DNA of 64,000 bases, taken from positions 1 through 64,000 of the forward strand of contig NZ_JAENII010000013.1 of the NCBI RefSeq assembly GCF_016595525.1, written 5' to 3'. The translations under genes were made by a program, and so were the position numbers. A model generated the notes under the pieces. That model was not told the origin of the DNA. It saw only the letters and a list, made by a program, of their open reading frames with translations, and made no database searches. Of this stretch, positions 1 to 64,000 are shown one piece after another (the stretch's first letter is position 1; every line of letters starts with the position of its first letter). The DNA comes from Haloferula rosea. Its GTDB lineage: Bacteria > Verrucomicrobiota > Verrucomicrobiia > Verrucomicrobiales > Akkermansiaceae.

Positions 1-31
1 CAGGTCGAAGGCTGGAAGCCTTCGCTCCCCT
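1..31. repeat. Palindromic (REP-like) repeat, copy 1
   Basis: A perfect inverted repeat, CGAAGGCT-gga-AGCCTTCG, is followed by GCTCCCCT. The same arrangement with slight changes recurs at 870-900 and, in the opposite direction, at 838-866. This copy overlaps the open reading frame of the truncated isomerase gene and is translated as EGFQPS. Confidence 0.7.
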
Positions 32-824
32 CCTTGTGGGCTTCGATGATTTTGGCGAGGTAATCGTCGGGGTCGTGGGACCACCAGCGGTCGGAGAAGA
101 CTTCGACTTCGATCCAGTCCTTGAAGCCGGCGTCCTCCACCTTTTGGCGGATGCCCTTGATGTCGATGCAGCCTTCGCCCATGAGACCGCGGTCGTTGAG
201 GAAGTCGTTGGTGGGGGTGAGCCAGTCGCAGACGTGGAAGCCGCAGATGCGTTCGCCGGAGCGCTTGATCTCGGCCTCAAGATTCGGGTCCCACCAGATG
301 TGATAGACGTCGGCGGCGATGCCGACGTGTTCGGCTCCGAGTTGGTCAATGATGTCGTTTGCCTGACTGAGGGTGTTGATCGCGCTTCGGCAGTCGGCAT
401 ACATCGGGTGAAGGGGCTCGATGGCCAACTTCACACCGACCGACTTGGCGTGATCGATGCAGGCCCCGATGCCGTCGGTGATCTGCTTGCGTGAGTCTTC
501 GAGTGACAACTCGGGTTTGGCACCGCAGACGAGGACCACCTGCGGGGCACCGATGGCGGCGGCTTCGTCGAGGGCCTTGATGTTGTCGTCGTGCGACTCC
601 TGCTTTTCTTCGGTCGTGAGGTGCGGGAAGAAACCGCCGCGCACTAGGGATACAGGAGTGATGCCGTGGTCATCGAGCATCCTGCGGGACTCGGCCAGCG
701 GGCGGCCGTCGAGCCACTGCCTCCAGACGCCCATGCCCTGGACGCCGGCGGCGGAATACTTGGCCGCGGCCGTGGGGAGGTCCCAGGCCTTGGTCGTGAT
801 GGTGTGAATGGCGAGGCGATTCAT
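1..824 (-). CDS. Sugar phosphate isomerase/epimerase (TIM barrel), 3' end cut by window
   Basis: The minus-strand frame opens at the ATG at 822-824 (MNRLAIHTITTKAWDLP) and stays open to the window edge, so the C-terminus is missing. The translation has the xylose-isomerase-like TIM-barrel pattern: a VLVCGAKPEL strand near residue 95, KLAIEPLHPMYADC carrying the conserved metal-binding Glu, then HVGIAADVYHIWWDP and GFHVCDWLTPTNDF, where Asp/His ligands are expected, and IEVEVFSDRWW late in the barrel. Such enzymes isomerise or epimerise sugars with a divalent metal; the substrate cannot be told. The last visible codons (EGFQPST) are read from a palindromic repeat, so the native C-terminus may lie close by. 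A glucuronyl-hydrolase-like gene lies upstream on the same strand. Confidence 0.8.
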   Translation of the reverse strand, partial: MNRLAIHTITTKAWDLPTAAAKYSAAGVQGMGVWRQWLDGRPLAESRRMLDDHGITPVSLVRGGFFPHLTTEEKQESHDDNIKALDEAAAIGAPQVVLVCGAKPELSLEDSRKQITDGIGACIDHAKSVGVKLAIEPLHPMYADCRSAINTLSQANDIIDQLGAEHVGIAADVYHIWWDPNLEAEIKRSGERICGFHVCDWLTPTNDFLNDRGLMGEGCIDIKGIRQKVEDAGFKDWIEVEVFSDRWWSHDPDDYLAKIIEAHKEGSEGFQPST

Positions 825-837
825 GATTCAGAGGAAA

Positions 838-866
838 GGCGAAGGCTTCCAACCTTCGGGTTCATT
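838..866. repeat. Palindromic (REP-like) repeat, copy 2 (inverted)
   Basis: The sequence GGCGAAGG-cttccaa-CCTTCGGG forms a short hairpin. Its reverse complement resembles copy 1 (CGAAGGYTGGAAGCCTTCG), so it is an inverted relative of the copies at 1-31 and 870-900. It lies in the gap between the isomerase and hydrolase genes. Confidence 0.6.
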
Positions 867-869
867 TTC

Positions 870-900
870 AGGTCAAAGGCTGGGAAGCCTTTGCTCCCCT
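870..900. repeat. Palindromic (REP-like) repeat, copy 3
   Basis: CAGGTCAAAGGCT-ggga-AGCCTTTGCTCCCCT matches copy 1 along its length. The first and last stem bases are changed together (C-G to A-T type), so pairing is kept. It ends 2 bp from the stop codon of the hydrolase gene, where it may also act as an mRNA 3'-end hairpin. Confidence 0.65.
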
Positions 901-902
901 AT

Positions 903-2276
903 CTATTTGAAGAAGGTGAGGTAGGGGCCGCCGTTGATGAGGCGCTGCAGGTAGACGGCAAGCTCCATGGCATGGTAGTCGCCCCACATACTGGACTCAC
1001 CGTAAGGCGCCTTGCTTGGGTCGGGGCGGTTGTCCCAGCCATTCGGGTGGTGGTAGATGCTGTGAAGCAGGAGTCCCTGGTGGTTTGAGTCCGTGCTGAG
1101 GTAGGGCTCGCGGAAGAGAGCCTGGGCCGTGACGAGGCCGGCTTGTTCGTAGCGATTCGCCTTGTCGTTCTCTCCCTTGCTGCGCAGGTAGCGCGCGAGG
1201 CGGAACAGTCCCTGAGCGGTGATTGCGGAGGCGGTGGAGTCGACCGGCTCGTGCTCGTTGAAGGGGTCGGCGGGCTGGTTCAGGTAGTCGCCGAGCTTGT
1301 GCATGTTCGGGCCCCCCTGATCCCAGTAGGAGATGCCATCGGTCGGGGTGTTCTCGATGAAGTTGTCGGCGATGGCCGTTGCAGCCCGAAGCATGAGAGC
1401 TTCCCACTTTGCCTTGCCGCCGAAGGGTTCGAAGGCTTCATCGGGCATGGTGGCGAGGAGTTCGAGTTCCTCGGGGAAGCCGACGGCGGCCCAGCCCTGA
1501 CCGCGGGTCCATGTGGTGAATCCGGTGTAGCCCTGCTGCGAGTTCGGGCAGCGGTAGGCTCCGTCTTTGGTATTGAAAATGGCTTCGTGGGTGGTGCGGC
1601 CGGCAACATCCCAGATGTCGCGTCCTTCGCCGTAGAAGACGGAATACTTCGCGGTGGACTCGATGTGCTGCAGGGCGCGCTCGAGCAGGGAGATCGACTT
1701 GTCGCCTTCACCCATCAGGCTGTGGCCGAGCAGGTGGGCCTGCATGAGGATGCGGCACGAGCGGATGGTGTCGACGAAGAGGGAGTGGGGGCCATTGAAG
1801 GAGTGGATGAAGCCGCCGCCCTGGCGCTCGGTCCAGCGCGCGGCTTGGACGGCTCCGGAAACCTTGATGGCGAGCTCGTAGAAATTCTTCTCCCATTCGT
1901 TCTCCGGGATCCGGCCTTCGATCATGAGTCGACGGAGGTTGCCGTAGGTCGAGAGGTTGTTGAATCCGTGGTCGTGCACGCCGATGTGGCTGACGTGGCT
2001 GGCCATGTTTGCCACGGTGCGGTCACGGCCGGACTTCAGGGATGTTTCGTCGCCGGTGGCGTCGAAGTGGAGGATGGAGATCCCGTAGCGGAATCCTTCG
2101 GTCCACTCGGTCCAGCCGCGGGTCGTGTATTTGCCGTCGACCGTGAAAACGGGAGAGCCCTTGGCATCGTCGTATTCCTTGTCGATGGACTCGACCTTGG
2201 ACTTGGCGAGTTCGAAGAAGCGGTCGAGTTGGGGTGACAGGGATTCGAGGGTGGGCGCGGACTTGAGGTCGATCAT
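903..2276 (-). CDS. GH88/GH105-like unsaturated glucuronyl hydrolase
   Basis: The 457-residue protein has the look of the alpha/alpha-barrel hydrolases that remove delta-4,5-unsaturated uronic acids from oligosaccharides produced by polysaccharide lyases. WTEWTEGFRYG (residues 55-65), GVHDHGF (99-105, Asp102) and FVDTIRSCRILM (167-178, Asp169) sit where unsaturated glucuronyl hydrolases have their aromatic pocket and two functional aspartates. GQGWAAVGFPEEL and DSTASAITAQGLFRLA further support the barrel repeats. No signal peptide is visible, so it is likely cytoplasmic. The start is the ATG at 2274-2276. It lies between a sugar isomerase gene and an XRE-cupin regulator, consistent with a uronate-type catabolic group. 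Family assignment is by motif recognition; substrate unknown. Confidence 0.75.
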   Translation of the reverse strand: MIDLKSAPTLESLSPQLDRFFELAKSKVESIDKEYDDAKGSPVFTVDGKYTTRGWTEWTEGFRYGISILHFDATGDETSLKSGRDRTVANMASHVSHIGVHDHGFNNLSTYGNLRRLMIEGRIPENEWEKNFYELAIKVSGAVQAARWTERQGGGFIHSFNGPHSLFVDTIRSCRILMQAHLLGHSLMGEGDKSISLLERALQHIESTAKYSVFYGEGRDIWDVAGRTTHEAIFNTKDGAYRCPNSQQGYTGFTTWTRGQGWAAVGFPEELELLATMPDEAFEPFGGKAKWEALMLRAATAIADNFIENTPTDGISYWDQGGPNMHKLGDYLNQPADPFNEHEPVDSTASAITAQGLFRLARYLRSKGENDKANRYEQAGLVTAQALFREPYLSTDSNHQGLLLHSIYHHPNGWDNRPDPSKAPYGESSMWGDYHAMELAVYLQRLINGGPYLTFFK

Positions 2277-2327
2277 GGGAAGAAGTGTTTTGAATTGGGA
2301 GATCCGGAAAGGATTCGGAGGTAGTGG

Positions 2328-2876
2328 TTAGAATCGGTGGGTCTTCTGGAGGTGGGCGATGACGAGGGTGGCGTCTTCGAGAATTTCGTAGGTGTGGGGG
2401 AGTACGGCGTCGAACTGGATGGCCTCCCCGGGCCCGAGCTTGTGCTGTTCGTGGGAGAAACGGATATGGATGCGGCCACTCCGGACCCAGCAGATCTCGT
2501 GATCATCCCCATGCGCTTCCGGGTGGGTGAGTGATCCACCAACCTTCGCCTCCGCGTGGAAGAGCTCGATGCCCTGATAGCTGAGTTTCTCGAACTCGAA
2601 GGGCCCGGACTGGTAGCGCTCGATGGTTTTCCGGTGGGCGGTGCGGGATTCCGCCAGTGAAAGGAGGTCCGAAGCGGACAGGCCGAACACCCGGGCCAGG
2701 CGGTAGAGGGTTTCCAATTCGACCAGGTTCTGATTGCGCTCGAGCTTCGAAAGGCTGGCGATGGAGAGTCCTGATTGATCAGCGACCTCCTGAAGCGTCA
2801 TCCCCGCCTGCTTCCGGACCTCTCGGACGACCGAGAAATCGAGTTCAGGGGTGAGCTTGGTATCGCTGAGGGGCAT
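2328..2876 (-). CDS. XRE-family transcriptional regulator with C-terminal cupin domain
   Basis: This is a 182-residue regulator with an N-terminal helix-turn-helix (about residues 10-65: VREVRKQAGMTLQEVADQ, SIASLSKLERNQ) and a C-terminal cupin-2 barrel (about 100-180, including HPEAHGDDHEICWV and LGPGEAIQFDAVLPHTYE). The architecture is that of small-molecule-sensing repressors or activators. I chose the ATG at 2876 (MPLSDTK); a TTG at 2900 in the same frame would add eight residues but has no better support. The gene is 51 bp upstream of the glucuronyl-hydrolase-like gene on the same strand and could control it. It is divergent from the FAD oxidoreductase across an AT-rich gap. Confidence 0.85.
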   Translation of the reverse strand: MPLSDTKLTPELDFSVVREVRKQAGMTLQEVADQSGLSIASLSKLERNQNLVELETLYRLARVFGLSASDLLSLAESRTAHRKTIERYQSGPFEFEKLSYQGIELFHAEAKVGGSLTHPEAHGDDHEICWVRSGRIHIRFSHEQHKLGPGEAIQFDAVLPHTYEILEDATLVIAHLQKTHRF

Positions 2877-2958
2877 CTGGTTGAATAAATATGTCCGCAA
2901 TTTTTATCGTCAAAGAAAAAAACTGGGGAGTTGGCTCACCCTCGACTAGGAATCGGGT
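2877..2958. promoter_or_regulatory. AT-rich divergent intergenic region
   Basis: An 82-bp gap between the regulator (minus) and the FAD oxidoreductase (plus). It contains an AT-rich run (TTGAATAAATATG, then AATTTTTATCGTCAAAGAAAAAAA) that stands out from the high-GC surroundings and probably holds promoters for both directions. I cannot assign exact -35/-10 boxes. Confidence 0.4.
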
Positions 2959-3930
2959 ATGGCAAGCTCTGAGCGGGTGCAGATCGTGGGTTTCGGGCTG
3001 GCTGGAGCATGTTTGGCGTGGCGTCTTCATGCGCGCGGGCATGCATTTGAGTGGTGCGACGAGAGCCGTCCGGAGGCGGCCTCGAGAGTGGCGGCGGGAT
3101 TGATGAACCCGGTTACGGGCAAGAATTTCGAGCCGAGCTGGAGGATTGCGGAGTTCATGCCTGAGGCGCTGGAGTTTTTCGGCGAGGTGGAGAAGGCCAC
3201 GGGCGAAACCTTCTGGCATCCGCTGCCGGTGCATCGACTGGTGACGGAGAAGGGCTGGAAGAAAGTTTCGAGGAAGTTGGAGCGCCCGGATGTCGCGGCA
3301 TGGGTGGAGCGGGTCGATGAGGGGGAAGGGGATGCTCGCGCGGTCGTGGTGTTGAAGGGCGGGGGGCGTTTCAATGCTCCGGCGTTTTGTGAGGCGAGCG
3401 CCCGGTTCTTTGCGGAGCGGAGACGGGATGGGTTTGTCGGTGGACGCATCGTTCGCTGCGAGGGGGCGGCGGGACTGATCCGCGGGCAGCTCGGTGAGCA
3501 CCGCTGTGCGAAGGGCGAGATTTTGACCGGTGAGATTCCCGGGCAGGACGAGTCGAAGATCCTGATCGGTGGAGGAGGGTGGTTGGTGCCGGCGGGTGAC
3601 GGGCAGTTCAAGGCCGGGGCGACCTATGAATGGGATCAGCTGGATGACCAGCCGACGGAGGCCGGGAAGGAACGGGTGTTCGAGATCCTGAGGAGCCTGG
3701 GAGTGGAGCACTTCATGTTGACCCGGCACGAGGCGGGCGTCCGGCCGATCGTGAGGCGGAGCATGCCTCTGATTGGCGAGTTGGCGGATGGGGCGGTGGT
3801 CTTCAATGGGCTGGGATCGAAGGGATCGTTGTATGCACCCGGAGTGGCCCGCCGGTTGGTGGATTGGCTGGTCGACGGCCGTGCGATCGAGGAGGAACTG
3901 GACGCGGCGGAGTGGTTGCGAAGTGGGTGA
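2959..3930 (+). CDS. FAD-dependent oxidoreductase (DAO family)
   Basis: A 323-residue flavoprotein. An N-terminal Rossmann dinucleotide-binding motif (VQIVGFGLAGACLAW, GxGxxG at 11-16) is followed by SRVAAGLMNPVTGKNF, which resembles the FAD-contacting segment of glycine oxidase/MnmC-type amine oxidases. The C-terminal VVFNGLGSKGSLYAPG matches the usual last FAD-binding loop of that superfamily. The expected reaction is oxidation of a C-N bond of an amino acid or modified base; the substrate is unknown. It is shorter than typical glycine oxidases (about 370 residues) and no MnmC methyltransferase domain is attached. The ATG at 2959 starts directly before the Rossmann fold. Confidence 0.8.
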   Translation: MASSERVQIVGFGLAGACLAWRLHARGHAFEWCDESRPEAASRVAAGLMNPVTGKNFEPSWRIAEFMPEALEFFGEVEKATGETFWHPLPVHRLVTEKGWKKVSRKLERPDVAAWVERVDEGEGDARAVVVLKGGGRFNAPAFCEASARFFAERRRDGFVGGRIVRCEGAAGLIRGQLGEHRCAKGEILTGEIPGQDESKILIGGGGWLVPAGDGQFKAGATYEWDQLDDQPTEAGKERVFEILRSLGVEHFMLTRHEAGVRPIVRRSMPLIGELADGAVVFNGLGSKGSLYAPGVARRLVDWLVDGRAIEEELDAAEWLRSG

Positions 3931-4085
3931 AGGCTCCCTGATGGGCTCTGTGGACCGGCGAGTCCGGCGACTGGAACCCCGTTCGGTGGAGGCCGTGAAT
4001 GCACGCAGGGGTGGGTCCGTTCTTGCCAAGGTGGGCGATTCCGTCCATAGCGCCGCCGCAATTCGCCGTTCCAACCGCCGCCACC

Positions 4086-5915
4086 ATGTCTCTTAAAGTT
4101 CGAAATCTCGCCATCATTGCCCACGTTGACCATGGGAAGACCACCCTTGTGGACCAACTTCTCCAAGCAGGTGGAACCTACCGCGAAAACCAGGAAAAGC
4201 AGGAGCGTGCGATGGATTCAATGGATCTCGAGCGGGAGAAGGGGATCACCATCAAGGCGAAGAACACGGCCATTCTCTACAATGGCTACACGATCAACAT
4301 CGTGGACACCCCGGGTCACGCCGACTTCGGTGCCGAGGTGGAGCGCGTGATGAAGATGGTGGATGGGGTGCTTCTGGTGGTCGATGCGACGGGTGGCCCT
4401 CAGGCACAGACCCGTTTCGTGCTGCGCAAGGCACTTCAGGAAGGCCTCAAGCCGATCGTCGTGGTGAACAAGATCGACCGTCCACTTTCGACCCCGGACA
4501 AGGTGCATGATCAGGTGCTCGAGTTGTTCCTCGACCTGGATGCGACCGAAGACCAGTTCGAGGCTCCGTTCCTCTATGGTTCGGCACGGGACGGATATTT
4601 CATGAACACGCCGGACGGTGAGCGGAAGGACTGTGTTCCTCTGATCGAGAAGATCATCGAATACATCCCCGAGCCGGAAGCGAAGGAAGACGCCCCGTTC
4701 TCGATGCTGGTTTCCAACATCGATTGGGACGACTACGTGGGTCGTGTGGCGATCGGCAAGGTGCTCGGTGGTTCGGTGAAGAAGGGCGACAGCGTGTGGT
4801 TGCTGCGCAAGGACGGCACCAAGGTTCGCTCGAAGGTCGGCAAGACCTTCACCTACTCGGGCCTCGACACAACGGACTCCGAAGGCTGCAGCGCCGGCGG
4901 AATCGTGGGTGTGGCGGCAGGCATCGACGACATCGATATCGGTGACACGCTGGCGGCCAACGAAGACGCGGAGCAGTTGCCTTTCGTGGCGATCGACCCG
5001 CCGACCGTGCAGATGCAGTTCTCCATCAACGATGGTCCTTTCGCCGGTCAGGATGGCAAGCACGTGACCTCGCGTGCGATCCGCGATCGCCTGATGAAGG
5101 AGACCAAGACGAACATCTCGATCGAAGTGGAAGACACCGAGACTTCGGGGGTGTTCACGGTTTCCGCGCGCGGTGCGATGCAGATTGCGGTGCTTGTGGA
5201 AACGATGCGTCGTGAAGGATACGAGCTTCTGGTTTCGCGTCCGACCGTGATCATGCGTCGTGACGAAGCAGGTCAACTCCAGGAGCCGTTCGAAACGCTC
5301 TACGTCGAGGCTCCGGACGAATACACCCAGGGGATTCTCAAGGCTCTGGCGAATCGCAAGGGGCTTCTCGAGCACATGGATGTGGAGGCCAGTGGCCGCA
5401 GCCTGATCCAGGCCCGCATTCCAACCCGTGGCCTGATCGGTTTCGAAACCGAGCTGGTGAACCTGACTTCCGGTCACGGCATCATGAGCCACCTCTTCGC
5501 CGAGTATGGCCCGCATGCGGGTGAGATCGTGACGCGGATCACCGGCACGCTGGTGTCGATGGACACGGGCACGGCGACCACCTATTCGCTGCAGCTGCTC
5601 GAATCGCGCGGCAAACTTTTCGCGGCTCCGGGGGACAAGATCTACGTGGGCATGATCGTGGGCGAGAACCCGCGGGCCAACGACCTGCCGGTCAACCCGG
5701 TGAAGGAGAAGCACCTCGACAACATGCGTTCGGCCGGCAAGGACAAGACGTCCAAGCTGGCTCCGCCGGTCCGCTTCTCGCTGGAACGGGCGATCGAATA
5801 CATCGAAGGCGATGAGCTGGTGGAGGCGACTCCTGGCAACATCCGCCTGCGCAAGCGCATCCTCGACCCGAACGTGCGCAAGCGCGCGGAGAAGGCTGCG
5901 AAGGCGCCGAAGTAG
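4086..5915 (+). CDS. typA: Ribosome-associated translational GTPase TypA/BipA
   Basis: A 609-residue GTPase with all translational-GTPase boxes: AHVDHGKT (12-19, P-loop), EREKGITI (switch I/G2), DTPGHADFG (G3), NKID (G4) and GSARDG (G5), followed by the EF-G-like domains II, III and V and the TypA-specific C-terminal region (PVKEKHLDNMRSAGKDK and onward). TypA binds the ribosome and helps 50S assembly and growth under stress. The frame is open upstream to 3999, but similarity starts at MSLKVRN, so the ATG at 4086 is chosen. Length agrees with the family (about 600-615 residues). It reads as a single transcription unit, probably followed by the TPR gene 42 bp downstream. Confidence 0.97.
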   Translation: MSLKVRNLAIIAHVDHGKTTLVDQLLQAGGTYRENQEKQERAMDSMDLEREKGITIKAKNTAILYNGYTINIVDTPGHADFGAEVERVMKMVDGVLLVVDATGGPQAQTRFVLRKALQEGLKPIVVVNKIDRPLSTPDKVHDQVLELFLDLDATEDQFEAPFLYGSARDGYFMNTPDGERKDCVPLIEKIIEYIPEPEAKEDAPFSMLVSNIDWDDYVGRVAIGKVLGGSVKKGDSVWLLRKDGTKVRSKVGKTFTYSGLDTTDSEGCSAGGIVGVAAGIDDIDIGDTLAANEDAEQLPFVAIDPPTVQMQFSINDGPFAGQDGKHVTSRAIRDRLMKETKTNISIEVEDTETSGVFTVSARGAMQIAVLVETMRREGYELLVSRPTVIMRRDEAGQLQEPFETLYVEAPDEYTQGILKALANRKGLLEHMDVEASGRSLIQARIPTRGLIGFETELVNLTSGHGIMSHLFAEYGPHAGEIVTRITGTLVSMDTGTATTYSLQLLESRGKLFAAPGDKIYVGMIVGENPRANDLPVNPVKEKHLDNMRSAGKDKTSKLAPPVRFSLERAIEYIEGDELVEATPGNIRLRKRILDPNVRKRAEKAAKAPK

Positions 5916-5957
5916 TCGCGGCTGGATTCCGGTGGCCCTACCGACCACGGTGACGGC

Positions 5958-7145
5958 ATGGCAACCGGAGATGGCGGGCAAGGGGCCGGGTTTCTTCATG
6001 TCCTCTATCAGAGCGGGCATGACGACCAGCTGATCGCGGAAGCGCGTCGTCGTCTCGGGCTCGATCCGAATGACTGGTCGGCCCACTACTACCTCTGCAT
6101 GGGGCTGTGCCGGCTCGACCGGCAGCGGGAGGCGCGACCCCATCTGGACTTCCTCCTGCGGACGGATCCCGAGACGGTGGATGCCCAGTTCGCCGCGACC
6201 TTCTTCCATTCGTCGGCGGGAAAGTGGCGCAAGGCGCGTCCCCACATCGCGGCTGGGCTGAGACTAGATCCGGACGAGACGGCCTTCCTTACTTCTGCCG
6301 CGATCGCCGACCTGAGCGAGTTGAAGTTGGATTCGGCGCGGAGGCATATCGACCGGGCGCGTCAGTTGGATCCCGACGATCCAGAAATCGCAAACCTCCA
6401 CATCCGCATCCACGCCGCCTCCGAGGAGTCCACGTCGGCGGCCCTCCAGCGTCTGGAGGAGTATCAGCAGGCCCTTCGCCTCGAGCCGGGGAATGCGTCA
6501 CTCCACAACAGCATCGGTGACGTCTATCTGAATGAGTTGGAGGATCCGGCTGCCGCCGAAGAGCACTACCGGATCGCCCTCCAATCCGAGCCGGGAAATG
6601 CGCAGTATCAACAGGACCTGTTTCATGCGGTGGCGAGGCGGAGCCTGATCTACCGCATCTTTAGTATCCCCACCCGGACTTTCGAGTGGTTGCGGGCGCT
6701 CGGGCGGGCCTGTCTCCTTCAGCCGTGGCGCCTGCTTCTGTTCCTGCTGGCCGGAAAGTTTGTATTGGGTTTCCTGATCTGGCTGGTGCTGGCGACCCTC
6801 GTATTCTGGCCAGGAGGGAAGGTGTATGAGTGGCTGTTGGTTTCCGAAATGAAGCGACCGGCCAAGGCCAGCCTGCGGGGCATGCAGCTATGGTATCGGC
6901 TGAGGTTGCTGCCGGTGTGGAGCCGCTTCCTCTTCTTCCTTGTGATCAATGGCCTGCTCTGGGGTGCATGCTTCCACCTGTTGGATATCTCGCTGATGGA
7001 GGGCTATGCCTTCTTCGGCGCCTTCACCGGCATCCACTTCGTCGTGGTCAGCATCCTTTGGCTCCTGCGCAGGGCGAAGACCTCAAGGACGAGGAAGCGC
7101 CGGATGAGGAGACAGCCTCCACCCCTGCCGGCTCAGCGGGCCTAG
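5958..7145 (+). CDS. TPR-repeat protein with C-terminal membrane domain
   Basis: A 395-residue protein. The N-terminal two thirds are tetratricopeptide-like helices (repeated pattern of LxLDPxD...: RRLGLDPNDWSAHYYL, AGLRLDPDETAFL, ARQLDPDDPEIANL, ALRLEPGNASLHN, ALQSEPGNAQYQ). About three hydrophobic segments follow (near residues 257-282, 324-344 and 350-370), then a short basic, proline-rich tail. This suggests a cytoplasmic TPR scaffold anchored in the inner membrane. No enzyme motif is seen and the function is unknown. It follows typA closely and may share its transcript. Confidence 0.75.
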   Translation: MATGDGGQGAGFLHVLYQSGHDDQLIAEARRRLGLDPNDWSAHYYLCMGLCRLDRQREARPHLDFLLRTDPETVDAQFAATFFHSSAGKWRKARPHIAAGLRLDPDETAFLTSAAIADLSELKLDSARRHIDRARQLDPDDPEIANLHIRIHAASEESTSAALQRLEEYQQALRLEPGNASLHNSIGDVYLNELEDPAAAEEHYRIALQSEPGNAQYQQDLFHAVARRSLIYRIFSIPTRTFEWLRALGRACLLQPWRLLLFLLAGKFVLGFLIWLVLATLVFWPGGKVYEWLLVSEMKRPAKASLRGMQLWYRLRLLPVWSRFLFFLVINGLLWGACFHLLDISLMEGYAFFGAFTGIHFVVVSILWLLRRAKTSRTRKRRMRRQPPPLPAQRA

Positions 7146-7181
7146 GGTGGGGGAGACCGACGGCATCGCGCAGAATCCTGG

Positions 7182-7547
7182 TTACTTCGCCACGTAGTCG
7201 AACACGAAGACATCCTCAAGATGGGGCTTCAGGCCCTTCACGAACTTCTGGTGGTCTTCGTGAGGGAGGTAGACGTCGAGTCCGGCCTTGTCCTTGAAGG
7301 TGACGATGAAGCCGTGGGTGAAGCCCTTGGCCTTCTTCTCAGGACTGACGTCGAGGCCCCATTCGAAATCCGTGATGGTATCGATCTTCGAAGGCAGGGC
7401 TGCGAATTCCTTCTCGATTCGGGTGATCTCTTCAACGGGGGTGCCATCCTTGAACTTGAAGAAGACGAGGTGGCGGTATTCGCCTTCGGCACGGGCGATG
7501 GACGAGAGGGCGAGGAGGGACATGGCAGCGATGAGAATTCGGATCAT
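7182..7547 (-). CDS. Exported Dabb-domain (stress-responsive alpha/beta-barrel) protein
   Basis: A 121-residue protein with an N-terminal signal peptide (MIRILIAAMSLLALSSIARA, cleaved near residue 20) and a single Dabb ferredoxin-like domain: YRHLVFFKFKDG, EEITRIEKEFAAL, DFEWGLDV, FTHGFIVTFKDKAGLDVYLPHEDHQKFV. Members form dimeric alpha/beta barrels; many have no known reaction. The frame is open further upstream to 7673, but the signal peptide makes the ATG at 7545-7547 the best start. The gene is convergent with the TPR gene and divergent from the TM2 gene. Confidence 0.85.
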   Translation of the reverse strand: MIRILIAAMSLLALSSIARAEGEYRHLVFFKFKDGTPVEEITRIEKEFAALPSKIDTITDFEWGLDVSPEKKAKGFTHGFIVTFKDKAGLDVYLPHEDHQKFVKGLKPHLEDVFVFDYVAK

Positions 7548-7660
7548 GATCGGGAGGCTGACGGATCGAGGCGACATGTCAAATCCGTGGCGGAATGATG
7601 GTTCCGAAAAGTCGGCCATTTTCCCATGGCTGGAGGCGGCAAATTTCGCATGATGCAGGC

Positions 7661-8059
7661 ATGAATGAATCAACCCATCCCACGCACAGCAAGACGGTCG
7701 GCTATCTCCTTTGGATCTTCGGATTCGTCGGTGCCCACCGATTCTACTTCGGGAAGACCAAGACCGGCATCCTCTGGTTCTTCACGCTGGGGTTGCTCGG
7801 GATCGGTTGGATCATCGACCTGTTCCTGATTCCCTCGATGTCCAAGGATGCAAGCGAACGTTACGCAACGGGTCCCTACGATTATTCGGTTGCCTGGATC
7901 CTGCAGACCTTCCTCGGTTATCTGGGCATCCACCGTTTCTATCTGGGCAAGATCGGCACGGGATTGATCTGGCTCTTCACCGGCGGACTGGTGGGCATCG
8001 GCTACCTCTACGACTATCTGACCCTGAACGGGCAGGTGAGCGAAAAGAATCAGTCCTGA
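7661..8059 (+). CDS. Tandem TM2-domain membrane protein
   Basis: A 132-residue protein carrying two TM2 units. Each has the signature 'LG..G.HRFY.GK...G..W.FT.G..GIG...D': FGFVGAHRFYFGKTKTGILWFF then FLGYLGIHRFYLGKIGTGLIWLF. Four transmembrane helices are predicted. The start is the ATG at 7661 (MNESTHPTHSK); the upstream in-frame extension has no support. TM2 proteins usually have one unit; the function of bacterial members is not established. Confidence 0.88.
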   Translation: MNESTHPTHSKTVGYLLWIFGFVGAHRFYFGKTKTGILWFFTLGLLGIGWIIDLFLIPSMSKDASERYATGPYDYSVAWILQTFLGYLGIHRFYLGKIGTGLIWLFTGGLVGIGYLYDYLTLNGQVSEKNQS

Positions 8060-8111
8060 GTGTCACCGGTCGGGGCTTGCCATCGGGAGGTTCCATGGTG
8101 CTAGTGGAGGC

Positions 8112-9116
8112 ATGTCTTTGAAAGTCGCCGCCTTCCTGGCCCTGTGTCCGTTGATTCATGCGCAGACTGCTGAATCGGTTGCCGAACCGGTTCGGCAGAT
8201 GGCCTTCGTCTCCTGCTTGAAGCAGACGCACCCTGCTCCTGCGATGGACGCCATTGCGGCCCTGAAGCCGGATGTATTCATCTGGATGGGAGACAACATC
8301 TATGGTGACAGCGAAGACATGGCGGTGCTGGCAAGGAAGTATCAGGAGGTCCGTGAGTTGCCTGCCTATGCGCTGATCCGCAGTCGTGCCCGGGTGACCG
8401 GGACCTGGGATGACCACGACTACGGCGCGAATGACGCGGGCAAGGAGTTCCCGATGAGGGCGGAGTCCCAGCAGGTGTTCCTCGATTTTCTGGATGTCCC
8501 CGAGTCGAGCCCGAGGCGCAAACGTGAAGGGGTTTACAGTGTGTCGGATTTCGGCCCTCCGGGAAAGATGGTCCGGGTCATCTCGTTGGATACCCGCTAT
8601 TTCCGCGATGAGATCGGTTCCAATGGAACCATGCTCGGTGAGGTGCAGTGGAAGTGGCTGGAGAAGATGCTGTCGGGCAGTTCGGCCGAGGTGAATGTCA
8701 TCGTCTCATCGATTCAGGTCCTGCCGGCCGAGCATCGATTTGAGAAGTGGGAGAATTTCCCCAAGGAGCGCCAACGGCTGCTCGACCTGCTGGCGAAGCC
8801 CGAGATGCCGCCGGTCCTGTTGCTGAGCGGTGACCGACACATGTCGGAGATCTCGCTCGACGAGGAAAGCTGTGGTTACCCGCTGTATGAAATCACATCA
8901 AGCAGCCTCAATCTGCCGATTGGAAGTGGAGAGGAACCCAATCGATCACGCGTTGGATCACTCTATCGGCCGTCGAACTTCGGCACGCTGAGCATCGACT
9001 GGGGAGATCGCTGGGGGAATGAGAAGAACGCGAAACCGCGGCCCATCCTGACCGCCTGCATTCGGGACGAGGAAGGCCGTCCACAGCGGGCGGTGAGTTT
9101 TGAGCTGAAGCGCTGA
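8112..9116 (+). CDS. Exported PhoD-like metallophosphatase
   Basis: A 334-residue protein with a short N-terminal signal peptide (cut after about residue 17, PLIHAQ). The metallophosphatase landmarks of the PhoD family are present: FVSCLKQ, WMGDNIYGD (about 58-66), GTWDDHDYGANDAGKEFP (about 97-114), VRVISLDTRYFRD and LSGDRHMSEIS (about 237-247), which supply Asp, Asn and His metal ligands. It lacks the N-terminal beta domain of classical PhoD and resembles the shorter 'alkaline phosphatase D family' proteins. It probably hydrolyses phosphodiesters or monoesters outside the cytoplasm; substrate unknown. It starts 52 bp after the TM2 gene. Confidence 0.85.
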   Translation: MSLKVAAFLALCPLIHAQTAESVAEPVRQMAFVSCLKQTHPAPAMDAIAALKPDVFIWMGDNIYGDSEDMAVLARKYQEVRELPAYALIRSRARVTGTWDDHDYGANDAGKEFPMRAESQQVFLDFLDVPESSPRRKREGVYSVSDFGPPGKMVRVISLDTRYFRDEIGSNGTMLGEVQWKWLEKMLSGSSAEVNVIVSSIQVLPAEHRFEKWENFPKERQRLLDLLAKPEMPPVLLLSGDRHMSEISLDEESCGYPLYEITSSSLNLPIGSGEEPNRSRVGSLYRPSNFGTLSIDWGDRWGNEKNAKPRPILTACIRDEEGRPQRAVSFELKR

Positions 9117-9156
9117 GAGTCAGGCCCGCGACTCGCGGGTGATGTTCCGACGGGCA

Positions 9157-9194
9157 CAAAAAATCCCGGCGGGCGATGAGGCCGGCCGGGATTT
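9157..9194 (-). terminator. Intrinsic terminator for the PEP-CTERM gene
   Basis: AAATCCCGGC (9161-9170) pairs with GCCGGGATTT (9185-9194) around a 14-nt loop. On the minus strand the hairpin is followed by a run of T (complement of the A run at 9157-9163). It lies between two convergent genes and may stop both transcripts, but the T run favours the minus strand. Confidence 0.75.
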
Positions 9195-9214
9195 GCAAGG
9201 GATCGCCGAGGTGT

Positions 9215-9868
9215 TCAGCGGCGACGGCGCAGCAGGCCCATCAGGCCGAGCCCGCCGAGAAGAGCTACGGAGGGTTCAGGGACGGGTGCCACGCCGAAGC
9301 CGGCAAGATTCGTGCCCGTTGCGCTGTCGAGGGGATTCTGAGCGACGAAGACGAAACGTTCGCTTGGGTCGGTCCAGCCATCGGCATCCCCGTTGGTGAT
9401 GCCGCCTTTCAGTTCGATATTCTGGTCGCGGGTATCCACGCCTCCACCTGTCCAGCTATTGCCGGGATCAGTGCCAACGAGGCCGATCATGTCGGTCACC
9501 ACTCCACCGAGTCTGATGGTGAGGGCGTCGTCACCGTTGAAGCTGAAGTTGGCTTCCTCGAAGGTGATTCCACTATCGGACCAGATCGAGTTGTTCGAGC
9601 CATCCGCAAACACGAGGACTTGGCCAGCGGTAATTGAACCGGAGTTCTTCTCGAAAGTGTACGTAGGCGTCGTGCTGCCGTTGTTGTAGTTGCTGATCTG
9701 GAGGAGATTGGTGGTTGCGTTGAAGGTGATGGTCGTGGCACCGGAATTCCAGATCTCTACACCCTTGATGTCCCCATCCTCCGCATATTGGCTGAATACC
9801 AGGGCGGACTGGGCTGGGCCAACCCATGCGAGGTTTGCGATGGCGGCAACGAGCAGTGATTTCTTCAT
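9215..9868 (-). CDS. PEP-CTERM exported protein with lamin-tail-like domain
   Basis: A 217-residue protein with a signal peptide (MKKSLLVAAIANLAWVGPAQSA). A central domain resembles bacterial lamin-tail (LTD) modules: GVEIWNSGATTITF, FNGDDALTIRLGGVVTDMIGLVGTDPG. It ends in a classical PEP-CTERM sorting signal (VPEPSVALLGGLGLMGLLRRRR: PEP, hydrophobic helix, Arg tail), so it is expected to be processed by an exosortase and retained at or released from the surface. The start is the ATG at 9866-9868, because the longer frame to 9967 would bury the signal peptide. No exosortase gene is in the window. Confidence 0.87.
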   Translation of the reverse strand: MKKSLLVAAIANLAWVGPAQSALVFSQYAEDGDIKGVEIWNSGATTITFNATTNLLQISNYNNGSTTPTYTFEKNSGSITAGQVLVFADGSNNSIWSDSGITFEEANFSFNGDDALTIRLGGVVTDMIGLVGTDPGNSWTGGGVDTRDQNIELKGGITNGDADGWTDPSERFVFVAQNPLDSATGTNLAGFGVAPVPEPSVALLGGLGLMGLLRRRR

Positions 9869-10090
9869 GATGACGGTTTGATGGGCAGTGCTTGGAAAAA
9901 CGATCATGTCGCGTCGCGACTCAACAGGGATCTCACGAAACACATTTGTCACCGTGGGATCGAGCAAATAGCGAGCAGAAACTGTTCCAAAAGAACAGCT
10001 GATTGCAAACAGACCTAAAGAACCAGTTGGATCCGTGCCGCATCCGGTCGCTGGAGAAGCTTTGCCGCCTTGAAAGGCTGCGCACCTGAT
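9869..10090. other. Intergenic region upstream of the PEP-CTERM gene
   Basis: A 222-bp gap between ilvN and the PEP-CTERM gene, both on the minus strand. It is less GC-rich than its neighbours, especially at 9955-10025, and presumably holds the PEP-CTERM gene promoter. I see no convincing ORF, RNA or hairpin terminator for ilvN here. Confidence 0.4.
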
Positions 10091-10627
10091 TCAGGTCGCC
10101 TGCTCGCCCCGCGCCATCACGACCTTGCCGGTGCGGACCGTCTCGATGATCTCAAATTGACCGAACATGCCGATGGCGGAGTCGATTTTCTTCGAGGCAC
10201 CGTGGATGGTGACGATCATGGAGGTGGGGGTGAGGTCGACGGTCTTGCCGCCGAAATGCTCGGTGATCTGAAGGGCTTGGGAGCGCTCTTCGGGTGAGCA
10301 TTTCAGCTTCACCAGGCAGAGCTCACGGGTCACGGAGTCGTGCGAGGTGTGCTCGAAGCAGTGGATCACATCGATCAGCTTGGAGACCTGCTGGATGATC
10401 TGCTCGAGGCCATCGGGGTCGCCGCTGATGCCGATGGTCATGCGCGAGTAGCGGGCGTTGCGGCCGCGCGACACCACGAGGGAGTCGATGTTGAATCCGC
10501 GTCGGGAGAAAACCTGGCAGATCCGCATGAGGACGCCGGGCTCATTGTTGACGAAGATGGACAGGGTGTGGCCGGAGCCCGTGGTGACGGGTTCCTGTGG
10601 GGTGTCGGTGGTGACGATGGTGGACAC
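10091..10627 (-). CDS. ilvN: Acetolactate synthase small (regulatory) subunit
   Basis: A 178-residue regulatory subunit of acetohydroxyacid synthase, which makes acetolactate or acetohydroxybutyrate in valine, leucine and isoleucine synthesis. The N-terminal ACT domain is clear (HTLSIFVNNEPGVLMRICQVF, RRGFNIDSLVV, about residues 20-95) and binds the feedback inhibitor valine in this family. The C-terminal ALS_ss domain (RELCLVKL, FGGKTVDLTPTSMIVTIHG) follows. The start is a GTG at 10625-10627. It lies 52 bp downstream of ilvB on the same strand and is almost certainly in the same operon. No ilvC is present in the window. Confidence 0.95.
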   Translation of the reverse strand: MSTIVTTDTPQEPVTTGSGHTLSIFVNNEPGVLMRICQVFSRRGFNIDSLVVSRGRNARYSRMTIGISGDPDGLEQIIQQVSKLIDVIHCFEHTSHDSVTRELCLVKLKCSPEERSQALQITEHFGGKTVDLTPTSMIVTIHGASKKIDSAIGMFGQFEIIETVRTGKVVMARGEQAT

Positions 10628-10679
10628 GGTGAAAAGAAGGTTGGAAATTGAGAATGGAGGGACTCGGATGGGCTGTGGA

Positions 10680-12407
10680 TCAGGTCGAGCCGACCGGCTT
10701 GGCCATCTTGGTCTTCGGCGGTTCGGTGATCATGTTCTCCAGCGCCGCGCCAGCGGGGATCATGGGGAACACGTTGTCCGTCTTCACGCACTCAGCATGG
10801 ATCAGGATGGGCCCATCGTTGTAGTCGAGGGCCTTTTGCAGCATGCGGGTGACATCGGCCGGACGCTTGATGTTCACGCTCGGGATCCCGTAGGCGGCGG
10901 CCAGCTTGCAGAAGTCCGGGTTGCCCTCGAGGTCCACACCTGATTCACGGTTCTCGAAGAACAGCTCCTGCCATTGGCGAACCATGCCGAGGTAGTGGTT
11001 GTTGAGCACCACGATCTTGATCGGCAGCTTGTGGATGGCGGCCGTCGAAAGCTCGAAGAGGGTCATCTGGAATCCACCGTCTCCGGAGATCGAAATGACG
11101 GTCTTGTCGGGTTGCGCGAGTTGGGCGCCGATGGCGGCGGGGAAACCGAAGCCCATGGTGCCGGCACCGCCGGAAGACAGCCAGTGGTAGGATTCGTCGT
11201 TCTTGTAGAACTGCGCAGCCCACATTTGGTGCTGCCCGACGTCGGTGGAAACGATGGCCTTGCCCTCGGTGAGTTCGTAAAGCTCGTGGATCACCTGCTG
11301 CATGCGCAGGCCACCCTGCTTCTTGAAGGAGAGGGGGTATTTCTTTTTGTAGCCGTCGAGTTTCTTGTTCCACTCGGAGGTGTCGAGCGATTCGGCGTGT
11401 TTGTTGAGCTCGGTGAGTGCCGCTTTGGCATCGCCGACGATCTGGATGTCCGGACGGATCATCTTGTTCATCTCGGCCGGATCGATGTCGATGTGGATGA
11501 TCTTGGCGGTGGCGCAGAACTTGTCGGCCTGACCAATGATGCGATCATCGAATCGGGAGCCGACGTTCAGCAGCAGGTCGCACTCGACCATGGCCTTGTT
11601 GGCATAGGCGGTGCCGTGCATGCCGAGCATCCCGAGTGAAAGCGGGTGGGTTTCGGGGAACACTCCCTTACCGAGCAGTGTGGTGGTGACCGGGCAGCCG
11701 AGACGTTCGGCAAGCTGCATCAACTCCTTGTCCGCACGGGCGATCATCGCGCCTTGTCCGGCAAGAATGACCGGGCGTTTGGCGCGTGAGATCAGGTCGG
11801 CGGCCTGTTGGACCGATTCATCGCAGATGTCGAACGCGGAGGAAGGATCGTAGCCCGGGAGGTTGAACTCGGGGTTCATGTCGCCGGTAAATTCGCCGGA
11901 CGAGATGTCTTTCGGGACGTCGATGAGGACGGGGCCGGGACGACCGGTGGTGGCGATGTGGTGAGCCTCGCGGGCAACACGGGCGATCGCATTGGTGTCC
12001 TTGACGAGGTAGTTGTGTTTCACCACAGGCACGGTGATGCCGAAGATATCGGCCTCTTGGAACGCATCCTTGCCGAGCATCCAGGTCACTTGTTGACCCG
12101 AGATGACGATCATGGGAACCGAGTCCATCTGAGCGGTCATGAGGCCGGTTACGGTGTTGCCGGCACCGGGACCGGAAGTCACCAGCACGGCGGCGGGCTT
12201 GCCGGTGGCGCGTGCATACCCGTCGGCCATGTGGACGGCGCCTTGTTCGTGGCGGACGAGGATGAACTTCATCTTCGTATTCACGGTTTCGAGGGCATCG
12301 AAAATGGGGATGGCCGCTCCACCGGAGTAGCCAAAGATGTATTCGATCCCGAGTTCGTCCAGGGTCTTGACCAAGACTTGTGCGCCGTCGAGTGGTTCGT
12401 TGCTCAT
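10680..12407 (-). CDS. ilvB: Acetolactate synthase large (catalytic) subunit
   Basis: A 575-residue ThDP-dependent acetohydroxyacid synthase. The N-terminal PYR domain holds [15 protein letters not shown] and [21 protein letters not shown] (catalytic Glu). A central FAD-binding domain follows, and the C-terminal PP domain holds [16 protein letters not shown] through [15 protein letters not shown] (Mg-ThDP GDG...N motif). Length is normal for the family. The open frame extends to 12635, but conservation begins at [10 protein letters not shown], giving the ATG at 12405-12407 as start. It is co-directional with ilvN downstream. A leader of about 170 nt separates it from the DUF72 gene, without a recognisable attenuator. 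Confidence 0.96.
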
Positions 12408-12576
12408 GAAAATTGCGGGTTGAGGCGGTAAGTTGCTGATTTTTACCGAAACAGCAATCTGAAAATTGGCCTTTTGAGTGCAAGTTTGGCTGATCGGGTG
12501 GCCTCTGTGCTTGAAAATCGAGTTTGGCTTGAGAATTTGTCCGATTCTTGAATCTGGGTCGTGGATTCTTGGGGTT

Positions 12577-13527
12577 TCAGGCCTTGCCAATCTGGGAGAG
12601 CAGGGCGGCGATCGTTTGCAGGGAGTTTCCTTCAAGTCGATTGTTCACGTAGACGTATGCCTTGCGTTTCAGCGGCTTCTTTCCCGAAGTGCGGAGGAAG
12701 CGCAGGGCGGCCTGGCGGGCTTCGGGCCGTTCTTCCTGGATGCGCTCGTAGGGTTGGAAGGATTCGACGGCTTCTTTGTAGGCGCGGCCGGGCTTGAGAA
12801 GGAGGCGCATGCCGCAGGCGGCTTCGAGCTGGTCGGGCGGGCAGAGGTCGATCTGTTCGCCACTGGGCGGCATGCGGTGCCAGTGGTTGTAGACGTGGCC
12901 GACATGGTGGCGGTTGAGCAGGTCGAAGTATTCGGGCCGGAGGAGCGAAGGGTTTCGGAGTTCGATCGCGAAGTCCCATTCGCGGGTTGGCAGCGGGGCG
13001 AGGAATCGGTCCAGCATTTCGAGAAAGTCCCGGCCTCGTTCGAAGTCGCCTTTCCGGAAGCGGGTGAACTCAAGAATCAGCAGGCCGGTTTGATCCTGAT
13101 AGGGCCGGAGGGGCTCGAGGAAGGAATTGAGGAAGATCGCGGAGTCGAGAAACACTGGGTTTCGTTTCCCAGAGTGGGCACCGTGGCGTGGTAGGTTCGG
13201 GAAATGCCGCGTGGTGATGGTATCCGTGACTTTGTGGGAGAACCGGAAATCCTCGGGAACCTGTTCGTGGATCGATGCCAGGAAGCGGGGATCGGGAAAG
13301 CGGTAGTAGGAGGCATCGACACAGACGGAGGAAAAGGTCTCCGCATACTCGGCGAGGCATTCTCGCTCGAAGCGAGCATTGCTGAATTTCCGACGCGTGA
13401 GGTAGCGCTGCTCGTCGTAGAGCTGCCCCAGCCATCCGGGATATTTCCACGAGGAGGTGCCAAGGTAGAGGCCGTCTGCCTGAAGCTCGGACAAGGTGTT
13501 GTGGGCCTTTTGGGGGAAGGGGTGCAT
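12577..13527 (-). CDS. DUF72 (YecE-like) family protein
   Basis: About 316 residues from the ATG at 13525-13527; an in-frame ATG at 13599 would give 340, but it abuts the AT-rich putative promoter. The protein has the DUF72 TIM-barrel-like landmarks: [13 protein letters not shown] at the N-terminus, [34 protein letters not shown]-type and [11 protein letters not shown] strands, and a C-terminal [18 protein letters not shown]. Family members resemble a TIM-barrel hydrolase but no reaction is established. It is divergent from the giant SdrD-B gene. Confidence 0.87.
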
Positions 13528-13599
13528 GAGCGGGGCGAATCGTGGATCGCGGTCGCGGAAGTTTGTAGGATTGGGGTGCGAATCGTGAGTGCAATCCAT

Positions 13600-13776
13600 G
13601 CTTTATAAAAATTTCGGTTGTTTTATTAATAAATATTAATAATAAACCATCCCGTTACTTTGATCTCGTCCTCTCTGAGGCTCGATTCTTCCCCAATTTT
13701 CAGCGACGGCAGTCGTCGATGGTTTGGTGTCGGATCCGGTTGAAGGAGAGGCGTTCACCCCCAGTCACTCCCTCAA
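13600..13776. promoter_or_regulatory. AT-rich divergent region upstream of the giant secreted protein
   Basis: Between DUF72 (minus) and the SdrD-B gene (plus). Positions 13600-13648 are strikingly AT-rich (TTTATAAAAATTTCGG, TTTTATTAATAAATATTAATAATAAACC) against a GC-rich background. Promoters for both directions are likely. A 5' leader of about 125 nt precedes the ATG at 13777. Confidence 0.45.
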
Positions 13777-16700
13777 ATGAAAAAAATGTGTCGCCACAAC
13801 TGTGGCCGATTCCTGCGTCTCGTTGCCTCGGTAGGGGCTATCGTGGTTGCCGCGCCTTTGGCCCATGGCCAGTCTCCGCCGCCGACGCAGACCTTTTACA
13901 TTCCCTTTTCAGAGGACAGTCAGTTGGACGCCTTCGATGCCGTCAATGGTGTGGCTGGGAATCCTCTGGCGGTCTTTGTGACCTTTTCCACGGTCGCGGA
14001 TGAGACGATCATTTACTACGATCACTGGGAAGACGGGTATGAAGACAATCTCTCCAACCCGGTCCAATCCACGACGCTTGTCTTCGGTGATGGCAATGCT
14101 GCGAATGGCTTTCCCCCGGGGAATCCGTCGGACCTGATTCCTGCGGGAACCGTATTCAATCTCCGCAACTTCGTCGATGTGGACACCTTGGGCGAGGTGC
14201 TGGATTACGATGCTCGCGACAAGGTCGCATCCTTCAAGCCGATCTCGTTGACCAAGACGACTTTTCCGGATGGGACTGACACCTTGCTGGCGGGCTGTGT
14301 GGAAATCTTCGAATACGGCCTGTGGGGAACCGAGTATCGTGTGCCGGTCGGTGTGGACATGCCGACGGCGGCGGCCTCGGGCGGGCTGACCTTCGATCAG
14401 GACCTGTTCAACTATACGGGGGTTTCGATATCAGCAGGACCGAATGGTGCCACGGTCCGCGTGGACAAGGACAACTCGGGAGGCTTCGAGCAGACGGTCC
14501 GTCTCAGTGAAGGCGAGACCTTCTATGTCGACGGAGTGGAGACCGGAGCAAGGGTGAGCTCGGACGAACCGATCCAAGTCCTGCTCTTCACGGGGACGGT
14601 GAACTCGAACTACGCAAGTCGGGATACCATGCTGTTGCCCACCTACCGCTGGGCAACCAGCTATTATGCCCCGGTGACGACTGTCGCGGGCGATGGGGCG
14701 GTGACCTTCCTTTACAACCCGGGCACCTCGCCGATCACGGTTTCCTATGATTATCGCGACTCGGATTCGAGCTACGTGACCGATACGATTTCAGTGCCCG
14801 CCGGTGGAAACGCACGGGTGGTGATGGGGGAGGCGGATGGCGTGGATCATTTCGGTGCGTACCGCTTCTACACGGTGGGCGAGGAGCTATTCTATGCCAT
14901 CAGCACGATCGATGCCGATGCGTTGTCCGACGACAACAAAGGCTGGGATGGGGGCTTTACGCTGGTGGGTGAGCCTTCCCTGACCACCCAGGCTCTGGTC
15001 AGTCTCGGGATCGGACGGGATCCTTACTCATCGCTCAGTCCTGATCAGAACGGCAACCCGGTGTGGCTGACCACCGCTGGGAACGGGGATGTTGCGGAGC
15101 GGGTGTATGTCGACTTCAATGGTGACAACGCCGGGCCGAAGGAAGATCCGAACGGCAACTACTATGATGTGGACTATGACCTGCGGGAGCTTGAGCAGTT
15201 GAAATTGTTCGATCCTGATGGCGACCAGAGCGGCATGCTCATCTACACCCTGAATCCAGCGGTGAAGGTCGCTGCGGTCTGGGCTCAGGATCCATCCGTC
15301 GCCTCCTTCGCCCAGCCTGGCATCGATGTGGCGGCATTGGTTCCACCCCTGCGCGAAGGTAGCGCGGGAAAAATTTCCCGACTCGGTGACGATGCGGACA
15401 GGAATGGTGTGGTCAGTGCGGGGGATGTGCTCGACTACCGGATCCAGGTGGTGAACACCGCACGCACGTCCATCCCGGGGCCTTTCCGGGTGACGGACAA
15501 CCTTCCAGCGGACGTTTCCTACGTCCCAGGTAGTACTCGTTTCCGCTACTCGGTTGGTGGGGCCTGGGTCGAGTGGGCTCCGATTCCGGATGATGGATCG
15601 GGCACTCTGTTCCCGCTTGATGGATCGGGCTTTCCCCTGATGATCGCAGATGGCATCGGGGTCGGGCAAAGCATTGAGATTGCCTTCGAAGCGGCGGTGA
15701 AGGCCTTCGGGGACCTGAATCCGACGAGCACCGGAATCGTCAATACGGGCGATGTTGAGATTTCTCCCTATGGTCTGGTGATTCCCATCGAGTGGGAAGA
15801 CACGCTTTTCGCCAGCCTGGGTGATCGGGTCTGGGAGGATCTGAACGGGGATGGGCAGCAGCAGGGTGGAGAGGCCGGTATCAATGGCATCCTCGTTTAT
15901 GCCGACCTGAATGGGAACGGTGTCCACGACGTGGGTGAGCCTTCGGATGTCACGACGGATGATGGCGACTACCTGATCACCGGTCTGCTGGCCGGTAGCT
16001 ACACGATTCGGGTGGATTCCTCGGGGATCTCTGCGATCGATCCGGGATATGGCCCGACGGATGATCTGGATGGTGTGGGTTCGCCGCACAGTGCCTCGGT
16101 GACGCTGGCCACTTCGCAGACCAGGACGGATGTTGATTTCGGCTACAAGATCGATGCCAGCTTGGGCGATCGTGTCTGGCTGGATGCCGATGGGGATGGC
16201 GAACAGGATGCGGGGGAGCCGGGGATCAATGGAGTCCGGGTCTACATCGATGCCAATGGCTCCAATTCCTACGAGGAAGGTGAGCTTTTCGCGATCACTT
16301 CCGGCGACGGGAATTACTTCATCGGGAATCTCGAGGATGGTGTCTATCAGGTCAGGGTGGATACGGGCACTCTGCCCGGGGGGGCGACCCAAACGCATGA
16401 CTTCAATGGTGCTCTCGATCATGAGGCCGGGGTGACACTGTCCGGGGTCGAACACGAAGACCGCCTTGACTTCGGTTATCGGGGTTCGCTCTCGATCGGT
16501 GATCTCGTATGGGAGGATGATGATGCCGATGGTGTTCAGGGTGTCGGCTACGATGTGATCAATGGCCGGCTGGATATCAACCGAAGCGGAGGCGTTTCGA
16601 ATGCGGACGATGGCTTCTTCGGAGGATTCGAGATCATTGATGGCTACGTCGATATCAGCGGCAATGGTGCGATATCGGGTTTTGATGACGGGAGTTTCTT

Positions 16701-19700
16701 CGGGTTCCAGGTGATCAATGGGGGCATTGACGTGAGCAACAACGGCTCGATTTCGGGTGCCGATGACTTGTCCGATGCGGTCGGTGGCGAAAGCGGAATT
16801 GAGAATGTCCGGGTTTACATCGATTCGAACAACAATGGTGTGCGTGACGCGAACGAGTTGTCTGATATTACTGATGCCGACGGCTTCTATCTGATCGGAT
16901 TCCTGTTCAATGGAGACTACGTGGTGAGGGTCGACCGCTCGACGGTTCCCGGCAGTTTCGTTCCAACCTACGACCTCACGGATCCGACGGATGACGACAT
17001 GGCGGAAGTCGTGCTCTCGGGGTCGAACCGGACAGATGTGGACTTCGGCTACAGGAACGATGCGACGCTAGGTGATCTGGTCTGGAATGACCGGAATGGT
17101 GACGGGTCTCGCGACAACGGTGAGCCCGGAATTGCGGGGGTGCTCGTTTACATCGATGCGGACGGAGACAACCGGTTTGATCAGGGAGTTGAAACCTTCG
17201 CCTACACCGACCTCGATGGGATGTATCGGTTCGAAAATCTCGCGGATGAGACGTACACCGTGAGAGTGGAGTTCAGCACGCTTCCGCAAGGAGTCACACA
17301 AACGTATGACCTGACTGGAGCCTTGGATCACGAGGCGCAAAGGACGCTCACGGTAAGCGAAGATGCGGTGGATGTGGACTTCGGCTACAATGCCACGGCG
17401 TCCTTTGGTGACTTCGTATGGAATGATGCGAACGGCAATGGATTGCAGGATGGTGGAGAGGCCGGCATCCCCAACGTCAGGGTTTACCTGGATATCGACG
17501 GTGACGGTGCCTTCGATTCGTTGACCGAGCCCTCGGATGTCACCGATGGAAGTGGTGCGTATGGAATCGGCAGCCTGGTTCCCGGGACCTACACGGCACG
17601 TGTCGATGCTTCGACTCTCCCGGCGGGGGTGATTCAGACCTTCGACCTGTCCGGTGGGCTTGATGACTCAGCCACCTTTTCCCTGAGCAGCACGCAGGTG
17701 AGGACCGATGTCGACTTCGGCTATGCGGTTCCGGTTTCGATCGGTGATCTCGTTTGGAGTGATCTGAATGGCGATGGTCAGCGAGATGGGGGTGAGCCCG
17801 GGCTGGGTGGTGTGCCAGTCACCTTGTTCCGTGCGGGAGATGATTCGGTGGTGGATACGATTCAGTCGGAGCCGGACGGCAGCTACCTGTTCGAAGATCT
17901 TCCGCCGGGCGACTACTACGTGGGTTTCGGGGCGTTGACGGGCTATCAGCGGACGATCGCCAACCAGGGCGATGATGCATCCGATAGCGATGCTGATCCC
18001 GCCACGGGAATTGCGGGCCCGGTGACCTTGGTATCGGGTGCTTCTGATCTGACTCTTGATGCCGGGTACTACGAGCCGGCGATTCTTGGCGACTTCGTCT
18101 GGAATGATGCCAATGCCAATGGCGTGCAGGATGATGGTGAACTCGGCGTCGAAGGTGTGGGCATCGAGTTGTTCCGACCCGGGTTCGGGCCGGACGGAAT
18201 CGCGGGGAACAGTGATGACGATGACGCGGTGGGTTCCGCCACCAGTGCCAGCGACGGGTCCTACGGATTCGGTGGTCTTGTTCCAGGTCGCTATGTGGTC
18301 AGCTTCGCAGACTTCTCCGGATATGCGCGCTCGGTGACTGGTCAGGGAACTGCAGATACCGACAGCGATGCAGGTGCGGATGGGCGTAGCGCTGCGGTGG
18401 ATTTGGCTGCGGGTGATGACAATGACTCTGTGGATGCCGGCTACTATCCAGCGGGGTGGATCCGAGGATCCGTGTTTGCGGATACCGATGATGATGGGTT
18501 GGGTGAAGTGGGGCTCTCCGGAGTGGTCATCCGATTGCTCGATGATGAGGGTGGTCCGGTCCTGGATCTCGAGGGAAATCCGGTCACCACATTGACGGCC
18601 GGGGACGGAAGCTATGAATTCAGCGACCTTTTGCCGGCGGACTACCGGGTGGTGCAGGATCAGCCATCGGGCTATGCCAGTGTGAGTGATAGTGATGGCG
18701 CCAATGACAATGTGATCGGCGCTGAGTCTGCGCTCACCGTGACGGCGGGTTCAGGAAATACGGGCAATGACTTCATTGAGATCCAGTTTGGTTCCATCTC
18801 CGGGTCCGTGCTGAGTGACGCGGATGACGACGGAGATGGGGATGATCCGCTGGAAGGAGTGATCCTGTCCCTCCTGGACGAGGCGGGCGAGCCGGTGCTC
18901 GATGGGGCGAGTCAGCCGGTCACCACCACCACCGATGAGTTCGGAAACTATTCGTTCCCGAATCTGATCCCGGGCGACTACCAGGTCGTCGAAACCCAGC
19001 CGGATGGCTACGGCAGTGTGTCTGACATCGACGGAGGTGATCCCGATTGGATCGGCAACGTCACGGCCATCGCGGTGGTGCCCGGCGGCAACGTGGTGAT
19101 GCAGGATTTTGTCGAGATCGAGCTTGGATCGATCAGTGGAAGCGTGTTCGCGGGCACCACGCCCTTGTCCGGGGTGACTCTGACCCTGCTCGCTGAATTC
19201 GGTGACCCGGTGGATGGAGACCCGGACGAGCCCGGAGTCCAGCGGATCACGACTCAGACCGGATCGGATGGATCCTATCGCTTCGATGATCTGCCTCCGG
19301 GGGTCTATCAGGTTGGGCAGACCCAGCCGTTTGGTTATGACAGCGTGGGCGATGTCGATGGCGGCGATGTGAACATCATCGGCGATGTCACCCCGATCGA
19401 CGTGCCACCGGGCTTCGATAGTGAAGACAACGATTTCCTTGAGACGCTCGATACCTGTCCGGACGATTGGGATGAATGGTTGTTCCAGCATCCGGGTGAA
19501 TGGGCTGATGGTAATCCGGATCTGGATGCCTACGATAATCTCGCTGAGTTTGCATTCGCGATGCCGGCGGATGACGGGAGTGGCAGTCCGTGGCTAGGAC
19601 GCACGGCGTGGATCATCCAACCGTCAAGTCTGGCACCGGGAACCCTTGAAGGGGTGTTTGTTCGTCCGAAAGGTGCGCTGCTGGATGTGACCTACACCCT

Positions 19701-20910
19701 GGAGTATGCGGCTGCGCTCGGCGATCCCGTGGCTTGGAGTTCACTGGAGATCACGTCGGGGATGATCACGACGGAGGATAACGGGGACTGCACCGAAACG
19801 GTCACGATCCACGATCTGGAAACGCTCACCGGGCTGACCGATGGAGAAGGGGTGGTAAGGATTCGTGTGGATCTGGATGAAGAGCCGGATTCCATCATTG
19901 ATCACACCACCCACTCCGAAGTCGAAGGGTGGACGGAGACCGATCTGCTTCTCTGCTGCCGGACTTACAATGATCCGTATCTTCGTGAAACCCTGTTCAC
20001 GGGTGAGATTGCTGCGGTGAGTGGTCAGGATGTCGTTCTGTCCGTGAGTGCCGGCGCCTTGCAACTCGCCGACCTCCTGCAGCCGGGATCGAATTACTAT
20101 GTGGAGGTGACTTCGGGGGACTTGGAAGGGCATCGCTTTGATGTGGTGTCGGCATCGGGGAACGCGATCACGCTGACCAATGATTCCGCCCTGCATGCGG
20201 CGGAAGCGCCGTTCAATACCTGGCAGGGAGCACTCCCATCCGATCTGGTCGGCGATGCCCTGGTGCTTCGTCGCCATGTGACCCTTGATGAGCGGTTTCC
20301 TCCAAATGCATTTGGTGCGAGCGACAGTCAGATGACTGCGGACATGATCCAGGTGTTCGCCGATGGAGCTTGGACCTTCTACTGGCTGGATGAGAACGGA
20401 GGGAGCCCGCGATGGGTCGATGCCGCCGAGTCTCCGATGTTGGATCGGGGCGATCGGATTCTTCCACCCGGGCAGGGTGTCTTCTTCAACAACCGGACGA
20501 GCGAGAAGTCGATCCTGGCCTACGGTGAGATTCGTGCGAATGATTTCATCCGACCTCTCGATGACAGCGACAACCTGGTGGGAGGAGGATTCCCACTGGA
20601 CCAGTCTGCAGCGGGGCCGAATCAGCGCAACATGCGCAGTGATGGATTTGTCGGAAGCCTCGATTTCAAGGTGGCTGACTCGTTCTTCATCTGGCGTCAG
20701 GACGCCGATCCCGGTGCCGCTGGATATGACAGCTACTTCCTCGCGGATGGGAGCCCGGTGAATCCTGCCCTGAAGCGCTGGGTTGCCGTTGGCGATGCCC
20801 TGCTGGGCAATCGTGAAGGAGAAGTGATTCTCCTCGGGAACCGTGCGGTCTTCCTCCGATCCGGTCTCGGCTACGACACCTATACCGTGCCTCAGCCGTG
20901 GGCACCGTGA
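13777..20910 (+). CDS. Giant secreted multi-domain protein with ten SdrD-B-like repeats
   Basis: A 2377-residue exported protein. A signal peptide (about 1-32, ending AAPLAHGQ) leads into a 500-residue N-terminal region (YIPFSEDSQLDAF, IIYYDHWEDGYED, LPTYRWATSYYAPV) that recalls IgGFc-binding-like extracellular domains. A DUF11-like module lies near 531-678 (VLDYRIQVVNT, FRVTDNLPADVSYVPGS). Ten SdrD-B/Cna-B-like beta-sandwiches start near residues 680, 795, 906, 1097, 1209, 1321, 1437, 1562, 1674 and 1785; the first seven share 'GD-x-VW-x-D-x-NGDG...GE-G', the last three are shorter. The third is interrupted at 927-1004 by three calcium-loop repeats. The C-terminus (1890-2377) carries the 'NPDLDAYDNLAEFAF' motif and a domain resembling the verrucomicrobial TIGR02597 family. 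There is no PEP-CTERM or LPXTG anchor. Probable surface or matrix protein; function not demonstrated. Confidence 0.88.
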   Translation: MKKMCRHNCGRFLRLVASVGAIVVAAPLAHGQSPPPTQTFYIPFSEDSQLDAFDAVNGVAGNPLAVFVTFSTVADETIIYYDHWEDGYEDNLSNPVQSTTLVFGDGNAANGFPPGNPSDLIPAGTVFNLRNFVDVDTLGEVLDYDARDKVASFKPISLTKTTFPDGTDTLLAGCVEIFEYGLWGTEYRVPVGVDMPTAAASGGLTFDQDLFNYTGVSISAGPNGATVRVDKDNSGGFEQTVRLSEGETFYVDGVETGARVSSDEPIQVLLFTGTVNSNYASRDTMLLPTYRWATSYYAPVTTVAGDGAVTFLYNPGTSPITVSYDYRDSDSSYVTDTISVPAGGNARVVMGEADGVDHFGAYRFYTVGEELFYAISTIDADALSDDNKGWDGGFTLVGEPSLTTQALVSLGIGRDPYSSLSPDQNGNPVWLTTAGNGDVAERVYVDFNGDNAGPKEDPNGNYYDVDYDLRELEQLKLFDPDGDQSGMLIYTLNPAVKVAAVWAQDPSVASFAQPGIDVAALVPPLREGSAGKISRLGDDADRNGVVSAGDVLDYRIQVVNTARTSIPGPFRVTDNLPADVSYVPGSTRFRYSVGGAWVEWAPIPDDGSGTLFPLDGSGFPLMIADGIGVGQSIEIAFEAAVKAFGDLNPTSTGIVNTGDVEISPYGLVIPIEWEDTLFASLGDRVWEDLNGDGQQQGGEAGINGILVYADLNGNGVHDVGEPSDVTTDDGDYLITGLLAGSYTIRVDSSGISAIDPGYGPTDDLDGVGSPHSASVTLATSQTRTDVDFGYKIDASLGDRVWLDADGDGEQDAGEPGINGVRVYIDANGSNSYEEGELFAITSGDGNYFIGNLEDGVYQVRVDTGTLPGGATQTHDFNGALDHEAGVTLSGVEHEDRLDFGYRGSLSIGDLVWEDDDADGVQGVGYDVINGRLDINRSGGVSNADDGFFGGFEIIDGYVDISGNGAISGFDDGSFFGFQVINGGIDVSNNGSISGADDLSDAVGGESGIENVRVYIDSNNNGVRDANELSDITDADGFYLIGFLFNGDYVVRVDRSTVPGSFVPTYDLTDPTDDDMAEVVLSGSNRTDVDFGYRNDATLGDLVWNDRNGDGSRDNGEPGIAGVLVYIDADGDNRFDQGVETFAYTDLDGMYRFENLADETYTVRVEFSTLPQGVTQTYDLTGALDHEAQRTLTVSEDAVDVDFGYNATASFGDFVWNDANGNGLQDGGEAGIPNVRVYLDIDGDGAFDSLTEPSDVTDGSGAYGIGSLVPGTYTARVDASTLPAGVIQTFDLSGGLDDSATFSLSSTQVRTDVDFGYAVPVSIGDLVWSDLNGDGQRDGGEPGLGGVPVTLFRAGDDSVVDTIQSEPDGSYLFEDLPPGDYYVGFGALTGYQRTIANQGDDASDSDADPATGIAGPVTLVSGASDLTLDAGYYEPAILGDFVWNDANANGVQDDGELGVEGVGIELFRPGFGPDGIAGNSDDDDAVGSATSASDGSYGFGGLVPGRYVVSFADFSGYARSVTGQGTADTDSDAGADGRSAAVDLAAGDDNDSVDAGYYPAGWIRGSVFADTDDDGLGEVGLSGVVIRLLDDEGGPVLDLEGNPVTTLTAGDGSYEFSDLLPADYRVVQDQPSGYASVSDSDGANDNVIGAESALTVTAGSGNTGNDFIEIQFGSISGSVLSDADDDGDGDDPLEGVILSLLDEAGEPVLDGASQPVTTTTDEFGNYSFPNLIPGDYQVVETQPDGYGSVSDIDGGDPDWIGNVTAIAVVPGGNVVMQDFVEIELGSISGSVFAGTTPLSGVTLTLLAEFGDPVDGDPDEPGVQRITTQTGSDGSYRFDDLPPGVYQVGQTQPFGYDSVGDVDGGDVNIIGDVTPIDVPPGFDSEDNDFLETLDTCPDDWDEWLFQHPGEWADGNPDLDAYDNLAEFAFAMPADDGSGSPWLGRTAWIIQPSSLAPGTLEGVFVRPKGALLDVTYTLEYAAALGDPVAWSSLEITSGMITTEDNGDCTETVTIHDLETLTGLTDGEGVVRIRVDLDEEPDSIIDHTTHSEVEGWTETDLLLCCRTYNDPYLRETLFTGEIAAVSGQDVVLSVSAGALQLADLLQPGSNYYVEVTSGDLEGHRFDVVSASGNAITLTNDSALHAAEAPFNTWQGALPSDLVGDALVLRRHVTLDERFPPNAFGASDSQMTADMIQVFADGAWTFYWLDENGGSPRWVDAAESPMLDRGDRILPPGQGVFFNNRTSEKSILAYGEIRANDFIRPLDDSDNLVGGGFPLDQSAAGPNQRNMRSDGFVGSLDFKVADSFFIWRQDADPGAAGYDSYFLADGSPVNPALKRWVAVGDALLGNREGEVILLGNRAVFLRSGLGYDTYTVPQPWAP
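15814..19442 (+). repeat. Array of ten SdrD-B-like coding repeats
   Basis: Within the giant gene, units of roughly 310-375 bp encode 'S-[LIF]-GD-x-VW' openings followed by acidic NGDG-type loops and end in 'R-[TD]-DVDFGY'. Units 1-7 are long; units 8-10 open with 'GSVF/GSVL' and lack the FGY ending. Such runs of near-copies are prone to recombination and assembly collapse. Confidence 0.85.
16555..16788 (+). repeat. Three 26-codon calcium-loop-like repeats inserted in SdrD-B repeat 3
   Basis: Three consecutive 26-residue units begin VINGRLDIN, IIDGYVDIS and VINGGIDVS. Each carries a loop of the form D-x-[NS]-x-[SN]-G-x-[VI]-S-x-x-DD, like the calcium loop of dockerins. They interrupt the third SdrD-B module between its opening strand and its GE-x-G turn. 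Confidence 0.75.
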
Positions 20911-21002
20911 CGCAATTATTTAGGAGTTGCTGACTATCAATCATCTCGATATATTTCCACCCACATCTTGACGCTGTCCGAAACGACGGGGTCGCCCCCA
21001 AG

Positions 21003-21692
21003 ATGAAACTCTCCTCCTCCATCCTCACAGCCTGCCTCATGTGGTTGGCTCCCATGGCGCTCTTTGGTCAGCAGATCAATTGGGGCAGTTCGATCTATGA
21101 TGACATCGTGGACAGCGAAGCCCAGGTGCTCGATCAAACGTTCATCTTCCAACTGGGGTCTTTCGGCAGCGGTTTCACGCCAGGGGAGGACAACGTGAGT
21201 GAGTGGGCGGCCAACTGGGAGGTCTTCGATGAGGCTGACTACAATGGCATTGAGACACCGGCGGATGACGGGATCTGGGGATACTTCACGTCGACTGTGA
21301 ACATGGAGGCGGACGGGACGAGCAATAGTCCTGCTCTAACACCTGGGGCGGGGAGTTTTGAGGGTCGTTCTGCCTTTGTGTGGATTCGCAATGGGGACGA
21401 CCCGGTGGAAGGCACCGAATGGCTGTTGATGAGAGCCGACTCGTGGATCTTTCCCAATGCGGATCCGGACTGCTGCAACAACGACCTCCCGCTGGAGTGG
21501 TCGATGAGTGATCTTGCGTTCGATGATGTTCCGCTCTGGGGTTCTCAGAGTGGCGTTGCGGGAAGTGGTGAGTTCACCACCACGGGTTCCCACACGATGC
21601 AGACGTTTACCTTTGTTCCCGAACCTTCGACGGCGTTGCTTGTCGCGCTGGCAGGGATGGTGGCGGTGATGCGACGCAGGAGGGATTCATGA
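21003..21692 (+). CDS. PEP-CTERM exported protein (paralogue A)
   Basis: A 229-residue protein with a signal peptide (MKLSSSILTACLMWLAPMALFGQ) and a domain opening INWGSSIYDD and continuing FIFQLGSFGSGFTP, FVWIRNGDDPVEGTEWLLMRADSWIFP. It ends in a PEP-CTERM signal (VPEPSTALLVALAGMVAVMRRRRDS). The next gene encodes the same domain in the same order (FDFELGVFSAGFEP, WIFGRRDGPTGTEWILFRHPSWTWP), so the two are paralogues. It starts 92 bp after the giant gene; its stop overlaps the next start as ATGA. The role of the domain is unknown. Confidence 0.85.
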   Translation: MKLSSSILTACLMWLAPMALFGQQINWGSSIYDDIVDSEAQVLDQTFIFQLGSFGSGFTPGEDNVSEWAANWEVFDEADYNGIETPADDGIWGYFTSTVNMEADGTSNSPALTPGAGSFEGRSAFVWIRNGDDPVEGTEWLLMRADSWIFPNADPDCCNNDLPLEWSMSDLAFDDVPLWGSQSGVAGSGEFTTTGSHTMQTFTFVPEPSTALLVALAGMVAVMRRRRDS

Positions 21693-22576
21693 AGGGATCG
21701 CTTGTTGCGACTCTGGGCGTGGCAATCGTGGGCGTGGGTGGTTGGGCCTGCGGTGAGAACATCTCGTGGTTTTCCGATCCCGGGCGGGTCAACCTGACCA
21801 GCCATGGGACGGCGATGGGAACGGACTTTGATTTCGAATTGGGCGTGTTTTCGGCGGGGTTCGAACCCACTGCCTTCAATCGGGGTTCGTGGCTGAACCA
21901 TTGGACGGCAGCCCAATCGACCAGCTACAGTGCGGTTGATTCGAGATTTGTTGCGCTTCATTCGGTGGCGGGGAATTTGCCTCCGTTCGTCGTTGGTGCG
22001 GAGGCGTGGATCTTCGGTCGCAGGGATGGTCCGACGGGGACCGAATGGATTTTGTTTCGGCATCCATCCTGGACGTGGCCTGCACCCAATCCGCTCAGTC
22101 CCTTCCCACTCGAATGGAACGCATCGGCGGCCACGATCGTGATGGCAGGGGATCTGGACGCCGATGGGATGCCTCATCTGATGAAGTCCGAAGAGGTGCA
22201 GGATTTCTCACAGTGGCGAGTGCTTGCCTTGTCAGGCGAACCTCTGAATGGGAGCGACGATGACCCGGATCGCGACGGTGTGGAAAACGTCATCGAGTTC
22301 CTCGCGGGAACCGATCCTCAGAACGCAAACTCCCTACCGGGTGCGCAGCCATCCATTATCGGGAATGGTGGAGGGTTCTTGCAGGTGGACTACTCACTTC
22401 GCCTCGATCGATTGGCTGCCTGGACCGTGGAGGTTGGATCGGATCTTGTCGGTTGGGAGTCCGGCGACGATGAGGTGGAGGTGACGGCCGGGGGGGCGGG
22501 CGTGCTTGCCCGGGATCTGACTCCTCGTTCCGGAGCTTCGCGACGATTCATGCGCTTGAGGGTCCTGCTGCCATGA
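21689..22576 (+). CDS. Exported protein sharing a domain with the preceding gene (paralogue B)
   Basis: A 295-residue protein with an N-terminal signal peptide (MKGSLVATLGVAIVGVGGWACG). It carries the same 150-residue domain as the preceding PEP-CTERM protein. In place of a PEP-CTERM tail it has a calcium-loop segment (DLDADGMPHLMKSEE, DDPDRDGVENVIEFLAGTDPQNANS) and a C-terminal beta-rich module (WTVEVGSDLVGWES), an ending common in secreted proteins of Verrucomicrobia. The ATGA overlap with the preceding gene implies translational coupling. Function unknown. Confidence 0.82.
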   Translation: MKGSLVATLGVAIVGVGGWACGENISWFSDPGRVNLTSHGTAMGTDFDFELGVFSAGFEPTAFNRGSWLNHWTAAQSTSYSAVDSRFVALHSVAGNLPPFVVGAEAWIFGRRDGPTGTEWILFRHPSWTWPAPNPLSPFPLEWNASAATIVMAGDLDADGMPHLMKSEEVQDFSQWRVLALSGEPLNGSDDDPDRDGVENVIEFLAGTDPQNANSLPGAQPSIIGNGGGFLQVDYSLRLDRLAAWTVEVGSDLVGWESGDDEVEVTAGGAGVLARDLTPRSGASRRFMRLRVLLP

Positions 22577-22613
22577 GCCTTGTGGACGGCGGGAAGCGGT
22601 CTAGGGTGGCGAC

Positions 22614-24563
22614 ATGACGACGGTGCGGGAGTTCGCGGAGCGGGTCCTTTTCGGTGAGACCCTGGCGGACAAGTTGGCTCCTCCGCCTGCGGCCGGATTG
22701 GAGGATCTTGCGCGTGGACCGGCGCTGGTCACCCCGGAGGGGCCGGGGCGCCCGAGGGAACTGCGGCTCGATCCGGATGGGGTTCGGGCGGAGTTTCCGG
22801 GGGTGGCCCGCATCGAGGATGAAGGCGAGCGGGGCCGGCTGCTTCATTTTTTTGCCAACCATGAATTGCTGGCGACGGAGTTGATGGCCTTGGTGCTGCT
22901 CAAGTTTCCGGATGCTCCGGCGGAGTTCCGCGCGGGTGTGTTGAAAACGCTCAAGGAAGAGCAGATGCATACCAAGCTCTACATGCGCCGGATGGAGGCG
23001 TGTGGGGTGGAGTTCGGAGAGCTCCCTGTGAATGGGTTCTTCTGGAATCTGGTGGCGCCAATGAACACGCCGCTCGACTATGTGACACGGCTTTCGCTGA
23101 CCTTCGAACAGGCGAATCTGGACTACGCGCGGGGCTATTCCCGGGTCTTCTCGAATGCCGGTGACCCGGAGACAGCGGGGATTCTCGATCGGATCTACCA
23201 TGATGAGATCAATCATGTGCACTATGGTCTGACGTGGTTCCGGAAGTGGCGGGAAGGGCGTTCCGATTGGAAATCGTTCTGCTCCCTGATGCAGGAACCT
23301 TTGTCGGCGGCTCGAGCAAAGGGGGCCTTTGAATTCAATGAGGCGGGTCGTCGTGAAGCCGGTCTGGACGAGGAATTCATCCGGGAGTTGAGGGTGTTCT
23401 CCCGGTCGAAGGGGCGGACGCCGGATGTGTACTGGTTCAATCCCGAGGCGGAAGACGAGCTTGCTGGAAATCGAGCAAGCGCTCCCTTGGTTCAGGCTTC
23501 CCATGATCTTGAGATGGTCATGGTGGCTCTGGCGAAGGCGGATGATGTGGTGATGCTGAACAAGGTGCCATCTCTCGAGCATCGGGAGAGATTGCAGGAG
23601 TTTGGTGTCGTGTTGCCGGAGTTGGTCGAGTGGTCGGATCAGGAGAAGGTGGCGGCTCGGAAACTTCAGGGTGTCCGGCCATGGGCGGCTTCGCCGGGTG
23701 CATGCGCTCGGGCTCAGGAATTCGGTGTCCGGCAATCGCCAGTGGGTGCCGACAAGTTCTCAAAGCTCAAGCATGCGGAGTTGCTGGGTAAGGTTCTGCG
23801 AGCATCGGACTGGGAGGTGCTCTGTGACGAAGGCGACGTTGGGCGTCCGGTGGGCTCGGTGGAAGATGTGGAGGCAATCAGACGGTCCGGGAAGGCGGCG
23901 TGCTGGGTGGTGAAGGCACCGGTCAGCACGGCGGGTCGGGACAGGATGCTGCTTTCGTCCGAGGGTGACTTGAGTGGAGCGGATGAACGTCGGCTTGCGG
24001 GGATGTTCCGTCGTTCGGCGGTCTTGTTGATGGAACCTTGGTTGGACCGGGTGCTCGATTTTTCGATCCAGTATGAGATGACCGATGACGGGCTCCGGAA
24101 TCGGGGAATGGTGGTGTTGGAGAATTGCAAGAGGGGGCAGTTTCGATCTGCCATGGCGGTGCGACGGCCGTTTGATTCGCTCGGGCCGAAGGATCGGCGC
24201 GCGCTGCATGAGGGAGGGGATGGTCGAGGTCGGTGGGGGGTGTGGCTGGAAGAGTTGTTGGAGCCCGCTCTCGGGACGTGGCTCGGCGACTACCGTGGTC
24301 CGCTCGGGGTGGACGCGTTTCTCTATCGGGATGAGAAGGGTGGCATCCGCTTGAAGCCCGTGGTGGAGGTCAATCCGCGCTATACGATGGGGCGGGTGGC
24401 GGTGGAGTTCGCGCGCGACCGTCGGAACCGGCAGCCTGTCAGGCTGGTCATTCAATCGGTCGAGTCAGCCCTTCCGCCGGGTGGAGTGGCTCTCACGGAG
24501 GTGCTTGAGTCCACCCGTTTGGTCGCCTACCTGGTCGACGAAACAGTTTCCGGGAAAAGGTGA
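22614..24563 (+). CDS. DUF455 ferritin-like domain fused to an ATP-grasp-like domain
   Basis: A 649-residue two-domain protein. Residues 1 to about 230 match DUF455 (TVREFAERVLFGETLADKL; ELPVNGFFWNLV) and contain a full ferritin-like di-iron ligand pattern: Glu84, ExxH at 116-119 (EQMH), Glu165, ExxH at 198-201 (EINH). The C-terminal part (about 290-640) looks like an ATP-grasp ligase: a pre-ATP-grasp strand (KADDVVMLNKVPS), Lys434 in WVVKAP, a LMEPWLDRVLDFSIQYEM strand, and EVNPRYTMGR at 585-594, where ATP-grasp enzymes place Mg-binding Glu and Asn. This would couple a possible iron/O2 chemistry with ATP-dependent ligation. No signal peptide is seen. Its last 37 bp overlap the convergent isomerase gene. 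The function is unknown; the domain calls are by motif only. Confidence 0.72.
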   Translation: MTTVREFAERVLFGETLADKLAPPPAAGLEDLARGPALVTPEGPGRPRELRLDPDGVRAEFPGVARIEDEGERGRLLHFFANHELLATELMALVLLKFPDAPAEFRAGVLKTLKEEQMHTKLYMRRMEACGVEFGELPVNGFFWNLVAPMNTPLDYVTRLSLTFEQANLDYARGYSRVFSNAGDPETAGILDRIYHDEINHVHYGLTWFRKWREGRSDWKSFCSLMQEPLSAARAKGAFEFNEAGRREAGLDEEFIRELRVFSRSKGRTPDVYWFNPEAEDELAGNRASAPLVQASHDLEMVMVALAKADDVVMLNKVPSLEHRERLQEFGVVLPELVEWSDQEKVAARKLQGVRPWAASPGACARAQEFGVRQSPVGADKFSKLKHAELLGKVLRASDWEVLCDEGDVGRPVGSVEDVEAIRRSGKAACWVVKAPVSTAGRDRMLLSSEGDLSGADERRLAGMFRRSAVLLMEPWLDRVLDFSIQYEMTDDGLRNRGMVVLENCKRGQFRSAMAVRRPFDSLGPKDRRALHEGGDGRGRWGVWLEELLEPALGTWLGDYRGPLGVDAFLYRDEKGGIRLKPVVEVNPRYTMGRVAVEFARDRRNRQPVRLVIQSVESALPPGGVALTEVLESTRLVAYLVDETVSGKR

Positions 24564-25465
24564 CGCCAAACGGCCAGTGCTTCCCGGATATCCTGGGCCT
24601 GACGGGTGGGTGAGAGTTCCCAGGTCATCGGGGCGCCTTTGGGAAAATGGCGAAGCAGGCGCTTGTAGTCGAGGGTGCCGGTGAAGGGCACGCGGTGATC
24701 GCGGGCAGGCCACTGGACATCATGGACGTGTGCGCCGATCACGTAGGGGTTCATCATGGCCAGCCACTCATCGTGGTTGAGGAGGCCGAGGTTGTGCTTG
24801 AGTTGGACGTGGCCGAAATCATGCCAATAGCCGATGGCAGGGTGGTCCTTGAAGTGCTGCTGGAGTCGAAGCATCTCGCGCTCGGTGGGCATGTCTTCGA
24901 AGCGTGATCGGGATTCGACGGCGAGGCGCACGCCGAGTTCCTGGGCCTTCTCCGCGAGGGTCTCGAGTGCCTCGATGGCCCGGGCGTAGTAGAGGGGGGA
25001 GAGCTTTTCGCGCTTCTTGATGAAAGCGATCCGCTTCTTGGTGAACTTGACGTCGTCTGCGTCCTCGCTCGAAAGCATTGAGGTCAGGGCCTTGGTCCAC
25101 TTCGACGGGTTCATCGGGACGGAACCCATGTGCAGGACGACGTAGTGAGCCTTGAATTCCGCCGCGATCTCGAGGGTCTTCAGCGTCATGTCCATCGCGC
25201 GTTGGCGGTCGGACGCCCGATGGGAGGTGTACTCGTAGGCGTCCGGGGCATCGATCATGACTTCCACGGGTGAGGGGAAGTAATTGTGGACGCCGACACA
25301 GGTGAATCGTCCGTCAGCGAAGGCCTTCCGGATCCCCGGGAGCTTGGCCACGGTCATGCCATGGGAAAGCTCGATGTGGTCCACGCCGAACTCGAGGATT
25401 TCGTCGATCATCGCTTCGCCATCGGTGTGGCGTGAGTTGTTCCAGCAGGTGGAGAACGCGAGCAT
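24527..25465 (-). CDS. Sugar phosphate isomerase/epimerase (TIM barrel)
   Basis: A 312-residue AP-endonuclease-2/xylose-isomerase-like TIM barrel: MLAFSTCWNN, IDEILEFGVDHIELSHG, YVVLHMGSVPMN, ELGVRLAVESRSRFEDMP, IGYWHDFGHVQLKHN and VIGAHVHDVQWPARDHRVPFTGTLDY. The Glu, His and Asp residues in these strands fit metal ligands. Substrate unknown. It is the last gene of a minus-strand run that starts at proC; only 3 bp separate it from rsmI. Its 3' end overlaps the convergent DUF455-ATP-grasp gene by 37 bp. Confidence 0.83.
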   Translation of the reverse strand: MLAFSTCWNNSRHTDGEAMIDEILEFGVDHIELSHGMTVAKLPGIRKAFADGRFTCVGVHNYFPSPVEVMIDAPDAYEYTSHRASDRQRAMDMTLKTLEIAAEFKAHYVVLHMGSVPMNPSKWTKALTSMLSSEDADDVKFTKKRIAFIKKREKLSPLYYARAIEALETLAEKAQELGVRLAVESRSRFEDMPTEREMLRLQQHFKDHPAIGYWHDFGHVQLKHNLGLLNHDEWLAMMNPYVIGAHVHDVQWPARDHRVPFTGTLDYKRLLRHFPKGAPMTWELSPTRQAQDIREALAVWRHLFPETVSSTR

Positions 25466-25468
25466 GAC

Positions 25469-26152
25469 TTAGGTTTGCGCGGACGTGAGCAAGAGGACGA
25501 TCTCCCCTTTCGGTGGGTGGGATTGGAAATGGGCGAGGAGTTCCGGGGCGGTGCCGCGATGGTAGGTCTCGAACTTCTTGGTCAGCTCACGGGCGACGCA
25601 GACTCTGGCATCGGGGTGGTGCTCGGCGAGGATTTCCAGAGTTGAAAGAATGCGATGCGGGGACTCGAAGAACAGGGTGGTGCCGTCGGCCTCCAGTCCG
25701 GCTGTCATCGCCTTCAGTCGTTTCCCCTTTTTGACGGGAAGAAACCCGTGGAACTGGAACGAGTGGACCGGGAAGCCCGACCCAACCAGCGCGGTAAGCA
25801 CTGCGGAAGGTCCCGGCAGAACGACGAAGGGTGCGTCCGCTTCGAGGCAGGCCTGGATGAGTCGGTATCCAGGATCAGAAACGGCGGGCATGCCGGCATC
25901 CGAGACGACGGCGACGGTCTGTCCGTCACCGACTGCGTCGAGCAACTCCGGGATGCGTCGTGCCTCGTTGTGATCGTGCAGGGAGACGAGCTTTTTCCCG
26001 CTGATCTCGAGGTGCGCGAGTAGCCGGGATGTGTGGCGGGTGTCCTCACAGGCGATGATGTCGGCTTGTTGCAGTGCTTCGACCGCGCGGTGTGTGATGT
26101 CGCCCAAATTGCCGATCGGCGTGGGGACAAGGAGGAAGCAGCCTTCGGACAT
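25469..26152 (-). CDS. rsmI: 16S rRNA (cytidine-2'-O)-methyltransferase RsmI
   Basis: A 227-residue tetrapyrrole-methylase-fold enzyme that 2'-O-methylates C1402 of 16S rRNA using SAM. Signature segments are LVPTPIGNLGDITHRAVE at the N-terminus, IIACEDTRHTSRLLAH, SLHDHNEARR, VVSDAGMPAVSDPGYRLI and ALVGSGFPVHSFQFHGFLP. It is shorter than E. coli RsmI (286 residues) and ends soon after the core, lacking most of the C-terminal extension. It lies between lptE and the isomerase gene in the minus-strand run. Confidence 0.95.
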   Translation of the reverse strand: MSEGCFLLVPTPIGNLGDITHRAVEALQQADIIACEDTRHTSRLLAHLEISGKKLVSLHDHNEARRIPELLDAVGDGQTVAVVSDAGMPAVSDPGYRLIQACLEADAPFVVLPGPSAVLTALVGSGFPVHSFQFHGFLPVKKGKRLKAMTAGLEADGTTLFFESPHRILSTLEILAEHHPDARVCVARELTKKFETYHRGTAPELLAHFQSHPPKGEIVLLLTSAQT

Positions 26153-26184
26153 GGCGGGGCGGCGGAGCGATGCCCCGCTTGGGG

Positions 26185-26691
26185 TCAGTAGCCGTTGGCC
26201 AAACGAGAGATCATGCCGTCACATGCCCGCTGAAGCGCATCGGGAAGGGCATTGTTTCTCGATGTCTGGAGGTTGGAATCCACGAAGAACCGTGAAGTGC
26301 CAATGCTGGTCCCGCGGGCGAGGATGGTGGACGGGTCGGCGCCGTCGCGCAGCACCCAATTCAGGGTGACGGTATTGCTGAGTTCTTCCGGTCGCAGGGT
26401 GTCGAGTCGTGCCGAGCGAAGCTGGGTGTACTGGATCTGATGGATCGTGCCCTCCAGAATGGCGTCCGCATCACCCACGCTCCCGACCCGGTACGTGCCA
26501 TCCTCGACGATGGCTTCGGTGGCCGCGGAGGTGGCGATGGACTCGGCCCGCGGGTGCAGGCTGTGGTTCTCGAACATCGGCACGGCGATGGTCCGGACGT
26601 CCTTGAGCACGGCGGGCTTGGCACCATCGATCTGGTACCCGGCACACGAGCAGATCGCCACACACGCGAGGAAGGTCAGGATGCGGGTCAT
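26185..26691 (-). CDS. lptE: LptE-like LPS-assembly lipoprotein
   Basis: A 168-residue lipoprotein: signal peptide with lipobox CAICSC (Cys16) followed by AGYQIDG and VRTIAVPMFENHSLHPRAES, the standard opening of the LptE/RlpB family, then SARLDTLRPEELSNTVTLNWVLRD. LptE plugs the LptD barrel that inserts lipopolysaccharide into the outer membrane, so its presence implies an LPS-bearing or related outer membrane. It lies 12 bp downstream of the BamD-like gene, a neighbour that also serves outer-membrane assembly. Confidence 0.85.
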   Translation of the reverse strand: MTRILTFLACVAICSCAGYQIDGAKPAVLKDVRTIAVPMFENHSLHPRAESIATSAATEAIVEDGTYRVGSVGDADAILEGTIHQIQYTQLRSARLDTLRPEELSNTVTLNWVLRDGADPSTILARGTSIGTSRFFVDSNLQTSRNNALPDALQRACDGMISRLANGY

Positions 26692-26703
26692 GGGGACTCA
26701 GAA

Positions 26704-27630
26704 TTAGTTGAGAGCATTCAGGCGGGCTTGGGCCTTGTCGTGCAGTTCACCTGATTTGGCACGTCGGACGACCTCCTGATAGTAGAACTTCGCGGAGGTG
26801 ATGTTGCCCTTCTTTTCGTAGAAGCTGGCGATGTCGTAGGTGTTCTGGATGTCCCGTCCACCGATGCTTGAGATCAACTGGCGGGCTTCGCCGTTGCGTT
26901 TGTGGCCCGGGAACTGGCTCAGGTAGTCTTCGAAGGATTCCTTGGCGCGGGCGAGGTTCGCCTGATCCTGGTTTCCCTCTTCGGCTTCCTTGAGAAGGAT
27001 CTCGCCGACTCGGAATTGGGCTTCGGGTGCTTCCGGGGAACTCGGGTAGTTGACGACGACCGAGCGGTAGGCGCTGATGGCCTTGGAAGGCTCACCCTGG
27101 CTGGCGTAAATGTCGCCGATCTTGAAGGAGGCCCGGGCGGCGAGTGGCGAGCGCGGTGCGTTGCCTGCGAGATCGGTGAGCATGCCCACCACCTTGTCGG
27201 TGGAGAGCGACGACCTCAGACCGAGGAAGCTGTTCTTGATGTCGCCATCGGCGGCGGCGAAGGCGAGGGATGTTTGCCGATCCAGTGCCTTCTTGTAGAG
27301 TCCGCTGCCCTGCTTCTGGCTGAGCAGGTCCTGGTAGGCGTCGAAGGCCTTCAGGGTTTCTCCGGATTGTTCAAGCAGTTGGGCTTGGCGGAACCGAGCT
27401 TCGCCAGCCTTCGATGCGAAAGGAATTTCATCGGCGAGCTCGTCGTAGAGACCGATGGCTTTCTTGGTCTTCCCATTTTGCTCGGCGGTCTGAGCTTGAG
27501 CGAAGAGAGCATCGGCGCGCGGGTTGTCACTGGCGCCGGAGCCGACCATGGGGGGGAGTTCGGAATTGCTTCCACAGCTCGAGATGAGGAGGGCAGCCGG
27601 GAGGGCGATCAAGGTGGGTCGCATGGGCAT
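26704..27630 (-). CDS. BamD-like outer-membrane TPR lipoprotein
   Basis: A 308-residue lipoprotein: lipobox LISSC (Cys19), then TPR helices (ALFAQAQTAEQNGKTKKAIGLYDELADEIPF, GEARFRQAQLLEQSGETLKAFDAYQDLL, KIGDIYASQGEPSKAISAYRSVVVNYPSSPEAPEAQFRVGEIL, SFEDYLSQFPGHKRNGEARQLI, ASFYEKKGNITSAKFYYQEVV). The closing SFYEKKGNITSAKFYYQ pattern is that of BamD/YfiO, the scaffold of the beta-barrel assembly machine. It is longer than E. coli BamD (245 residues) by an extra TPR block, so a related lipoprotein is possible. Start ATG at 27628-27630; a Met two codons later would also serve. Confidence 0.8.
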   Translation of the reverse strand: MPMRPTLIALPAALLISSCGSNSELPPMVGSGASDNPRADALFAQAQTAEQNGKTKKAIGLYDELADEIPFASKAGEARFRQAQLLEQSGETLKAFDAYQDLLSQKQGSGLYKKALDRQTSLAFAAADGDIKNSFLGLRSSLSTDKVVGMLTDLAGNAPRSPLAARASFKIGDIYASQGEPSKAISAYRSVVVNYPSSPEAPEAQFRVGEILLKEAEEGNQDQANLARAKESFEDYLSQFPGHKRNGEARQLISSIGGRDIQNTYDIASFYEKKGNITSAKFYYQEVVRRAKSGELHDKAQARLNALN

Positions 27631-27681
27631 GACGCTAAGCGGATGATGGTGGCGGCGGGAAGGGAAAATCGGGGATTTCAG

Positions 27682-28476
27682 TCAGCCATGTCCCAGCTCG
27701 ATGGATCGCCGGGTGGCCGCAGCGACGGCTTCGATCAGTGCAGAGCGCAGACCGGCGGCTTCGAGTGCCGAGATTCCGGCGATGGTGGTGCCTCCCGGGG
27801 AGGCGACCTGATCCTTGAGAGCGCCGGGGTGCATCCCGGTTTCGCTCACCATGGTGGCGGCTCCGCGGACGGTCTGAGCGGCAAGTTCCAGCGCTTGGGC
27901 TCTGGGAAGCCCGGCACGAACGCCGCCATCGGCGAGTGCCTCGATGATCATGAACACGAATGCCGGGCCGCTGCCGGAGAGGCCGGTGACGGCATCGAGC
28001 TGGATTTCGGGGACCTCAAGAGCGATTCCGACGGATCCGAGCAGGGTCTTAGCGGTTTCGGCATCCGCGGTCGTCGCGGACTGGCCGAGCGCGAAAGCCG
28101 CAGCGCCTTCGCCGACCAGGGCGGGGGTGTTCGGCATGCAGCGAATGATCCGGGAGTCCGACGGGGAGTGCTTCTGGAGCCAGTCGATCGACAGGCCCGC
28201 CGCGATGGAAATGACGAGGGATGACTGGTTGGCGGGGAGGGCTCCCAATGCTTCCGCGGCCTGCTGCGGTTTGGTGCAGAGGAGGTAGGTATCGCAATTC
28301 GCCAGTGAATCGAGCTCGGCGACGGTGGAAGCGCCGGTGGCCTCGCGGAAGGAGTCTGCCGCGGCGGGATAGGGATCGTAGCCGTGAACCTTTGAGGCTT
28401 CGATTGCTCCGGAGCGGATTGCTCCCGTGATCAAAGCGGTTCCCATTTTCCCACATCCGATGACGCCGATTTCCAT
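27682..28476 (-). CDS. proC: Pyrroline-5-carboxylate reductase
   Basis: A 264-residue enzyme for the last step of proline synthesis: NAD(P)H-dependent reduction of 1-pyrroline-5-carboxylate. Rossmann motif EIGVIGCGKMGTALITG at the N-terminus, CTKPQQ near 92, RCMPNTPALVGEGAAAF, and the dimerisation/active-site helices DAVTGLSGSGPAFVFMIIEALADGGVRAGLPR and HPGALKDQVASPGGTTIAGISALE. Length is typical. It is the first gene of the minus-strand run that continues with the BamD-like gene (51-bp gap). Confidence 0.96.
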   Translation of the reverse strand: MEIGVIGCGKMGTALITGAIRSGAIEASKVHGYDPYPAAADSFREATGASTVAELDSLANCDTYLLCTKPQQAAEALGALPANQSSLVISIAAGLSIDWLQKHSPSDSRIIRCMPNTPALVGEGAAAFALGQSATTADAETAKTLLGSVGIALEVPEIQLDAVTGLSGSGPAFVFMIIEALADGGVRAGLPRAQALELAAQTVRGAATMVSETGMHPGALKDQVASPGGTTIAGISALEAAGLRSALIEAVAAATRRSIELGHG

Positions 28477-28559
28477 GCGCCGGAGTCTAACTCGTCCGGT
28501 CGGGCGTGCGAGCGTTCATTTTGCTTGGTCGTGAGCCGATGGACTCGCATCGTCCGGCC

Positions 28560-30221
28560 ATGCGAGCATGGATGTTTCTGATGGCCCTGGGCCCGATCGT
28601 GGTAGCCGACGAGGAGTCGGTGGTGCCGCCGGCGACGGCCGTGGTTTCCGAGTTGGTGGCCAAGTTGCCAGACCCACTGCCTCCGGCGGTGCCCAAGGGG
28701 GTAAGCATGGCAATCACCGCGAGCAGTGAAGCGGCGCAGAACTCGGTGCGCTACGGCATGCTTTGTCTGCATGCGGGCTGGGATTTCGAGGCTTATCGAC
28801 ATTTTGCGGCTGCCATCGGGGAGGATCCGCAGTGCCTGATGGCGCACTGGGGCGTTGGGCTCGCCTTGCTTCATGGGAGTGAACATCTCGCATCGGAGAG
28901 GGAGGCTGCCTTGACCCGGATGCTCGAGTTGATCGATCAAGGGGTCGGGACGGAGCTGGAGAAACGGTATGTCTTCGGACTGGTCAAGCTGCTCAGGGAT
29001 GGTCCGGCGGATGCGGCCTCCGCATTTGCCAAGGCGGCCGAAGAGTTCCCGAACGATCCCCAGATCGGGTTGTTGAAGGCGCTGCTCGGGCGGGGTGGAT
29101 TCGATGTCACCGGTGAGGCGACGCCTGATCAGGAGCGGGCTGAATCCGACATGCGTGAGCTGATCAAGCGGTTCCCGGATCTCAGCTATCTTCGCTATGC
29201 GTTGCTGGCGATGAGGGCGGAAGCCCCGTCATTGGAGGACGACCTCGAGATGGCAAGAGCTCTGTGCCGGGAAGTGCCGGGTTTTCCTCCCTACTTTCAC
29301 CTGCTGGGCCACTACGAATGGCGCTGTGGGAATCATCCTGCGGCTGGCGAAGCCTTTGGTCGGGCGGCGGACTTGTATGGCGAGTGGATGAAGTCGACCG
29401 ACCTGACAGCGCTCCACTGTGCTCCGTGGACGAAGGCGGAGTGCTATCGCGCCGTGGCGCTGGCCTCCAAAGGGGAGTATGAAAGCGCCCTGGCTGCGGC
29501 GATGGCGGTGGCGGCGATCGAGGTGCCCATCGATCAGGTGAATACTTCCGGTGGGAGGATGCTGATGTGGGAAGCGCGGACCCTGCCGGCGAGGATTTTG
29601 ATGCGGCGGGATCAGAAGGGCGACATGAAGAAGGCGCTGGAGACCCTGCCGGATCTGGAGGCCCTGCGCGGAGTGGGGGCCAAGTCGCTGGTGCTCTGGT
29701 CCTATCAGTCCCATACTTCGGTGGCCACGTCCCGACTCCTGCTTGAGGAAGGGAAGCTGGAAGACGCCCGGTTGGTGTCTGATGATGTGACGCGGGTGGG
29801 CAGCAATTTCGTGAAGACCCGCGAGATCGCGGTCGGGATGGGTGAACGTTCCGAGTGGCTGCGCTCCTTCAAGGGCTTCGAAACCATGGCCAGCGAACTT
29901 CGTGGCCTGATCACGATGGCAAACCCGAAAGGGGATCGTGGGGGTGCCTTCAACTGGTTCCGCGCTGCCGCGGACCGCCAGACGCGGATGACCCTGATGA
30001 TGCCGCCCTCGGTGCTGCTGCCGATGGAGGCCCGCCTGGGGGAATTCTACACCGAACAAGGGAAGACCGATGAAGCGATTGAGATTCTTCTCAAAGGTCT
30101 TGATGAGCGCCCGAATGACTGGGAGCTGGTGGTTCGACTCCGCGATATTTTCCAGAAGTCCGGAATGGACGACGGGGTGCGCGAAATGGAGGAGAAGCTG
30201 AAATCGCTGAAGGCGGAGTAG
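28560..30221 (+). CDS. Exported TPR-repeat protein of unknown function
   Basis: About 553 residues from the ATG at 28560, which opens a signal peptide (MRAWMFLMALGPIVVADEE); the frame extends upstream to 28506. The body is built of TPR-like helices: AGWDFEAYRHFAAAIGEDPQCLMAHWGVGLALLHG, DAASAFAKAAEEFPNDPQIGLLKALL, HLLGHYEWRCGNHPAAGEAFGRAADLY, FYTEQGKTDEAIEILLKGLDERPNDWELVVRL. The 'H-x-x-GHYEWRCGNH' helix resembles other periplasmic tetratricopeptide proteins of Planctomycetes and Verrucomicrobia. No catalytic motif is seen. Divergent from proC, convergent with ispH. Confidence 0.75.
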   Translation: MRAWMFLMALGPIVVADEESVVPPATAVVSELVAKLPDPLPPAVPKGVSMAITASSEAAQNSVRYGMLCLHAGWDFEAYRHFAAAIGEDPQCLMAHWGVGLALLHGSEHLASEREAALTRMLELIDQGVGTELEKRYVFGLVKLLRDGPADAASAFAKAAEEFPNDPQIGLLKALLGRGGFDVTGEATPDQERAESDMRELIKRFPDLSYLRYALLAMRAEAPSLEDDLEMARALCREVPGFPPYFHLLGHYEWRCGNHPAAGEAFGRAADLYGEWMKSTDLTALHCAPWTKAECYRAVALASKGEYESALAAAMAVAAIEVPIDQVNTSGGRMLMWEARTLPARILMRRDQKGDMKKALETLPDLEALRGVGAKSLVLWSYQSHTSVATSRLLLEEGKLEDARLVSDDVTRVGSNFVKTREIAVGMGERSEWLRSFKGFETMASELRGLITMANPKGDRGGAFNWFRAAADRQTRMTLMMPPSVLLPMEARLGEFYTEQGKTDEAIEILLKGLDERPNDWELVVRLRDIFQKSGMDDGVREMEEKLKSLKAE

Positions 30222-30424
30222 GGGGCGATGTGCCCGTGCTGTCTGGAAACGGATCGGGCTGGGGGGGAATCCAGCCGAGGGCCTCTCCAATAGACCGCGT
30301 TTGCGGCTACGGGATCTCTAGTGGAACGGTCGCCGGTGAGCCATCGGTCAGGGGGCTGCGCTCCATGTCGGATGACGCTCGGACAGCGCATCCGCTTCAA
30401 GTTCCGCTGAGGCCGGGGCTCGGG
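30222..30424. other. Intergenic region between convergent genes
   Basis: About 200 bp between the TPR gene and ispH. I find no convincing ORF, hairpin terminator or tRNA in it. It is GC-rich and could fold, but no known RNA motif is recognisable. Confidence 0.3.
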
Positions 30425-31654
30425 TCAGGCACTGCGGACTTCTTCTTCGGACACTCCGCGTAGTTTGAAGACCCGGAGAATGGTGTCTTCGATGAGGTTG
30501 TTCGGGCAGGACGCTCCGGCGGTGATACCGATGACGGCCGGTCCGTCGCCAAGAAGCGAGCCGGAGTATTCACTGGTGATCTCGGCCTTGTGCTCGAGAT
30601 CGTAGTGGGAAACCTTCTCGAAGGAATCGAGGCAGTCGGAGTTCCGGATGAAGAAGGTGGGAAGTTCCTTCTCGGCGATTTCCACGAGGTGTGTGGTGTT
30701 CGAGCTGTTGTAGCCGCCGACGACGAGGAGCAGGTCCATCGGTTTGCGCAGCATTTCGAAGAGGGCGTCCTGACGTTCCTGGGTCGCGCCACAGATGGTA
30801 TCGAAGACCTTGAAGTTCTTCTCTTCGGTGTCGCGATCGATGACGGCCTGCCTGACGCGGCGCTGGATCTCTTCGGTCTCGCTCTTGAGCATGGTGGTTT
30901 GGTTGGCGACGCCGACCTGCTGGAGGTGGATGTCCAGATCGAAACCGGGCGAGAGTGAATGCTCGAAGCGCTTGTAGAAGGCATCGCGGTCACCTCCTTC
31001 GCGGATGTAGCGGCAAAGGAAGTCGGTGTCGTCGAGGGTGAGAACGATGACGTAGTGGCCATTGCCGTCGTCGCCGAGGGCACGCGATGCGGTGGCCTGG
31101 GTCTCCTCGTGCCCGGCCTTGCCGTGGATGATGGAGGTGAGTCCCTCCTTGGCGTAGGTGCGGACACGGCGCCAGACCTTCATGACGTCGCCGCAGGTGG
31201 TGTCGACGACGTAGCACCCTTGGTTGGCGATCTTTTCCATGAACTCGGTGGGGGCTCCGAATGCGGGGACGATGACGACGTCCTCAGCCTCAAGCTGGTC
31301 GTAGTCGTCGGTGAGTTCCTGCCATGGCAGCGAGACGATGCCCATCTCGGCGAGCTGCCGGTTGACCTCGGGGTTGTGGATGATTTCACCGATCAGGTAG
31401 ATCTTCTGGTCGGGGAAGACGCGGCGGGCGGCATAGGCGAGGTCAATGGCGCGCTCGACGCCATAGCAGAAGCCGAAGGATTTGGCCAAACGCAGGGTGG
31501 TGTTGCCGATGGTGATTTCGTCGCCCTGGGATCGCAGGCGCTCGACGATGGACGAGCGGTAGTGGTTCTCCACTTCTGCGGTGACCTTTTCCATGACGTC
31601 CGGACGGCGGACGTTGACGCGTTTGCGTTTTTCTCTCCCTGCGGGCTGCGACAT
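30425..31654 (-). CDS. ispH: 4-hydroxy-3-methylbut-2-enyl diphosphate reductase, long form
   Basis: A 409-residue Fe-S enzyme for the last step of the MEP isoprenoid pathway, giving IPP and DMAPP. The three cluster cysteines are visible in SFGFCYGVERAID, VVDTTCGDVMKVWRRV and GITAGASCPNNLIEDTI, with the catalytic region HGKAGHEETQATASRA and GGYNSSNTTHLVEIAE. It belongs to the long cyanobacterial/plant-like form (about 400 residues) rather than the 310-residue proteobacterial type. The start is the ATG at 31652-31654 (MSQPAGREKRK); a further 60 bp upstream is open but unconserved. A MITE copy sits 41 bp upstream of the start. Confidence 0.95.
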   Translation of the reverse strand: MSQPAGREKRKRVNVRRPDVMEKVTAEVENHYRSSIVERLRSQGDEITIGNTTLRLAKSFGFCYGVERAIDLAYAARRVFPDQKIYLIGEIIHNPEVNRQLAEMGIVSLPWQELTDDYDQLEAEDVVIVPAFGAPTEFMEKIANQGCYVVDTTCGDVMKVWRRVRTYAKEGLTSIIHGKAGHEETQATASRALGDDGNGHYVIVLTLDDTDFLCRYIREGGDRDAFYKRFEHSLSPGFDLDIHLQQVGVANQTTMLKSETEEIQRRVRQAVIDRDTEEKNFKVFDTICGATQERQDALFEMLRKPMDLLLVVGGYNSSNTTHLVEIAEKELPTFFIRNSDCLDSFEKVSHYDLEHKAEITSEYSGSLLGDGPAVIGITAGASCPNNLIEDTILRVFKLRGVSEEEVRSA

Positions 31655-31695
31655 GCCGGGACTGTAGTGGGAAACGGCCGGGAGTCCAGTGGTCG

Positions 31696-31911
31696 CTAAT
31701 GTCCCGCGCGGCAAGTTCGACAGCTTTCGGGATATTGGAAGCTATTTTGAAATCAGCTCGCGGCGCTCGTCCGTCCAATGGGTCGCGGATCTTGTGCCCA
31801 ACTGCGGCGTTGTTCCTCGTTCACAAATCTCGATTTGTTCCCTCGTCACGCCTTGGATTTGAAAAGAATCTCTCTCGCGAAGGTCACCGCCCTTGTCGCG
31901 CGGGACATTAG
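31696..31911. mobile_element. MITE-like element, copy 1
   Basis: A 216-bp non-coding element bounded by terminal inverted repeats: CTAATGTCCCGCGCGGCAAG at the left and, reverse-complemented, CTAATGTCCCGCGCGACAAG at the right. It is about 85% identical over its full length to 32640-32854 in the same orientation. The sequence between the outer TA dinucleotides behaves as the element with a TA target duplication, as for IS630/Tc1-type transposons. An internal palindrome CAAATC-tc-GATTTG is conserved. It encodes no transposase. Confidence 0.8.
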
Positions 31912-32630
31912 GGTGGAGTGGGGGATGGCTCGATGCGAGGCCCGCGGTGCTTCCGAATGGGCAGGGTGAGGAGGAGGAACATGATCAAGGCGATGCCCTC
32001 CAGCCAGACGATGTAGGTGGGATGGGGGCCGAGGTGATCGAGCAGGCTCGGGTTGACCGGCTTGCGGGCGAGGAAACCGAAATTGGTCCCGAGGAAGTGG
32101 TTCGCGATGACGGCGACCACGAGGTAGAGGTTCAGCCAAGCGAATGCGATGAGTGGGCTTCGCCACCATGGGCGATCGGCTCTCCAACCGCCGACGATGG
32201 GGAAATACAGGGCGGCTGCTACGACGGCGAAGTGGTGGATGAAGAACGAGAAGAAGGCGGGGTGCGGGTAGCCGACATCGATGGCCGGGGTGGCGATGCC
32301 CTGGATGGTGCCGGCGAGGCCCCAGTAGTAGGTCAGAAGGATCAGGGTATGGTTGCGCGTGATGAGGGCGAAGCCGGCGGTGAATGCCGCGAGGTCGCAC
32401 AGGTGGAGCGGGACGGCATTGTCGATGTCGCTTTCCCGGGTCACCTGGGACCAGGCCCACGAGCTGACGGCGAACACGCTGAGATTGAGGAAGGCGAGGG
32501 TGGACCTTGCCGCCAATTCCGAGGAGCCCCCGCGCCGTCCCATGAGGAGGCAGAGGGCGATGGCGCAGATGCCGGCGACCACGGTCCATGCGTGTTGGCT
32601 GCTGAACGGAGTGAACAGTGGGTCGGGCAT
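31908..32630 (-). CDS. TIGR02206/YwaF-like integral membrane protein
   Basis: A 240-residue membrane protein with about seven hydrophobic segments. It has the family's histidine-containing pattern: [19 protein letters not shown] near residue 70-88, [20 protein letters not shown], and [16 protein letters not shown]. The biochemical role of the family is unknown. The gene lies exactly between the two MITE copies. Its TAA stop is formed by the terminal bases of copy 1, and its ATG is 9 bp from the end of copy 2, so its upstream control region is element sequence. Confidence 0.82.
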
Positions 32631-32639
32631 TGGAAGGAT

Positions 32640-32854
32640 CTAGTGTCCCGCACGGCAAGTTCGTCACCTTTCGGGATGTTGGAAGTTGTTTTGAAGTCAG
32701 CTCGCTGCGTTCGTCCGCCCAATGGGTCGCGGATTTTTTTCCCAACCGCGGCGTTGTTCCTTGGTCACAAATCTCGATTTGCTCCCTTGTCACGCCTTGC
32801 ATCTGGAAAAAACTCTCGCGCGAAAGTCACCGCTCTTTCCGCGTGGGACACTAG
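32640..32854. mobile_element. MITE-like element, copy 2
   Basis: A 215-bp element with termini CTAGTGTCCCGCACGGCAAG and, reverse-complemented, CTAGTGTCCCACGCGGAAAG. It is a direct-orientation relative of 31696-31911 (about 85% identity, one single-base indel). The third-from-TA base changed at both ends together (A-T in copy 1, G-C in copy 2), keeping the terminal pairing. TA flanks each end. The palindrome CAAATC-tc-GATTTG is retained. Confidence 0.8.
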
Positions 32855-32912
32855 GGAAGCCGGGGTGAGAACCGCAAGCCACCGTGTGCATTTTCTGAAA
32901 TGGGGGTGGAGG

Positions 32913-33602
32913 ATGACGGAGCGGCGCCGGGGCGCTGGTCCGAATCGTGCCGGGGAAAGCTTGCCGAAACCGTGGCGGGGTTTCCATGCTGCGGGGGTGA
33001 AGCCGCGCCGTCAGGGAAAAGACCGACAAGGGAAGGAAGCCCGGGAAAACCGCCACGTCCGTGCCTCGACGGAGATCGCGGTGCAGTCGAGGGATGAGGA
33101 GGCTCTGATGAGAATCGTGGCGGCGGAGACGACGCCATTCATTCTGATCGTCGACTGCGTGCAGGACCCGCACAACCTCGGGGCGATCCTGCGGACGGCG
33201 GATGGTGCGGGGATCCATGCGGTGGTGGCACCGAAGGACAAGCAGGTCCGGATTACCGAAACCGTTCGCCGGGTGTCGGTGGGTGGTGCGGATCACGTGC
33301 CCTTCGTCCAGGTGACGAATCTGGCGCGGACGATGGAGAAGCTGAAGGATGCGGGCGTGTGGATCGTCGGGACCTCGGATCGTGCGGACAAGTCGCTCTA
33401 CGATCTGGACCTGAAGGGTCCCTTGGCCCTGGTGATGGGTGCGGAGGAGAAGGGGATGCGACGTCTGACCGAGGAGAACTGCGATTTTCTGGCGAGCATT
33501 CCGATGGCGGGGCACGTGGATTGTCTGAATGTCTCGGTCTCGGCCGGGGTGTGCTTGTTTGAGGCAGTGCGGCAGCGTCGGGCGGCGAGTTCGGAGGCGT
33601 GA
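32913..33602 (+). CDS. SpoU/TrmH-family rRNA 2'-O-methyltransferase (RlmB-like)
   Basis: A 229-residue SPOUT methyltransferase. The three trefoil-knot motifs are clear: [21 protein letters not shown] (motif 1), [30 protein letters not shown] (motif 2) and [20 protein letters not shown] (motif 3), as in RlmB, which modifies G2251 of 23S rRNA. The usual N-terminal L30e-like RNA-binding domain is absent, replaced by a basic stretch of about 50 residues (ERRRGAG...[19 protein letters not shown]). The start is the ATG at 32913, with GGAGG immediately before it. The frame runs open upstream through MITE copy 2, which is not considered coding. The stop overlaps the next start as GTGA. Confidence 0.88.
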
Positions 33603-34426
33603 AGGAACCGGTTCTCATCCTGTCGGACCTGCATCTCGGGCATTCGGCATCGAGGATCGATCGGGTCGAGTGTCTGCGGCCCCTCATCGCTGGAGCCGCG
33701 ACGGTGGTTTTCAATGGTGACACGTGGCAGGAGTTGGCCAGTGCGTTTCGGCAGGAGTCCGAGCGATTGCTCGGGGACTTGCGTGCGCTGTGTGAGGAGC
33801 TGGGGGCGGAGCCGGTCTTCTTGTCCGGAAACCATGACCCGGGCTGGCCGGGGAAGGGGTGGCTGGAACTGGCTGGGGGGCGGATTGTGGTGACGCACGG
33901 GGACGCGGTGATGTGGGCGGGGTCCCCGTGGAGTCGCGAGGCATTTCAGCGGCAGGAGCAGTTGCTCGCCCTCTGGGCGGAGCATCGGCTGCGGGAGGAT
34001 GATGCGGGCGAGCGATTGCGCTGGGCGCGGAAAGTCGCAGTGACGCTGAAAGCGGCCCGGCATCCGAAGGGGCGGAGTTTGATGCGGAGAGTCTGGGATG
34101 CGGTGAATCCTCCGCGGCGGGCGCTCGAGATCCTCCATGCGTGGTGGAAGCATGCCGAGCTGTCGGATGCATTTGCGGCTCGGTATTTTCCGCGTGCCGA
34201 GGTGGTGGTCACCGGTCATTTCCATGGTCGGGGAGTTTGGGATTTCGGCAGGCGATTGGTTCTCAATACCGGGGCCCATGTCGCTCCCCATGAAGCGATG
34301 TGGGTGGAGTGGAGCGAGGGCTGGCTGCGTTGTGGGGAGGTGGAGCGTGGGGAAAGCTACCGCCGTGGCCGGGTGCTTGGCGTCTGGAGACTGGGTTCCC
34401 GGGGGCTTGGAAAGGGTCGGGGCTGA
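33599..34426 (+). CDS. Calcineurin-like metallophosphoesterase
   Basis: A 275-residue phosphoesterase with the standard metal-binding blocks in order: [10 protein letters not shown] (residues 6-15), [28 protein letters not shown] and [13 protein letters not shown]. These supply the Asp, Asn and His ligands of a two-metal centre. It might act on UDP-diacylglucosamine (LpxH-like) or another phosphoester, but the middle region is not diagnostic. The GTG start at 33599 overlaps the stop of the methyltransferase gene (GTGA), so the two are translationally coupled. Confidence 0.83.
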
Positions 34427-34476
34427 GTGTGTCTGAGTCTTTGACCTTTCCTGATATTCAGGATAAACAAGCGGCC

Positions 34477-35271
34477 ATGTCAGACGGGAAGGATGGTTGG
34501 TATGTGTCGCGGGGCGGCCAGACGTTTGGTCCTGTGACTTTCAGTGATGTCACGGATGCGGCGAAGGCGGGTCGTCTGGAGCCGCGGACCGACATGCTTT
34601 TCGGCGGTGATTTGGCGGACTGGACGCCTGCGGGCGAAGTCGAGGGGGTGTTTGAGAAGGCAGCTCCCTCCGAGGCGGGCGCGGGCGGTGAAGGAGGCGA
34701 GAAGAAATCGGGTGATGATGGCTTGGCGGACGTGGGTGATTTCAATTTCGACGAGGAGAAGGAGAATACGAAGCTGGACCTCCCGGGGGCGCATCGGCTC
34801 GGCTACTTTTTCGGCGTCACCATCCTGCCGTTGATTCTGGTCATCGGCTTGTCCCAGGTGATGCCGATGATGATTTCGGCCGCGGGGCCGGAATTCGGTG
34901 GCTACGTGCCGTATGTGTTTTTCCTGATCCCGCTGCTGGTGCTCATCATCACGGTGAAGCGCTTCCAGAACTTGTCGATGAGTGGCTGGTGGTGGCTGGG
35001 GCTCGGCGTGCCGATCCTCCAGATCTGGCTCTATTACCGGTTGTTTGCCTGCCCGCCGGGTTACGCCTTTACCAAGAAGCTCGATCTGGCCGGCAAGATC
35101 CTGGCGACGATCTACTGGCTGTCGCTGGTAGGCTCGGTGGTGCTCGGTGTGTTGTTTGGCGCATTGGTCGCGCAGCGGGCGCAGGACGAGGAGTTCCAGG
35201 AGTTGCTTCAGGAGTGGCGCAACAAGATTGAGGCTTGGGATTTCCAGGCCAAGGAGCAGAAGAGCCAATAG
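34477..35271 (+). CDS. GYF-like domain membrane protein (DUF805-like)
   Basis: A 264-residue protein. An N-terminal GYF_2-type domain (GWYVSRGGQTFGPVTFSDVTDAAKAGRLEPRTDMLFGG, residues 7-45) is followed by an acidic linker (DDGLADVGDFNFDEEKEN) and a membrane region with about four helices that contains a DUF805-like pattern (LIITVKRFQNLSMSGWWWLGLGVPILQIW). GYF_2 domains often precede membrane or kinase modules in Verrucomicrobia and Planctomycetes; the role is unknown. The start is the ATG at 34477, since similarity begins there. Confidence 0.8.
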   Translation: MSDGKDGWYVSRGGQTFGPVTFSDVTDAAKAGRLEPRTDMLFGGDLADWTPAGEVEGVFEKAAPSEAGAGGEGGEKKSGDDGLADVGDFNFDEEKENTKLDLPGAHRLGYFFGVTILPLILVIGLSQVMPMMISAAGPEFGGYVPYVFFLIPLLVLIITVKRFQNLSMSGWWWLGLGVPILQIWLYYRLFACPPGYAFTKKLDLAGKILATIYWLSLVGSVVLGVLFGALVAQRAQDEEFQELLQEWRNKIEAWDFQAKEQKSQ

Positions 35272-35339
35272 TCTGCGGTTGGAGCTGATTCCTTCGAATC
35301 GCGGTTGCTCATCGGGGGTATTCTGGATGAGCCTGCGCT

Positions 35340-36902
35340 GTGGAAATCGTCGATGTCATTCTGCCGCTTGAGGCTTCCGAGGACGCCGCAGCGTGGAAAC
35401 GTGCGGCAGCGAAGCGTCTCGGGATTCCCGAGAAGCGGGTGGTCGAGACGCGCTTGGTCAAGCATTCGATCGATGCGCGCAAGCGACCGATCAAGGTGCA
35501 GTTGCGCCTTGAGGTCGGGGTCGACCAAAGTCTGCCGCCAGCCGTCGATCCGACGTGGGAGGCGCCGCGTCTTCCACAGGGTGCGAAGGAGGTGGTGATT
35601 GTCGGCTGCGGACCGGCGGGGATGTTCGCGGCGCTGCGTTGTCTTGAACTTGGCATGAAGCCGATCGTGTTGGAGCGGGGCAAGGATGCCAGTGCCCGGC
35701 GCTTCGACCTCGCGCCGATCCTGCGCAAGGGCACGGTGATCGAGGATTCGAACTACTGCTTTGGTGAGGGCGGAGCCGGGACGTTTTCGGATGGGAAGCT
35801 CTACACGCGCGCGGCGAAGCGCGGCCCGGTGAGGAAGGTCTATGAAACCCTGGTGGCCCACGGTGCGCCGCAGCGGATTCTGATCGACGCTCATCCGCAC
35901 ATCGGTTCCAACCTGTTGCCGAATGTGGTGATGGCAATGCGTCGCTCGATCCTCGAGGCCGGGGGCGAGGTTCATTTCCAGGCAAAGGTGTCCGGCTTGC
36001 TGAGGGACGGCGAGGGCGTGCTACGGGGTGTCAGTACTACGGATGGACGAGAATTTCCCGGCGACGCCGTCATCCTGGCGACGGGACACAGTGCGAGGGA
36101 CATCTATCAGATGCTGGCGAGGGAGTCGGTCCTGATGGAGCCGAAGCCGTTTGCGGTGGGCGTTCGGATCGAGCACCCGCAGCCATTCATCGACCACCAG
36201 CAGTATCACCTGCGCAAGGGCGAGACCCGGTCGGATCTGCTCCCTGCGGCGAGGTATGGACTGGCGACGAAGATCCGGGATCGTGGGGTGCATTCCTTCT
36301 GCATGTGTCCGGGGGGGTGGATCGTGCCCGCCGCGACGGAGAATGACGAGGTGGTGGTCAATGGCATGAGCTTGTCGCGGCGCGATTCGCCGTTCGCGAA
36401 CTCAGGCCTGGTGGTCACGGTGGAACCGGCGGATGTGAAGTCGTTCGAGGACGAGCATGGGATTCTGGCCGGCATTGCCTATCAGAAAGCCATGGAGGTG
36501 GCGGCGAAGCAGGCGGGCGGCGGCGGGCAGGTGGCCCCCGGCCAGCGGGTCGCGGACTTTCTCAAGGGGAAGGTGTCGCCGGATCTTCCCGAGATGAGCT
36601 ACTTTCCGGGTGCGAAGTCGGCTCCTCTGCATGAGATCATGCCGAAGGGAGTGGTCGGTCGGATGCAGGAAGGGCTGCGCTTGTTTGACCGTCGGATCCG
36701 CGGATATGCGGGTCGGGAGGCGCTGCTTCTGGGATTCGAGACAAGGACGAGTTCACCACTGCGTGTGCCACGCGAGAAGGAATCGCTCGAGCATCCTGAG
36801 CTGCGTGGATTGTTCCCCTGTGGTGAAGGGGCGGGCTATGCCGGGGGCATCGTGAGTGCCGCGCTGGATGGCATGCGGGTCGCGGAGGCGGTGAAGGGGT
36901 AG
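35340..36902 (+). CDS. FAD-dependent dehydrogenase (COG2509-type)
   Basis: A 520-residue flavoprotein. An N-terminal region of about 80 residues precedes the Rossmann motif VVIVGCGPAGMFAALRC (about residues 85-101). Landmarks of the COG2509 'FAD-dependent dehydrogenase' family follow: DSNYCFGEGGAGTFSDGKLYTR, ILIDAHPHIGSNLLPNVV, VILATGHSARDIYQML, MEPKPFAVGVRIEHPQ, FCMCPGGWIVPAATE and the closing LFPCGEGAGYAGGIVSAALDG. Family members are widespread with no settled physiological substrate. The start codon is GTG at 35340, giving the usual length. Confidence 0.88.
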   Translation: MEIVDVILPLEASEDAAAWKRAAAKRLGIPEKRVVETRLVKHSIDARKRPIKVQLRLEVGVDQSLPPAVDPTWEAPRLPQGAKEVVIVGCGPAGMFAALRCLELGMKPIVLERGKDASARRFDLAPILRKGTVIEDSNYCFGEGGAGTFSDGKLYTRAAKRGPVRKVYETLVAHGAPQRILIDAHPHIGSNLLPNVVMAMRRSILEAGGEVHFQAKVSGLLRDGEGVLRGVSTTDGREFPGDAVILATGHSARDIYQMLARESVLMEPKPFAVGVRIEHPQPFIDHQQYHLRKGETRSDLLPAARYGLATKIRDRGVHSFCMCPGGWIVPAATENDEVVVNGMSLSRRDSPFANSGLVVTVEPADVKSFEDEHGILAGIAYQKAMEVAAKQAGGGGQVAPGQRVADFLKGKVSPDLPEMSYFPGAKSAPLHEIMPKGVVGRMQEGLRLFDRRIRGYAGREALLLGFETRTSSPLRVPREKESLEHPELRGLFPCGEGAGYAGGIVSAALDGMRVAEAVKG

Positions 36903-36942
36903 GGCCGGATGGAGCGGCCCGGAAGGGGGGTGCTTCTGAGGG

Positions 36943-37740
36943 TCAAAGCACGGCGCGTTGGATGCGGCCGGGGTCTTCGTCGAGGAAGCGACGGGCCAGG
37001 GCCTCGAATTCCTCCGAGAGGTCGCTGAGGTGGATGGAAAGGCTGCCGGGAGAGGTGGCGGGATTCAGCAGATCAAGGCGGGTCAGTTCCTGCTTCAGAT
37101 GCTCGGCGCAGGTGGTGGCGGAATCGACCAGTCGGATGTCGGCGGGAAGAAATTTCTTCAGGGTCGGAATGAGCAGCGGGTAATGGGTGCAGGCAAGCAG
37201 CAGGGCATCCAGTCCCTTGTCGACCATGGGGTCGAGGTAGGTCTTCAGGGCCGCCTCGGTAGCGGGGTGGTCCAGCCAGTCCTCCTCGATCATGGGCGCG
37301 AGCAAGGGGGCGGATTTCGCATGGATGATGAGCCCGGTCCGGCGCTGGGCGAGGGCGTGCTGGTAGGCGTGGGAGCGGATGGTGCCCCGGGTGGCAATGA
37401 TGCCGATGCGGTCGACCTGGCCATCCGACAGTAGGGCATCGACGCCTGGTTCGATCACGCCAAGGATGGGCACGCGGAAGGTTTCGCGAAGCATCGGCAG
37501 GGCGTGGGCGGTCGCGGTGTTGCACGCGACGACGATGGCTTTGACTCCTTGGGTGAGGAGGAACTGCACATCCTCGGCGGCGAAGCGACGGATGGTTTCC
37601 GGGCTTTTCGAGCCGTAGGGGACGCGCGCGGTATCGCCGAGATAGACGATGTCCTCGTGGGGCAAGAGTGTCCTGGCAGCCCGGACGACCGTCAGGCCGC
37701 CGACTCCGGAATCAAAGAAGCCCAAGGGCGCGTTGCGCAT
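36943..37740 (-). CDS. murI: Glutamate racemase
   Basis: A 265-residue cofactor-independent racemase that supplies D-glutamate for peptidoglycan. Conserved features: LGFFDSGVGGLTVVRA (residues 6-21), YLGDTARVPYGSKSP, catalytic Cys in VVACNTATAHALP, GVIEPGV, and the second catalytic Cys in LLACTHYPLLIPTL. Length is typical. It is downstream of nuoA on the same strand (77-bp gap) and convergent with the flavoprotein gene. Confidence 0.96.
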   Translation of the reverse strand: MRNAPLGFFDSGVGGLTVVRAARTLLPHEDIVYLGDTARVPYGSKSPETIRRFAAEDVQFLLTQGVKAIVVACNTATAHALPMLRETFRVPILGVIEPGVDALLSDGQVDRIGIIATRGTIRSHAYQHALAQRRTGLIIHAKSAPLLAPMIEEDWLDHPATEAALKTYLDPMVDKGLDALLLACTHYPLLIPTLKKFLPADIRLVDSATTCAEHLKQELTRLDLLNPATSPGSLSIHLSDLSEEFEALARRFLDEDPGRIQRAVL

Positions 37741-37817
37741 GGTCGGAGGAGACCAGAGAGAAGAGTCCGTAGGCCAGACAAATGTGGAACGCGGAGGTGG
37801 GCCGCCTTCCCGCGTGC

Positions 37818-38186
37818 TTATTTCCAGCTCAGTGCGCCCTTACGTAGGGCATACACGTAGGCGAAAGCGAGGGTGCCGGCGAAGCCAGCCATGCTGACCA
37901 GAGCGGTGGCACTTTCGGAAACCAAGTCGCGGAACTGGACGGCCCATGGATACATGAAAACCACCTCGATATCGAAGATCACGAAGAGCATCGCGATCAG
38001 GTAGAACTTCACGGAGAAGCGCGGGGCACCGTCACCGACGGGGAGCATGCCGCATTCGTAGGCTGTATCCTTGATCTCGCTGCGGCGGGCGGACTTGCCG
38101 AGCACGACGCTCAGGGTGAGAGCCACGGCGGCAAATCCGATCGCGATGACGATCTGGAGGAAGACGGGAAAAAACTGCTCGTTCAT
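37818..38186 (-). CDS. nuoA: NADH-quinone oxidoreductase subunit A
   Basis: A 122-residue membrane subunit of complex I with three helices. The family signature is present: SEIKDTAYECGMLPVGDGAPRFSVKFYLIAMLFVIFDIEVVFMYPWA. The start is the ATG at 38184-38186 (MNEQFFPVF); the frame is open upstream but not conserved. No other nuo gene adjoins it: the downstream neighbour is murI and the upstream one an unrelated membrane protein. The rest of complex I must be encoded elsewhere. Confidence 0.95.
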   Translation of the reverse strand: MNEQFFPVFLQIVIAIGFAAVALTLSVVLGKSARRSEIKDTAYECGMLPVGDGAPRFSVKFYLIAMLFVIFDIEVVFMYPWAVQFRDLVSESATALVSMAGFAGTLAFAYVYALRKGALSWK

Positions 38187-38261
38187 GCGGGACGGGGCTT
38201 TCCTAGGTGGGGAGCGGGAGACTGCCAAGCGCGAAAAGTCATGGGGTGGCGGATGGTCGGG

Positions 38262-38846
38262 CTAGAGTTTTTGTTTTGGCGGGTAGCCACCGCGGGGGAG
38301 GCTGGCGAGAAAGTCGGGTGAGCATCCCGAGATCCGGAAGGTGCCACGCTTGTAGCCCCGGACCTTGAGCGGTGTCGCAAGCATGAGACCGATCAGGGCG
38401 AGGAGAATGAGGATGAAGCCGAGCATCACGAGGCCGATGACCCAATCCGAGTCCTGCAGGCGGGTGGCGGCGAAGATCCCAAGGGCGGCGACACCGATCA
38501 GGCCGAGCGCGGACCCGCGGCGTCTGACGTAGCGCCGGCGGATGCCCTCGCTGAGCCAGTAGGTGGCGGTCGCGCTTTTGCGAACGGCGATGGCGACGAT
38601 GATCATCACCAGAAGGTGGACGAAGAGGAGCAGGTAGACCCACGGGGGCGTGTAGATGAACTTACGGGAAAAGACGCGGTCTCCCCCTTCCAGCGGTTGA
38701 TTGGTGACGGCGCAGCGGTCCGGTAGAGTGGCTCCGTGGGTGAGGTAGAGGTAGCGATCGTCTGCCGAGCATCCCGCGGTGGGCAGGTCGAGGGACGCCA
38801 CGGAGTCCTGAACCTTGGGCGGAGCATACGGGTTGGTGGAGTCCAT
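38262..38846 (-). CDS. Hypothetical membrane protein with N-terminal NPYAPP motif
   Basis: A 194-residue protein starting MDSTNPYAPPKV, an N-terminus common in small membrane proteins of Verrucomicrobia and Planctomycetes. A soluble part follows with CAVTNQPLEGGD (possibly binding-type cysteines), then three hydrophobic segments (WVYLLLFVHLLVMIIVAIAV; LGLIGVAALGIFAA; VIGLVMLGFILILLALIGLML), and a conserved-looking tail (FRISGCSPDFLASLP). No function is assigned. The start is the ATG at 38844-38846; the frame upstream to 38927 is unconserved. Confidence 0.7.
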   Translation of the reverse strand: MDSTNPYAPPKVQDSVASLDLPTAGCSADDRYLYLTHGATLPDRCAVTNQPLEGGDRVFSRKFIYTPPWVYLLLFVHLLVMIIVAIAVRKSATATYWLSEGIRRRYVRRRGSALGLIGVAALGIFAATRLQDSDWVIGLVMLGFILILLALIGLMLATPLKVRGYKRGTFRISGCSPDFLASLPRGGYPPKQKL

Positions 38847-38932
38847 CGGGTGCTGAAGCGGTAGCAGGGGCCATTGAAGGTGCGACTCCCGTGGGGGGCA
38901 AGGCTGGGTGAGGGCACGTGAGGGCACGAAAA

Positions 38933-38961
38933 AGCCCGCGCCGGGGTGACCGGCGCGGGCT
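38933..38961 (-). terminator. Intrinsic terminator of the 103-residue protein gene
   Basis: AGCCCGCGCCGG (38933-38944) pairs with CCGGCGCGGGCT (38950-38961) around GGTGA: a 12-bp perfect stem. On the minus strand it is followed by TTTTTCG, giving a canonical rho-independent terminator for the gene at 38990-39301. Confidence 0.9.
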
Positions 38962-38989
38962 GTGGTTCAGGGAAATTTTTTCGGAGGAA

Positions 38990-39301
38990 TCAGTCCTCTT
39001 GCTGCTGTTGTGCGAGCCACTCGCTGGAAGCTTCGTGGACGCGATCAGTACCTTTGTATTCTTTGCCGATCTTTTCGACCAGACCGCGAGTCACGAGATT
39101 TTGAAGTTTCTCGTAGGCGCGGAGGCGAAGCATTTCCTCGCCGCCACTGACGGCATTGCGGAGCTTCAGGTTTTCGAACACGCGTTCGAACAGGTCGTTG
39201 AAACCGAACACCTTGTCTTCCGCGAGAACATTGCAAAGCTCATCTGTAACGTGGTCTGGAAGCCGGCGTGAAAACCGGGTGCGTTTCGTGGTGGTTGCCA
39301 T
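38990..39301 (-). CDS. Small conserved protein, possible winged-helix fold
   Basis: A 103-residue, highly charged protein starting MATTTKRTRFSRRLPDH at the ATG at 39299-39301. The middle (LFERVFENLKLRNAV, LRLRAYEKLQNLVTRGLVEKIGKEYKG) looks like three helices followed by a beta-wing, suggesting a winged helix-turn-helix; it ends in a Gln/Glu/Asp tail (QQQQED). It has its own strong terminator and an AT-rich upstream region, so it is probably a well-expressed independent unit. I do not recognise a characterised family. Confidence 0.75.
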   Translation of the reverse strand: MATTTKRTRFSRRLPDHVTDELCNVLAEDKVFGFNDLFERVFENLKLRNAVSGGEEMLRLRAYEKLQNLVTRGLVEKIGKEYKGTDRVHEASSEWLAQQQQED

Positions 39302-39493
39302 AGCGCCGAAAGAATAGCAGCAACCTGTCACAAAAGCGACTCAAAAAAAGGCATCGAGTAAAAAATGCAGAAAATAATTTGCAAGTTAAAATAGTTAATA
39401 TGTCCGAAATAGTTAGAACGAGGGTCCCCAGGATGCTGAGATTCGGGGTGAAGGGCATTGACGGCGGGCGTGGGCTCGGCACTCTGACTTTCG
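39302..39493. promoter_or_regulatory. AT-rich divergent region between the small protein gene and ruvA
   Basis: A 192-bp gap. Positions 39330-39415 are AT-rich (runs of A, AAAATAATTTGCAAGTTAAAATAGTTAATATG), in contrast to flanking sequence, and probably hold promoters for the minus-strand small protein and for ruvA. No ruvC is present upstream of ruvA. Confidence 0.4.
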
Positions 39494-40087
39494 ATGATTG
39501 TCCGGCTGCGGGGAAAAGTATGGGAATGTTACCCAAATCGCTTGGTGATGGATGTGGGGGGAGTGGGCTACGAGGTGGCGGTGCCACTTTCGAGCTTTGA
39601 CCGGCTGAATCCGGTGGAAGGGGCGGATCTGGAACTGCGGACCTACCATCACATCACGGACCGGAGTCAGGCGCTCTACGGGTTTGCGAGTGAGGAGGAA
39701 AGGGATGTCTTTTTGTTGCTGATCGATCGCGTGAGCGGGATCGGGCCGGCGGTGGCGATGGCGGTGCTCAGTGGGATGCCGGTGGAGCGCTTCAAGTCCT
39801 GTGTGGTGGGCGGTGAGGTCGCGGAGCTGTCGAAGATCAAGGGCTTGGGCAAGAAGACCGCGGAGCGGATCGTGCTGGAGCTGAAGGACAAGGTGGGGGT
39901 GGCGGAAACGTGGCGCGGTGCTGCCAGTGGCGAGGTCCAGCCGGGCGCGGCCGATGCGGAGCTGGCGTTGGTGGCCTTGGGCTACAAGCAGGTCAATGCG
40001 CGCAAGGCGGTCCGGAAAGTGCTGGATGAGCAGCCTGACGCGAGCACCGAAGAGTTGATCCGTGGTGCGCTGAGAGCCATGTCATGA
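39494..40087 (+). CDS. ruvA: Holliday junction ATP-dependent DNA helicase subunit RuvA
   Basis: A 197-residue DNA-binding subunit of the RuvAB branch-migration motor. It has an OB-fold domain I (MIVRLRGKVWECYPNRLVMDVGGVGYEVAV), two helix-hairpin-helix motifs in domain II (LIDRVSGIGPAVAMAVLSG and LSKIKGLGKKTAERIVLELKDKV), a flexible linker, and the RuvB-binding domain III (AELALVALGYKQVNARKAVRKVL). Length is normal. Neither ruvB nor ruvC is next to it; it overlaps the following unknown gene by ATGA. Confidence 0.96.
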   Translation: MIVRLRGKVWECYPNRLVMDVGGVGYEVAVPLSSFDRLNPVEGADLELRTYHHITDRSQALYGFASEEERDVFLLLIDRVSGIGPAVAMAVLSGMPVERFKSCVVGGEVAELSKIKGLGKKTAERIVLELKDKVGVAETWRGAASGEVQPGAADAELALVALGYKQVNARKAVRKVLDEQPDASTEELIRGALRAMS

Positions 40088-41355
40088 GTTTGACCCTCGA
40101 CCAGATCCGTGCGGCGCTTCCTGAGGAAGGGTTGTTTGAAGGTGGGTGGCAGTATTCCCCGGAACCGCTGCCGCTGACTTCGGGCGAGCGGCGGTTCCTG
40201 CGCGGACTGGGTCATCCCTTGGCGAGATTTCAGCAGGCCTGTGACGAGGTGTATCGGCGCAGCGCCAGCGGCGTGCTGCCGGGGTGGATCGCGGAGCTGC
40301 TGGATACCGGAAAGCCGACGTGGATGGTGGATACCCAGCGCGAAGCGGGGCGATTGGGGCATCGGCCCGGGGTGATCCGGCCGGATCTGCTGCTCGGGGA
40401 GGAGGGGATGTCGATCACCGAGCTCGATGGAGTCCCGGGTGGGCTGGGGATGACGGCATGGCTTTCGCGGCTGTATGCGGATGCAGGTTTCGACGTGCTC
40501 GGTGAGGCCGACGGGATCGTGAAGGGTTTCCGGTCGGTGCTGGAGGAGGACGGCGTGGTGGTGGTCTCGGAGGAGGCGGCGGACTACCAGCATGAGATGG
40601 AGTGGCTGGTGGAGGCGGCGGGTGGCGGTCGCGAGGTCGTCCGGGCGGAGGATTTTGAGGAGAGTGATCGGGCGGTCTATCGGTTTTTCGAGTGGTTCGA
40701 CTGGGAGAGCCAGCCGCTTTTCCGCAAGCTCGCCGAGGGCTCGGTGACGGGTGGGGCGAGGCTGACGCCGCCGTGTCTCCCGCATCTGGAGGACAAGCTG
40801 TGGCTGGCCCTGCTGTGGACGCCGGCGCTGAAGCCGCTGTGGGAGACGATGCTCCGTGGTAGTCACTTGAAGCGCATCCGCGAACTGGTGCCGATGGGCT
40901 GGGTCGTGGACCCGTCGCCACTGCCACCGCAGGCGGCGCTGCCGAAGCTGGAAGTGCATTCGTGGGACGAGGTGGCGGCATTCAGTCAGAAGGAACGCCA
41001 GCTCGTGCTGAAGATCAGCGGGTTCCACGAAACGGCGTGGGGGTCACGCGGGGTGTTCATCGGCCATGATCTGCCGAAGGCCGAGTGGACCGAGCGATTG
41101 AGCCACGCCTTGGACGACTTTTCCCAGCAGCCGTGGATGATGCAGGAATTCCGCGAGACGCGGGTGGTCGAGCACCCGGTTTTCCGCGACGACGGTTCGG
41201 TGGAAACCATCCGGGGGCGGGTGCGTCTGTGCCCGTATTACTTTACCGATGCCGATGGTCGGACCGAGTTGGGAGGTTGTCTGGCGACGATTGCTCCGGT
41301 CGACAAGAAGAAGATCCACGGGATGAAGGACGCGGCCCTGGTGCCGGTTTGTTGA
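40084..41355 (+). CDS. Unknown protein, possible ATP-grasp-like fold, coupled to ruvA
   Basis: A 423-residue cytoplasmic protein that I cannot assign to a characterised family. PDLLLGEEGMSITELDGVPGGLGMTAWL (about 100-127) recalls the 'E-x-D/N-x-x-PGG' region of glutathionylspermidine-synthase-like ATP-grasp proteins. Later, LVLKISGFHETAWGSRGVFIG (about 309-329) and WMMQEF could be the ATP-contacting Lys strand, the Gly-rich loop and the strand after it; RVRLCPYYF follows. The start ATG overlaps the ruvA stop (ATGA). The next gene, a small lipoprotein, starts 4 bp after its stop. An ATP-dependent ligase is plausible but unproven. Confidence 0.6.
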   Translation: MSLTLDQIRAALPEEGLFEGGWQYSPEPLPLTSGERRFLRGLGHPLARFQQACDEVYRRSASGVLPGWIAELLDTGKPTWMVDTQREAGRLGHRPGVIRPDLLLGEEGMSITELDGVPGGLGMTAWLSRLYADAGFDVLGEADGIVKGFRSVLEEDGVVVVSEEAADYQHEMEWLVEAAGGGREVVRAEDFEESDRAVYRFFEWFDWESQPLFRKLAEGSVTGGARLTPPCLPHLEDKLWLALLWTPALKPLWETMLRGSHLKRIRELVPMGWVVDPSPLPPQAALPKLEVHSWDEVAAFSQKERQLVLKISGFHETAWGSRGVFIGHDLPKAEWTERLSHALDDFSQQPWMMQEFRETRVVEHPVFRDDGSVETIRGRVRLCPYYFTDADGRTELGGCLATIAPVDKKKIHGMKDAALVPVC

Positions 41356-41358
41356 TCG

Positions 41359-41691
41359 ATGAAGCGCTCGATGTGCCTCCTGTCGGTCGTCGCCTTTTGC
41401 GTGTCAGGCTGTTCTGGGGTGATTCCCAGTATCGGTGCGGGGCCGGTGGTGGCACCGATGGAGCTCAACCCGCTCACTGGAGGGGGAAGCATGAGCACGC
41501 TGTGGTATCTGGGCAGCGATCGGCGCTACCATCACTTCTCGCATTTGTTCAAGACGACGACGCGCTACCGGGTGAAGCGTGAAGATCTGGATTGGCAGCC
41601 TGAATTTCCGCTGCGCAGTGAGGAGTCCGTTCTGGTGGGGCCGGGAATGGCACCGGCCAAGTGGCGGCTGCAGCGGACGTCCGGCGAATGA
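41359..41691 (+). CDS. Small lipoprotein of unknown function
   Basis: A 110-residue protein with a lipoprotein signal peptide: MKRSMCLLSVVAFCVSGC, lipobox VSGC with Cys18. The mature part is rich in Gly, Pro and aromatic residues (SMSTLWYLGSDRRYHHFSHL, RYRVKREDLDW). It follows the 423-residue unknown gene by 4 bp and is presumably co-transcribed with ruvA and that gene. No family is recognised. Confidence 0.75.
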   Translation: MKRSMCLLSVVAFCVSGCSGVIPSIGAGPVVAPMELNPLTGGGSMSTLWYLGSDRRYHHFSHLFKTTTRYRVKREDLDWQPEFPLRSEESVLVGPGMAPAKWRLQRTSGE

Positions 41692-41728
41692 TGGGTCGTC
41701 CGCCAACGAAAAAATGGAAAAACGAAAA

Positions 41729-41754
41729 AGCCCGGAGGGAATTCCCACCGGGCT
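41729..41754 (-). terminator. Intrinsic terminator of rpmB
   Basis: AGCCCGG (41729-41735) pairs with CCGGGCT (41748-41754). The loop contains GGGAATTCCC, which extends the fold. On the minus strand the stem is followed by TTTTTCG, so it terminates rpmB; it lies between the convergent lipoprotein gene and rpmB. Confidence 0.8.
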
Positions 41755-41782
41755 GATTCTGAAAGGTTGGGTCAGAAGCGGC

Positions 41783-42046
41783 TCAGATGAGGCCGGCCTT
41801 CTTGAGCGTCGCGTAGGCGCCGTTCTTGTTGATGGTCTTGAGAGCGCGGCAGGAAAGTGTCACGCGGACCCACTTGTCGAGCTCGGGCACGTAGATGCGC
41901 TTGCTCTGGATGTTGGGAGTCACCTTGCGTTTTACGACTTTGGTGACGTGACGACCGATACCGCCTTTTTTCTTGGCGAGACCTGAACGGTTGATAATGC
42001 CGCCAGAGCGGACTCGGCTTCCTCGGATACTGCAGACGCGGGCCAT
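41783..42046 (-). CDS. rpmB: 50S ribosomal protein L28
   Basis: An 87-residue ribosomal protein from the ATG at 42044-42046 (MARVCSIRGSRVRSGG). Typical L28 features are NRSGLAKKKGGIGRHVTKVVKRKVTPNIQSKRIYVPE, WVRVTLSCRALKTINKNG and the closing KKAGLI. The strand and stop belong to an open frame that extends much further upstream, which is not coding. The gene stands alone, without rpmG, and has its own terminator. Confidence 0.95.
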   Translation of the reverse strand: MARVCSIRGSRVRSGGIINRSGLAKKKGGIGRHVTKVVKRKVTPNIQSKRIYVPELDKWVRVTLSCRALKTINKNGAYATLKKAGLI

Positions 42047-42226
42047 GATAAAAAAGGGGTTCGTTGTGAACGGGCGGCGAAGGATGCACGGGGCCTGAGG
42101 ACCGTCAAGGCAAAACGCGCAATTACCCAAGGGATCCGGAGGATCATTGATGAATGGGTCTCGGGGCGCCATGCAGGATGCATGATCGGGCTTGGAATGG
42201 CTGGGGCAGGCAGCTAGACCGTGGCC
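42047..42226. promoter_or_regulatory. Divergent region between rpmB and prmA
   Basis: About 180 bp separating two translation-related genes read in opposite directions. It starts with an A-rich stretch next to rpmB (TGATAAAAAAGGGG) and should hold promoters for both. No clear operator or leader RNA is visible. Confidence 0.35.
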
Positions 42227-43075
42227 ATGTGGGTATGGGAAAAGCTTTCGGCATCCAAGTGGCTTGACGCGTGGGAAGACCGTTTCCATGGGAACCCGAA
42301 CTTCGTGGTCCATGTGCTCAAGGGCGGGAAGACGGTGCGTGTGGAGGTTTTCTGCGAATCTCAGGAGGACGCGGAGAAGATCGTCGAGCAGTTCGGCGGT
42401 CGGGTGCGTGAGCTGAAGAGCGCGGATTGGCAGAAGCCGGTGGAGGTCCCGGCTCCGCTGAAGATCCGCGACCGGTTCGTCGTCACGCAGGAGGACGATG
42501 AAGCGAAGCTGGCGGACATGCGGCGGCAGTTTGCGGGGCGGGAGGTGCTGAGTATTCCCCCCGAGATGGCATTCGGCACTGGCGACCACGCCACCACGTC
42601 CACGGTGTTGCGGATGCTGGTGGACATTGGTCGCGAACGGGGGCCGGGCTGGAGCTGTGCGGACCTCGGCTGCGGGACCGGGCTGCTGGCGATCGCGGCG
42701 CGGAAACTCGGAGCGGATCCGGTCTTCGCCTGCGACTTTGATCCTTTTGCGGTCAAGGTCACCGAGAGGAACGGCCCGAGGAACGGGGTGGAGGGCATCG
42801 TGGTCGAGGAAATCGATGTGCTCGCGTGGAAGCCGGAGAAGACCTACGACGTGGTGCTGGCGAACATCTTTTCAACCGTGTTGATCCAGGCCTTTCCGGT
42901 GCTGGCGAAGCTGCTCAAGCCGGGTGGCGACATCGTGCTGTCCGGGATTCTGGCCAGTCAGGCATGGGATGTTTTCGAGGAGGCCGCGGGGCACGGCTTC
43001 GGATTTCCGAAGGTGGTGAAGAAGGGGAAATGGGTCACGGCCCGGGGTCGTTGGATGGCCGAGTTGGTGGATTGA
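42227..43075 (+). CDS. prmA: Ribosomal protein L11 methyltransferase
   Basis: About 282 residues. An N-terminal substrate-recruiting domain leads into a class I SAM methyltransferase domain with PPEMAFGTGDHATTSTVLRML (PrmA signature), SCADLGCGTGLLAIAARKLGA (SAM-binding motif I), DFDPFAVKVTERNG, DVVLANIFSTVLIQ and GGDIVLSGILASQ. PrmA trimethylates lysines and the N-terminus of ribosomal protein L11. The ATG at 42227 is preferred; a GTG two codons upstream is also possible. It is divergent from rpmB. Confidence 0.93.
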   Translation: MWVWEKLSASKWLDAWEDRFHGNPNFVVHVLKGGKTVRVEVFCESQEDAEKIVEQFGGRVRELKSADWQKPVEVPAPLKIRDRFVVTQEDDEAKLADMRRQFAGREVLSIPPEMAFGTGDHATTSTVLRMLVDIGRERGPGWSCADLGCGTGLLAIAARKLGADPVFACDFDPFAVKVTERNGPRNGVEGIVVEEIDVLAWKPEKTYDVVLANIFSTVLIQAFPVLAKLLKPGGDIVLSGILASQAWDVFEEAAGHGFGFPKVVKKGKWVTARGRWMAELVD

Positions 43076-43222
43076 CCGTCTTCCTTGTTTTAGTTCCACC
43101 ATTTCACTTGCGCGGCGAGCAGGGGGAGGTCAGAAAAGCGCGCCGTTCCACTGGGGATGGGCGACAGAACTGGTTTGTCGTCGTTTCCCGGCGGATCGAT
43201 ACCAACCATCTCTGCGCTCTTT

Positions 43223-44389
43223 ATGGACTCCATCTCATCCCGAATTCAGCAGGTTCAACCCTCGCTCACGCTGGCTGTGACCAATCAGGCCAAGGCCATG
43301 GCCGCTCGCGGCGAAGAAGTCTACGGACTTGCCGGTGGCGAACCCGAAATCGACACCCCTGAGCACATCAAGGCTGCGGCCATGGTGGCAATGCAGGAAG
43401 GTCGGACGAAGTACACCCCGGCCAGCGGGATCCCCGAACTGAGGGAAGCCCTCGCCACCAAACTTCTCGACGACAACAAGCTCACCTACGATCCGAAGCA
43501 GATCTGTGTCACCGCGGGTGCCAAGATGGCCTGCTTCAACGCCATTCTGGCGATGGTGGAAGAGGGTGACGAGGTCATCATTCCGACTCCCTACTGGGTG
43601 AGCTATCCGGAGATGGTGCGTCTGGCCGGCGGCAAGCCGGTGATGGTCGAAACCAAGGAATCGGACGGCTGGAAGCTGACTGCCGAGCAGTTCGAGGAAG
43701 CGATGACGCCTGCGACCAAGATGGTGATCCTCAACTCGCCATCGAACCCGACCGGTGCGGTTTACACGGAAGAGGAACTTCGTGCGATCGGTGAGGTCGC
43801 GCTCTACGAGGACATCGTGATCCTTTCGGACGAGATCTACGAAAAGCTCGTCTATGGTGAGGCCAAGCACATCTCGATCGCCTCGCTCAGCGACGAACTC
43901 TACAACCTGACGATCACCGTGAACGGCTTCTCGAAGGCCTACGCGATGACCGGCTGGCGTCTGGGTTACACCGCGGCTCCGGAGCCGATCGCTCAGGCGA
44001 TCTCGAAGATCCAGAGCCACACGGTGTCGAACGCCACGACCTTCGCACAGTACGGTGGACTCGCTGCACTGCAGGGTGACCAGAACTTCCTCGGCGATCT
44101 GCGCGAGGAGTACGACGGACGCCGTCAGTTCATGATGGCCCGCCTGCAGGGCATTCACAACATCCGCGTGGTCGAGCCGAAGGGGGCGTTCTACTTCTTT
44201 GTCTACACCGGTCAGCTCGGTATCAAGTCACAGAACCTCTGTGACAAGTTGCTCTCCCGCTACCGGGTCGCCGCGATCCCGGGCATCGCCTTCGGCTACG
44301 ACGAAGGTCTGCGCCTGAGCTACTGCACGACGCTCGACGTCCTCAATGAAGGTCTGACCCGCTTCGAGCAGTTCTGCCGCGAGCACTGA
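43223..44389 (+). CDS. Class I aspartate aminotransferase (AspB type)
   Basis: A 388-residue PLP enzyme. Landmarks: VYGLAGGEPEIDTPEHI, KYTPASGIPELREALATKL, TPYWVSYPEMV, LNSPSNPTGAVYTEEEL, VILSDEIYEKLVYG (Asp/Tyr contacting PLP), and VNGFSKAYAMTGWRLGY with the Schiff-base lysine. This pattern is that of the Ib-subgroup aspartate aminotransferases, some of which also use prephenate. The ATG at 43223 (MDSISSRIQQVQPS) starts at the conserved N-terminus; the frame upstream to 43157 is not conserved. A strong terminator follows. Confidence 0.92.
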   Translation: MDSISSRIQQVQPSLTLAVTNQAKAMAARGEEVYGLAGGEPEIDTPEHIKAAAMVAMQEGRTKYTPASGIPELREALATKLLDDNKLTYDPKQICVTAGAKMACFNAILAMVEEGDEVIIPTPYWVSYPEMVRLAGGKPVMVETKESDGWKLTAEQFEEAMTPATKMVILNSPSNPTGAVYTEEELRAIGEVALYEDIVILSDEIYEKLVYGEAKHISIASLSDELYNLTITVNGFSKAYAMTGWRLGYTAAPEPIAQAISKIQSHTVSNATTFAQYGGLAALQGDQNFLGDLREEYDGRRQFMMARLQGIHNIRVVEPKGAFYFFVYTGQLGIKSQNLCDKLLSRYRVAAIPGIAFGYDEGLRLSYCTTLDVLNEGLTRFEQFCREH

Positions 44390-44408
44390 TCGCACCGCGA
44401 ACCTTTCA

Positions 44409-44443
44409 ACGGCCATCGGGATGTCTCCCGGTGGCCGTTTTTT
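44409..44443 (+). terminator. Intrinsic terminator of the aspartate aminotransferase gene
   Basis: ACGGCCATCGGG (44409-44420) pairs with CCCGGTGGCCGT (44427-44438) around ATGTCT, with one G-T wobble-type position, and is followed by TTTTT. This is a canonical rho-independent terminator 20 bp after the stop codon. Confidence 0.92.
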
Positions 44444-44514
44444 CGGCTGGATCCGCTCGAATTTCGTCGGGACTTCATCGCGGGCTCATGGAATGCTCGG
44501 CATTCTGAAATCCG

Positions 44515-45120
44515 ATGACACTTGATCGATCCAGACTCCGAAGCCAGGCCCGCTACTGGGGGCTCCACTGCAGCGTGAACGCCCTTCCGAGTTTCATCGT
44601 GGCAACATGCTATCTGCAGATGGCGACCAAGCCGTTGGCGATTCTGGCTATGCTTCTGGCGATTCTTACCTTCGTGGTCGCCTACACCGTGATCACTTCG
44701 ATCGACGGCCTGTTCAACGATCCGGAGAGCCTGCTTTCCCGGGCCTTGAAGATCGGGGTGAAATTCCGGTTGGTGGTGAGTCTGGTGTCCTTGCCCTTCC
44801 TGCTCCCGACAGCGGCGGCGCTTTTTGTGCCTGACGTGTGGGCAGGGATGTTGGCGGTCGGGCTGGTCAATGGGGTGGGTCAATGGTTGCTCGGTGGGGG
44901 AGGAGCCATGGTCGGGCCGACCGAGGGGAGCCCGCCGATGCTTGCGGTGTATGCGACCACCATCATCGAGGGGCTGATCCTGTCGCTGTCGCTGCTGATG
45001 ATCTCGTTCTTCACCCTGCTGGTTCTGCAGATGAAGAACCGCAAGAAGGCACTCGAAGTGGTGCTTCCGCCGGAAGCGCCTGATGCTTTGCCAGTGCACG
45101 ACATCGAGCAGAATCGATAG
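44515..45120 (+). CDS. Hypothetical integral membrane protein
   Basis: A 201-residue protein with about five hydrophobic segments (FIVATCYLQMATKPLAILAMLLAILTFVVAYTVI; LVVSLVSLPFLLPTAAALFV; AGMLAVGLVNGVGQWLLGGGGAMVG; TTIIEGLILSLSLLMISFFTLLVL) and a cytoplasmic tail (QMKNRKKALEVVLPPEAPDAL). I recognise no family. Downstream, at 45270-45353, a degenerate copy of the last part of this gene (FFTLLVLQM...LPPEA) is found, so the locus once had a duplicate. Confidence 0.75.
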   Translation: MTLDRSRLRSQARYWGLHCSVNALPSFIVATCYLQMATKPLAILAMLLAILTFVVAYTVITSIDGLFNDPESLLSRALKIGVKFRLVVSLVSLPFLLPTAAALFVPDVWAGMLAVGLVNGVGQWLLGGGGAMVGPTEGSPPMLAVYATTIIEGLILSLSLLMISFFTLLVLQMKNRKKALEVVLPPEAPDALPVHDIEQNR

Positions 45121-45162
45121 GGCGGGCAAGTTGGCGATCCCTCTTCATCGGTGGGTCGGATC

Positions 45163-45230
45163 TCTCCATCCATGACGGGGTAAGGCGTGTGGTAATCCTG
45201 CCCGTGCTCCTTACGTGCGATGGATGGAGA
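45163..45230. repeat. Nested palindrome in the duplicated intergenic region
   Basis: The outer arms TCTCCATCCAT (45163-45173) and ATGGATGGAGA (45220-45230) are perfect inverted repeats of 11 bp. Inside, GTAAGG pairs with CCTTAC. The 68-bp segment can fold into a cruciform or RNA hairpin. It lies between the membrane protein gene and the remnant of its duplicate. Confidence 0.6.
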
Positions 45231-45269
45231 AGGGTCACGCTCCATCGGTGCGCAATGATCCCTGAAAAC

Positions 45270-45353
45270 TTGATTCCGTTCTTCAGGTTGCTGGTTCAGC
45301 AGATGAGGAATTGCAAGAAGGTACTGGAAGTGGCGCTTCCACCAGAAGCGTAG
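45270..45353 (+). pseudogene. C-terminal remnant of a duplicated membrane protein gene
   Basis: Translated in the frame ending at TAG 45351-45353, this segment reads FFRLLVQQMRNCKKVLEV then ALPPEA. It matches FFTLLVLQMKNRKKALEV then VLPPEA of the gene at 44515-45120 at about three quarters of positions, with the similarity also visible in DNA. No start codon or upstream body remains, so it is a decayed duplicate tail. Confidence 0.7.
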
Positions 45354-45363
45354 TAGATTGCGA

Positions 45364-46011
45364 TCAGGGACTCTCTGAGTCGGTGCGCTCGATCTTGACG
45401 CTTTGGGCGGCGAGGAGGTCGCGCATGCGTGTGGCCAGCGTGGTTTCGACGAGGTCGAGGACGCCGCTCTTCTCGGCTTCGATCCTCATTTGCTGGCGAA
45501 GCTCGCGCAGCAGGGTGGCGCGATCGGCCGGGGTGATGTTATTGGCCCAGCCGTCCTTTTCGCTGAGGATCTCGAAGTCGATCAGCTCGACGCCGAGGAT
45601 TTCCGGTTCGGGGAAGCTGGCGATGGGGGTGCCGTTTTCGACGCGCAGCGACACGCCGGGTTCCAGCTTGTAGCCGGCGGTGATGCGGTAGTGTCCCTGG
45701 GCGATGAGATGTTTGGTGCCGGTTGGCAGGTACTTGAGGACGTAGCTATCGTTCTCGAATCGTCGGGTGGCCGACATCCGGAGCTCGAGGAGGGCCAGCT
45801 CGCTGATGTCCGTCTGGCTGACGATCTCGGCGCGGCCTTCGGTGATGCGAGTGTCGGCATTGGTCAGGGCGGAGAGCACCTTGTCGATGCCGTCGCTCGT
45901 GCCCTTGACGCTTCGGTCCATGAATCTCACTCCCATCAAGGCGAGCAGCAGCATGGCAGCGAGGAGGGCGATCCAGCGCAGGGTTTTCCAGAGTTCCGGG
46001 TGATTTGACAT
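45364..46011 (-). CDS. DUF4230-like membrane-anchored protein
   Basis: A 215-residue protein with one N-terminal transmembrane helix (LRWIALLAAMLLLALMGVRFM) and a globular part resembling DUF4230: ISELALLELRMSATRRFEND, GHYRITAGYKLEPGVSL and the conserved VELIDFEILSEKDGWANNITPADRATLLRELRQQMRIEAEKSG. Family members are single-pass envelope proteins without known function. It is divergent from the DUF456 gene. Confidence 0.78.
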   Translation of the reverse strand: MSNHPELWKTLRWIALLAAMLLLALMGVRFMDRSVKGTSDGIDKVLSALTNADTRITEGRAEIVSQTDISELALLELRMSATRRFENDSYVLKYLPTGTKHLIAQGHYRITAGYKLEPGVSLRVENGTPIASFPEPEILGVELIDFEILSEKDGWANNITPADRATLLRELRQQMRIEAEKSGVLDLVETTLATRMRDLLAAQSVKIERTDSESP

Positions 46012-46125
46012 GACAGCTTGGTGATCCGGAACGTTGGGTCCGGTCTTGGTTTTTCAATGGGGTGATTGGAATCCCGGGCCATTCCTACCATTGCATTCGT
46101 CGATCGCACGGGCTAATCGAGCGGC

Positions 46126-46659
46126 ATGTGGGAAGCAATCGGCGGTTGGGGCGGATGGGACGAACTGGGGGCGACGGGCACCTGGGTCGTGACCGCGTGC
46201 TTTCTGCTGATCGGATTGGCGGGGTGTTTCATTCCCGTGATCCCCGGGCATCTGGTGATTTTGCTGGGAGCGGTGTTCCATCGCCTGGTTTACCCGGGGA
46301 ATTCCGGTGTCGAGTGGTGGACGTTCACCGTGCTGGCCTTGCTGCTCATCGCCTCCCAAGTGTTCGAGTTTGTCAGTGGGGCGGCGGGGTCGCGCTGGTT
46401 CGGCGGCACCAAGTGGGGGGCGGGAGGCGCCTTTGTCGGCGGCATTGTGGGGATGTTCTTCATGCCTTTCGGCCTGCTGCTGGGCCCTCTGATCGGGGCC
46501 TATGCGTTTGAGGCCTGGTTTGCCAAGCAGGAGACCAAGCCGGCGGTCGTGTCGGGGGTCGGGTCCGCCGTGGGAACGCTCGCCTCCCTGGTGGTGAAGG
46601 TGATCGTGGGCGTGGCGATGATTGTCTGGTTGTTGGTGGACATTTTGTTCATCGGGTAG
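46126..46659 (+). CDS. DUF456-family membrane protein
   Basis: A 177-residue membrane protein with several Gly-rich helices. The DUF456 pattern is visible: LLIGLAGCFIPVIPGHLVILLGAVFH (the 'P-x-IPG' motif), ASQVFEFVSGAAGSRWFGGTKWGAGGAFVGGIVGMFFMPFGLLLGPLIGAYAFE, and a C-terminal helix VKVIVGVAMIVWLLVDILF. The repeated glycine-zipper segment G-x-x-x-G is typical. The function of the family is unknown. Confidence 0.85.
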   Translation: MWEAIGGWGGWDELGATGTWVVTACFLLIGLAGCFIPVIPGHLVILLGAVFHRLVYPGNSGVEWWTFTVLALLLIASQVFEFVSGAAGSRWFGGTKWGAGGAFVGGIVGMFFMPFGLLLGPLIGAYAFEAWFAKQETKPAVVSGVGSAVGTLASLVVKVIVGVAMIVWLLVDILFIG

Positions 46660-46806
46660 GGGGATTGGCGGCGCGGTCCTTCGTCGCTGGCATCGCCTGA
46701 TCCCTGGACATTGAGCATTCCTCCCTTCGGCTGGAAAGGCATGGGGGTGAGAGAAGATCCGTTTCATTAGGCTTGGCGGAGTCGCGTGTCAGGGGCTAGC
46801 TTCCCT

Positions 46807-47195
46807 GCGCCGCTCCCCGGATGATCGCGGTTCGTTTCTTCGGAGGCGGGTCGAGGAAAGTCCGGACACCAAAGGGCAGCGTGCCTTGTGAAAACGAGGG
46901 ACGGGCTTCCGCGAGGAACCCGGACGGAAAGTGCAGCAGAAAACAAACCGCCCTGATTCGTCGGGGTAAGGGTGAAAAGGTGAGGTAAGAGCTCACCGCT
47001 CCAGAGGTAACAATGGAGGCACGGTAAACCCCGCGCGGTGCAAGACAGAACAGGAGAAGGGTCGCCCGCCCGTTGAATCTCCGGGTATTAGTCGCAGTCC
47101 ACTCCGGTGGGCTCCCGCTTCGGCGGGAAGAGAAATGATCGTCGAATCCCGCAAAGGCGGGAGGAACAGAATCCGGCTTACAGGGGAGCGGTCGC
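46807..47195 (+). ncRNA. rnpB: RNase P RNA, bacterial type A
   Basis: The catalytic RNA that trims the 5' ends of precursor tRNAs. Universally conserved blocks occur in order: GAGGAAAGTCCGGAC (46853-46867, CR-I), GAAAGTGCAGCAGAAAACAAACCGCC (46926-46951), a GGTAAGGGTGAAAAGGTG stretch, ACGGTAAACCCCG and GTGCAAGACAGAACAGG, and ACAGAATCCGGCTTACAG (47166-47183, CR-V), which pairs with the first block to form P4. Helix P1 is formed by GCGCCGCTCCCC (46807-46818) and GGGGAGCGGTCGC (47183-47195), which sets the ends. Exact 5' and 3' ends are approximate. Confidence 0.95.
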
Positions 47196-47209
47196 CCCTT
47201 TTCTTCCGG

Positions 47210-47231
47210 CTCCGGTGGATCCCCACCGGAG
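47210..47231. terminator. Hairpin between rnpB and the convergent transporter operon
   Basis: CTCCGGTGG (47210-47218) pairs perfectly with CCACCGGAG (47223-47231) around ATCC. It sits 15 bp after rnpB and 13 bp beyond the stop of the oppC-like gene. No T run follows on either strand, so it may be a processing or weak bidirectional terminator. Confidence 0.45.
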
Positions 47232-47243
47232 TTCCGGGCCGGG

Positions 47244-48230
47244 TCAGTCCTTTGAAGACTTCGGGTCCAGCGCGTCGCGCAGGCCGTCACCGAGGAAGTT
47301 CAGCGCGAACAGGGTGGCGGCGAAGAAGAGCGAGGGGAAGAAGAGCAGCCACGGGTTGGCGGTCATGCGGTTGGCCCCTTCTTCGATCAGGATGCCCCAT
47401 GAGCTGTTCGGGGGTCGGACGCCGAGCCCGAGGAAGGACAGGGTGGCTTCGAAGAGCATGATGCCGGGGATGGTCAGCGTGGTGTAGACGATGATCGGGC
47501 CGAGCGAGTTCGGCAGGATGTGCTTGAAGAGGATGGTGAAGTGGCTGAGTCCGAGCGAGCGGGCGGCTTCGATGAAGTCCTGGCGTGCGATGTTCTGCAC
47601 CTGCGAACGGACGATGCGCGAGACGGTCAACCAGGAGAGCGCGCCGATGGCGATGAAGAGTGGGACGAGGGTGGTGATGGGTTCGACCCAGGTGCGTGTG
47701 GCATTCTGCTCCGCGACGCTGCTGTCGGCCCCGGCGAAGAGGTCCACGGTGTTGTTGGTCAGGTCGGTGGTCATCGGTTCGATCGACTTTCCGAGCAGAA
47801 TCACCACGATCAGGAATGGCATGGCGTAGAGGATGTCGACGATCCGCATCATGAGGTCATCGACGAATCCCCGGAGGTAGCCGGCGATGGCGCCCCAGCA
47901 GATGCCGATGGTGACCGACACGAAGGTGGTGATGAGACCGACGGCGATGGAGATCCGGCCGCCGTAGAGGACGCGTGAGAAGATGTCGCGTCCGAGGTGG
48001 TCGGTGCCGAACCAGTGTTCGCCGGACGGGCTTTGGTTCTTCTTCGGCAGTGCCTGGGCATTCGGGTCCTGGATGAGCCCATCGATGGATGGTAGCACGA
48101 GGCAGCTGAGGAAGATGATGGCGAGCACGAACACCGCGGCGGTGGCGGCGTGGTTGCGACGCAGACGGTGGGCGGCATCGGCCCACAGGGAGGCGCCTTT
48201 CTCGACGGAGATGGTGGAGGTCTGGGACAT
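47244..48230 (-). CDS. oppC: Peptide ABC transporter permease (OppC/DppC type)
   Basis: A 328-residue inner-membrane permease. An N-terminal OppC_N segment with TM1 (AAVFVLAIIFLSCLVLP) is followed by GEHWFGTDHLGRDIFSRVLYGGRISIAVG, the hallmark opening of the OppC permease domain, and EAARSLGLSHFTILFKHILPN, the EAA loop that contacts the ATPase. The C-terminal WGILIEEGANRMTANPWLLFFPSLFFAATLFALNFLGDGLRDALDP is typical. It is the last gene of an A-B-C order on the minus strand (9-bp gap from the oppB gene). Confidence 0.93.
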   Translation of the reverse strand: MSQTSTISVEKGASLWADAAHRLRRNHAATAAVFVLAIIFLSCLVLPSIDGLIQDPNAQALPKKNQSPSGEHWFGTDHLGRDIFSRVLYGGRISIAVGLITTFVSVTIGICWGAIAGYLRGFVDDLMMRIVDILYAMPFLIVVILLGKSIEPMTTDLTNNTVDLFAGADSSVAEQNATRTWVEPITTLVPLFIAIGALSWLTVSRIVRSQVQNIARQDFIEAARSLGLSHFTILFKHILPNSLGPIIVYTTLTIPGIMLFEATLSFLGLGVRPPNSSWGILIEEGANRMTANPWLLFFPSLFFAATLFALNFLGDGLRDALDPKSSKD

Positions 48231-48239
48231 CGTGACGGA

Positions 48240-49166
48240 TCAGCGGGAGCTGCGCAGGCGGGGGTTGAGCCAGGCACCGAGGATGTCGGTGCCGATGTTG
48301 GCCAGAATGATGAGGATGCCGAAGAGCAGGCCGATCCCGGTGAGGACGGGTTCGTCGCCAAACTCGATGGCCTTCACGAAGTGGGTGCCGAGGCCGGGAA
48401 TGGCGAAGACGCTCTCGATGACCAGCGAGCCGGAGATGATGCCGGCGAAGGCGGGACCGATGTAGGCGACGGCGGGAATCAACCCGCCGCGGAGGCAGTG
48501 GCGGACGAGGATCTGTCCTTCCGGCACGCCCTTGGCGCGGGCGGTGCGGACGAAGTCCTGATTGAGGGTCTCGAGCATGCCGGCGCGGGTCAGGCGCGAC
48601 AGGTAGGCGGCGCTGACGAGGCCGAGGGTGAAGGCGGGAAGCAACCAATAGCTGGGGGACAGCGGCGACCAGCCCATGGCGGGAAGGGCCTGCCATTGCT
48701 GGCCGAAGCGGTCGGCCAGGACCGGGCCGATGACGAAGGCGGGAATGCAGATGCCGATCATTGCCAGGGCCATGGCGCTGTAGTCGAGGATGGTGTTCTT
48801 CTTCCACGCGGCGACCACCCCGAGCGGAATGCCGATGCAGATGGCGAGTCCCATGGCGACGAGTCCGAGCTGCAGCGAAACGGGGAAGGCCTGGCTGATG
48901 ATCTCGCTGACATCGCGCCCTTCCAGCCGGAGGCTGGCACCGAGGTCGGCGGTGCCGAGCGTGCCGAGGCGTTTCACGTACTGGACTCCTAGTGGCTTAT
49001 CGAGGCCGTAGTAGGCCTCCATGCGCTCCTTGATGTGCTCGGGGATCGCCTTTTCCGTCTGGAACGGGCCGGCGGGCAGCGCGTGAACCAGGAAGAAGGT
49101 GATGGTGAACAGGACGAGCAGGACGATGACGCCCTGTCCCAATCGGTTGAGGAAATAGCGGAACAT
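48240..49166 (-). CDS. oppB: Peptide ABC transporter permease (OppB/DppB type)
   Basis: A 308-residue permease partner of the preceding OppC-type protein. MFRYFLNRLGQGVIVLLVLFTITFFLVHALPAGPF is the standard OppB N-terminus; SLQLGLVAMGLAICIGIPLGVVAAWKKN, FVRTARAKGVPEGQILVRHCLRGGLIP (EAA loop) and VIESVFAIPGLGTHFVKAIEFGDEPVL follow. It lies 3 bp downstream of the substrate-binding protein gene on the minus strand, so all three are one operon. Confidence 0.93.
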   Translation of the reverse strand: MFRYFLNRLGQGVIVLLVLFTITFFLVHALPAGPFQTEKAIPEHIKERMEAYYGLDKPLGVQYVKRLGTLGTADLGASLRLEGRDVSEIISQAFPVSLQLGLVAMGLAICIGIPLGVVAAWKKNTILDYSAMALAMIGICIPAFVIGPVLADRFGQQWQALPAMGWSPLSPSYWLLPAFTLGLVSAAYLSRLTRAGMLETLNQDFVRTARAKGVPEGQILVRHCLRGGLIPAVAYIGPAFAGIISGSLVIESVFAIPGLGTHFVKAIEFGDEPVLTGIGLLFGILIILANIGTDILGAWLNPRLRSSR

Positions 49167-49169
49167 GGA

Positions 49170-50768
49170 TCAGGGTTCGAGGCTGAGGGCCTTCCAGGGA
49201 TGGTTGTCGAGAAGCAGCGGGTGCCAACCCTTGACGTTGGGCTGGAGAAGGTAGTTGCGGGAATACCAGGACACGGGCAGCAGGGGTTGTTCCTTCATCA
49301 GGATGTCCTCGGCCTGCTTGAGCATGTCGAGGCGGTCCTGCGGTTCGGCTTTCTGCGCGGCCTCGTCGAGGATGCGTTCGAACTCGGCGTCGTGCCAGCC
49401 GGTGTTGTTGTTGCCGTTGCCCTCGGTCCACATGTTCAGGAAGGTGGTGGGGTCGAGGTAGTCTCCGATCCAGCCGGCGGATGCCATGTCGAAGTCGAGG
49501 CTCTGCTGGGCGCTGATGTAGGACCCCCAGTCCTTGTTCTGGATGTCGACGAGGATGCCGAGGTGTTCCTTCCACATCGCCTGCAGGGCTTCGGCACTGG
49601 CGCGCGCCGAGGGGCGACTGATGAGCATGGAGTAGCGGGGGAATCCGGCACCCTCGGGGTAGCCCGCCTCGGCGAGCAGCTTGCGTGCTTTCTCCGGGTT
49701 GAACTCGAGCACTGGATTCGGTTCGTAGCTGCCCATCTTCGGGGTCAGCGACTTGGCGGGAGCGTAGCCCTCCATGATGAATTCGCAGAGCAGCGGCCGG
49801 TTGATGGCAAGTGAGAGGGCCTGGCGCACGCGGGCGTCATCGAGGGCGGGGCGGGTGGTATTCAGCCGGACGAAGGTGGTGCCGACGTAGGGTTCCTGAC
49901 GGAGGTATTCCGGATAATCCTCCTTCACCGTGCGGATCAGGTCCGTGGGCAGGGTGTAGGTGGTGTGCAGCTGACCGGCGAGGAAGGCGCGGGCCTCGGT
50001 GTAGGGGTTCTCGATCGGGAAGAAGCGGATGCCGTTGAGGCCGACATTGGCGGCGTCCCAGTAGTAGGGGTTCTGGTCGACTTCGATGACGTCGTGGAAT
50101 CGCCACTTGATCAATTTGAACGGGCCGTTGCCGACGATGTGGCCGAGTTCCGACCAATCGGTGAAGCGGTCGGCGATGTCGCCGTGCTGGAGGACGACGT
50201 GCTTCGGCACCGGGAACCAGGTGTAGTGGCGGGTGAGCGAGGGAAGGAAGGGGACCGGTTCCTTCAATTTGATGAAGAGCGTGAGGTCGTCGAGGGCCTT
50301 GACGCCGACCTTGGAGAAATCGGTGATCTGCTCCTTGTTGAATTCCTCCGCATTCTCGATGAAGTAGAGCATCTCGGCGTAGGGGGCGGCGAGATCGGGG
50401 GTGAGCATGCGGCGGTAGGAGAAGACGAAGTCGTTGGCGGTCACGGGTTCGCCGTCCGACCAGCGGCCTTCCGGCTGGAGCTTGAAGGTCCACTCGGTGA
50501 GGTCTTCGTTGCTGCTCCAGGAGGCGGCTGCGCCGGGCTGCATGACGTCGTCGCCGACCGCGTCGTCACCGACGAGTCCTTCGAACAGGGCACCGACCAA
50601 CTTGCTCTCCGGCACCCCGGTGACCATCTGGTGGTCGAGCGACTTCGGCTCCGCCGAGTTGCCCATCAGGAAGATGCCTTCGCGGTTGGCGCGGGCGACC
50701 TCGGTTTCCTTCTGACAGGAGGTCAGGATCGAGAGGGGCAGGGTGAGGCAGAGAAGAAGTCGGCGCAT
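49170..50768 (-). CDS. oppA: Peptide ABC transporter substrate-binding lipoprotein (OppA type)
   Basis: A 532-residue SBP_bac_5 protein. It has a lipoprotein signal (MRRLLLCLTLPLSILTSC, lipobox LTSC, Cys18) and the OppA-like sequence EPKSLDHQMVTGVPESKLVGALFEGLVGDD, followed by WTFKLQPEGRWSDGEPVTANDFVFSYRRML and GNGPFKLIKW. The C-terminus includes WIGDYLDPTTFLNMWT, as in OppA. The start is the ATG at 50766-50768, which opens the signal peptide. No ATPase gene follows this trio on the minus strand; the closest ATPases belong to the divergent operon. Confidence 0.93.
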   Translation of the reverse strand: MRRLLLCLTLPLSILTSCQKETEVARANREGIFLMGNSAEPKSLDHQMVTGVPESKLVGALFEGLVGDDAVGDDVMQPGAAASWSSNEDLTEWTFKLQPEGRWSDGEPVTANDFVFSYRRMLTPDLAAPYAEMLYFIENAEEFNKEQITDFSKVGVKALDDLTLFIKLKEPVPFLPSLTRHYTWFPVPKHVVLQHGDIADRFTDWSELGHIVGNGPFKLIKWRFHDVIEVDQNPYYWDAANVGLNGIRFFPIENPYTEARAFLAGQLHTTYTLPTDLIRTVKEDYPEYLRQEPYVGTTFVRLNTTRPALDDARVRQALSLAINRPLLCEFIMEGYAPAKSLTPKMGSYEPNPVLEFNPEKARKLLAEAGYPEGAGFPRYSMLISRPSARASAEALQAMWKEHLGILVDIQNKDWGSYISAQQSLDFDMASAGWIGDYLDPTTFLNMWTEGNGNNNTGWHDAEFERILDEAAQKAEPQDRLDMLKQAEDILMKEQPLLPVSWYSRNYLLQPNVKGWHPLLLDNHPWKALSLEP

Positions 50769-50953
50769 GGCTTGGTGGGGGATTAGCGGCGTGAACGGGG
50801 ATTGGCAGGTAAAAAAATCAACAAGGATCAGCATTCGTGCCGATCAAGGGACAAAAATGCCTCTTTTTGCCAAAGGGTGAGCTTTGGCAGGAGCGGGCTT
50901 GCAAGGGTGGTTCGGATCGCTAGAACCAGCCTACCTGTTACGCCTGACGCCCA
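50769..50953. promoter_or_regulatory. Divergent promoter region of the two transporter operons
   Basis: A 185-bp gap between the OppA-type gene (minus) and the YejB-like gene (plus). It includes a local AT-rich stretch (GGCAGGTAAAAAAATCAAC and ACAAAAATGCCTCTTTTTGCCAAAGG). AAAAATGCCTC-TTTTTGCC suggests promoters for both operons, allowing coordinated control. No operator can be named. Confidence 0.4.
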
Positions 50954-52246
50954 TTGAAAGCTTACTTCATCCGCCGATTGCTGCTGATTCCGATCACCTT
51001 GTTCGGGATCACGCTGCTGGTCTTTTCCATCGTCAGGCTGACGCCGGGCGGTCCGGTGGAGCGGGCGCTCTCGCAGCAGGGTGGCGGGGAGAATGTGAAG
51101 CGCAGCGGGGCGGATGCGGGGGCATCGCTGACGCCGGCACAGGTGCTGGAAACCGAGGAGGACTACAACCGCGACAAGGGGATCATGAGATCCTACTTCG
51201 AGTGGCTCGGGGTCCTGCCACGCGACCTGGTGAAGGAGGGGAAGGAGTTCAAGCCCGGGGAGACCACGCTGACGATCGCGCTGCCTGGAACGGTCCACGA
51301 GGTGACGATCACGCGGAACGAGGATAACACCGGCACGATTTCACCTTCCGGGGACGTGGACACTGCGGGGTGGGAAGCGCGCATCCTGACGCCGGAGTAC
51401 CAGGCGAAGCGGTGGAAGAAGTGGATGCCGGGCCAGGAGATGTCGGTGAAGCCCGAGTACCGGGCGGTGCTCTACAAGCCGGGGTTCCGCGGTCTTTTCC
51501 AAGGGAGTCTGGGTGAGTCCAACAAGTATCAGGATCCGGTCGGTCAGATGATCCGTCAGCGGATGCCGGTCTCGCTGTTTTTCGGTGGTCTGGCCATGGT
51601 GTTGATCTACTCGATCTGTCTTCCGCTGGGGGTGGTGAAGGCGATCAAGCACCGGAGCTGGCTCGATAACTTCACCTCGATCACGGTCTTCACCGGGTAT
51701 GCGGTGCCGGGATATGCGCTGGGTGCCCTGCTGGTGGTTTACCTCTCGGCGCAGCTGCGCTGGTTCGCGCTGGGTGGCTTCGTCGGTGACAACTTCGCCG
51801 AGCTTTCGCTGCTCGGGAAGATCAAGGATCTGGCCTACCACGGGACGCTGCCGCTCATCTGCTACGTCATCGGTTCTTTCGCGATGATGACGATGATGAT
51901 GAAGAACAACCTGATGGACAATCTGGCGGCCGACTACGTGAGGACCGCGATTGCGAAGGGGACGGGGTTCCGCACGGCGGTCTTCCGGCATGCCTTCCGC
52001 AACTCGATGATCCCGATCGCGACGACCTTCGGTGCGAACCTGACGATCCTCGTGGCGGGCAGTATCCTGATCGAGAAGATTTTCGACATCAACGGCTTCG
52101 GGCTTCTGAGTTTCAGCGCCTTGTTGGAATTCGACGAGCCGGTGATCATGGGAGTGCTGTTCGTTTCATCCTCGCTGATGCTGATCGGCAATGTGGTGTC
52201 AGACCTCTGTGTGGCTCTGGTGGACCCAAGGGTGAGTTACAAGTGA
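50954..52246 (+). CDS. Peptide ABC transporter permease (YejB/DppB type) with large insertion
   Basis: A 430-residue permease with a TTG start (TTG AAA GCT TAC). TM1 (FIRRLLLIPITLFGITLLVFSIVRLTPGGPVERAL) is followed by a soluble insertion of about 150 residues (roughly 40-190), as in YejB-type permeases. The permease core then resumes (DPVGQMIRQRMPVSLFFGGLAMVLIYSICLPLGVVKAIKHRSWLD), with an EAA loop (YVRTAIAKGTGFRTAVFRHAFRNSMIP) and IEKIFDINGFGLLSFSALLEFDEPVIMG near the end. First gene of a five-gene plus-strand operon. Confidence 0.92.
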   Translation: MKAYFIRRLLLIPITLFGITLLVFSIVRLTPGGPVERALSQQGGGENVKRSGADAGASLTPAQVLETEEDYNRDKGIMRSYFEWLGVLPRDLVKEGKEFKPGETTLTIALPGTVHEVTITRNEDNTGTISPSGDVDTAGWEARILTPEYQAKRWKKWMPGQEMSVKPEYRAVLYKPGFRGLFQGSLGESNKYQDPVGQMIRQRMPVSLFFGGLAMVLIYSICLPLGVVKAIKHRSWLDNFTSITVFTGYAVPGYALGALLVVYLSAQLRWFALGGFVGDNFAELSLLGKIKDLAYHGTLPLICYVIGSFAMMTMMMKNNLMDNLAADYVRTAIAKGTGFRTAVFRHAFRNSMIPIATTFGANLTILVAGSILIEKIFDINGFGLLSFSALLEFDEPVIMGVLFVSSSLMLIGNVVSDLCVALVDPRVSYK

Positions 52247-52250
52247 CACG

Positions 52251-53804
52251 ATGACCTTTCCCCGCAAACTCGGACTTCTGATGATTCTGGTCGCTGCGCT
52301 TGCGGCGGTCGGAGAATTCATGGGCTGGGCGCTCCCCAGCTTGCGCTGGTTCTTCTCCTTCGATGCCGACCCGAACAAGCTGGAGGGGTCCCCGTGGCTT
52401 GCCAATCAGGGAGAGATCATCGGCTACGGATTCTGTGGCCTGATCGGTCTGATCGGCCTGGTGATGATTGCTTCGGGTGGCGGCTTTCATTGGAATCCGT
52501 TGACACTGCGCAAGTTCCAGCGCTTCCAGTCGATCGGGCGGGGCTATGCGTCATTCCGCATCCTGATGTTCTTCATGGCGTTGGCATTGTGCGACCAGGT
52601 GCTGGTCGGCAAGCGGGCGCTTGCGGTGAGGATGGACGGCGAGTGGGTCTTTCCCGCCTTCGTGCAGTCGCAGTTCAGTGAGGAGGACTTCGGGGGTGAG
52701 GGTGAGCAGGAAGTGGACTACCGCCGGCTCAAGGAGGAGTCGGGCGACTCCGACCTGCTGGTGATCCTCCCGCCGGTGCCATGGGATGCGACCTTTGACT
52801 CGGATGAGTTCATGGAGCGCACGCTTCCCACCATCGATGGGCTCATCCACGAGGCGGATGGTCGCGAGCCCTTCAGCGGGTTTGCCTACTGCTATCAGCT
52901 CGATGATCCCAGCAAGCTGCTGCGCAAGGCCCGGATCCGGGAAGGCAAGCCGCGCTGGTCCGCGGAAGTCATGGGCGAGGACGGGGAAGCCGTCGGGCGT
53001 GAGATCTGGGAGAATGGCGTGGTGGTGGAATCGAACCTTCCCGAAGGATTCGCGGTGCCGCAGACGGGGCGGTGGGCGCAGCGGATTTACGCACCGCTGC
53101 CACCGAGCCTCGAGCGTCGGCACTATCTGGGCACCGACTCGAAGGGGTGGGACATCCTCGCGCAGCTCTACGGCGGCCTGCAGGTCGTGTTCAAGGGGGC
53201 GGTCCTCTACATTTTCCTGACCTACGGCATCGGCATCGTGATGGGCTGCCTGATGGGCTATTTCGGGGGTGTCTATGATCTCGTGATGCAGCGGGTCATG
53301 GAGATCATGAGCAACGTGCCCTTCCTGCTGGTGGTGATGATCATCACGAACAACATCGGCCGCGACAACATCACCCTCGGGACCATCCTGCTGGTGTTCT
53401 GTATTTTCTCATGGATCGGTGTGGCGACCTACCTGCGGACGTCGACCTACAAGGAGAAGGCGCGGGACTACGCGAGTGCGGCACGCGTGCTGGGGGCGGG
53501 CACGCCCCGGGTGATCTTCCGTCACATTCTGCCCAACGCGATTTCCACCATCGTCACGCTGGTGCCGTTCAGTGTGTCCGCCGTGGTGACCGGGCTGACC
53601 GCCCTCGACTTCCTGGGTTTCGGCGTGCCGGACTCCTATCCGAGCTGGGGGCGGATGCTCAACGACGGCCTCAGCAACCTTGCATCACCGTGGATCGTGA
53701 GTTCGGTGTTCGCGACGATGGTCAGCATGCTGCTGCTGATCACCTTCGTCGGCGAAGCGATCCGCGAAGCATTCGATCCCAAGAAGTTCACCACCTACCA
53801 ATGA
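52251..53804 (+). CDS. Peptide ABC transporter permease (YejE/DppC type), extended
   Basis: A 517-residue permease, much longer than OppC (about 300). Extra N-terminal hydrophobic segments (LGLLMILVAALAAVGEFMGWALP; GFCGLIGLIGLVMIASGGGF; ILMFFMALALCDQVLVGKRAL) and a soluble region of about 200 residues precede the OppC-type core: RRHYLGTDSKGWDILAQLYGGLQVVFKGAVLYIFLTYGIGIVMG, the EAA loop YASAARVLGAGTPRVIFRHILPNA and GFGVPDSYPSWGRMLNDGL. This matches the YejE layout. It begins 4 bp after the YejB-like stop and overlaps the next gene by ATGA. Confidence 0.9.
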   Translation: MTFPRKLGLLMILVAALAAVGEFMGWALPSLRWFFSFDADPNKLEGSPWLANQGEIIGYGFCGLIGLIGLVMIASGGGFHWNPLTLRKFQRFQSIGRGYASFRILMFFMALALCDQVLVGKRALAVRMDGEWVFPAFVQSQFSEEDFGGEGEQEVDYRRLKEESGDSDLLVILPPVPWDATFDSDEFMERTLPTIDGLIHEADGREPFSGFAYCYQLDDPSKLLRKARIREGKPRWSAEVMGEDGEAVGREIWENGVVVESNLPEGFAVPQTGRWAQRIYAPLPPSLERRHYLGTDSKGWDILAQLYGGLQVVFKGAVLYIFLTYGIGIVMGCLMGYFGGVYDLVMQRVMEIMSNVPFLLVVMIITNNIGRDNITLGTILLVFCIFSWIGVATYLRTSTYKEKARDYASAARVLGAGTPRVIFRHILPNAISTIVTLVPFSVSAVVTGLTALDFLGFGVPDSYPSWGRMLNDGLSNLASPWIVSSVFATMVSMLLLITFVGEAIREAFDPKKFTTYQ

Positions 53805-56038
53805 AGATTTCCCCAATCTGGATGTGTCTCGGCGTGGTGCTCACTTTCTCCGCGTGCAAGAAGCATGTCGCGTTTCAATCGCGTGACAATACCGCGGAGA
53901 TGGCGGCGTTCCGCGAGCGGATCAATGAGGAGATCCGCGACGAGTTGGATGCCGGCCTGAAGAGGCTGACCGCGGAGCTGGAGGGCGAGATGGAGGAGTC
54001 CGAGCGGGCCGAGAAGGAGGGCCTGCTGGCCGACCTGAAGGCGCGGATGGAGCGGCCTGATTACTTTGAGACCAAGGATGTGTCGGAATTGCCGACCGAT
54101 CTCGAGTGGGAAACGGGAATGGATGAGCCGGACATCGGCTCACCTGACGCCAAGAAGGGTGGAACCTTCCACACGCACATCCCGGGGGGAGCCTATCCGC
54201 CGACGATTCGTTCCTGCGGCAAGGAGGCGAACAATTCGTTCCGTTCGTTCCACTGGGACAACATCGAGATGGGGCTGGTCGGGCTGCATCCCAATACGGG
54301 TCGCCTCATTCCCGGGCTGGCGGACCGCTGGGCGGTCGGTGAGGATGGCCGGTCGGTCTATTTCCACATCGATGACGAGGCGACTTGGTCGGACGGCAGG
54401 GAGGTGACGTCACAGGATTTCGTGATGACCTTTACGGCCTATCTTTCGCCGTATCTCGACCAGTCCTTCTACAAGATCTACTACAAGGATCAGTTCTGGG
54501 GGATCTCGACCTACGGCAAGGATTACCTGTGCATCCGGATTGCCTATCCGAAGCCGCTGGCTCCCTTTGCGGCGACCGTGGCGCCGTTCCAGACCGAGTT
54601 CTACAAGGAATTCGGCCCGGATTTCATCAAGCGCTACAACTGGCGTCCGCGCCCGACGACGGGTGCCTACATGGTCCGCAAGGAGGACATCGACAAGGGG
54701 CGATCCATCGCGCTGACCCGGGTCAAGGACTGGTGGGCCAAGGATCGGAAATACTACAGAAACCGTTTCAACGTCGACCGGATCGAATACCGTCAGGTGC
54801 GGGACGAGGAGAAGGTGTTCCAGATGTTCCTGCGTGGGGACATCGACCTCTATTGGCTGAATGATGCCAAGAAGTGGTATGAGCGGACCGAGGTGGATGC
54901 GGTCTTCAGCGGCTACATCGAGAGGGCTGTCTTTTACAACGACTACCCCCGGGTCTCCCGCGGGCTGTACATGAACTTTTCCAAGCCACCGCTCGACAAC
55001 CTGGATGTGCGGATCGGTCTGAACCACGCGACCAACTGGGAGAAGGTGATCGAGTTGGATCTCCGTGGAGATGCCGAGCGCCTGCATCTGCTGAATGAAG
55101 GCTTCGGTGACATTTCCAACCCGAACATCCGGGCGCGGGAGTTCTCCATTCCGAAGGCGCGCGCGGCCTTTGCGCGTGCGGGGTTCGACAAGATGGGCGA
55201 TGACGGGATTCTGATGAATGACAAGGGACGGCGCTTGTCCTTCACGGTGAACCACGTGAAGCATCCGACGCTGGATCCGATGTTGTTGCGGCTCAAGGAG
55301 GAGGCGCAGCAGGCCGGAGTGGAATACAAGTTGGAGGGAATGGATGCGACGGCGTCGTTCCAGAAGACCTCCAAGAAGGAGCATGAGATTGCCTTAGCGG
55401 GGTGGGGGATCACGCCGCCCTTCCCGGACTTCTATCAGCAGTTCCACTCGAAGGAGGCCTATCTGCCCGGAACGAGGAAACCGCGTCCGGCGACCAACAA
55501 CATTTCGGTTTTCGCTGATCCGGAGGTGGACCCGATCCTCGAGGCCAACCGGAATGCCCGGAGTCTGGAGGTCGTGAAGGATACGAGCTGGAAGCTTGAG
55601 CAGATCTTCCATGACCGGGCGGTATGGATCCCCGCCTACAAGCGGCCGTTCTATCGTCTCGGTTACTGGCGCTGGATGCGCTGGCCGGATGACTTCAACG
55701 TGAGGATCGCCGATGAACCGGAAATGTCCCACGTCTTTTGGATCGATCAGGAGATCAAGGCCGAGACCCTTGAGGCGATGCGGACGGGTGAGACCTTCGA
55801 AGAACAATACCGCGTCTATGATCAGTATCGGACCGGGATGTCGTCGTCGTCCAGCGAGACCCCCGAAGCGGAAGAGGCTGGAGAGGCCGGGGAAGAGAGC
55901 GGATCCGCGGACGGAACGCCGGGCGATGTGGAAGGTGGGGGTTCCAGTGAAACCGTTCCGGCTGATGAGGCCGCGGTGTCCGGGGAGCAAGACACGGAAT
56001 CAACCGGGAATGATGCAGTGGAAGGAGGCCAGCGATGA
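53801..56038 (+). CDS. Peptide ABC transporter substrate-binding lipoprotein (YejA-like)
   Basis: A 745-residue SBP_bac_5 lipoprotein (lipobox near FSACKK, Cys19). Unusual extras flank the binding domain. A charged, helix-prone segment follows the lipobox (about 30-90: EMAAFRERINEEIRDELDAG, LTAELEGEMEESERAEKEG), and an acidic Ser/Glu/Gly-rich tail of about 65 residues closes the protein. The core starts DIGSPDAKKGGTFHTHIPGG, typical of YejA-like proteins, and has NRFNVDRIEYRQVRDEEKVFQMFLRGDIDLYW and NFSKPPLDNLDVRIGLNHA. It follows the two permease genes and precedes the ATPases, an unusual position for the binding protein; it overlaps neighbours by ATGA at both ends. Confidence 0.9.
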   Translation: MKISPIWMCLGVVLTFSACKKHVAFQSRDNTAEMAAFRERINEEIRDELDAGLKRLTAELEGEMEESERAEKEGLLADLKARMERPDYFETKDVSELPTDLEWETGMDEPDIGSPDAKKGGTFHTHIPGGAYPPTIRSCGKEANNSFRSFHWDNIEMGLVGLHPNTGRLIPGLADRWAVGEDGRSVYFHIDDEATWSDGREVTSQDFVMTFTAYLSPYLDQSFYKIYYKDQFWGISTYGKDYLCIRIAYPKPLAPFAATVAPFQTEFYKEFGPDFIKRYNWRPRPTTGAYMVRKEDIDKGRSIALTRVKDWWAKDRKYYRNRFNVDRIEYRQVRDEEKVFQMFLRGDIDLYWLNDAKKWYERTEVDAVFSGYIERAVFYNDYPRVSRGLYMNFSKPPLDNLDVRIGLNHATNWEKVIELDLRGDAERLHLLNEGFGDISNPNIRAREFSIPKARAAFARAGFDKMGDDGILMNDKGRRLSFTVNHVKHPTLDPMLLRLKEEAQQAGVEYKLEGMDATASFQKTSKKEHEIALAGWGITPPFPDFYQQFHSKEAYLPGTRKPRPATNNISVFADPEVDPILEANRNARSLEVVKDTSWKLEQIFHDRAVWIPAYKRPFYRLGYWRWMRWPDDFNVRIADEPEMSHVFWIDQEIKAETLEAMRTGETFEEQYRVYDQYRTGMSSSSSETPEAEEAGEAGEESGSADGTPGDVEGGGSSETVPADEAAVSGEQDTESTGNDAVEGGQR

Positions 56039-57030
56039 GTGACAATATTCTCGAGGTCAGCGAGTTGATCACGGCATTCGATACCGATGCGGGACTCGTG
56101 CGTGCGGTCGACCGGGTGAGCTTCAGCGTACCCAAGGGGAAAACCCTGGGGATCGTCGGCGAGTCCGGCTGCGGCAAGAGCGTGACCGCCATGTCGATCG
56201 TGCAACTGTTGCCGCAACCTGCCGGCCGGGTGCTCCAAGGGGTGGTGAATTTCAAGGGTCGCGATCTGACCCGGGTGAGCTCGAAGGAAATGCGCAAGGT
56301 GCGGGGTGGCGAGATTGGCGTGATCTTCCAGGAACCGATGACCGCCTTGAATCCGGTGCATCGGATCGGTCGCCAACTTTCCGAATGCTTCCTGCTGCAC
56401 AAGAAGATGAGCAAGAAGGAGGCGTGGGAGGCATCGATCGAGATGCTCAAGCTGGTTCGTATCCCGGCTCCCGAGCAACGGATCGGCGACTATCCTCACC
56501 AGCTTTCCGGGGGGATGCGTCAGCGGGTGGTGATTGCCATGGCGCTGGCATGTCGTCCGGACCTGGTCATCGCGGATGAGCCGACGACGGCGCTCGATGT
56601 GACGGTGCAGGCACAGATTCTGGATCTGATGAAGCGACTGCAGAAAGAGATGGGAATGTCGCTTGTCCTGATCACCCACGACCTTGGTGTGATTGCCGAG
56701 AGTTGTGATGAAGTGGTCGTGATGTATGCCGGGCGGGTCGTTGAGAAGGCGCCGGTGAAGGAACTCTTCGCCAACCCGCTTCATGCCTACACGAAGGGTC
56801 TGCTGGCCTCGATCCCACGGATCGAAACCGAGCCGAAAACCGTGCTTCCGGTGATCCCGGGGATGGTGGCTTCCATCTCCGATTTCGTGCCGGGATGTCG
56901 ATTCTGTCAAAGGATGGAGCGCCGTGGGCCGGCGCTGCGCGAGCGACCGGACTTCAGGGAAGTGGAGACCGGGCACTGGGTGGAAACCTGCCCGAACTGT
57001 TATGAAGGTGCGAAGGAGGTGGCCCAGTGA
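56035..57030 (+). CDS. oppD: Peptide ABC transporter ATP-binding protein (OppD/DppD type)
   Basis: A 331-residue ATPase. Walker A GESGCGKS (near residue 42-49), Q-loop [17 protein letters not shown], signature [34 protein letters not shown] (signature and Walker B) and H-loop [13 protein letters not shown]. The C-terminal oligopeptide-transporter extension ([15 protein letters not shown], then [37 protein letters not shown]) contains the cysteine pattern found in OppD/DppD, where it binds an Fe-S cluster in some members. The start overlaps the preceding stop (ATGA). Confidence 0.95.
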
Positions 57031-58034
57031 GTGCGTTGCTTACCGTGGATGATCTGAGGGTGCACTTCCCGGTGCACGGGGGCCTGATGATGCGGCAGAC
57101 GGACGCGGTGAAGGCGGTCGACGGAGTGTCGCTGCAGATTGCATCCGGTGAAACCCTTGGTTTGGTGGGAGAGTCGGGCTGTGGCAAGTCGACCCTTGGC
57201 AAGGCCATCGTGAGGTTGGAGGACCCGACGACGGGAAGCATCGGATTTGATGGCAAGGACATCACCCGCGCCGGGACTTCGGCGATGCGCCCGGTTCGCC
57301 GTGAGCTGCAGATGATTTTCCAGGATCCCGTCGAATCGCTGAATGCCCGTCACAGTGTCCGTGAATTGCTCGAGGAACCCTTCGCGATTCATCGGGTGGG
57401 CACTCCGGCCGAGCGCCGGAAGTGGGTCGAGGAACTGCTGGAGCGGGTCGGACTGCCTGCGGCAAGTGCGGACCGGTATCCCTTTGAGTTTTCCGGCGGA
57501 CAGCGCCAGCGCATCGGGATCGCGAGGGCGATCGCGCTCAAGCCGAAGATGATCATTTGTGATGAACCCGTGTCGGCCCTCGATGTGTCGGTGCAGTCAC
57601 AGGTGCTGAATCTCCTGATGGAGCTCCAGCAGGAGATGGGGTTGTCCTACTTGTTCATCGCCCACGATCTGGCGGTGGTGAAGCACATCTCGGACCGGGT
57701 GGCGGTGATGTATCTCGGCAAGATTGTCGAGTTGGCGAGTTCGGACGCGATCTATCAGCGGCCGAAGCACGCCTACACCAAGGCCTTGCTCTCGGCGATT
57801 CCGCATCCGGATCCGACTCGCGTGGTCGACCGGGTGCTGCTTGAAGGCGACGTGCCATCACCCATCGACCCACCGAAGGGCAGTGCGTTCGGACACCGGA
57901 TCTCCCATCCGCGTTACGAGGAAACCATCGGCAAGGATTTGCCGCTGGTGGAAATCGAGCCCGGTCACTGGGTTGCGGCGGATCCATGTTGCCTCGATGA
58001 GGCGGACTGGAAGCAGGCGGCGAAGCTTGTCTAG
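57027..58034 (+). CDS. oppF: Peptide ABC transporter ATP-binding protein (OppF/DppF type)
   Basis: A 335-residue ATPase that pairs with the OppD-type protein. The GTG start at 57027 overlaps the previous stop (GTGA). It has VHGGLMMRQTDAVKAVDGVSL, Walker [11 protein letters not shown]-loop MIFQDPVESLNARHSVRELLEEPFAIH, signature FSGGQRQRIGIARAIALKPKMIICDEPVSALDVSVQ and H-loop YLFIAHDLAVVKHISDRVAVMYLG. The OppF C-terminal extension reads HAYTKALLSAIPHPDP. It is the last gene of the plus-strand operon; the next gene starts 140 bp away with no clear terminator. Confidence 0.95.
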   Translation: MSALLTVDDLRVHFPVHGGLMMRQTDAVKAVDGVSLQIASGETLGLVGESGCGKSTLGKAIVRLEDPTTGSIGFDGKDITRAGTSAMRPVRRELQMIFQDPVESLNARHSVRELLEEPFAIHRVGTPAERRKWVEELLERVGLPAASADRYPFEFSGGQRQRIGIARAIALKPKMIICDEPVSALDVSVQSQVLNLLMELQQEMGLSYLFIAHDLAVVKHISDRVAVMYLGKIVELASSDAIYQRPKHAYTKALLSAIPHPDPTRVVDRVLLEGDVPSPIDPPKGSAFGHRISHPRYEETIGKDLPLVEIEPGHWVAADPCCLDEADWKQAAKLV

Positions 58035-58174
58035 GGAACAGCCCGCGGGACTCGTTGGTCTCTTGGAAAGGTTGCCTGGGGCCCGCTGGCACGGCTTCGG
58101 TCGTTCGTGCATGGAATGCCGGTTTCCGCATCCTTCTGGATTGCGGGTTGGGCGCGAGTGTCTAGCTTCCCGGC

Positions 58175-59287
58175 ATGGCCATCGATGCTTTTGCAAACCA
58201 GTTCGTCTGTGACCTGCATGCCTATGAACCCGGCAAGCCGATCGAGGAGACGGCTCGGGAACTGGGGCTGGATCCGGCGGACATCATCAAGCTGGCTTCG
58301 AATGAGAATCCGCTCGGGCCTTCGCCCCTGGCCAAGGAGGCGATGCGCGAAGCCATCGAGAAGGCGCACATTTACCCGGATGGCGGTGGCTACCGTCTGC
58401 GGCATGCGATTGCCGAGAGGCAGGGGGTGGAGATGGAGAACGTGGTTCTGGGAAACGGTTCGAACGAGATCATTGAACTACTGTGTCACTCGTTTTTGAA
58501 TCCCGGTGCGGAACTGATCGCGGCGGAGCACGCCTTTGTGGTCTACAAGTTGATGGCCAGCCTGTTCGGTGCGGGCTACGTCGAGGTGCCGGATCCGGGG
58601 TTCGTGCACGACCTCGATGCGATGGCCGCGGCGATCACCGGGAAAACCCGTCTGGTCTTCATCGCGAACCCGAACAATCCGACCGGGACGATGGTGGATG
58701 AAGCCGCGCTTGATCGATTCATGGACCAGGTGCCGGAGCACGTGGTGGTGTGTTTTGATGAGGCCTACTACGAGTTTCTCGAGACCCCGCCGGACACGGT
58801 GAAGTATGTCCGTGAAGGTCGGAATGTCTGTGTTTTGCGGACCTGTTCGAAGATTCACGGGCTTGCGGCGCTGCGCATCGGCTACGGTCTGGCCTCGAAA
58901 GGGGTGGCTGCGATTCTTCAGAAGGCCCGGCAGCCGTTCAATGCGAATGCCATTGCCCAGGCGGGTGCGCTGGCGGGGCTCGCCGACGACGAGCACATCG
59001 AGCGGACCCGGGCGGTGAACCGCGAGGGGCTGGTATTCTGGCAGGATGCGTTCCGCCAGCGAGGCCTGAACTTCATTCCGAGCGTGGCGAACTTCGTGAT
59101 GGTCGAAGTCGGTGATGGCGATGCCGTTTTCGCCGAGATGCTCAAGCGGGGGGTGATCGTCAGGGCGCTCCGCAGCTACAAGCAACCGGCCTGGATCCGG
59201 GTGTCGGTGGGAACTCCCGAGGAGAACCAACGGGGGCTCGCGGTGCTCGATGAGGCACTGGAGGCGACAGGTTTCAAAGCTGGTTGA
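58175..59287 (+). CDS. hisC: Histidinol-phosphate aminotransferase
   Basis: A 370-residue class I/II PLP enzyme of histidine synthesis. DIIKLASNENPLGPSPLAKEAM, IYPDGGGYRLRHAIAERQGV, VFIANPNNPTGTMVDEAAL, VVCFDEAYYEFLE and the PLP-lysine motif VLRTCSKIHGLAALRIGYGLA match HisC. The C-terminal SVGTPEENQRGLAVLDEAL is also typical. No other his genes are adjacent. It starts at the ATG at 58175. Confidence 0.93.
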   Translation: MAIDAFANQFVCDLHAYEPGKPIEETARELGLDPADIIKLASNENPLGPSPLAKEAMREAIEKAHIYPDGGGYRLRHAIAERQGVEMENVVLGNGSNEIIELLCHSFLNPGAELIAAEHAFVVYKLMASLFGAGYVEVPDPGFVHDLDAMAAAITGKTRLVFIANPNNPTGTMVDEAALDRFMDQVPEHVVVCFDEAYYEFLETPPDTVKYVREGRNVCVLRTCSKIHGLAALRIGYGLASKGVAAILQKARQPFNANAIAQAGALAGLADDEHIERTRAVNREGLVFWQDAFRQRGLNFIPSVANFVMVEVGDGDAVFAEMLKRGVIVRALRSYKQPAWIRVSVGTPEENQRGLAVLDEALEATGFKAG

Positions 59288-59413
59288 GTGATTCGGGTCA
59301 CCCGGTGACCCGGGCTGTGGCCCCGTGAACCGGCCTAGTGGTCGATCATTCGGGCCTTTTTCGAAGTCAGCTTGAGTGTCGGTGATGAATCCGGCACACT
59401 TTTCCTCAAGAAC

Positions 59414-61537
59414 ATGGCAACACCATCTGCGAACGACGATCAAAGAGAGTTCCGCTGCATCCATTGTGATGGGAAAATCCTCGTGCCGCGGAATTTGCCT
59501 CCGACGACGGGGCCCTGTCCTCACTGCCAGTTGGAGATCACCTCGCCCGGCTCGGAGCCCAAAGAGGACCCGTTGGCCTTGGATCCGATTTTCGGAAAGC
59601 CGGTGCTGACCGAGCCGGTCGTGCCTGCTCAGGCGGCTAAACCTCCCGTGACGCCACCTGCTCTGCCTCCAACGGCCGCCGCCGATGCCATGGCGCGCGA
59701 GGAAGCTGCAGCCAAGGCCAAGGCGGAAGCGGAGGCGAAGGCCAAGGCGGAAGCGGAGGCGAAGGCCAAGGCGGAAGCCGAGGCGAAGGCTAAGGCGGAA
59801 GCCGAGGCAAAGGCTAAGGCGGAAGCGGAAGCGGAGGCAAAGGCCAAGGCGGAAGCGGAGGCAAAGGCCAAGGCGGAAGCGGAGGCGAAGGCTAAGGCGG
59901 AAGCGGAGGCAAAGGCCAAGGCGGAAGCCGAGGCAAAGGCTAAGGCGGAAGCGGAGGAGAATGCTAGGGCGGAAGCGGAGGCGGAGGCGAAGGCCAAGGC
60001 GGAAGCCGAGGCTAAGGCCAAGGCAGAAGCCGAGGCTAAGGCCAAGGCAGAAGCCGAGGAGAAGGCCAAGACGGAAGCGGAGGAGAAGGCCAAGGCAGAA
60101 GCCGAGGAGAATGCTAGGGCGGAAGCTGAGGCAAAGGCCAAGGCGGAAGCGGAGGCAAAGGCTAAGGCAGAAGCCGAGGAGAATGCTAGGGCGGAAGCTG
60201 AGGCAAAGGCCAAGGCGGAAGCGGAGGCAAAGGCTAAGGCGGAAGCGGAGGCGAAGGCCAAGGCGGAAGCCGAGGCAAAGGCTAAGGCGGAAGCGGAGGC
60301 GAAGGCCAGGGCGGCTGAGAGAGCGGCTCAGGCTCCGATCGATATCATGGGGACATCGACGATGCCGTCGGTACTCCCTCCAGGGCAGGATATGGGATCG
60401 CGGGAGCCCGCGAGGGTGTCCGAACCTGCGGCGGTTCCGGTAGAGCCGGCGAAAGAGGTTCCGAAGGAGACTCCTCAACAGGCGGAGACCCCCGAGCCGG
60501 TGGTGGAGACCCCGGTGGAATCCCCCGTTGCGGCTGCTGAGGGCGAAAAGGCGGTTGGCGAGAACCGGCCGCGCAAGAAGCGTTCGGTTCCCGTGGGGGC
60601 ATTGGTGGTTCTTTTGCTCCTGGCAGCGGTGGTGGTCGGCGCGGTGATGTTCGTTCCGAAGCTGCTGAAATCTCCCGATGGTCCGACGGGAGTGCAGGGG
60701 ACGGTGAATCGTGAGCTACGAGAGAAGCAGTATTTGGAAGGTGGCTGGGAGAAGGATGCACGCGAAGTGCTGGGAAGGTTCCTGGCGGCCGAGCGGAGCG
60801 CGGGCAAGGCGGCCTACTCGATCCGTGGCAGTGAGTTGCTTGAGGAAATGGATGACTTCTACGATGGTCTCCGTATCGATGACTCGGACACGCCGGAGGA
60901 AGCGTTTGCGGTCTTTCCCTTGCTGATGGCGGACAAGCAGCGTGGGATTTTCATGCTGACCTACGACCAGCCGCCGGTCTTCGAGCTGGATGAGTTTTTC
61001 GTGCCGCTCTCGCCGCTGGCGGTGCAGCACGGAGTGGAGGATCCGGGGCTCCTGCTGGCCACGGTGGCACGTCGCTCGAACTTCACGGCGGAGCCGCTGA
61101 AGGTGCATGCCCTCTTCAAGCGGACGCCGGATGGCCTGCGAGTGGACTGGGAGACCTTCGTGCAAACCAAGTACCGGACGATGAGGGACTTCCTCGAGTT
61201 GCCCGCGGCGGGAACGAGGAAGGTGTTCCGGGTAATCATCGCGGAGACGGTGCCTGAGAATCGTCGGGTGCCGGCTGGATACCGCACCTACATGATTGCC
61301 GATCCGGCATATCCGAAGGAAGACTCGGCGCGGGTAAACGTCGCGGTGGACTCGGAGATCGGCCAGGCGCTGTCGATTCTGAATTGGCGTGGCACCAAGG
61401 AGGGACGGGCGACTTCTAAAACGGCGACCATCGAGCTCGGGTGGAGTCATGAGGCGACGCCGCAGCTGGAGGTGACGAAGTTCATCTGCTGGGAATTCCT
61501 CGGTGTCGGGGGTGAGGCCATCCCAAGTGCCCGCTGA
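59414..61537 (+). CDS. Zinc-ribbon / Ala-Lys-Glu repeat / single-TM protein
   Basis: About 707 residues from the ATG at 59414. N-terminal treble-clef-like zinc ribbon with Cys15-xx-Cys18 and Cys35-xx-Cys38 (CIHC, CPHC). Residues about 100-300 are an almost uninterrupted array of about 25 eight-residue units AKAKAEAE with variants ENARAEAE and EKAKTEAE, expected to form a long single helix or coiled coil. A Pro/Glu linker leads to a basic stretch (RPRKKR) and one transmembrane helix ([21 protein letters not shown], about 394-414), then a C-terminal domain of about 290 residues with no recognised family. The basic flank predicts that the zinc ribbon and repeat array are cytoplasmic and the C-terminal domain outside. 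Function unknown. Confidence 0.82.
59711..60315 (+). repeat. Coding tandem repeat, 24-bp units
   Basis: The units are close to GCGAAGGCCAAGGCGGAAGCGGAG and encode AKAKAEAE about 25 times, with synonymous changes (GCG/GCC/GCT/GCA, GAG) and some substituted units (GAGAATGCTAGG for ENAR). The array has long open frames on both strands and is prone to expansion and contraction. Confidence 0.9.
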
Positions 61538-61541
61538 GATC

Positions 61542-62879
61542 ATGGGGGGCGACACGATTGCGGCGCTGGCGACGGCGGGTGGCACGGGCGCGGTGGCATT
61601 GATCCGGGTCTCTGGTCCGGATGCGGCGGCGGTGGTTTCGGCGGCCTGTGGGAGTTCGCCCGAATGGCCGGACCGGAAGGCGGTGCTGCGCACGATCCGG
61701 GATGCGGAGGGGGGAGTGATTGATCAGGTGCTGGTCACCTTTTTCCATGGTCCACGGAGCTACACGGGTGAGCCGGTGGCGGAAGTGGCGACTCATGGCG
61801 GGCGCTTTGTCACGAGTCAGGTGTTGCGACGTTTGCTCGATTGCGGGGCGCGTTCCGCCGGGCCGGGGGAGTTCACCGAGCGGGCATTTTTCAATGGCAA
61901 GCTGGACCTGACGCAGGCGGAGGCCGTGATGGACCTGATTTCCGCTCAGAGCCACTTGGCATTGCGCGCGGCGCATGAGCAACTGGAGGGGAGGCTCGGA
62001 CAGAGGACCGAGGGTCTGAGGGAGGAGCTGATCGGGGTGGTGGCCCAGCTTGAGGCGTGGATCGATTTCCCCGAGGAGGACATCGATCCGGCGACGGGTG
62101 AGGCCTTGCTGGCCCGGATGGCTTCGGTGACGGAAGGAATCCGGTCGCTGCTGTCGACGGCGGATCAGGGGCGGGTCCTGCGGGAGGGATTGCGGACGGT
62201 GATCTGCGGTCTGCCGAATGCGGGGAAGTCGAGCTTGCTCAACGCCCTGCTGGGTGAAGACCGGGCCATCGTGAGCGATGCGGCGGGAACGACCCGGGAC
62301 ACCATCGAGGAGATGCTGGTGGTCGAGGGCATCCCACTCCGCGTGGTGGACACGGCGGGTTTGCGGGTGGCCGAAGGTGAGATCGAGGAGGAGGGGATTC
62401 GTCGGACCCGGAAGGAAGCGGGGCGTGCGGATCTGCTGATCGTGGTGGCGGATGCGAGCCTGTCGCCGGATGACGCTTTGCCCGGGGATCTGCCGGATGC
62501 ACCACGGACCATCCGGGTGCTGAACAAGGTGGATCTGGGCATTCACCCGCAGTGGAACGATGTGGAGGATTTGCAGGTGTCCTGCGTGGATGGTGCGGGA
62601 CTTGGCGAGCTGCGCGGTCGGATCCGGGAGTTGGCTGAGTTTGGTGAGGCGGACTGGGGTGAGCACTCGGTCGCGATCAATGCCCGCCACCGTGATCGCT
62701 TGAAGCGGGCGGAAGAGGCGCTGGATCGGGCAGCGGACAGTTTGCGTGCGCAAGCGGACCCGGAGATCGTTGCACTCGATCTACGGGAGTCACTGGACTT
62801 GCTCGGTGAGATTGCCGGTCGGGTGGATACCGAGGAGATTCTGGGTTCCATTTTCAGCCAGTTCTGTATCGGAAAATGA
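61542..62879 (+). CDS. mnmE: tRNA modification GTPase MnmE
   Basis: A 445-residue GTPase that, with MnmG, installs the (carboxymethyl)aminomethyl group at U34 of tRNA. The N-terminal folate-binding domain begins DTIAALATAGGTGAVALIRVSG and includes GPGEFTERAFFNGKLDLTQAEAVMDLI. The G domain holds GLPNAGKSSLLNALLGEDRAIVS, GTTRDTIEE, DTAGLR and NKVD; the closing CIGK is the conserved terminal motif with the catalytic Cys. The start is taken as the ATG at 61542, just after the previous stop; a GTG at 61503 would overlap that gene. It overlaps the sirtuin gene by ATGA. Confidence 0.97.
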   Translation: MGGDTIAALATAGGTGAVALIRVSGPDAAAVVSAACGSSPEWPDRKAVLRTIRDAEGGVIDQVLVTFFHGPRSYTGEPVAEVATHGGRFVTSQVLRRLLDCGARSAGPGEFTERAFFNGKLDLTQAEAVMDLISAQSHLALRAAHEQLEGRLGQRTEGLREELIGVVAQLEAWIDFPEEDIDPATGEALLARMASVTEGIRSLLSTADQGRVLREGLRTVICGLPNAGKSSLLNALLGEDRAIVSDAAGTTRDTIEEMLVVEGIPLRVVDTAGLRVAEGEIEEEGIRRTRKEAGRADLLIVVADASLSPDDALPGDLPDAPRTIRVLNKVDLGIHPQWNDVEDLQVSCVDGAGLGELRGRIRELAEFGEADWGEHSVAINARHRDRLKRAEEALDRAADSLRAQADPEIVALDLRESLDLLGEIAGRVDTEEILGSIFSQFCIGK

Positions 62880-63565
62880 ACATCGTGATCCTCACTGGAG
62901 CGGGCATTTCCGCGGAGTCCGGCGTGCCGGTCTTCCGTGGCGACGACGGGTTGTGGGAAGGTCACCGTGTCGAGGATGTGGCCACGCCCGAGGGCTTCCG
63001 GCGCGATGCGGAGAAGGTGCATCAATTCTACAATCAAAGGAGGCGCAAGGTGCAGGCGGTGGAACCGAATCCCGCTCACCGGGCGCTGGCCCGGCTGGCG
63101 CGCGAAGGAAGCCACCGGGTGGTGCTGATCACTCAGAACATCGACGACCTCCATGAGCGGGCGGGCTCACCCGAGGTCCTGCACATGCATGGGGAACTTC
63201 TCAAGAGCCGTTGCGAGGAGTGTGGCAAGGTCTCGGTGTGTCGGCATGACCTGTCGCGCGCTTCGATTTGTGATGCCTGTGGCGGCATTGATTGTCTGCG
63301 TCCGCACGTGGTGTGGTTTGGCGAAATGCCGATCCATCTCGATTGGATCCAGCAGGAGCTCGAGCGGGCGGATGAGTTCGTGTCCATCGGGACATCGGGT
63401 CGGGTCTATCCCGCGGCAGGCTTCGTGGAGATTGCGAACGAATCGGGGGCGAAGACTCTGGAGCTGAACCTGGATCCGAGTGAGGTAAGTGGGGCCTTCG
63501 ATGTCAGTCGTCATGGACCGGCCGGTGAGCTGGTGCCCGCCTGGGTGGATGGGCTGATCGGCTGA
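62876..63565 (+). CDS. cobB: NAD-dependent protein deacylase, Sir2 family (CobB type)
   Basis: A 229-residue sirtuin that removes acyl groups from lysines using NAD. GAGISAESGVPVFRG (NAD-binding), TQNIDDLHERAG, HMHGEL (catalytic His), the zinc Cys pairs C-E-E-C and C-D-A-C, VVWFGEMP and GTSGRVYPAAGFVE are all present. FYNQRRRKVQAVEPNPAH contains the Tyr-xx-Arg pair that marks class III sirtuins able to desuccinylate. The start ATG overlaps the mnmE stop (ATGA), so the two are co-translated. Confidence 0.94.
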   Translation: MNIVILTGAGISAESGVPVFRGDDGLWEGHRVEDVATPEGFRRDAEKVHQFYNQRRRKVQAVEPNPAHRALARLAREGSHRVVLITQNIDDLHERAGSPEVLHMHGELLKSRCEECGKVSVCRHDLSRASICDACGGIDCLRPHVVWFGEMPIHLDWIQQELERADEFVSIGTSGRVYPAAGFVEIANESGAKTLELNLDPSEVSGAFDVSRHGPAGELVPAWVDGLIG

Positions 63566-63683
63566 TGGAGACGTGGGGGAGGAGGATTTCCGCGCGATCC
63601 TGCGGGGATCCGGGCTGGCGGCTGGGAATCTTCCTAAGATTGAGGGTTTGCAATTCGTAGGAAAACTCGGACGCTTTTCACGA

Positions 63684-64000
63684 ATGCAATCAAGACTCCC
63701 ATGGATCCTGCTGGCCTGGGCGGGCGGGATGTTCCTGCCGGCAGCGGAAGAGCGTGCGGAGATCGTGACGCCATCGGTGCTGATCGAGGATCTGGGTGAT
63801 GAGAGTTATCCGGTCCGGGTGCGTGCCAGCTACGAGCTCTGGGAGTTGGGTGCGGATGTCCGAGCTCTGCTTGAGGAAGCCGCTGAGAGTGCGGATCCCG
63901 AGGTGTCCCTGCGTGCGGGTGAGTTGCTCAGGAAGATCCAGCTGGGGATTCTTCCGGACAGCCCGGCGGAAGTGGTCGCCCTGGTCGAACGCTACGATCA
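63684..64000 (+). CDS. Exported HEAT-like-repeat protein, 3' end cut by window
   Basis: An open frame from the ATG at 63684 to the window edge, 105 codons. A signal peptide (MQSRLPWILLAWAGGMFLPAAEE) is followed by a helical repeat resembling HEAT units of Planctomycetes/Verrucomicrobia exported proteins: VLIEDLGDESYPVRVRASYELWELG, then LEEAAESADPEVSLRAGELLRKIQLG. The pattern 'L-x-x-D-x-x-VR-x-RA' is typical. Domains beyond the edge are unknown. Confidence 0.75.
   Translation, partial: MQSRLPWILLAWAGGMFLPAAEERAEIVTPSVLIEDLGDESYPVRVRASYELWELGADVRALLEEAAESADPEVSLRAGELLRKIQLGILPDSPAEVVALVERYD

Follow-up and report, generated by a model that had tools for sequence, protein, structure and literature searches.

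MITEs are usually seen as the ends of a transposon plus expendable filler. The closest described systems are the TA-flanked MITEs, which include Correia/NEMIS, ERIC and the RUP elements of Streptococcus pneumoniae, for which IS630-Spn1 is the proposed mover (PMC2229807). These resemble the elements considered here in being non-coding, 100-200 bp in length and bounded by terminal inverted repeats (TIRs) with 5'-TA-3' ends, in using a TA target, and in the predicted folding of the transcript over its full length (PMC2229807). The REPs, REPINs and RAYT-associated repeats are likewise palindromic and intergenic, and GTAG REPs have been reported in Verrucomicrobia (PMC3733652). A further likeness is found in the Thiomargarita MITEs that carry a large group I intron P9 hairpin, in which a conserved hairpin occupies many intergenic sites, some of them within MITE-like ends (PMC4853749).

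The window, by which we mean the whole stretch of 64,000 nucleotides analysed (G000:C4, where G000 is the own genome), holds two repeats that work like TA-flanked MITEs of the RUP, Correia and ERIC kind. In the joint explanation that we favour, and regard as probable, they are MITEs that were inserted independently and belong to a superfamily defined by an interior hairpin, the ends of which have repeatedly been replaced. The features are as follows.

31696..31911, minus strand (the hairpin strand): MITE copy 1, with the outer C-TA...TA-G counted in
31697..31710, plus strand: left TIR of copy 1, TA included, TAATGTCCCGCGCG
31783..31878, minus strand: core hairpin of copy 1, 96 nt (model R1, 91.5 bits)
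31824..31837, no strand: apex palindrome of copy 1, CAAATC-TC-GATTTG
31897..31910, minus strand: right TIR of copy 1, TA included, reading TAATGTCCCGCGCG along the minus strand
31908..32630, minus strand: TMEM164-family gene (PF14808), between the copies
32640..32854, minus strand (the hairpin strand): MITE copy 2, with the outer C-TA...TA-G counted in
32641..32654, plus strand: left TIR of copy 2, TA included, TAGTGTCCCGCACG
32727..32821, minus strand: core hairpin of copy 2 (model R1, 102.1 bits)
32768..32781, no strand: apex palindrome of copy 2, CAAATC-TC-GATTTG
32840..32853, minus strand: right TIR of copy 2, TA included, reading TAGTGTCCCACGCG along the minus strand

The original prediction, of two direct repeats about 85% identical at 31696-31911 and 32640-32854, placed them correctly. 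Both are non-coding and 215-216 bp long, and they share 86.0% identity with a BLAST E-value of 4.5e-66 for copy 2 against copy 1, so the resemblance is not due to chance. The description of the differences as almost all transitions was overstated, there being 21 transitions against nine transversions and one indel. The TA-flanked TIRs proposed for both copies are exact matches to TARTGTCCCRCRCG (TAATGTCCCGCGCG/TAATGTCCCGCGCG in copy 1 and TAGTGTCCCGCACG/TAGTGTCCCACGCG in copy 2), and the palindrome CAAATC-TC-GATTTG is indeed retained, forming in each copy the apex of a larger hairpin. As befits a MITE, which is short and non-coding, there is no transposase inside; the longest frame within the repeats, of about 70 codons, terminates at the element. 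At the first base of the TIR, which was thought to change at both ends together, copy 1 has A..T, whereas copy 2 and the 15 other aligned copies all have G..C (pair 4-216: GC 16, AU 1). The joint change is real, but it is a single event seen in copy 1 only.

Four further species of the genus carry copies with ends identical to those in the window: G002 has three, G014 eight matches, G017 several and G001 one, counts that mix complete copies with copies interrupted by contig ends. The copies from other species share their CTAG-flanked boundaries with the window copies, and almost every complete copy has them on the same CTAG. A BLAST search of the own genome returned the two window copies and no further copy; the structure model adds three cores with other ends (C22:183782, C2:22447 and C22:200341). 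Solitary CTAGTGTCCCGCGCG ends with no detectable partner end, which represent decayed copies or chance, lie at G014:C94:8876-8890 and G017:C201:22553-22567.

Seventeen full copies can be aligned over their length, including 216-bp relatives from G038, a member of another family, with quite different ends (CTAGTGTGGTGATCGCGAAAT). The alignment gives a structure of 53 pairs, 24 of which have changed on both sides. It contains 66 two-sided cells compared with a shuffled mean of 16; none of 500 shuffles reaches this value, and sliding the partner destroys the signal. The consensus folds with -63.3 kcal/mol on the minus strand of the window as against -37.3 kcal/mol on the plus strand. The central hairpin reads Y-GA-N-GA-GG-GA-GC...G(U/C)-GA-CC-GA-N-GA-R-CAA-CGC, a core consisting of three tandem GA/GA mismatches set between Watson-Crick pairs, together with a three-base CAA bulge. 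We make no claim of a K-turn, in which a three-nucleotide bulge lies near tandem GA pairs, since the bulge is on the wrong side.

The pattern extends to 84 distinct cores, where 93% of the cells pair, 689 cells are two-sided compared with a shuffled mean of 184, and the covariation score is 0.735 compared with 0.184 after shuffling, although this alignment was fitted to the covariance model and so leans towards it. The tandem mismatches are retained in 62/84, 64/84 and 50/84 sequences and the CAA bulge in 76/84. The Watson-Crick pairs between the mismatches vary freely; one of them is C-G in 34 sequences and G-C in 40. Within the window, copy 2 keeps 52 of the 53 pairs and copy 1 keeps 47, and the core of copy 1 folds with -18.8 kcal/mol against a mean of -37.6 kcal/mol. 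Copy 1 is thus decaying and losing the fold. Selection on the folded form had been proposed from the two copies; that comparison is too weak to carry the proposal, because copy 1 breaks six of the 53 conserved pairs, but the fold itself is strongly supported across the family.

A covariance model of 96 positions, built on the hairpin, was used for class and phylum searches. Within the class it detects the core in 66 of 384 genomes, from 50 of 171 genera. The core is present in other classes of Verrucomicrobiota too, with 21 of 388 genomes overall at an E-value of 1e-4; these searches were made within the phylum, several of the genomes are MAGs, and the E-values of this short-calibrated model are rough. 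A pattern scan of the whole genome collection, with a pattern that predated knowledge of the variability of the core, returned two Verrucomicrobiota MAGs only. Searches of plasmids and with IMG/VR patterns gave nothing matching the elements. Nor do the elements belong to a known structured RNA family, as judged from the models of Rfam 15, none of which matches them at E-values up to 2-5. Elsewhere in the window a bacterial RNase P class A RNA is found at 46809-47196 on the plus strand (complete match, 215.8 bits). We found no description of these hairpin-core repeats in the literature searched, which lay outside subscription journals.

Many elements of about 270 bp contain two cores in inverted orientation (L182, L190, L198, L199, L202, L203, L204, L128, L130, L135, L136 and L144), and those of 143-222 bp mostly contain one. 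Possibly the 216-bp type arose by reduction, with GAGCGCAGCGAGC left over from the second hairpin. The shortest, four 143-bp elements of G282 (L173-L176), have 20-bp TIRs, GCAGAAATAACATGATACAA; here the true boundary may lie further out, since the short outer flanks agctta/gcggcg are common to the copies. A third end type is present in G014 (L087:2490-2590, G014:C94), in which the same core with a shortened apex is bounded by the termini ACGGAATA... and lacks CTAGTG.

Each lineage has its own TIR around the core, with boundaries confirmed by the points at which the copies cease to match. When the GTGTCCCGCGCG and GTGTAGTCCGCCAAGCAG end types of the own genome are compared, the core is 73-74% identical and the rest 42-52%, which is near background. 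TA-type ends occur in G002, G024, G027, G219, G150, G376 and G216. In G051 (five of six elements), G057 (two of three), G133 (one of one) and G186 (two of two), GARCCTGTTTGAAAA-like ends go with TNA duplications that match exactly over 3 bp and vary between elements in the middle base, a combination typical of the IS5/IS1031 group. The conserved unit is therefore the hairpin and not the ends, which differ between lineages and are those of two or more types of enzyme. A tree of the cores intermixes the TA and TNA classes and implies six changes by parsimony, an estimate resting on a poorly resolved tree, in which the well-supported branches force only one.

The mover of the window type is likely to be an IS630 transposase, judging from the target, which is TA and preferably TA within CTAG, as in the RUP-like IS630-type elements. 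A transposase supplied in trans would cut at the TIRs and insert the element at TA, preferentially within CTAG. The original assignment to an IS630/Tc1-type enzyme is plausible in this respect, but the carriers G000, G002, G014 and G017 yielded no DDE_3 gene, and no autonomous element with GTGTCCCGCGCG ends, IS630-like or otherwise, was found in the own genome, the genus or 289 genomes of the order, where only elements, decayed copies and solitary ends were seen. We therefore infer the mobilization of this end type, for which the partner is possibly extinct or unsampled. An IS630 of G012 has TA-flanked ends (GACCCATTGCCAAAATAAAT; GACCCATTGCCAAAA) that resemble the GACCGTTTGCCAAAA ends of the G002 elements (GACC end type). 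The ends of an IS630 in G001, CTAGTGCTGCGTC, have only CTAGTG in common with the window type, and the other IS630s of the genus have other ends, so that none matches the window TIRs.

A TA target can be used by IS5-family elements as well. An IS5-family (IS427-like) transposase is thus a possible mover of the TA-type elements of the window in place of IS630, although we consider this rather doubtful. The same core is found elsewhere with IS5-like ends and TNA duplications, an IS5-type DDE_Tnp_1 element with TA-flanked GGGCGTGTTTGAAAAGG ends is present in G051, and the four carriers named above lack DDE_3. Set against this are the IS630 ends of G012, with their resemblance to the G002 elements, those of G001, and the preference of IS630 for TA within CTAG, as stated in the title of Tenzen & Ohtsubo (1991) cited in PMC2170065.

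Whichever enzyme moves the ends, the conservation of the hairpin must be accounted for. A role in host mRNA has been proposed for the Correia/NEMIS and ERIC elements, and the hairpin might similarly be transcribed with the preceding gene to stabilize, process or terminate its message. Most insertions lie directly behind stop codons, GU cells outnumber AC cells on the core strand (125 versus 32), and both window copies are in the sense orientation relative to the TMEM164-family gene. Over the elements as a whole, however, orientation to neighbouring genes shows no bias (37 with and 45 against, from rough gene calls). The insertions at the window locus are not common to the species, copy 1 is losing its fold, and no T-run follows the hairpin as read from the sequence. 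Such a service to the host is, in our view, unlikely. Selection during propagation fits better than a role at each site, given the decay of copy 1 and the lack of an orientation preference. The folded core strand, as RNA or single-stranded DNA, would then aid propagation, with selection acting on active elements and settled copies such as copy 1 left to decay.

Mutation could also mimic selection. One arm of an imperfect palindrome is copied onto the other by template switching, which produces apparently compensatory changes; the whole elements are quasi-palindromic and many pairs swap GC and CG together. The same process would repair non-complementary positions, yet the GA/GA mismatches and the CAA bulge are kept throughout the class while the Watson-Crick pairs between them vary freely, and we regard this explanation as quite improbable.

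The history of the insertions can be read from the neighbouring genes. The TMEM164-family gene, the bacterial product of which is a membrane protein, is present in 17 of 18 genomes of the genus and lies between ispH and rlmB, a neighbourhood kept in G014, G002 and G016. In these three the orthologous locus has neither repeat, which indicates that the gene is resident and that the repeats came later. A composite mobile cassette, in which the two copies and the enclosed gene move as one unit, would suit a single gene flanked by copies in direct orientation, but we reject the gene as cargo of a composite transposon, an extremely improbable reading given that it is resident at the same locus in relatives lacking both copies and that the window copies are not each other's nearest relatives.

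The flanks of the window locus are too diverged for a base-by-base comparison with an empty target, and an insertion at hemL was used instead (an aminotransferase gene, named from its sequence and not from a family search). The G002 element begins exactly at the TAG stop of hemL, ATC TAG TGTCCC..., where the own-genome ortholog has an empty ATC TAG and no element; the hemL orthologs that could be read, 17 of 17, end at the same or an equivalent residue. This is the sole empty site at base level for TA-type ends, for which the TA could in principle be the element's own. Target-site duplication is thus seen as TNA with a variable N in the sister lineages and, for the window type, as TA at both ends together with the empty hemL CTAG. 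The reading of the repeats as MITEs at TA sites, as first proposed, holds on the coinciding CTAG-flanked ends, the loci without inserts and this one empty site.

The stop codon at hemL is not an isolated case. CTAG is about ten times rarer in the window than composition predicts (23 observed, 225 expected). For 17 of 20 elements one terminal CTAG supplies the TAG stop of a long open frame, compared with six of 20 control CTAG sites in the window, the count being based on open frames and not on curated genes. CTAG is rare in these GC-rich genomes, and the insertions that survive mostly sit at TAG stops. With the target TA duplicated and a purine as the first base of the element, TA followed by G or A rebuilds a stop codon and the protein is spared, which readily explains why either A or G can stand beside the TA. 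Copy 1 provides an example: the TAA stop of the TMEM164-family gene sits in its right TIR and is made of the TA and the A of the element. Copy 2 starts 10 bp upstream of the ATG of the same gene. The targeting of stop codons is a simple route to insertion beside genes without damage.

What is usually taken for filler is, in these elements, conserved across a phylum, including the non-canonical GA pairs, and it is the ends that change, with two kinds of target duplication. We tentatively suggest, as a possibility, that the selfish unit is the triple tandem-GA hairpin, as a structured RNA or single-stranded DNA, and that this hairpin has spread phylum-wide by repeatedly acquiring the TIRs of resident transposases, IS630-like and IS5-like, so that the interior defines the lineage. 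If such switching is confirmed, the internal fold matters to the spread of the parasite and the way in which new transposases are adopted can be tested. With the core model these repeats, a family absent from Rfam 15, can be annotated in Verrucomicrobiota genomes.

Comparison with the known systems brings out what is particular to this superfamily. REPs measure 20-40 bp and bear a GTAG or CGTC tag, whereas the present elements span 143-277 bp with long TIRs and a duplicated TA or TNA; identity with REPs or REPINs is rejected on these differences in size, termini and target duplication. The Thiomargarita MITEs are from a different phylum and are likened by description, and the present core has no Rfam match. 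The GARCCTGTTTGAAAA-like ends and 3-bp TNA duplication of the IS5-family (IS1031-like) MITEs are those seen in G051, G057, G133 and G186, but here the elements with IS5-like ends bear the same hairpin core as those with TA-type ends. RUP, Correia/NEMIS and ERIC are characterized in the review consulted by their TIRs, within a single genus or a small number of genera (PMC2229807). This is not the situation in the elements described here, in which a single core extends through a phylum within differing TIRs and with two kinds of duplication.
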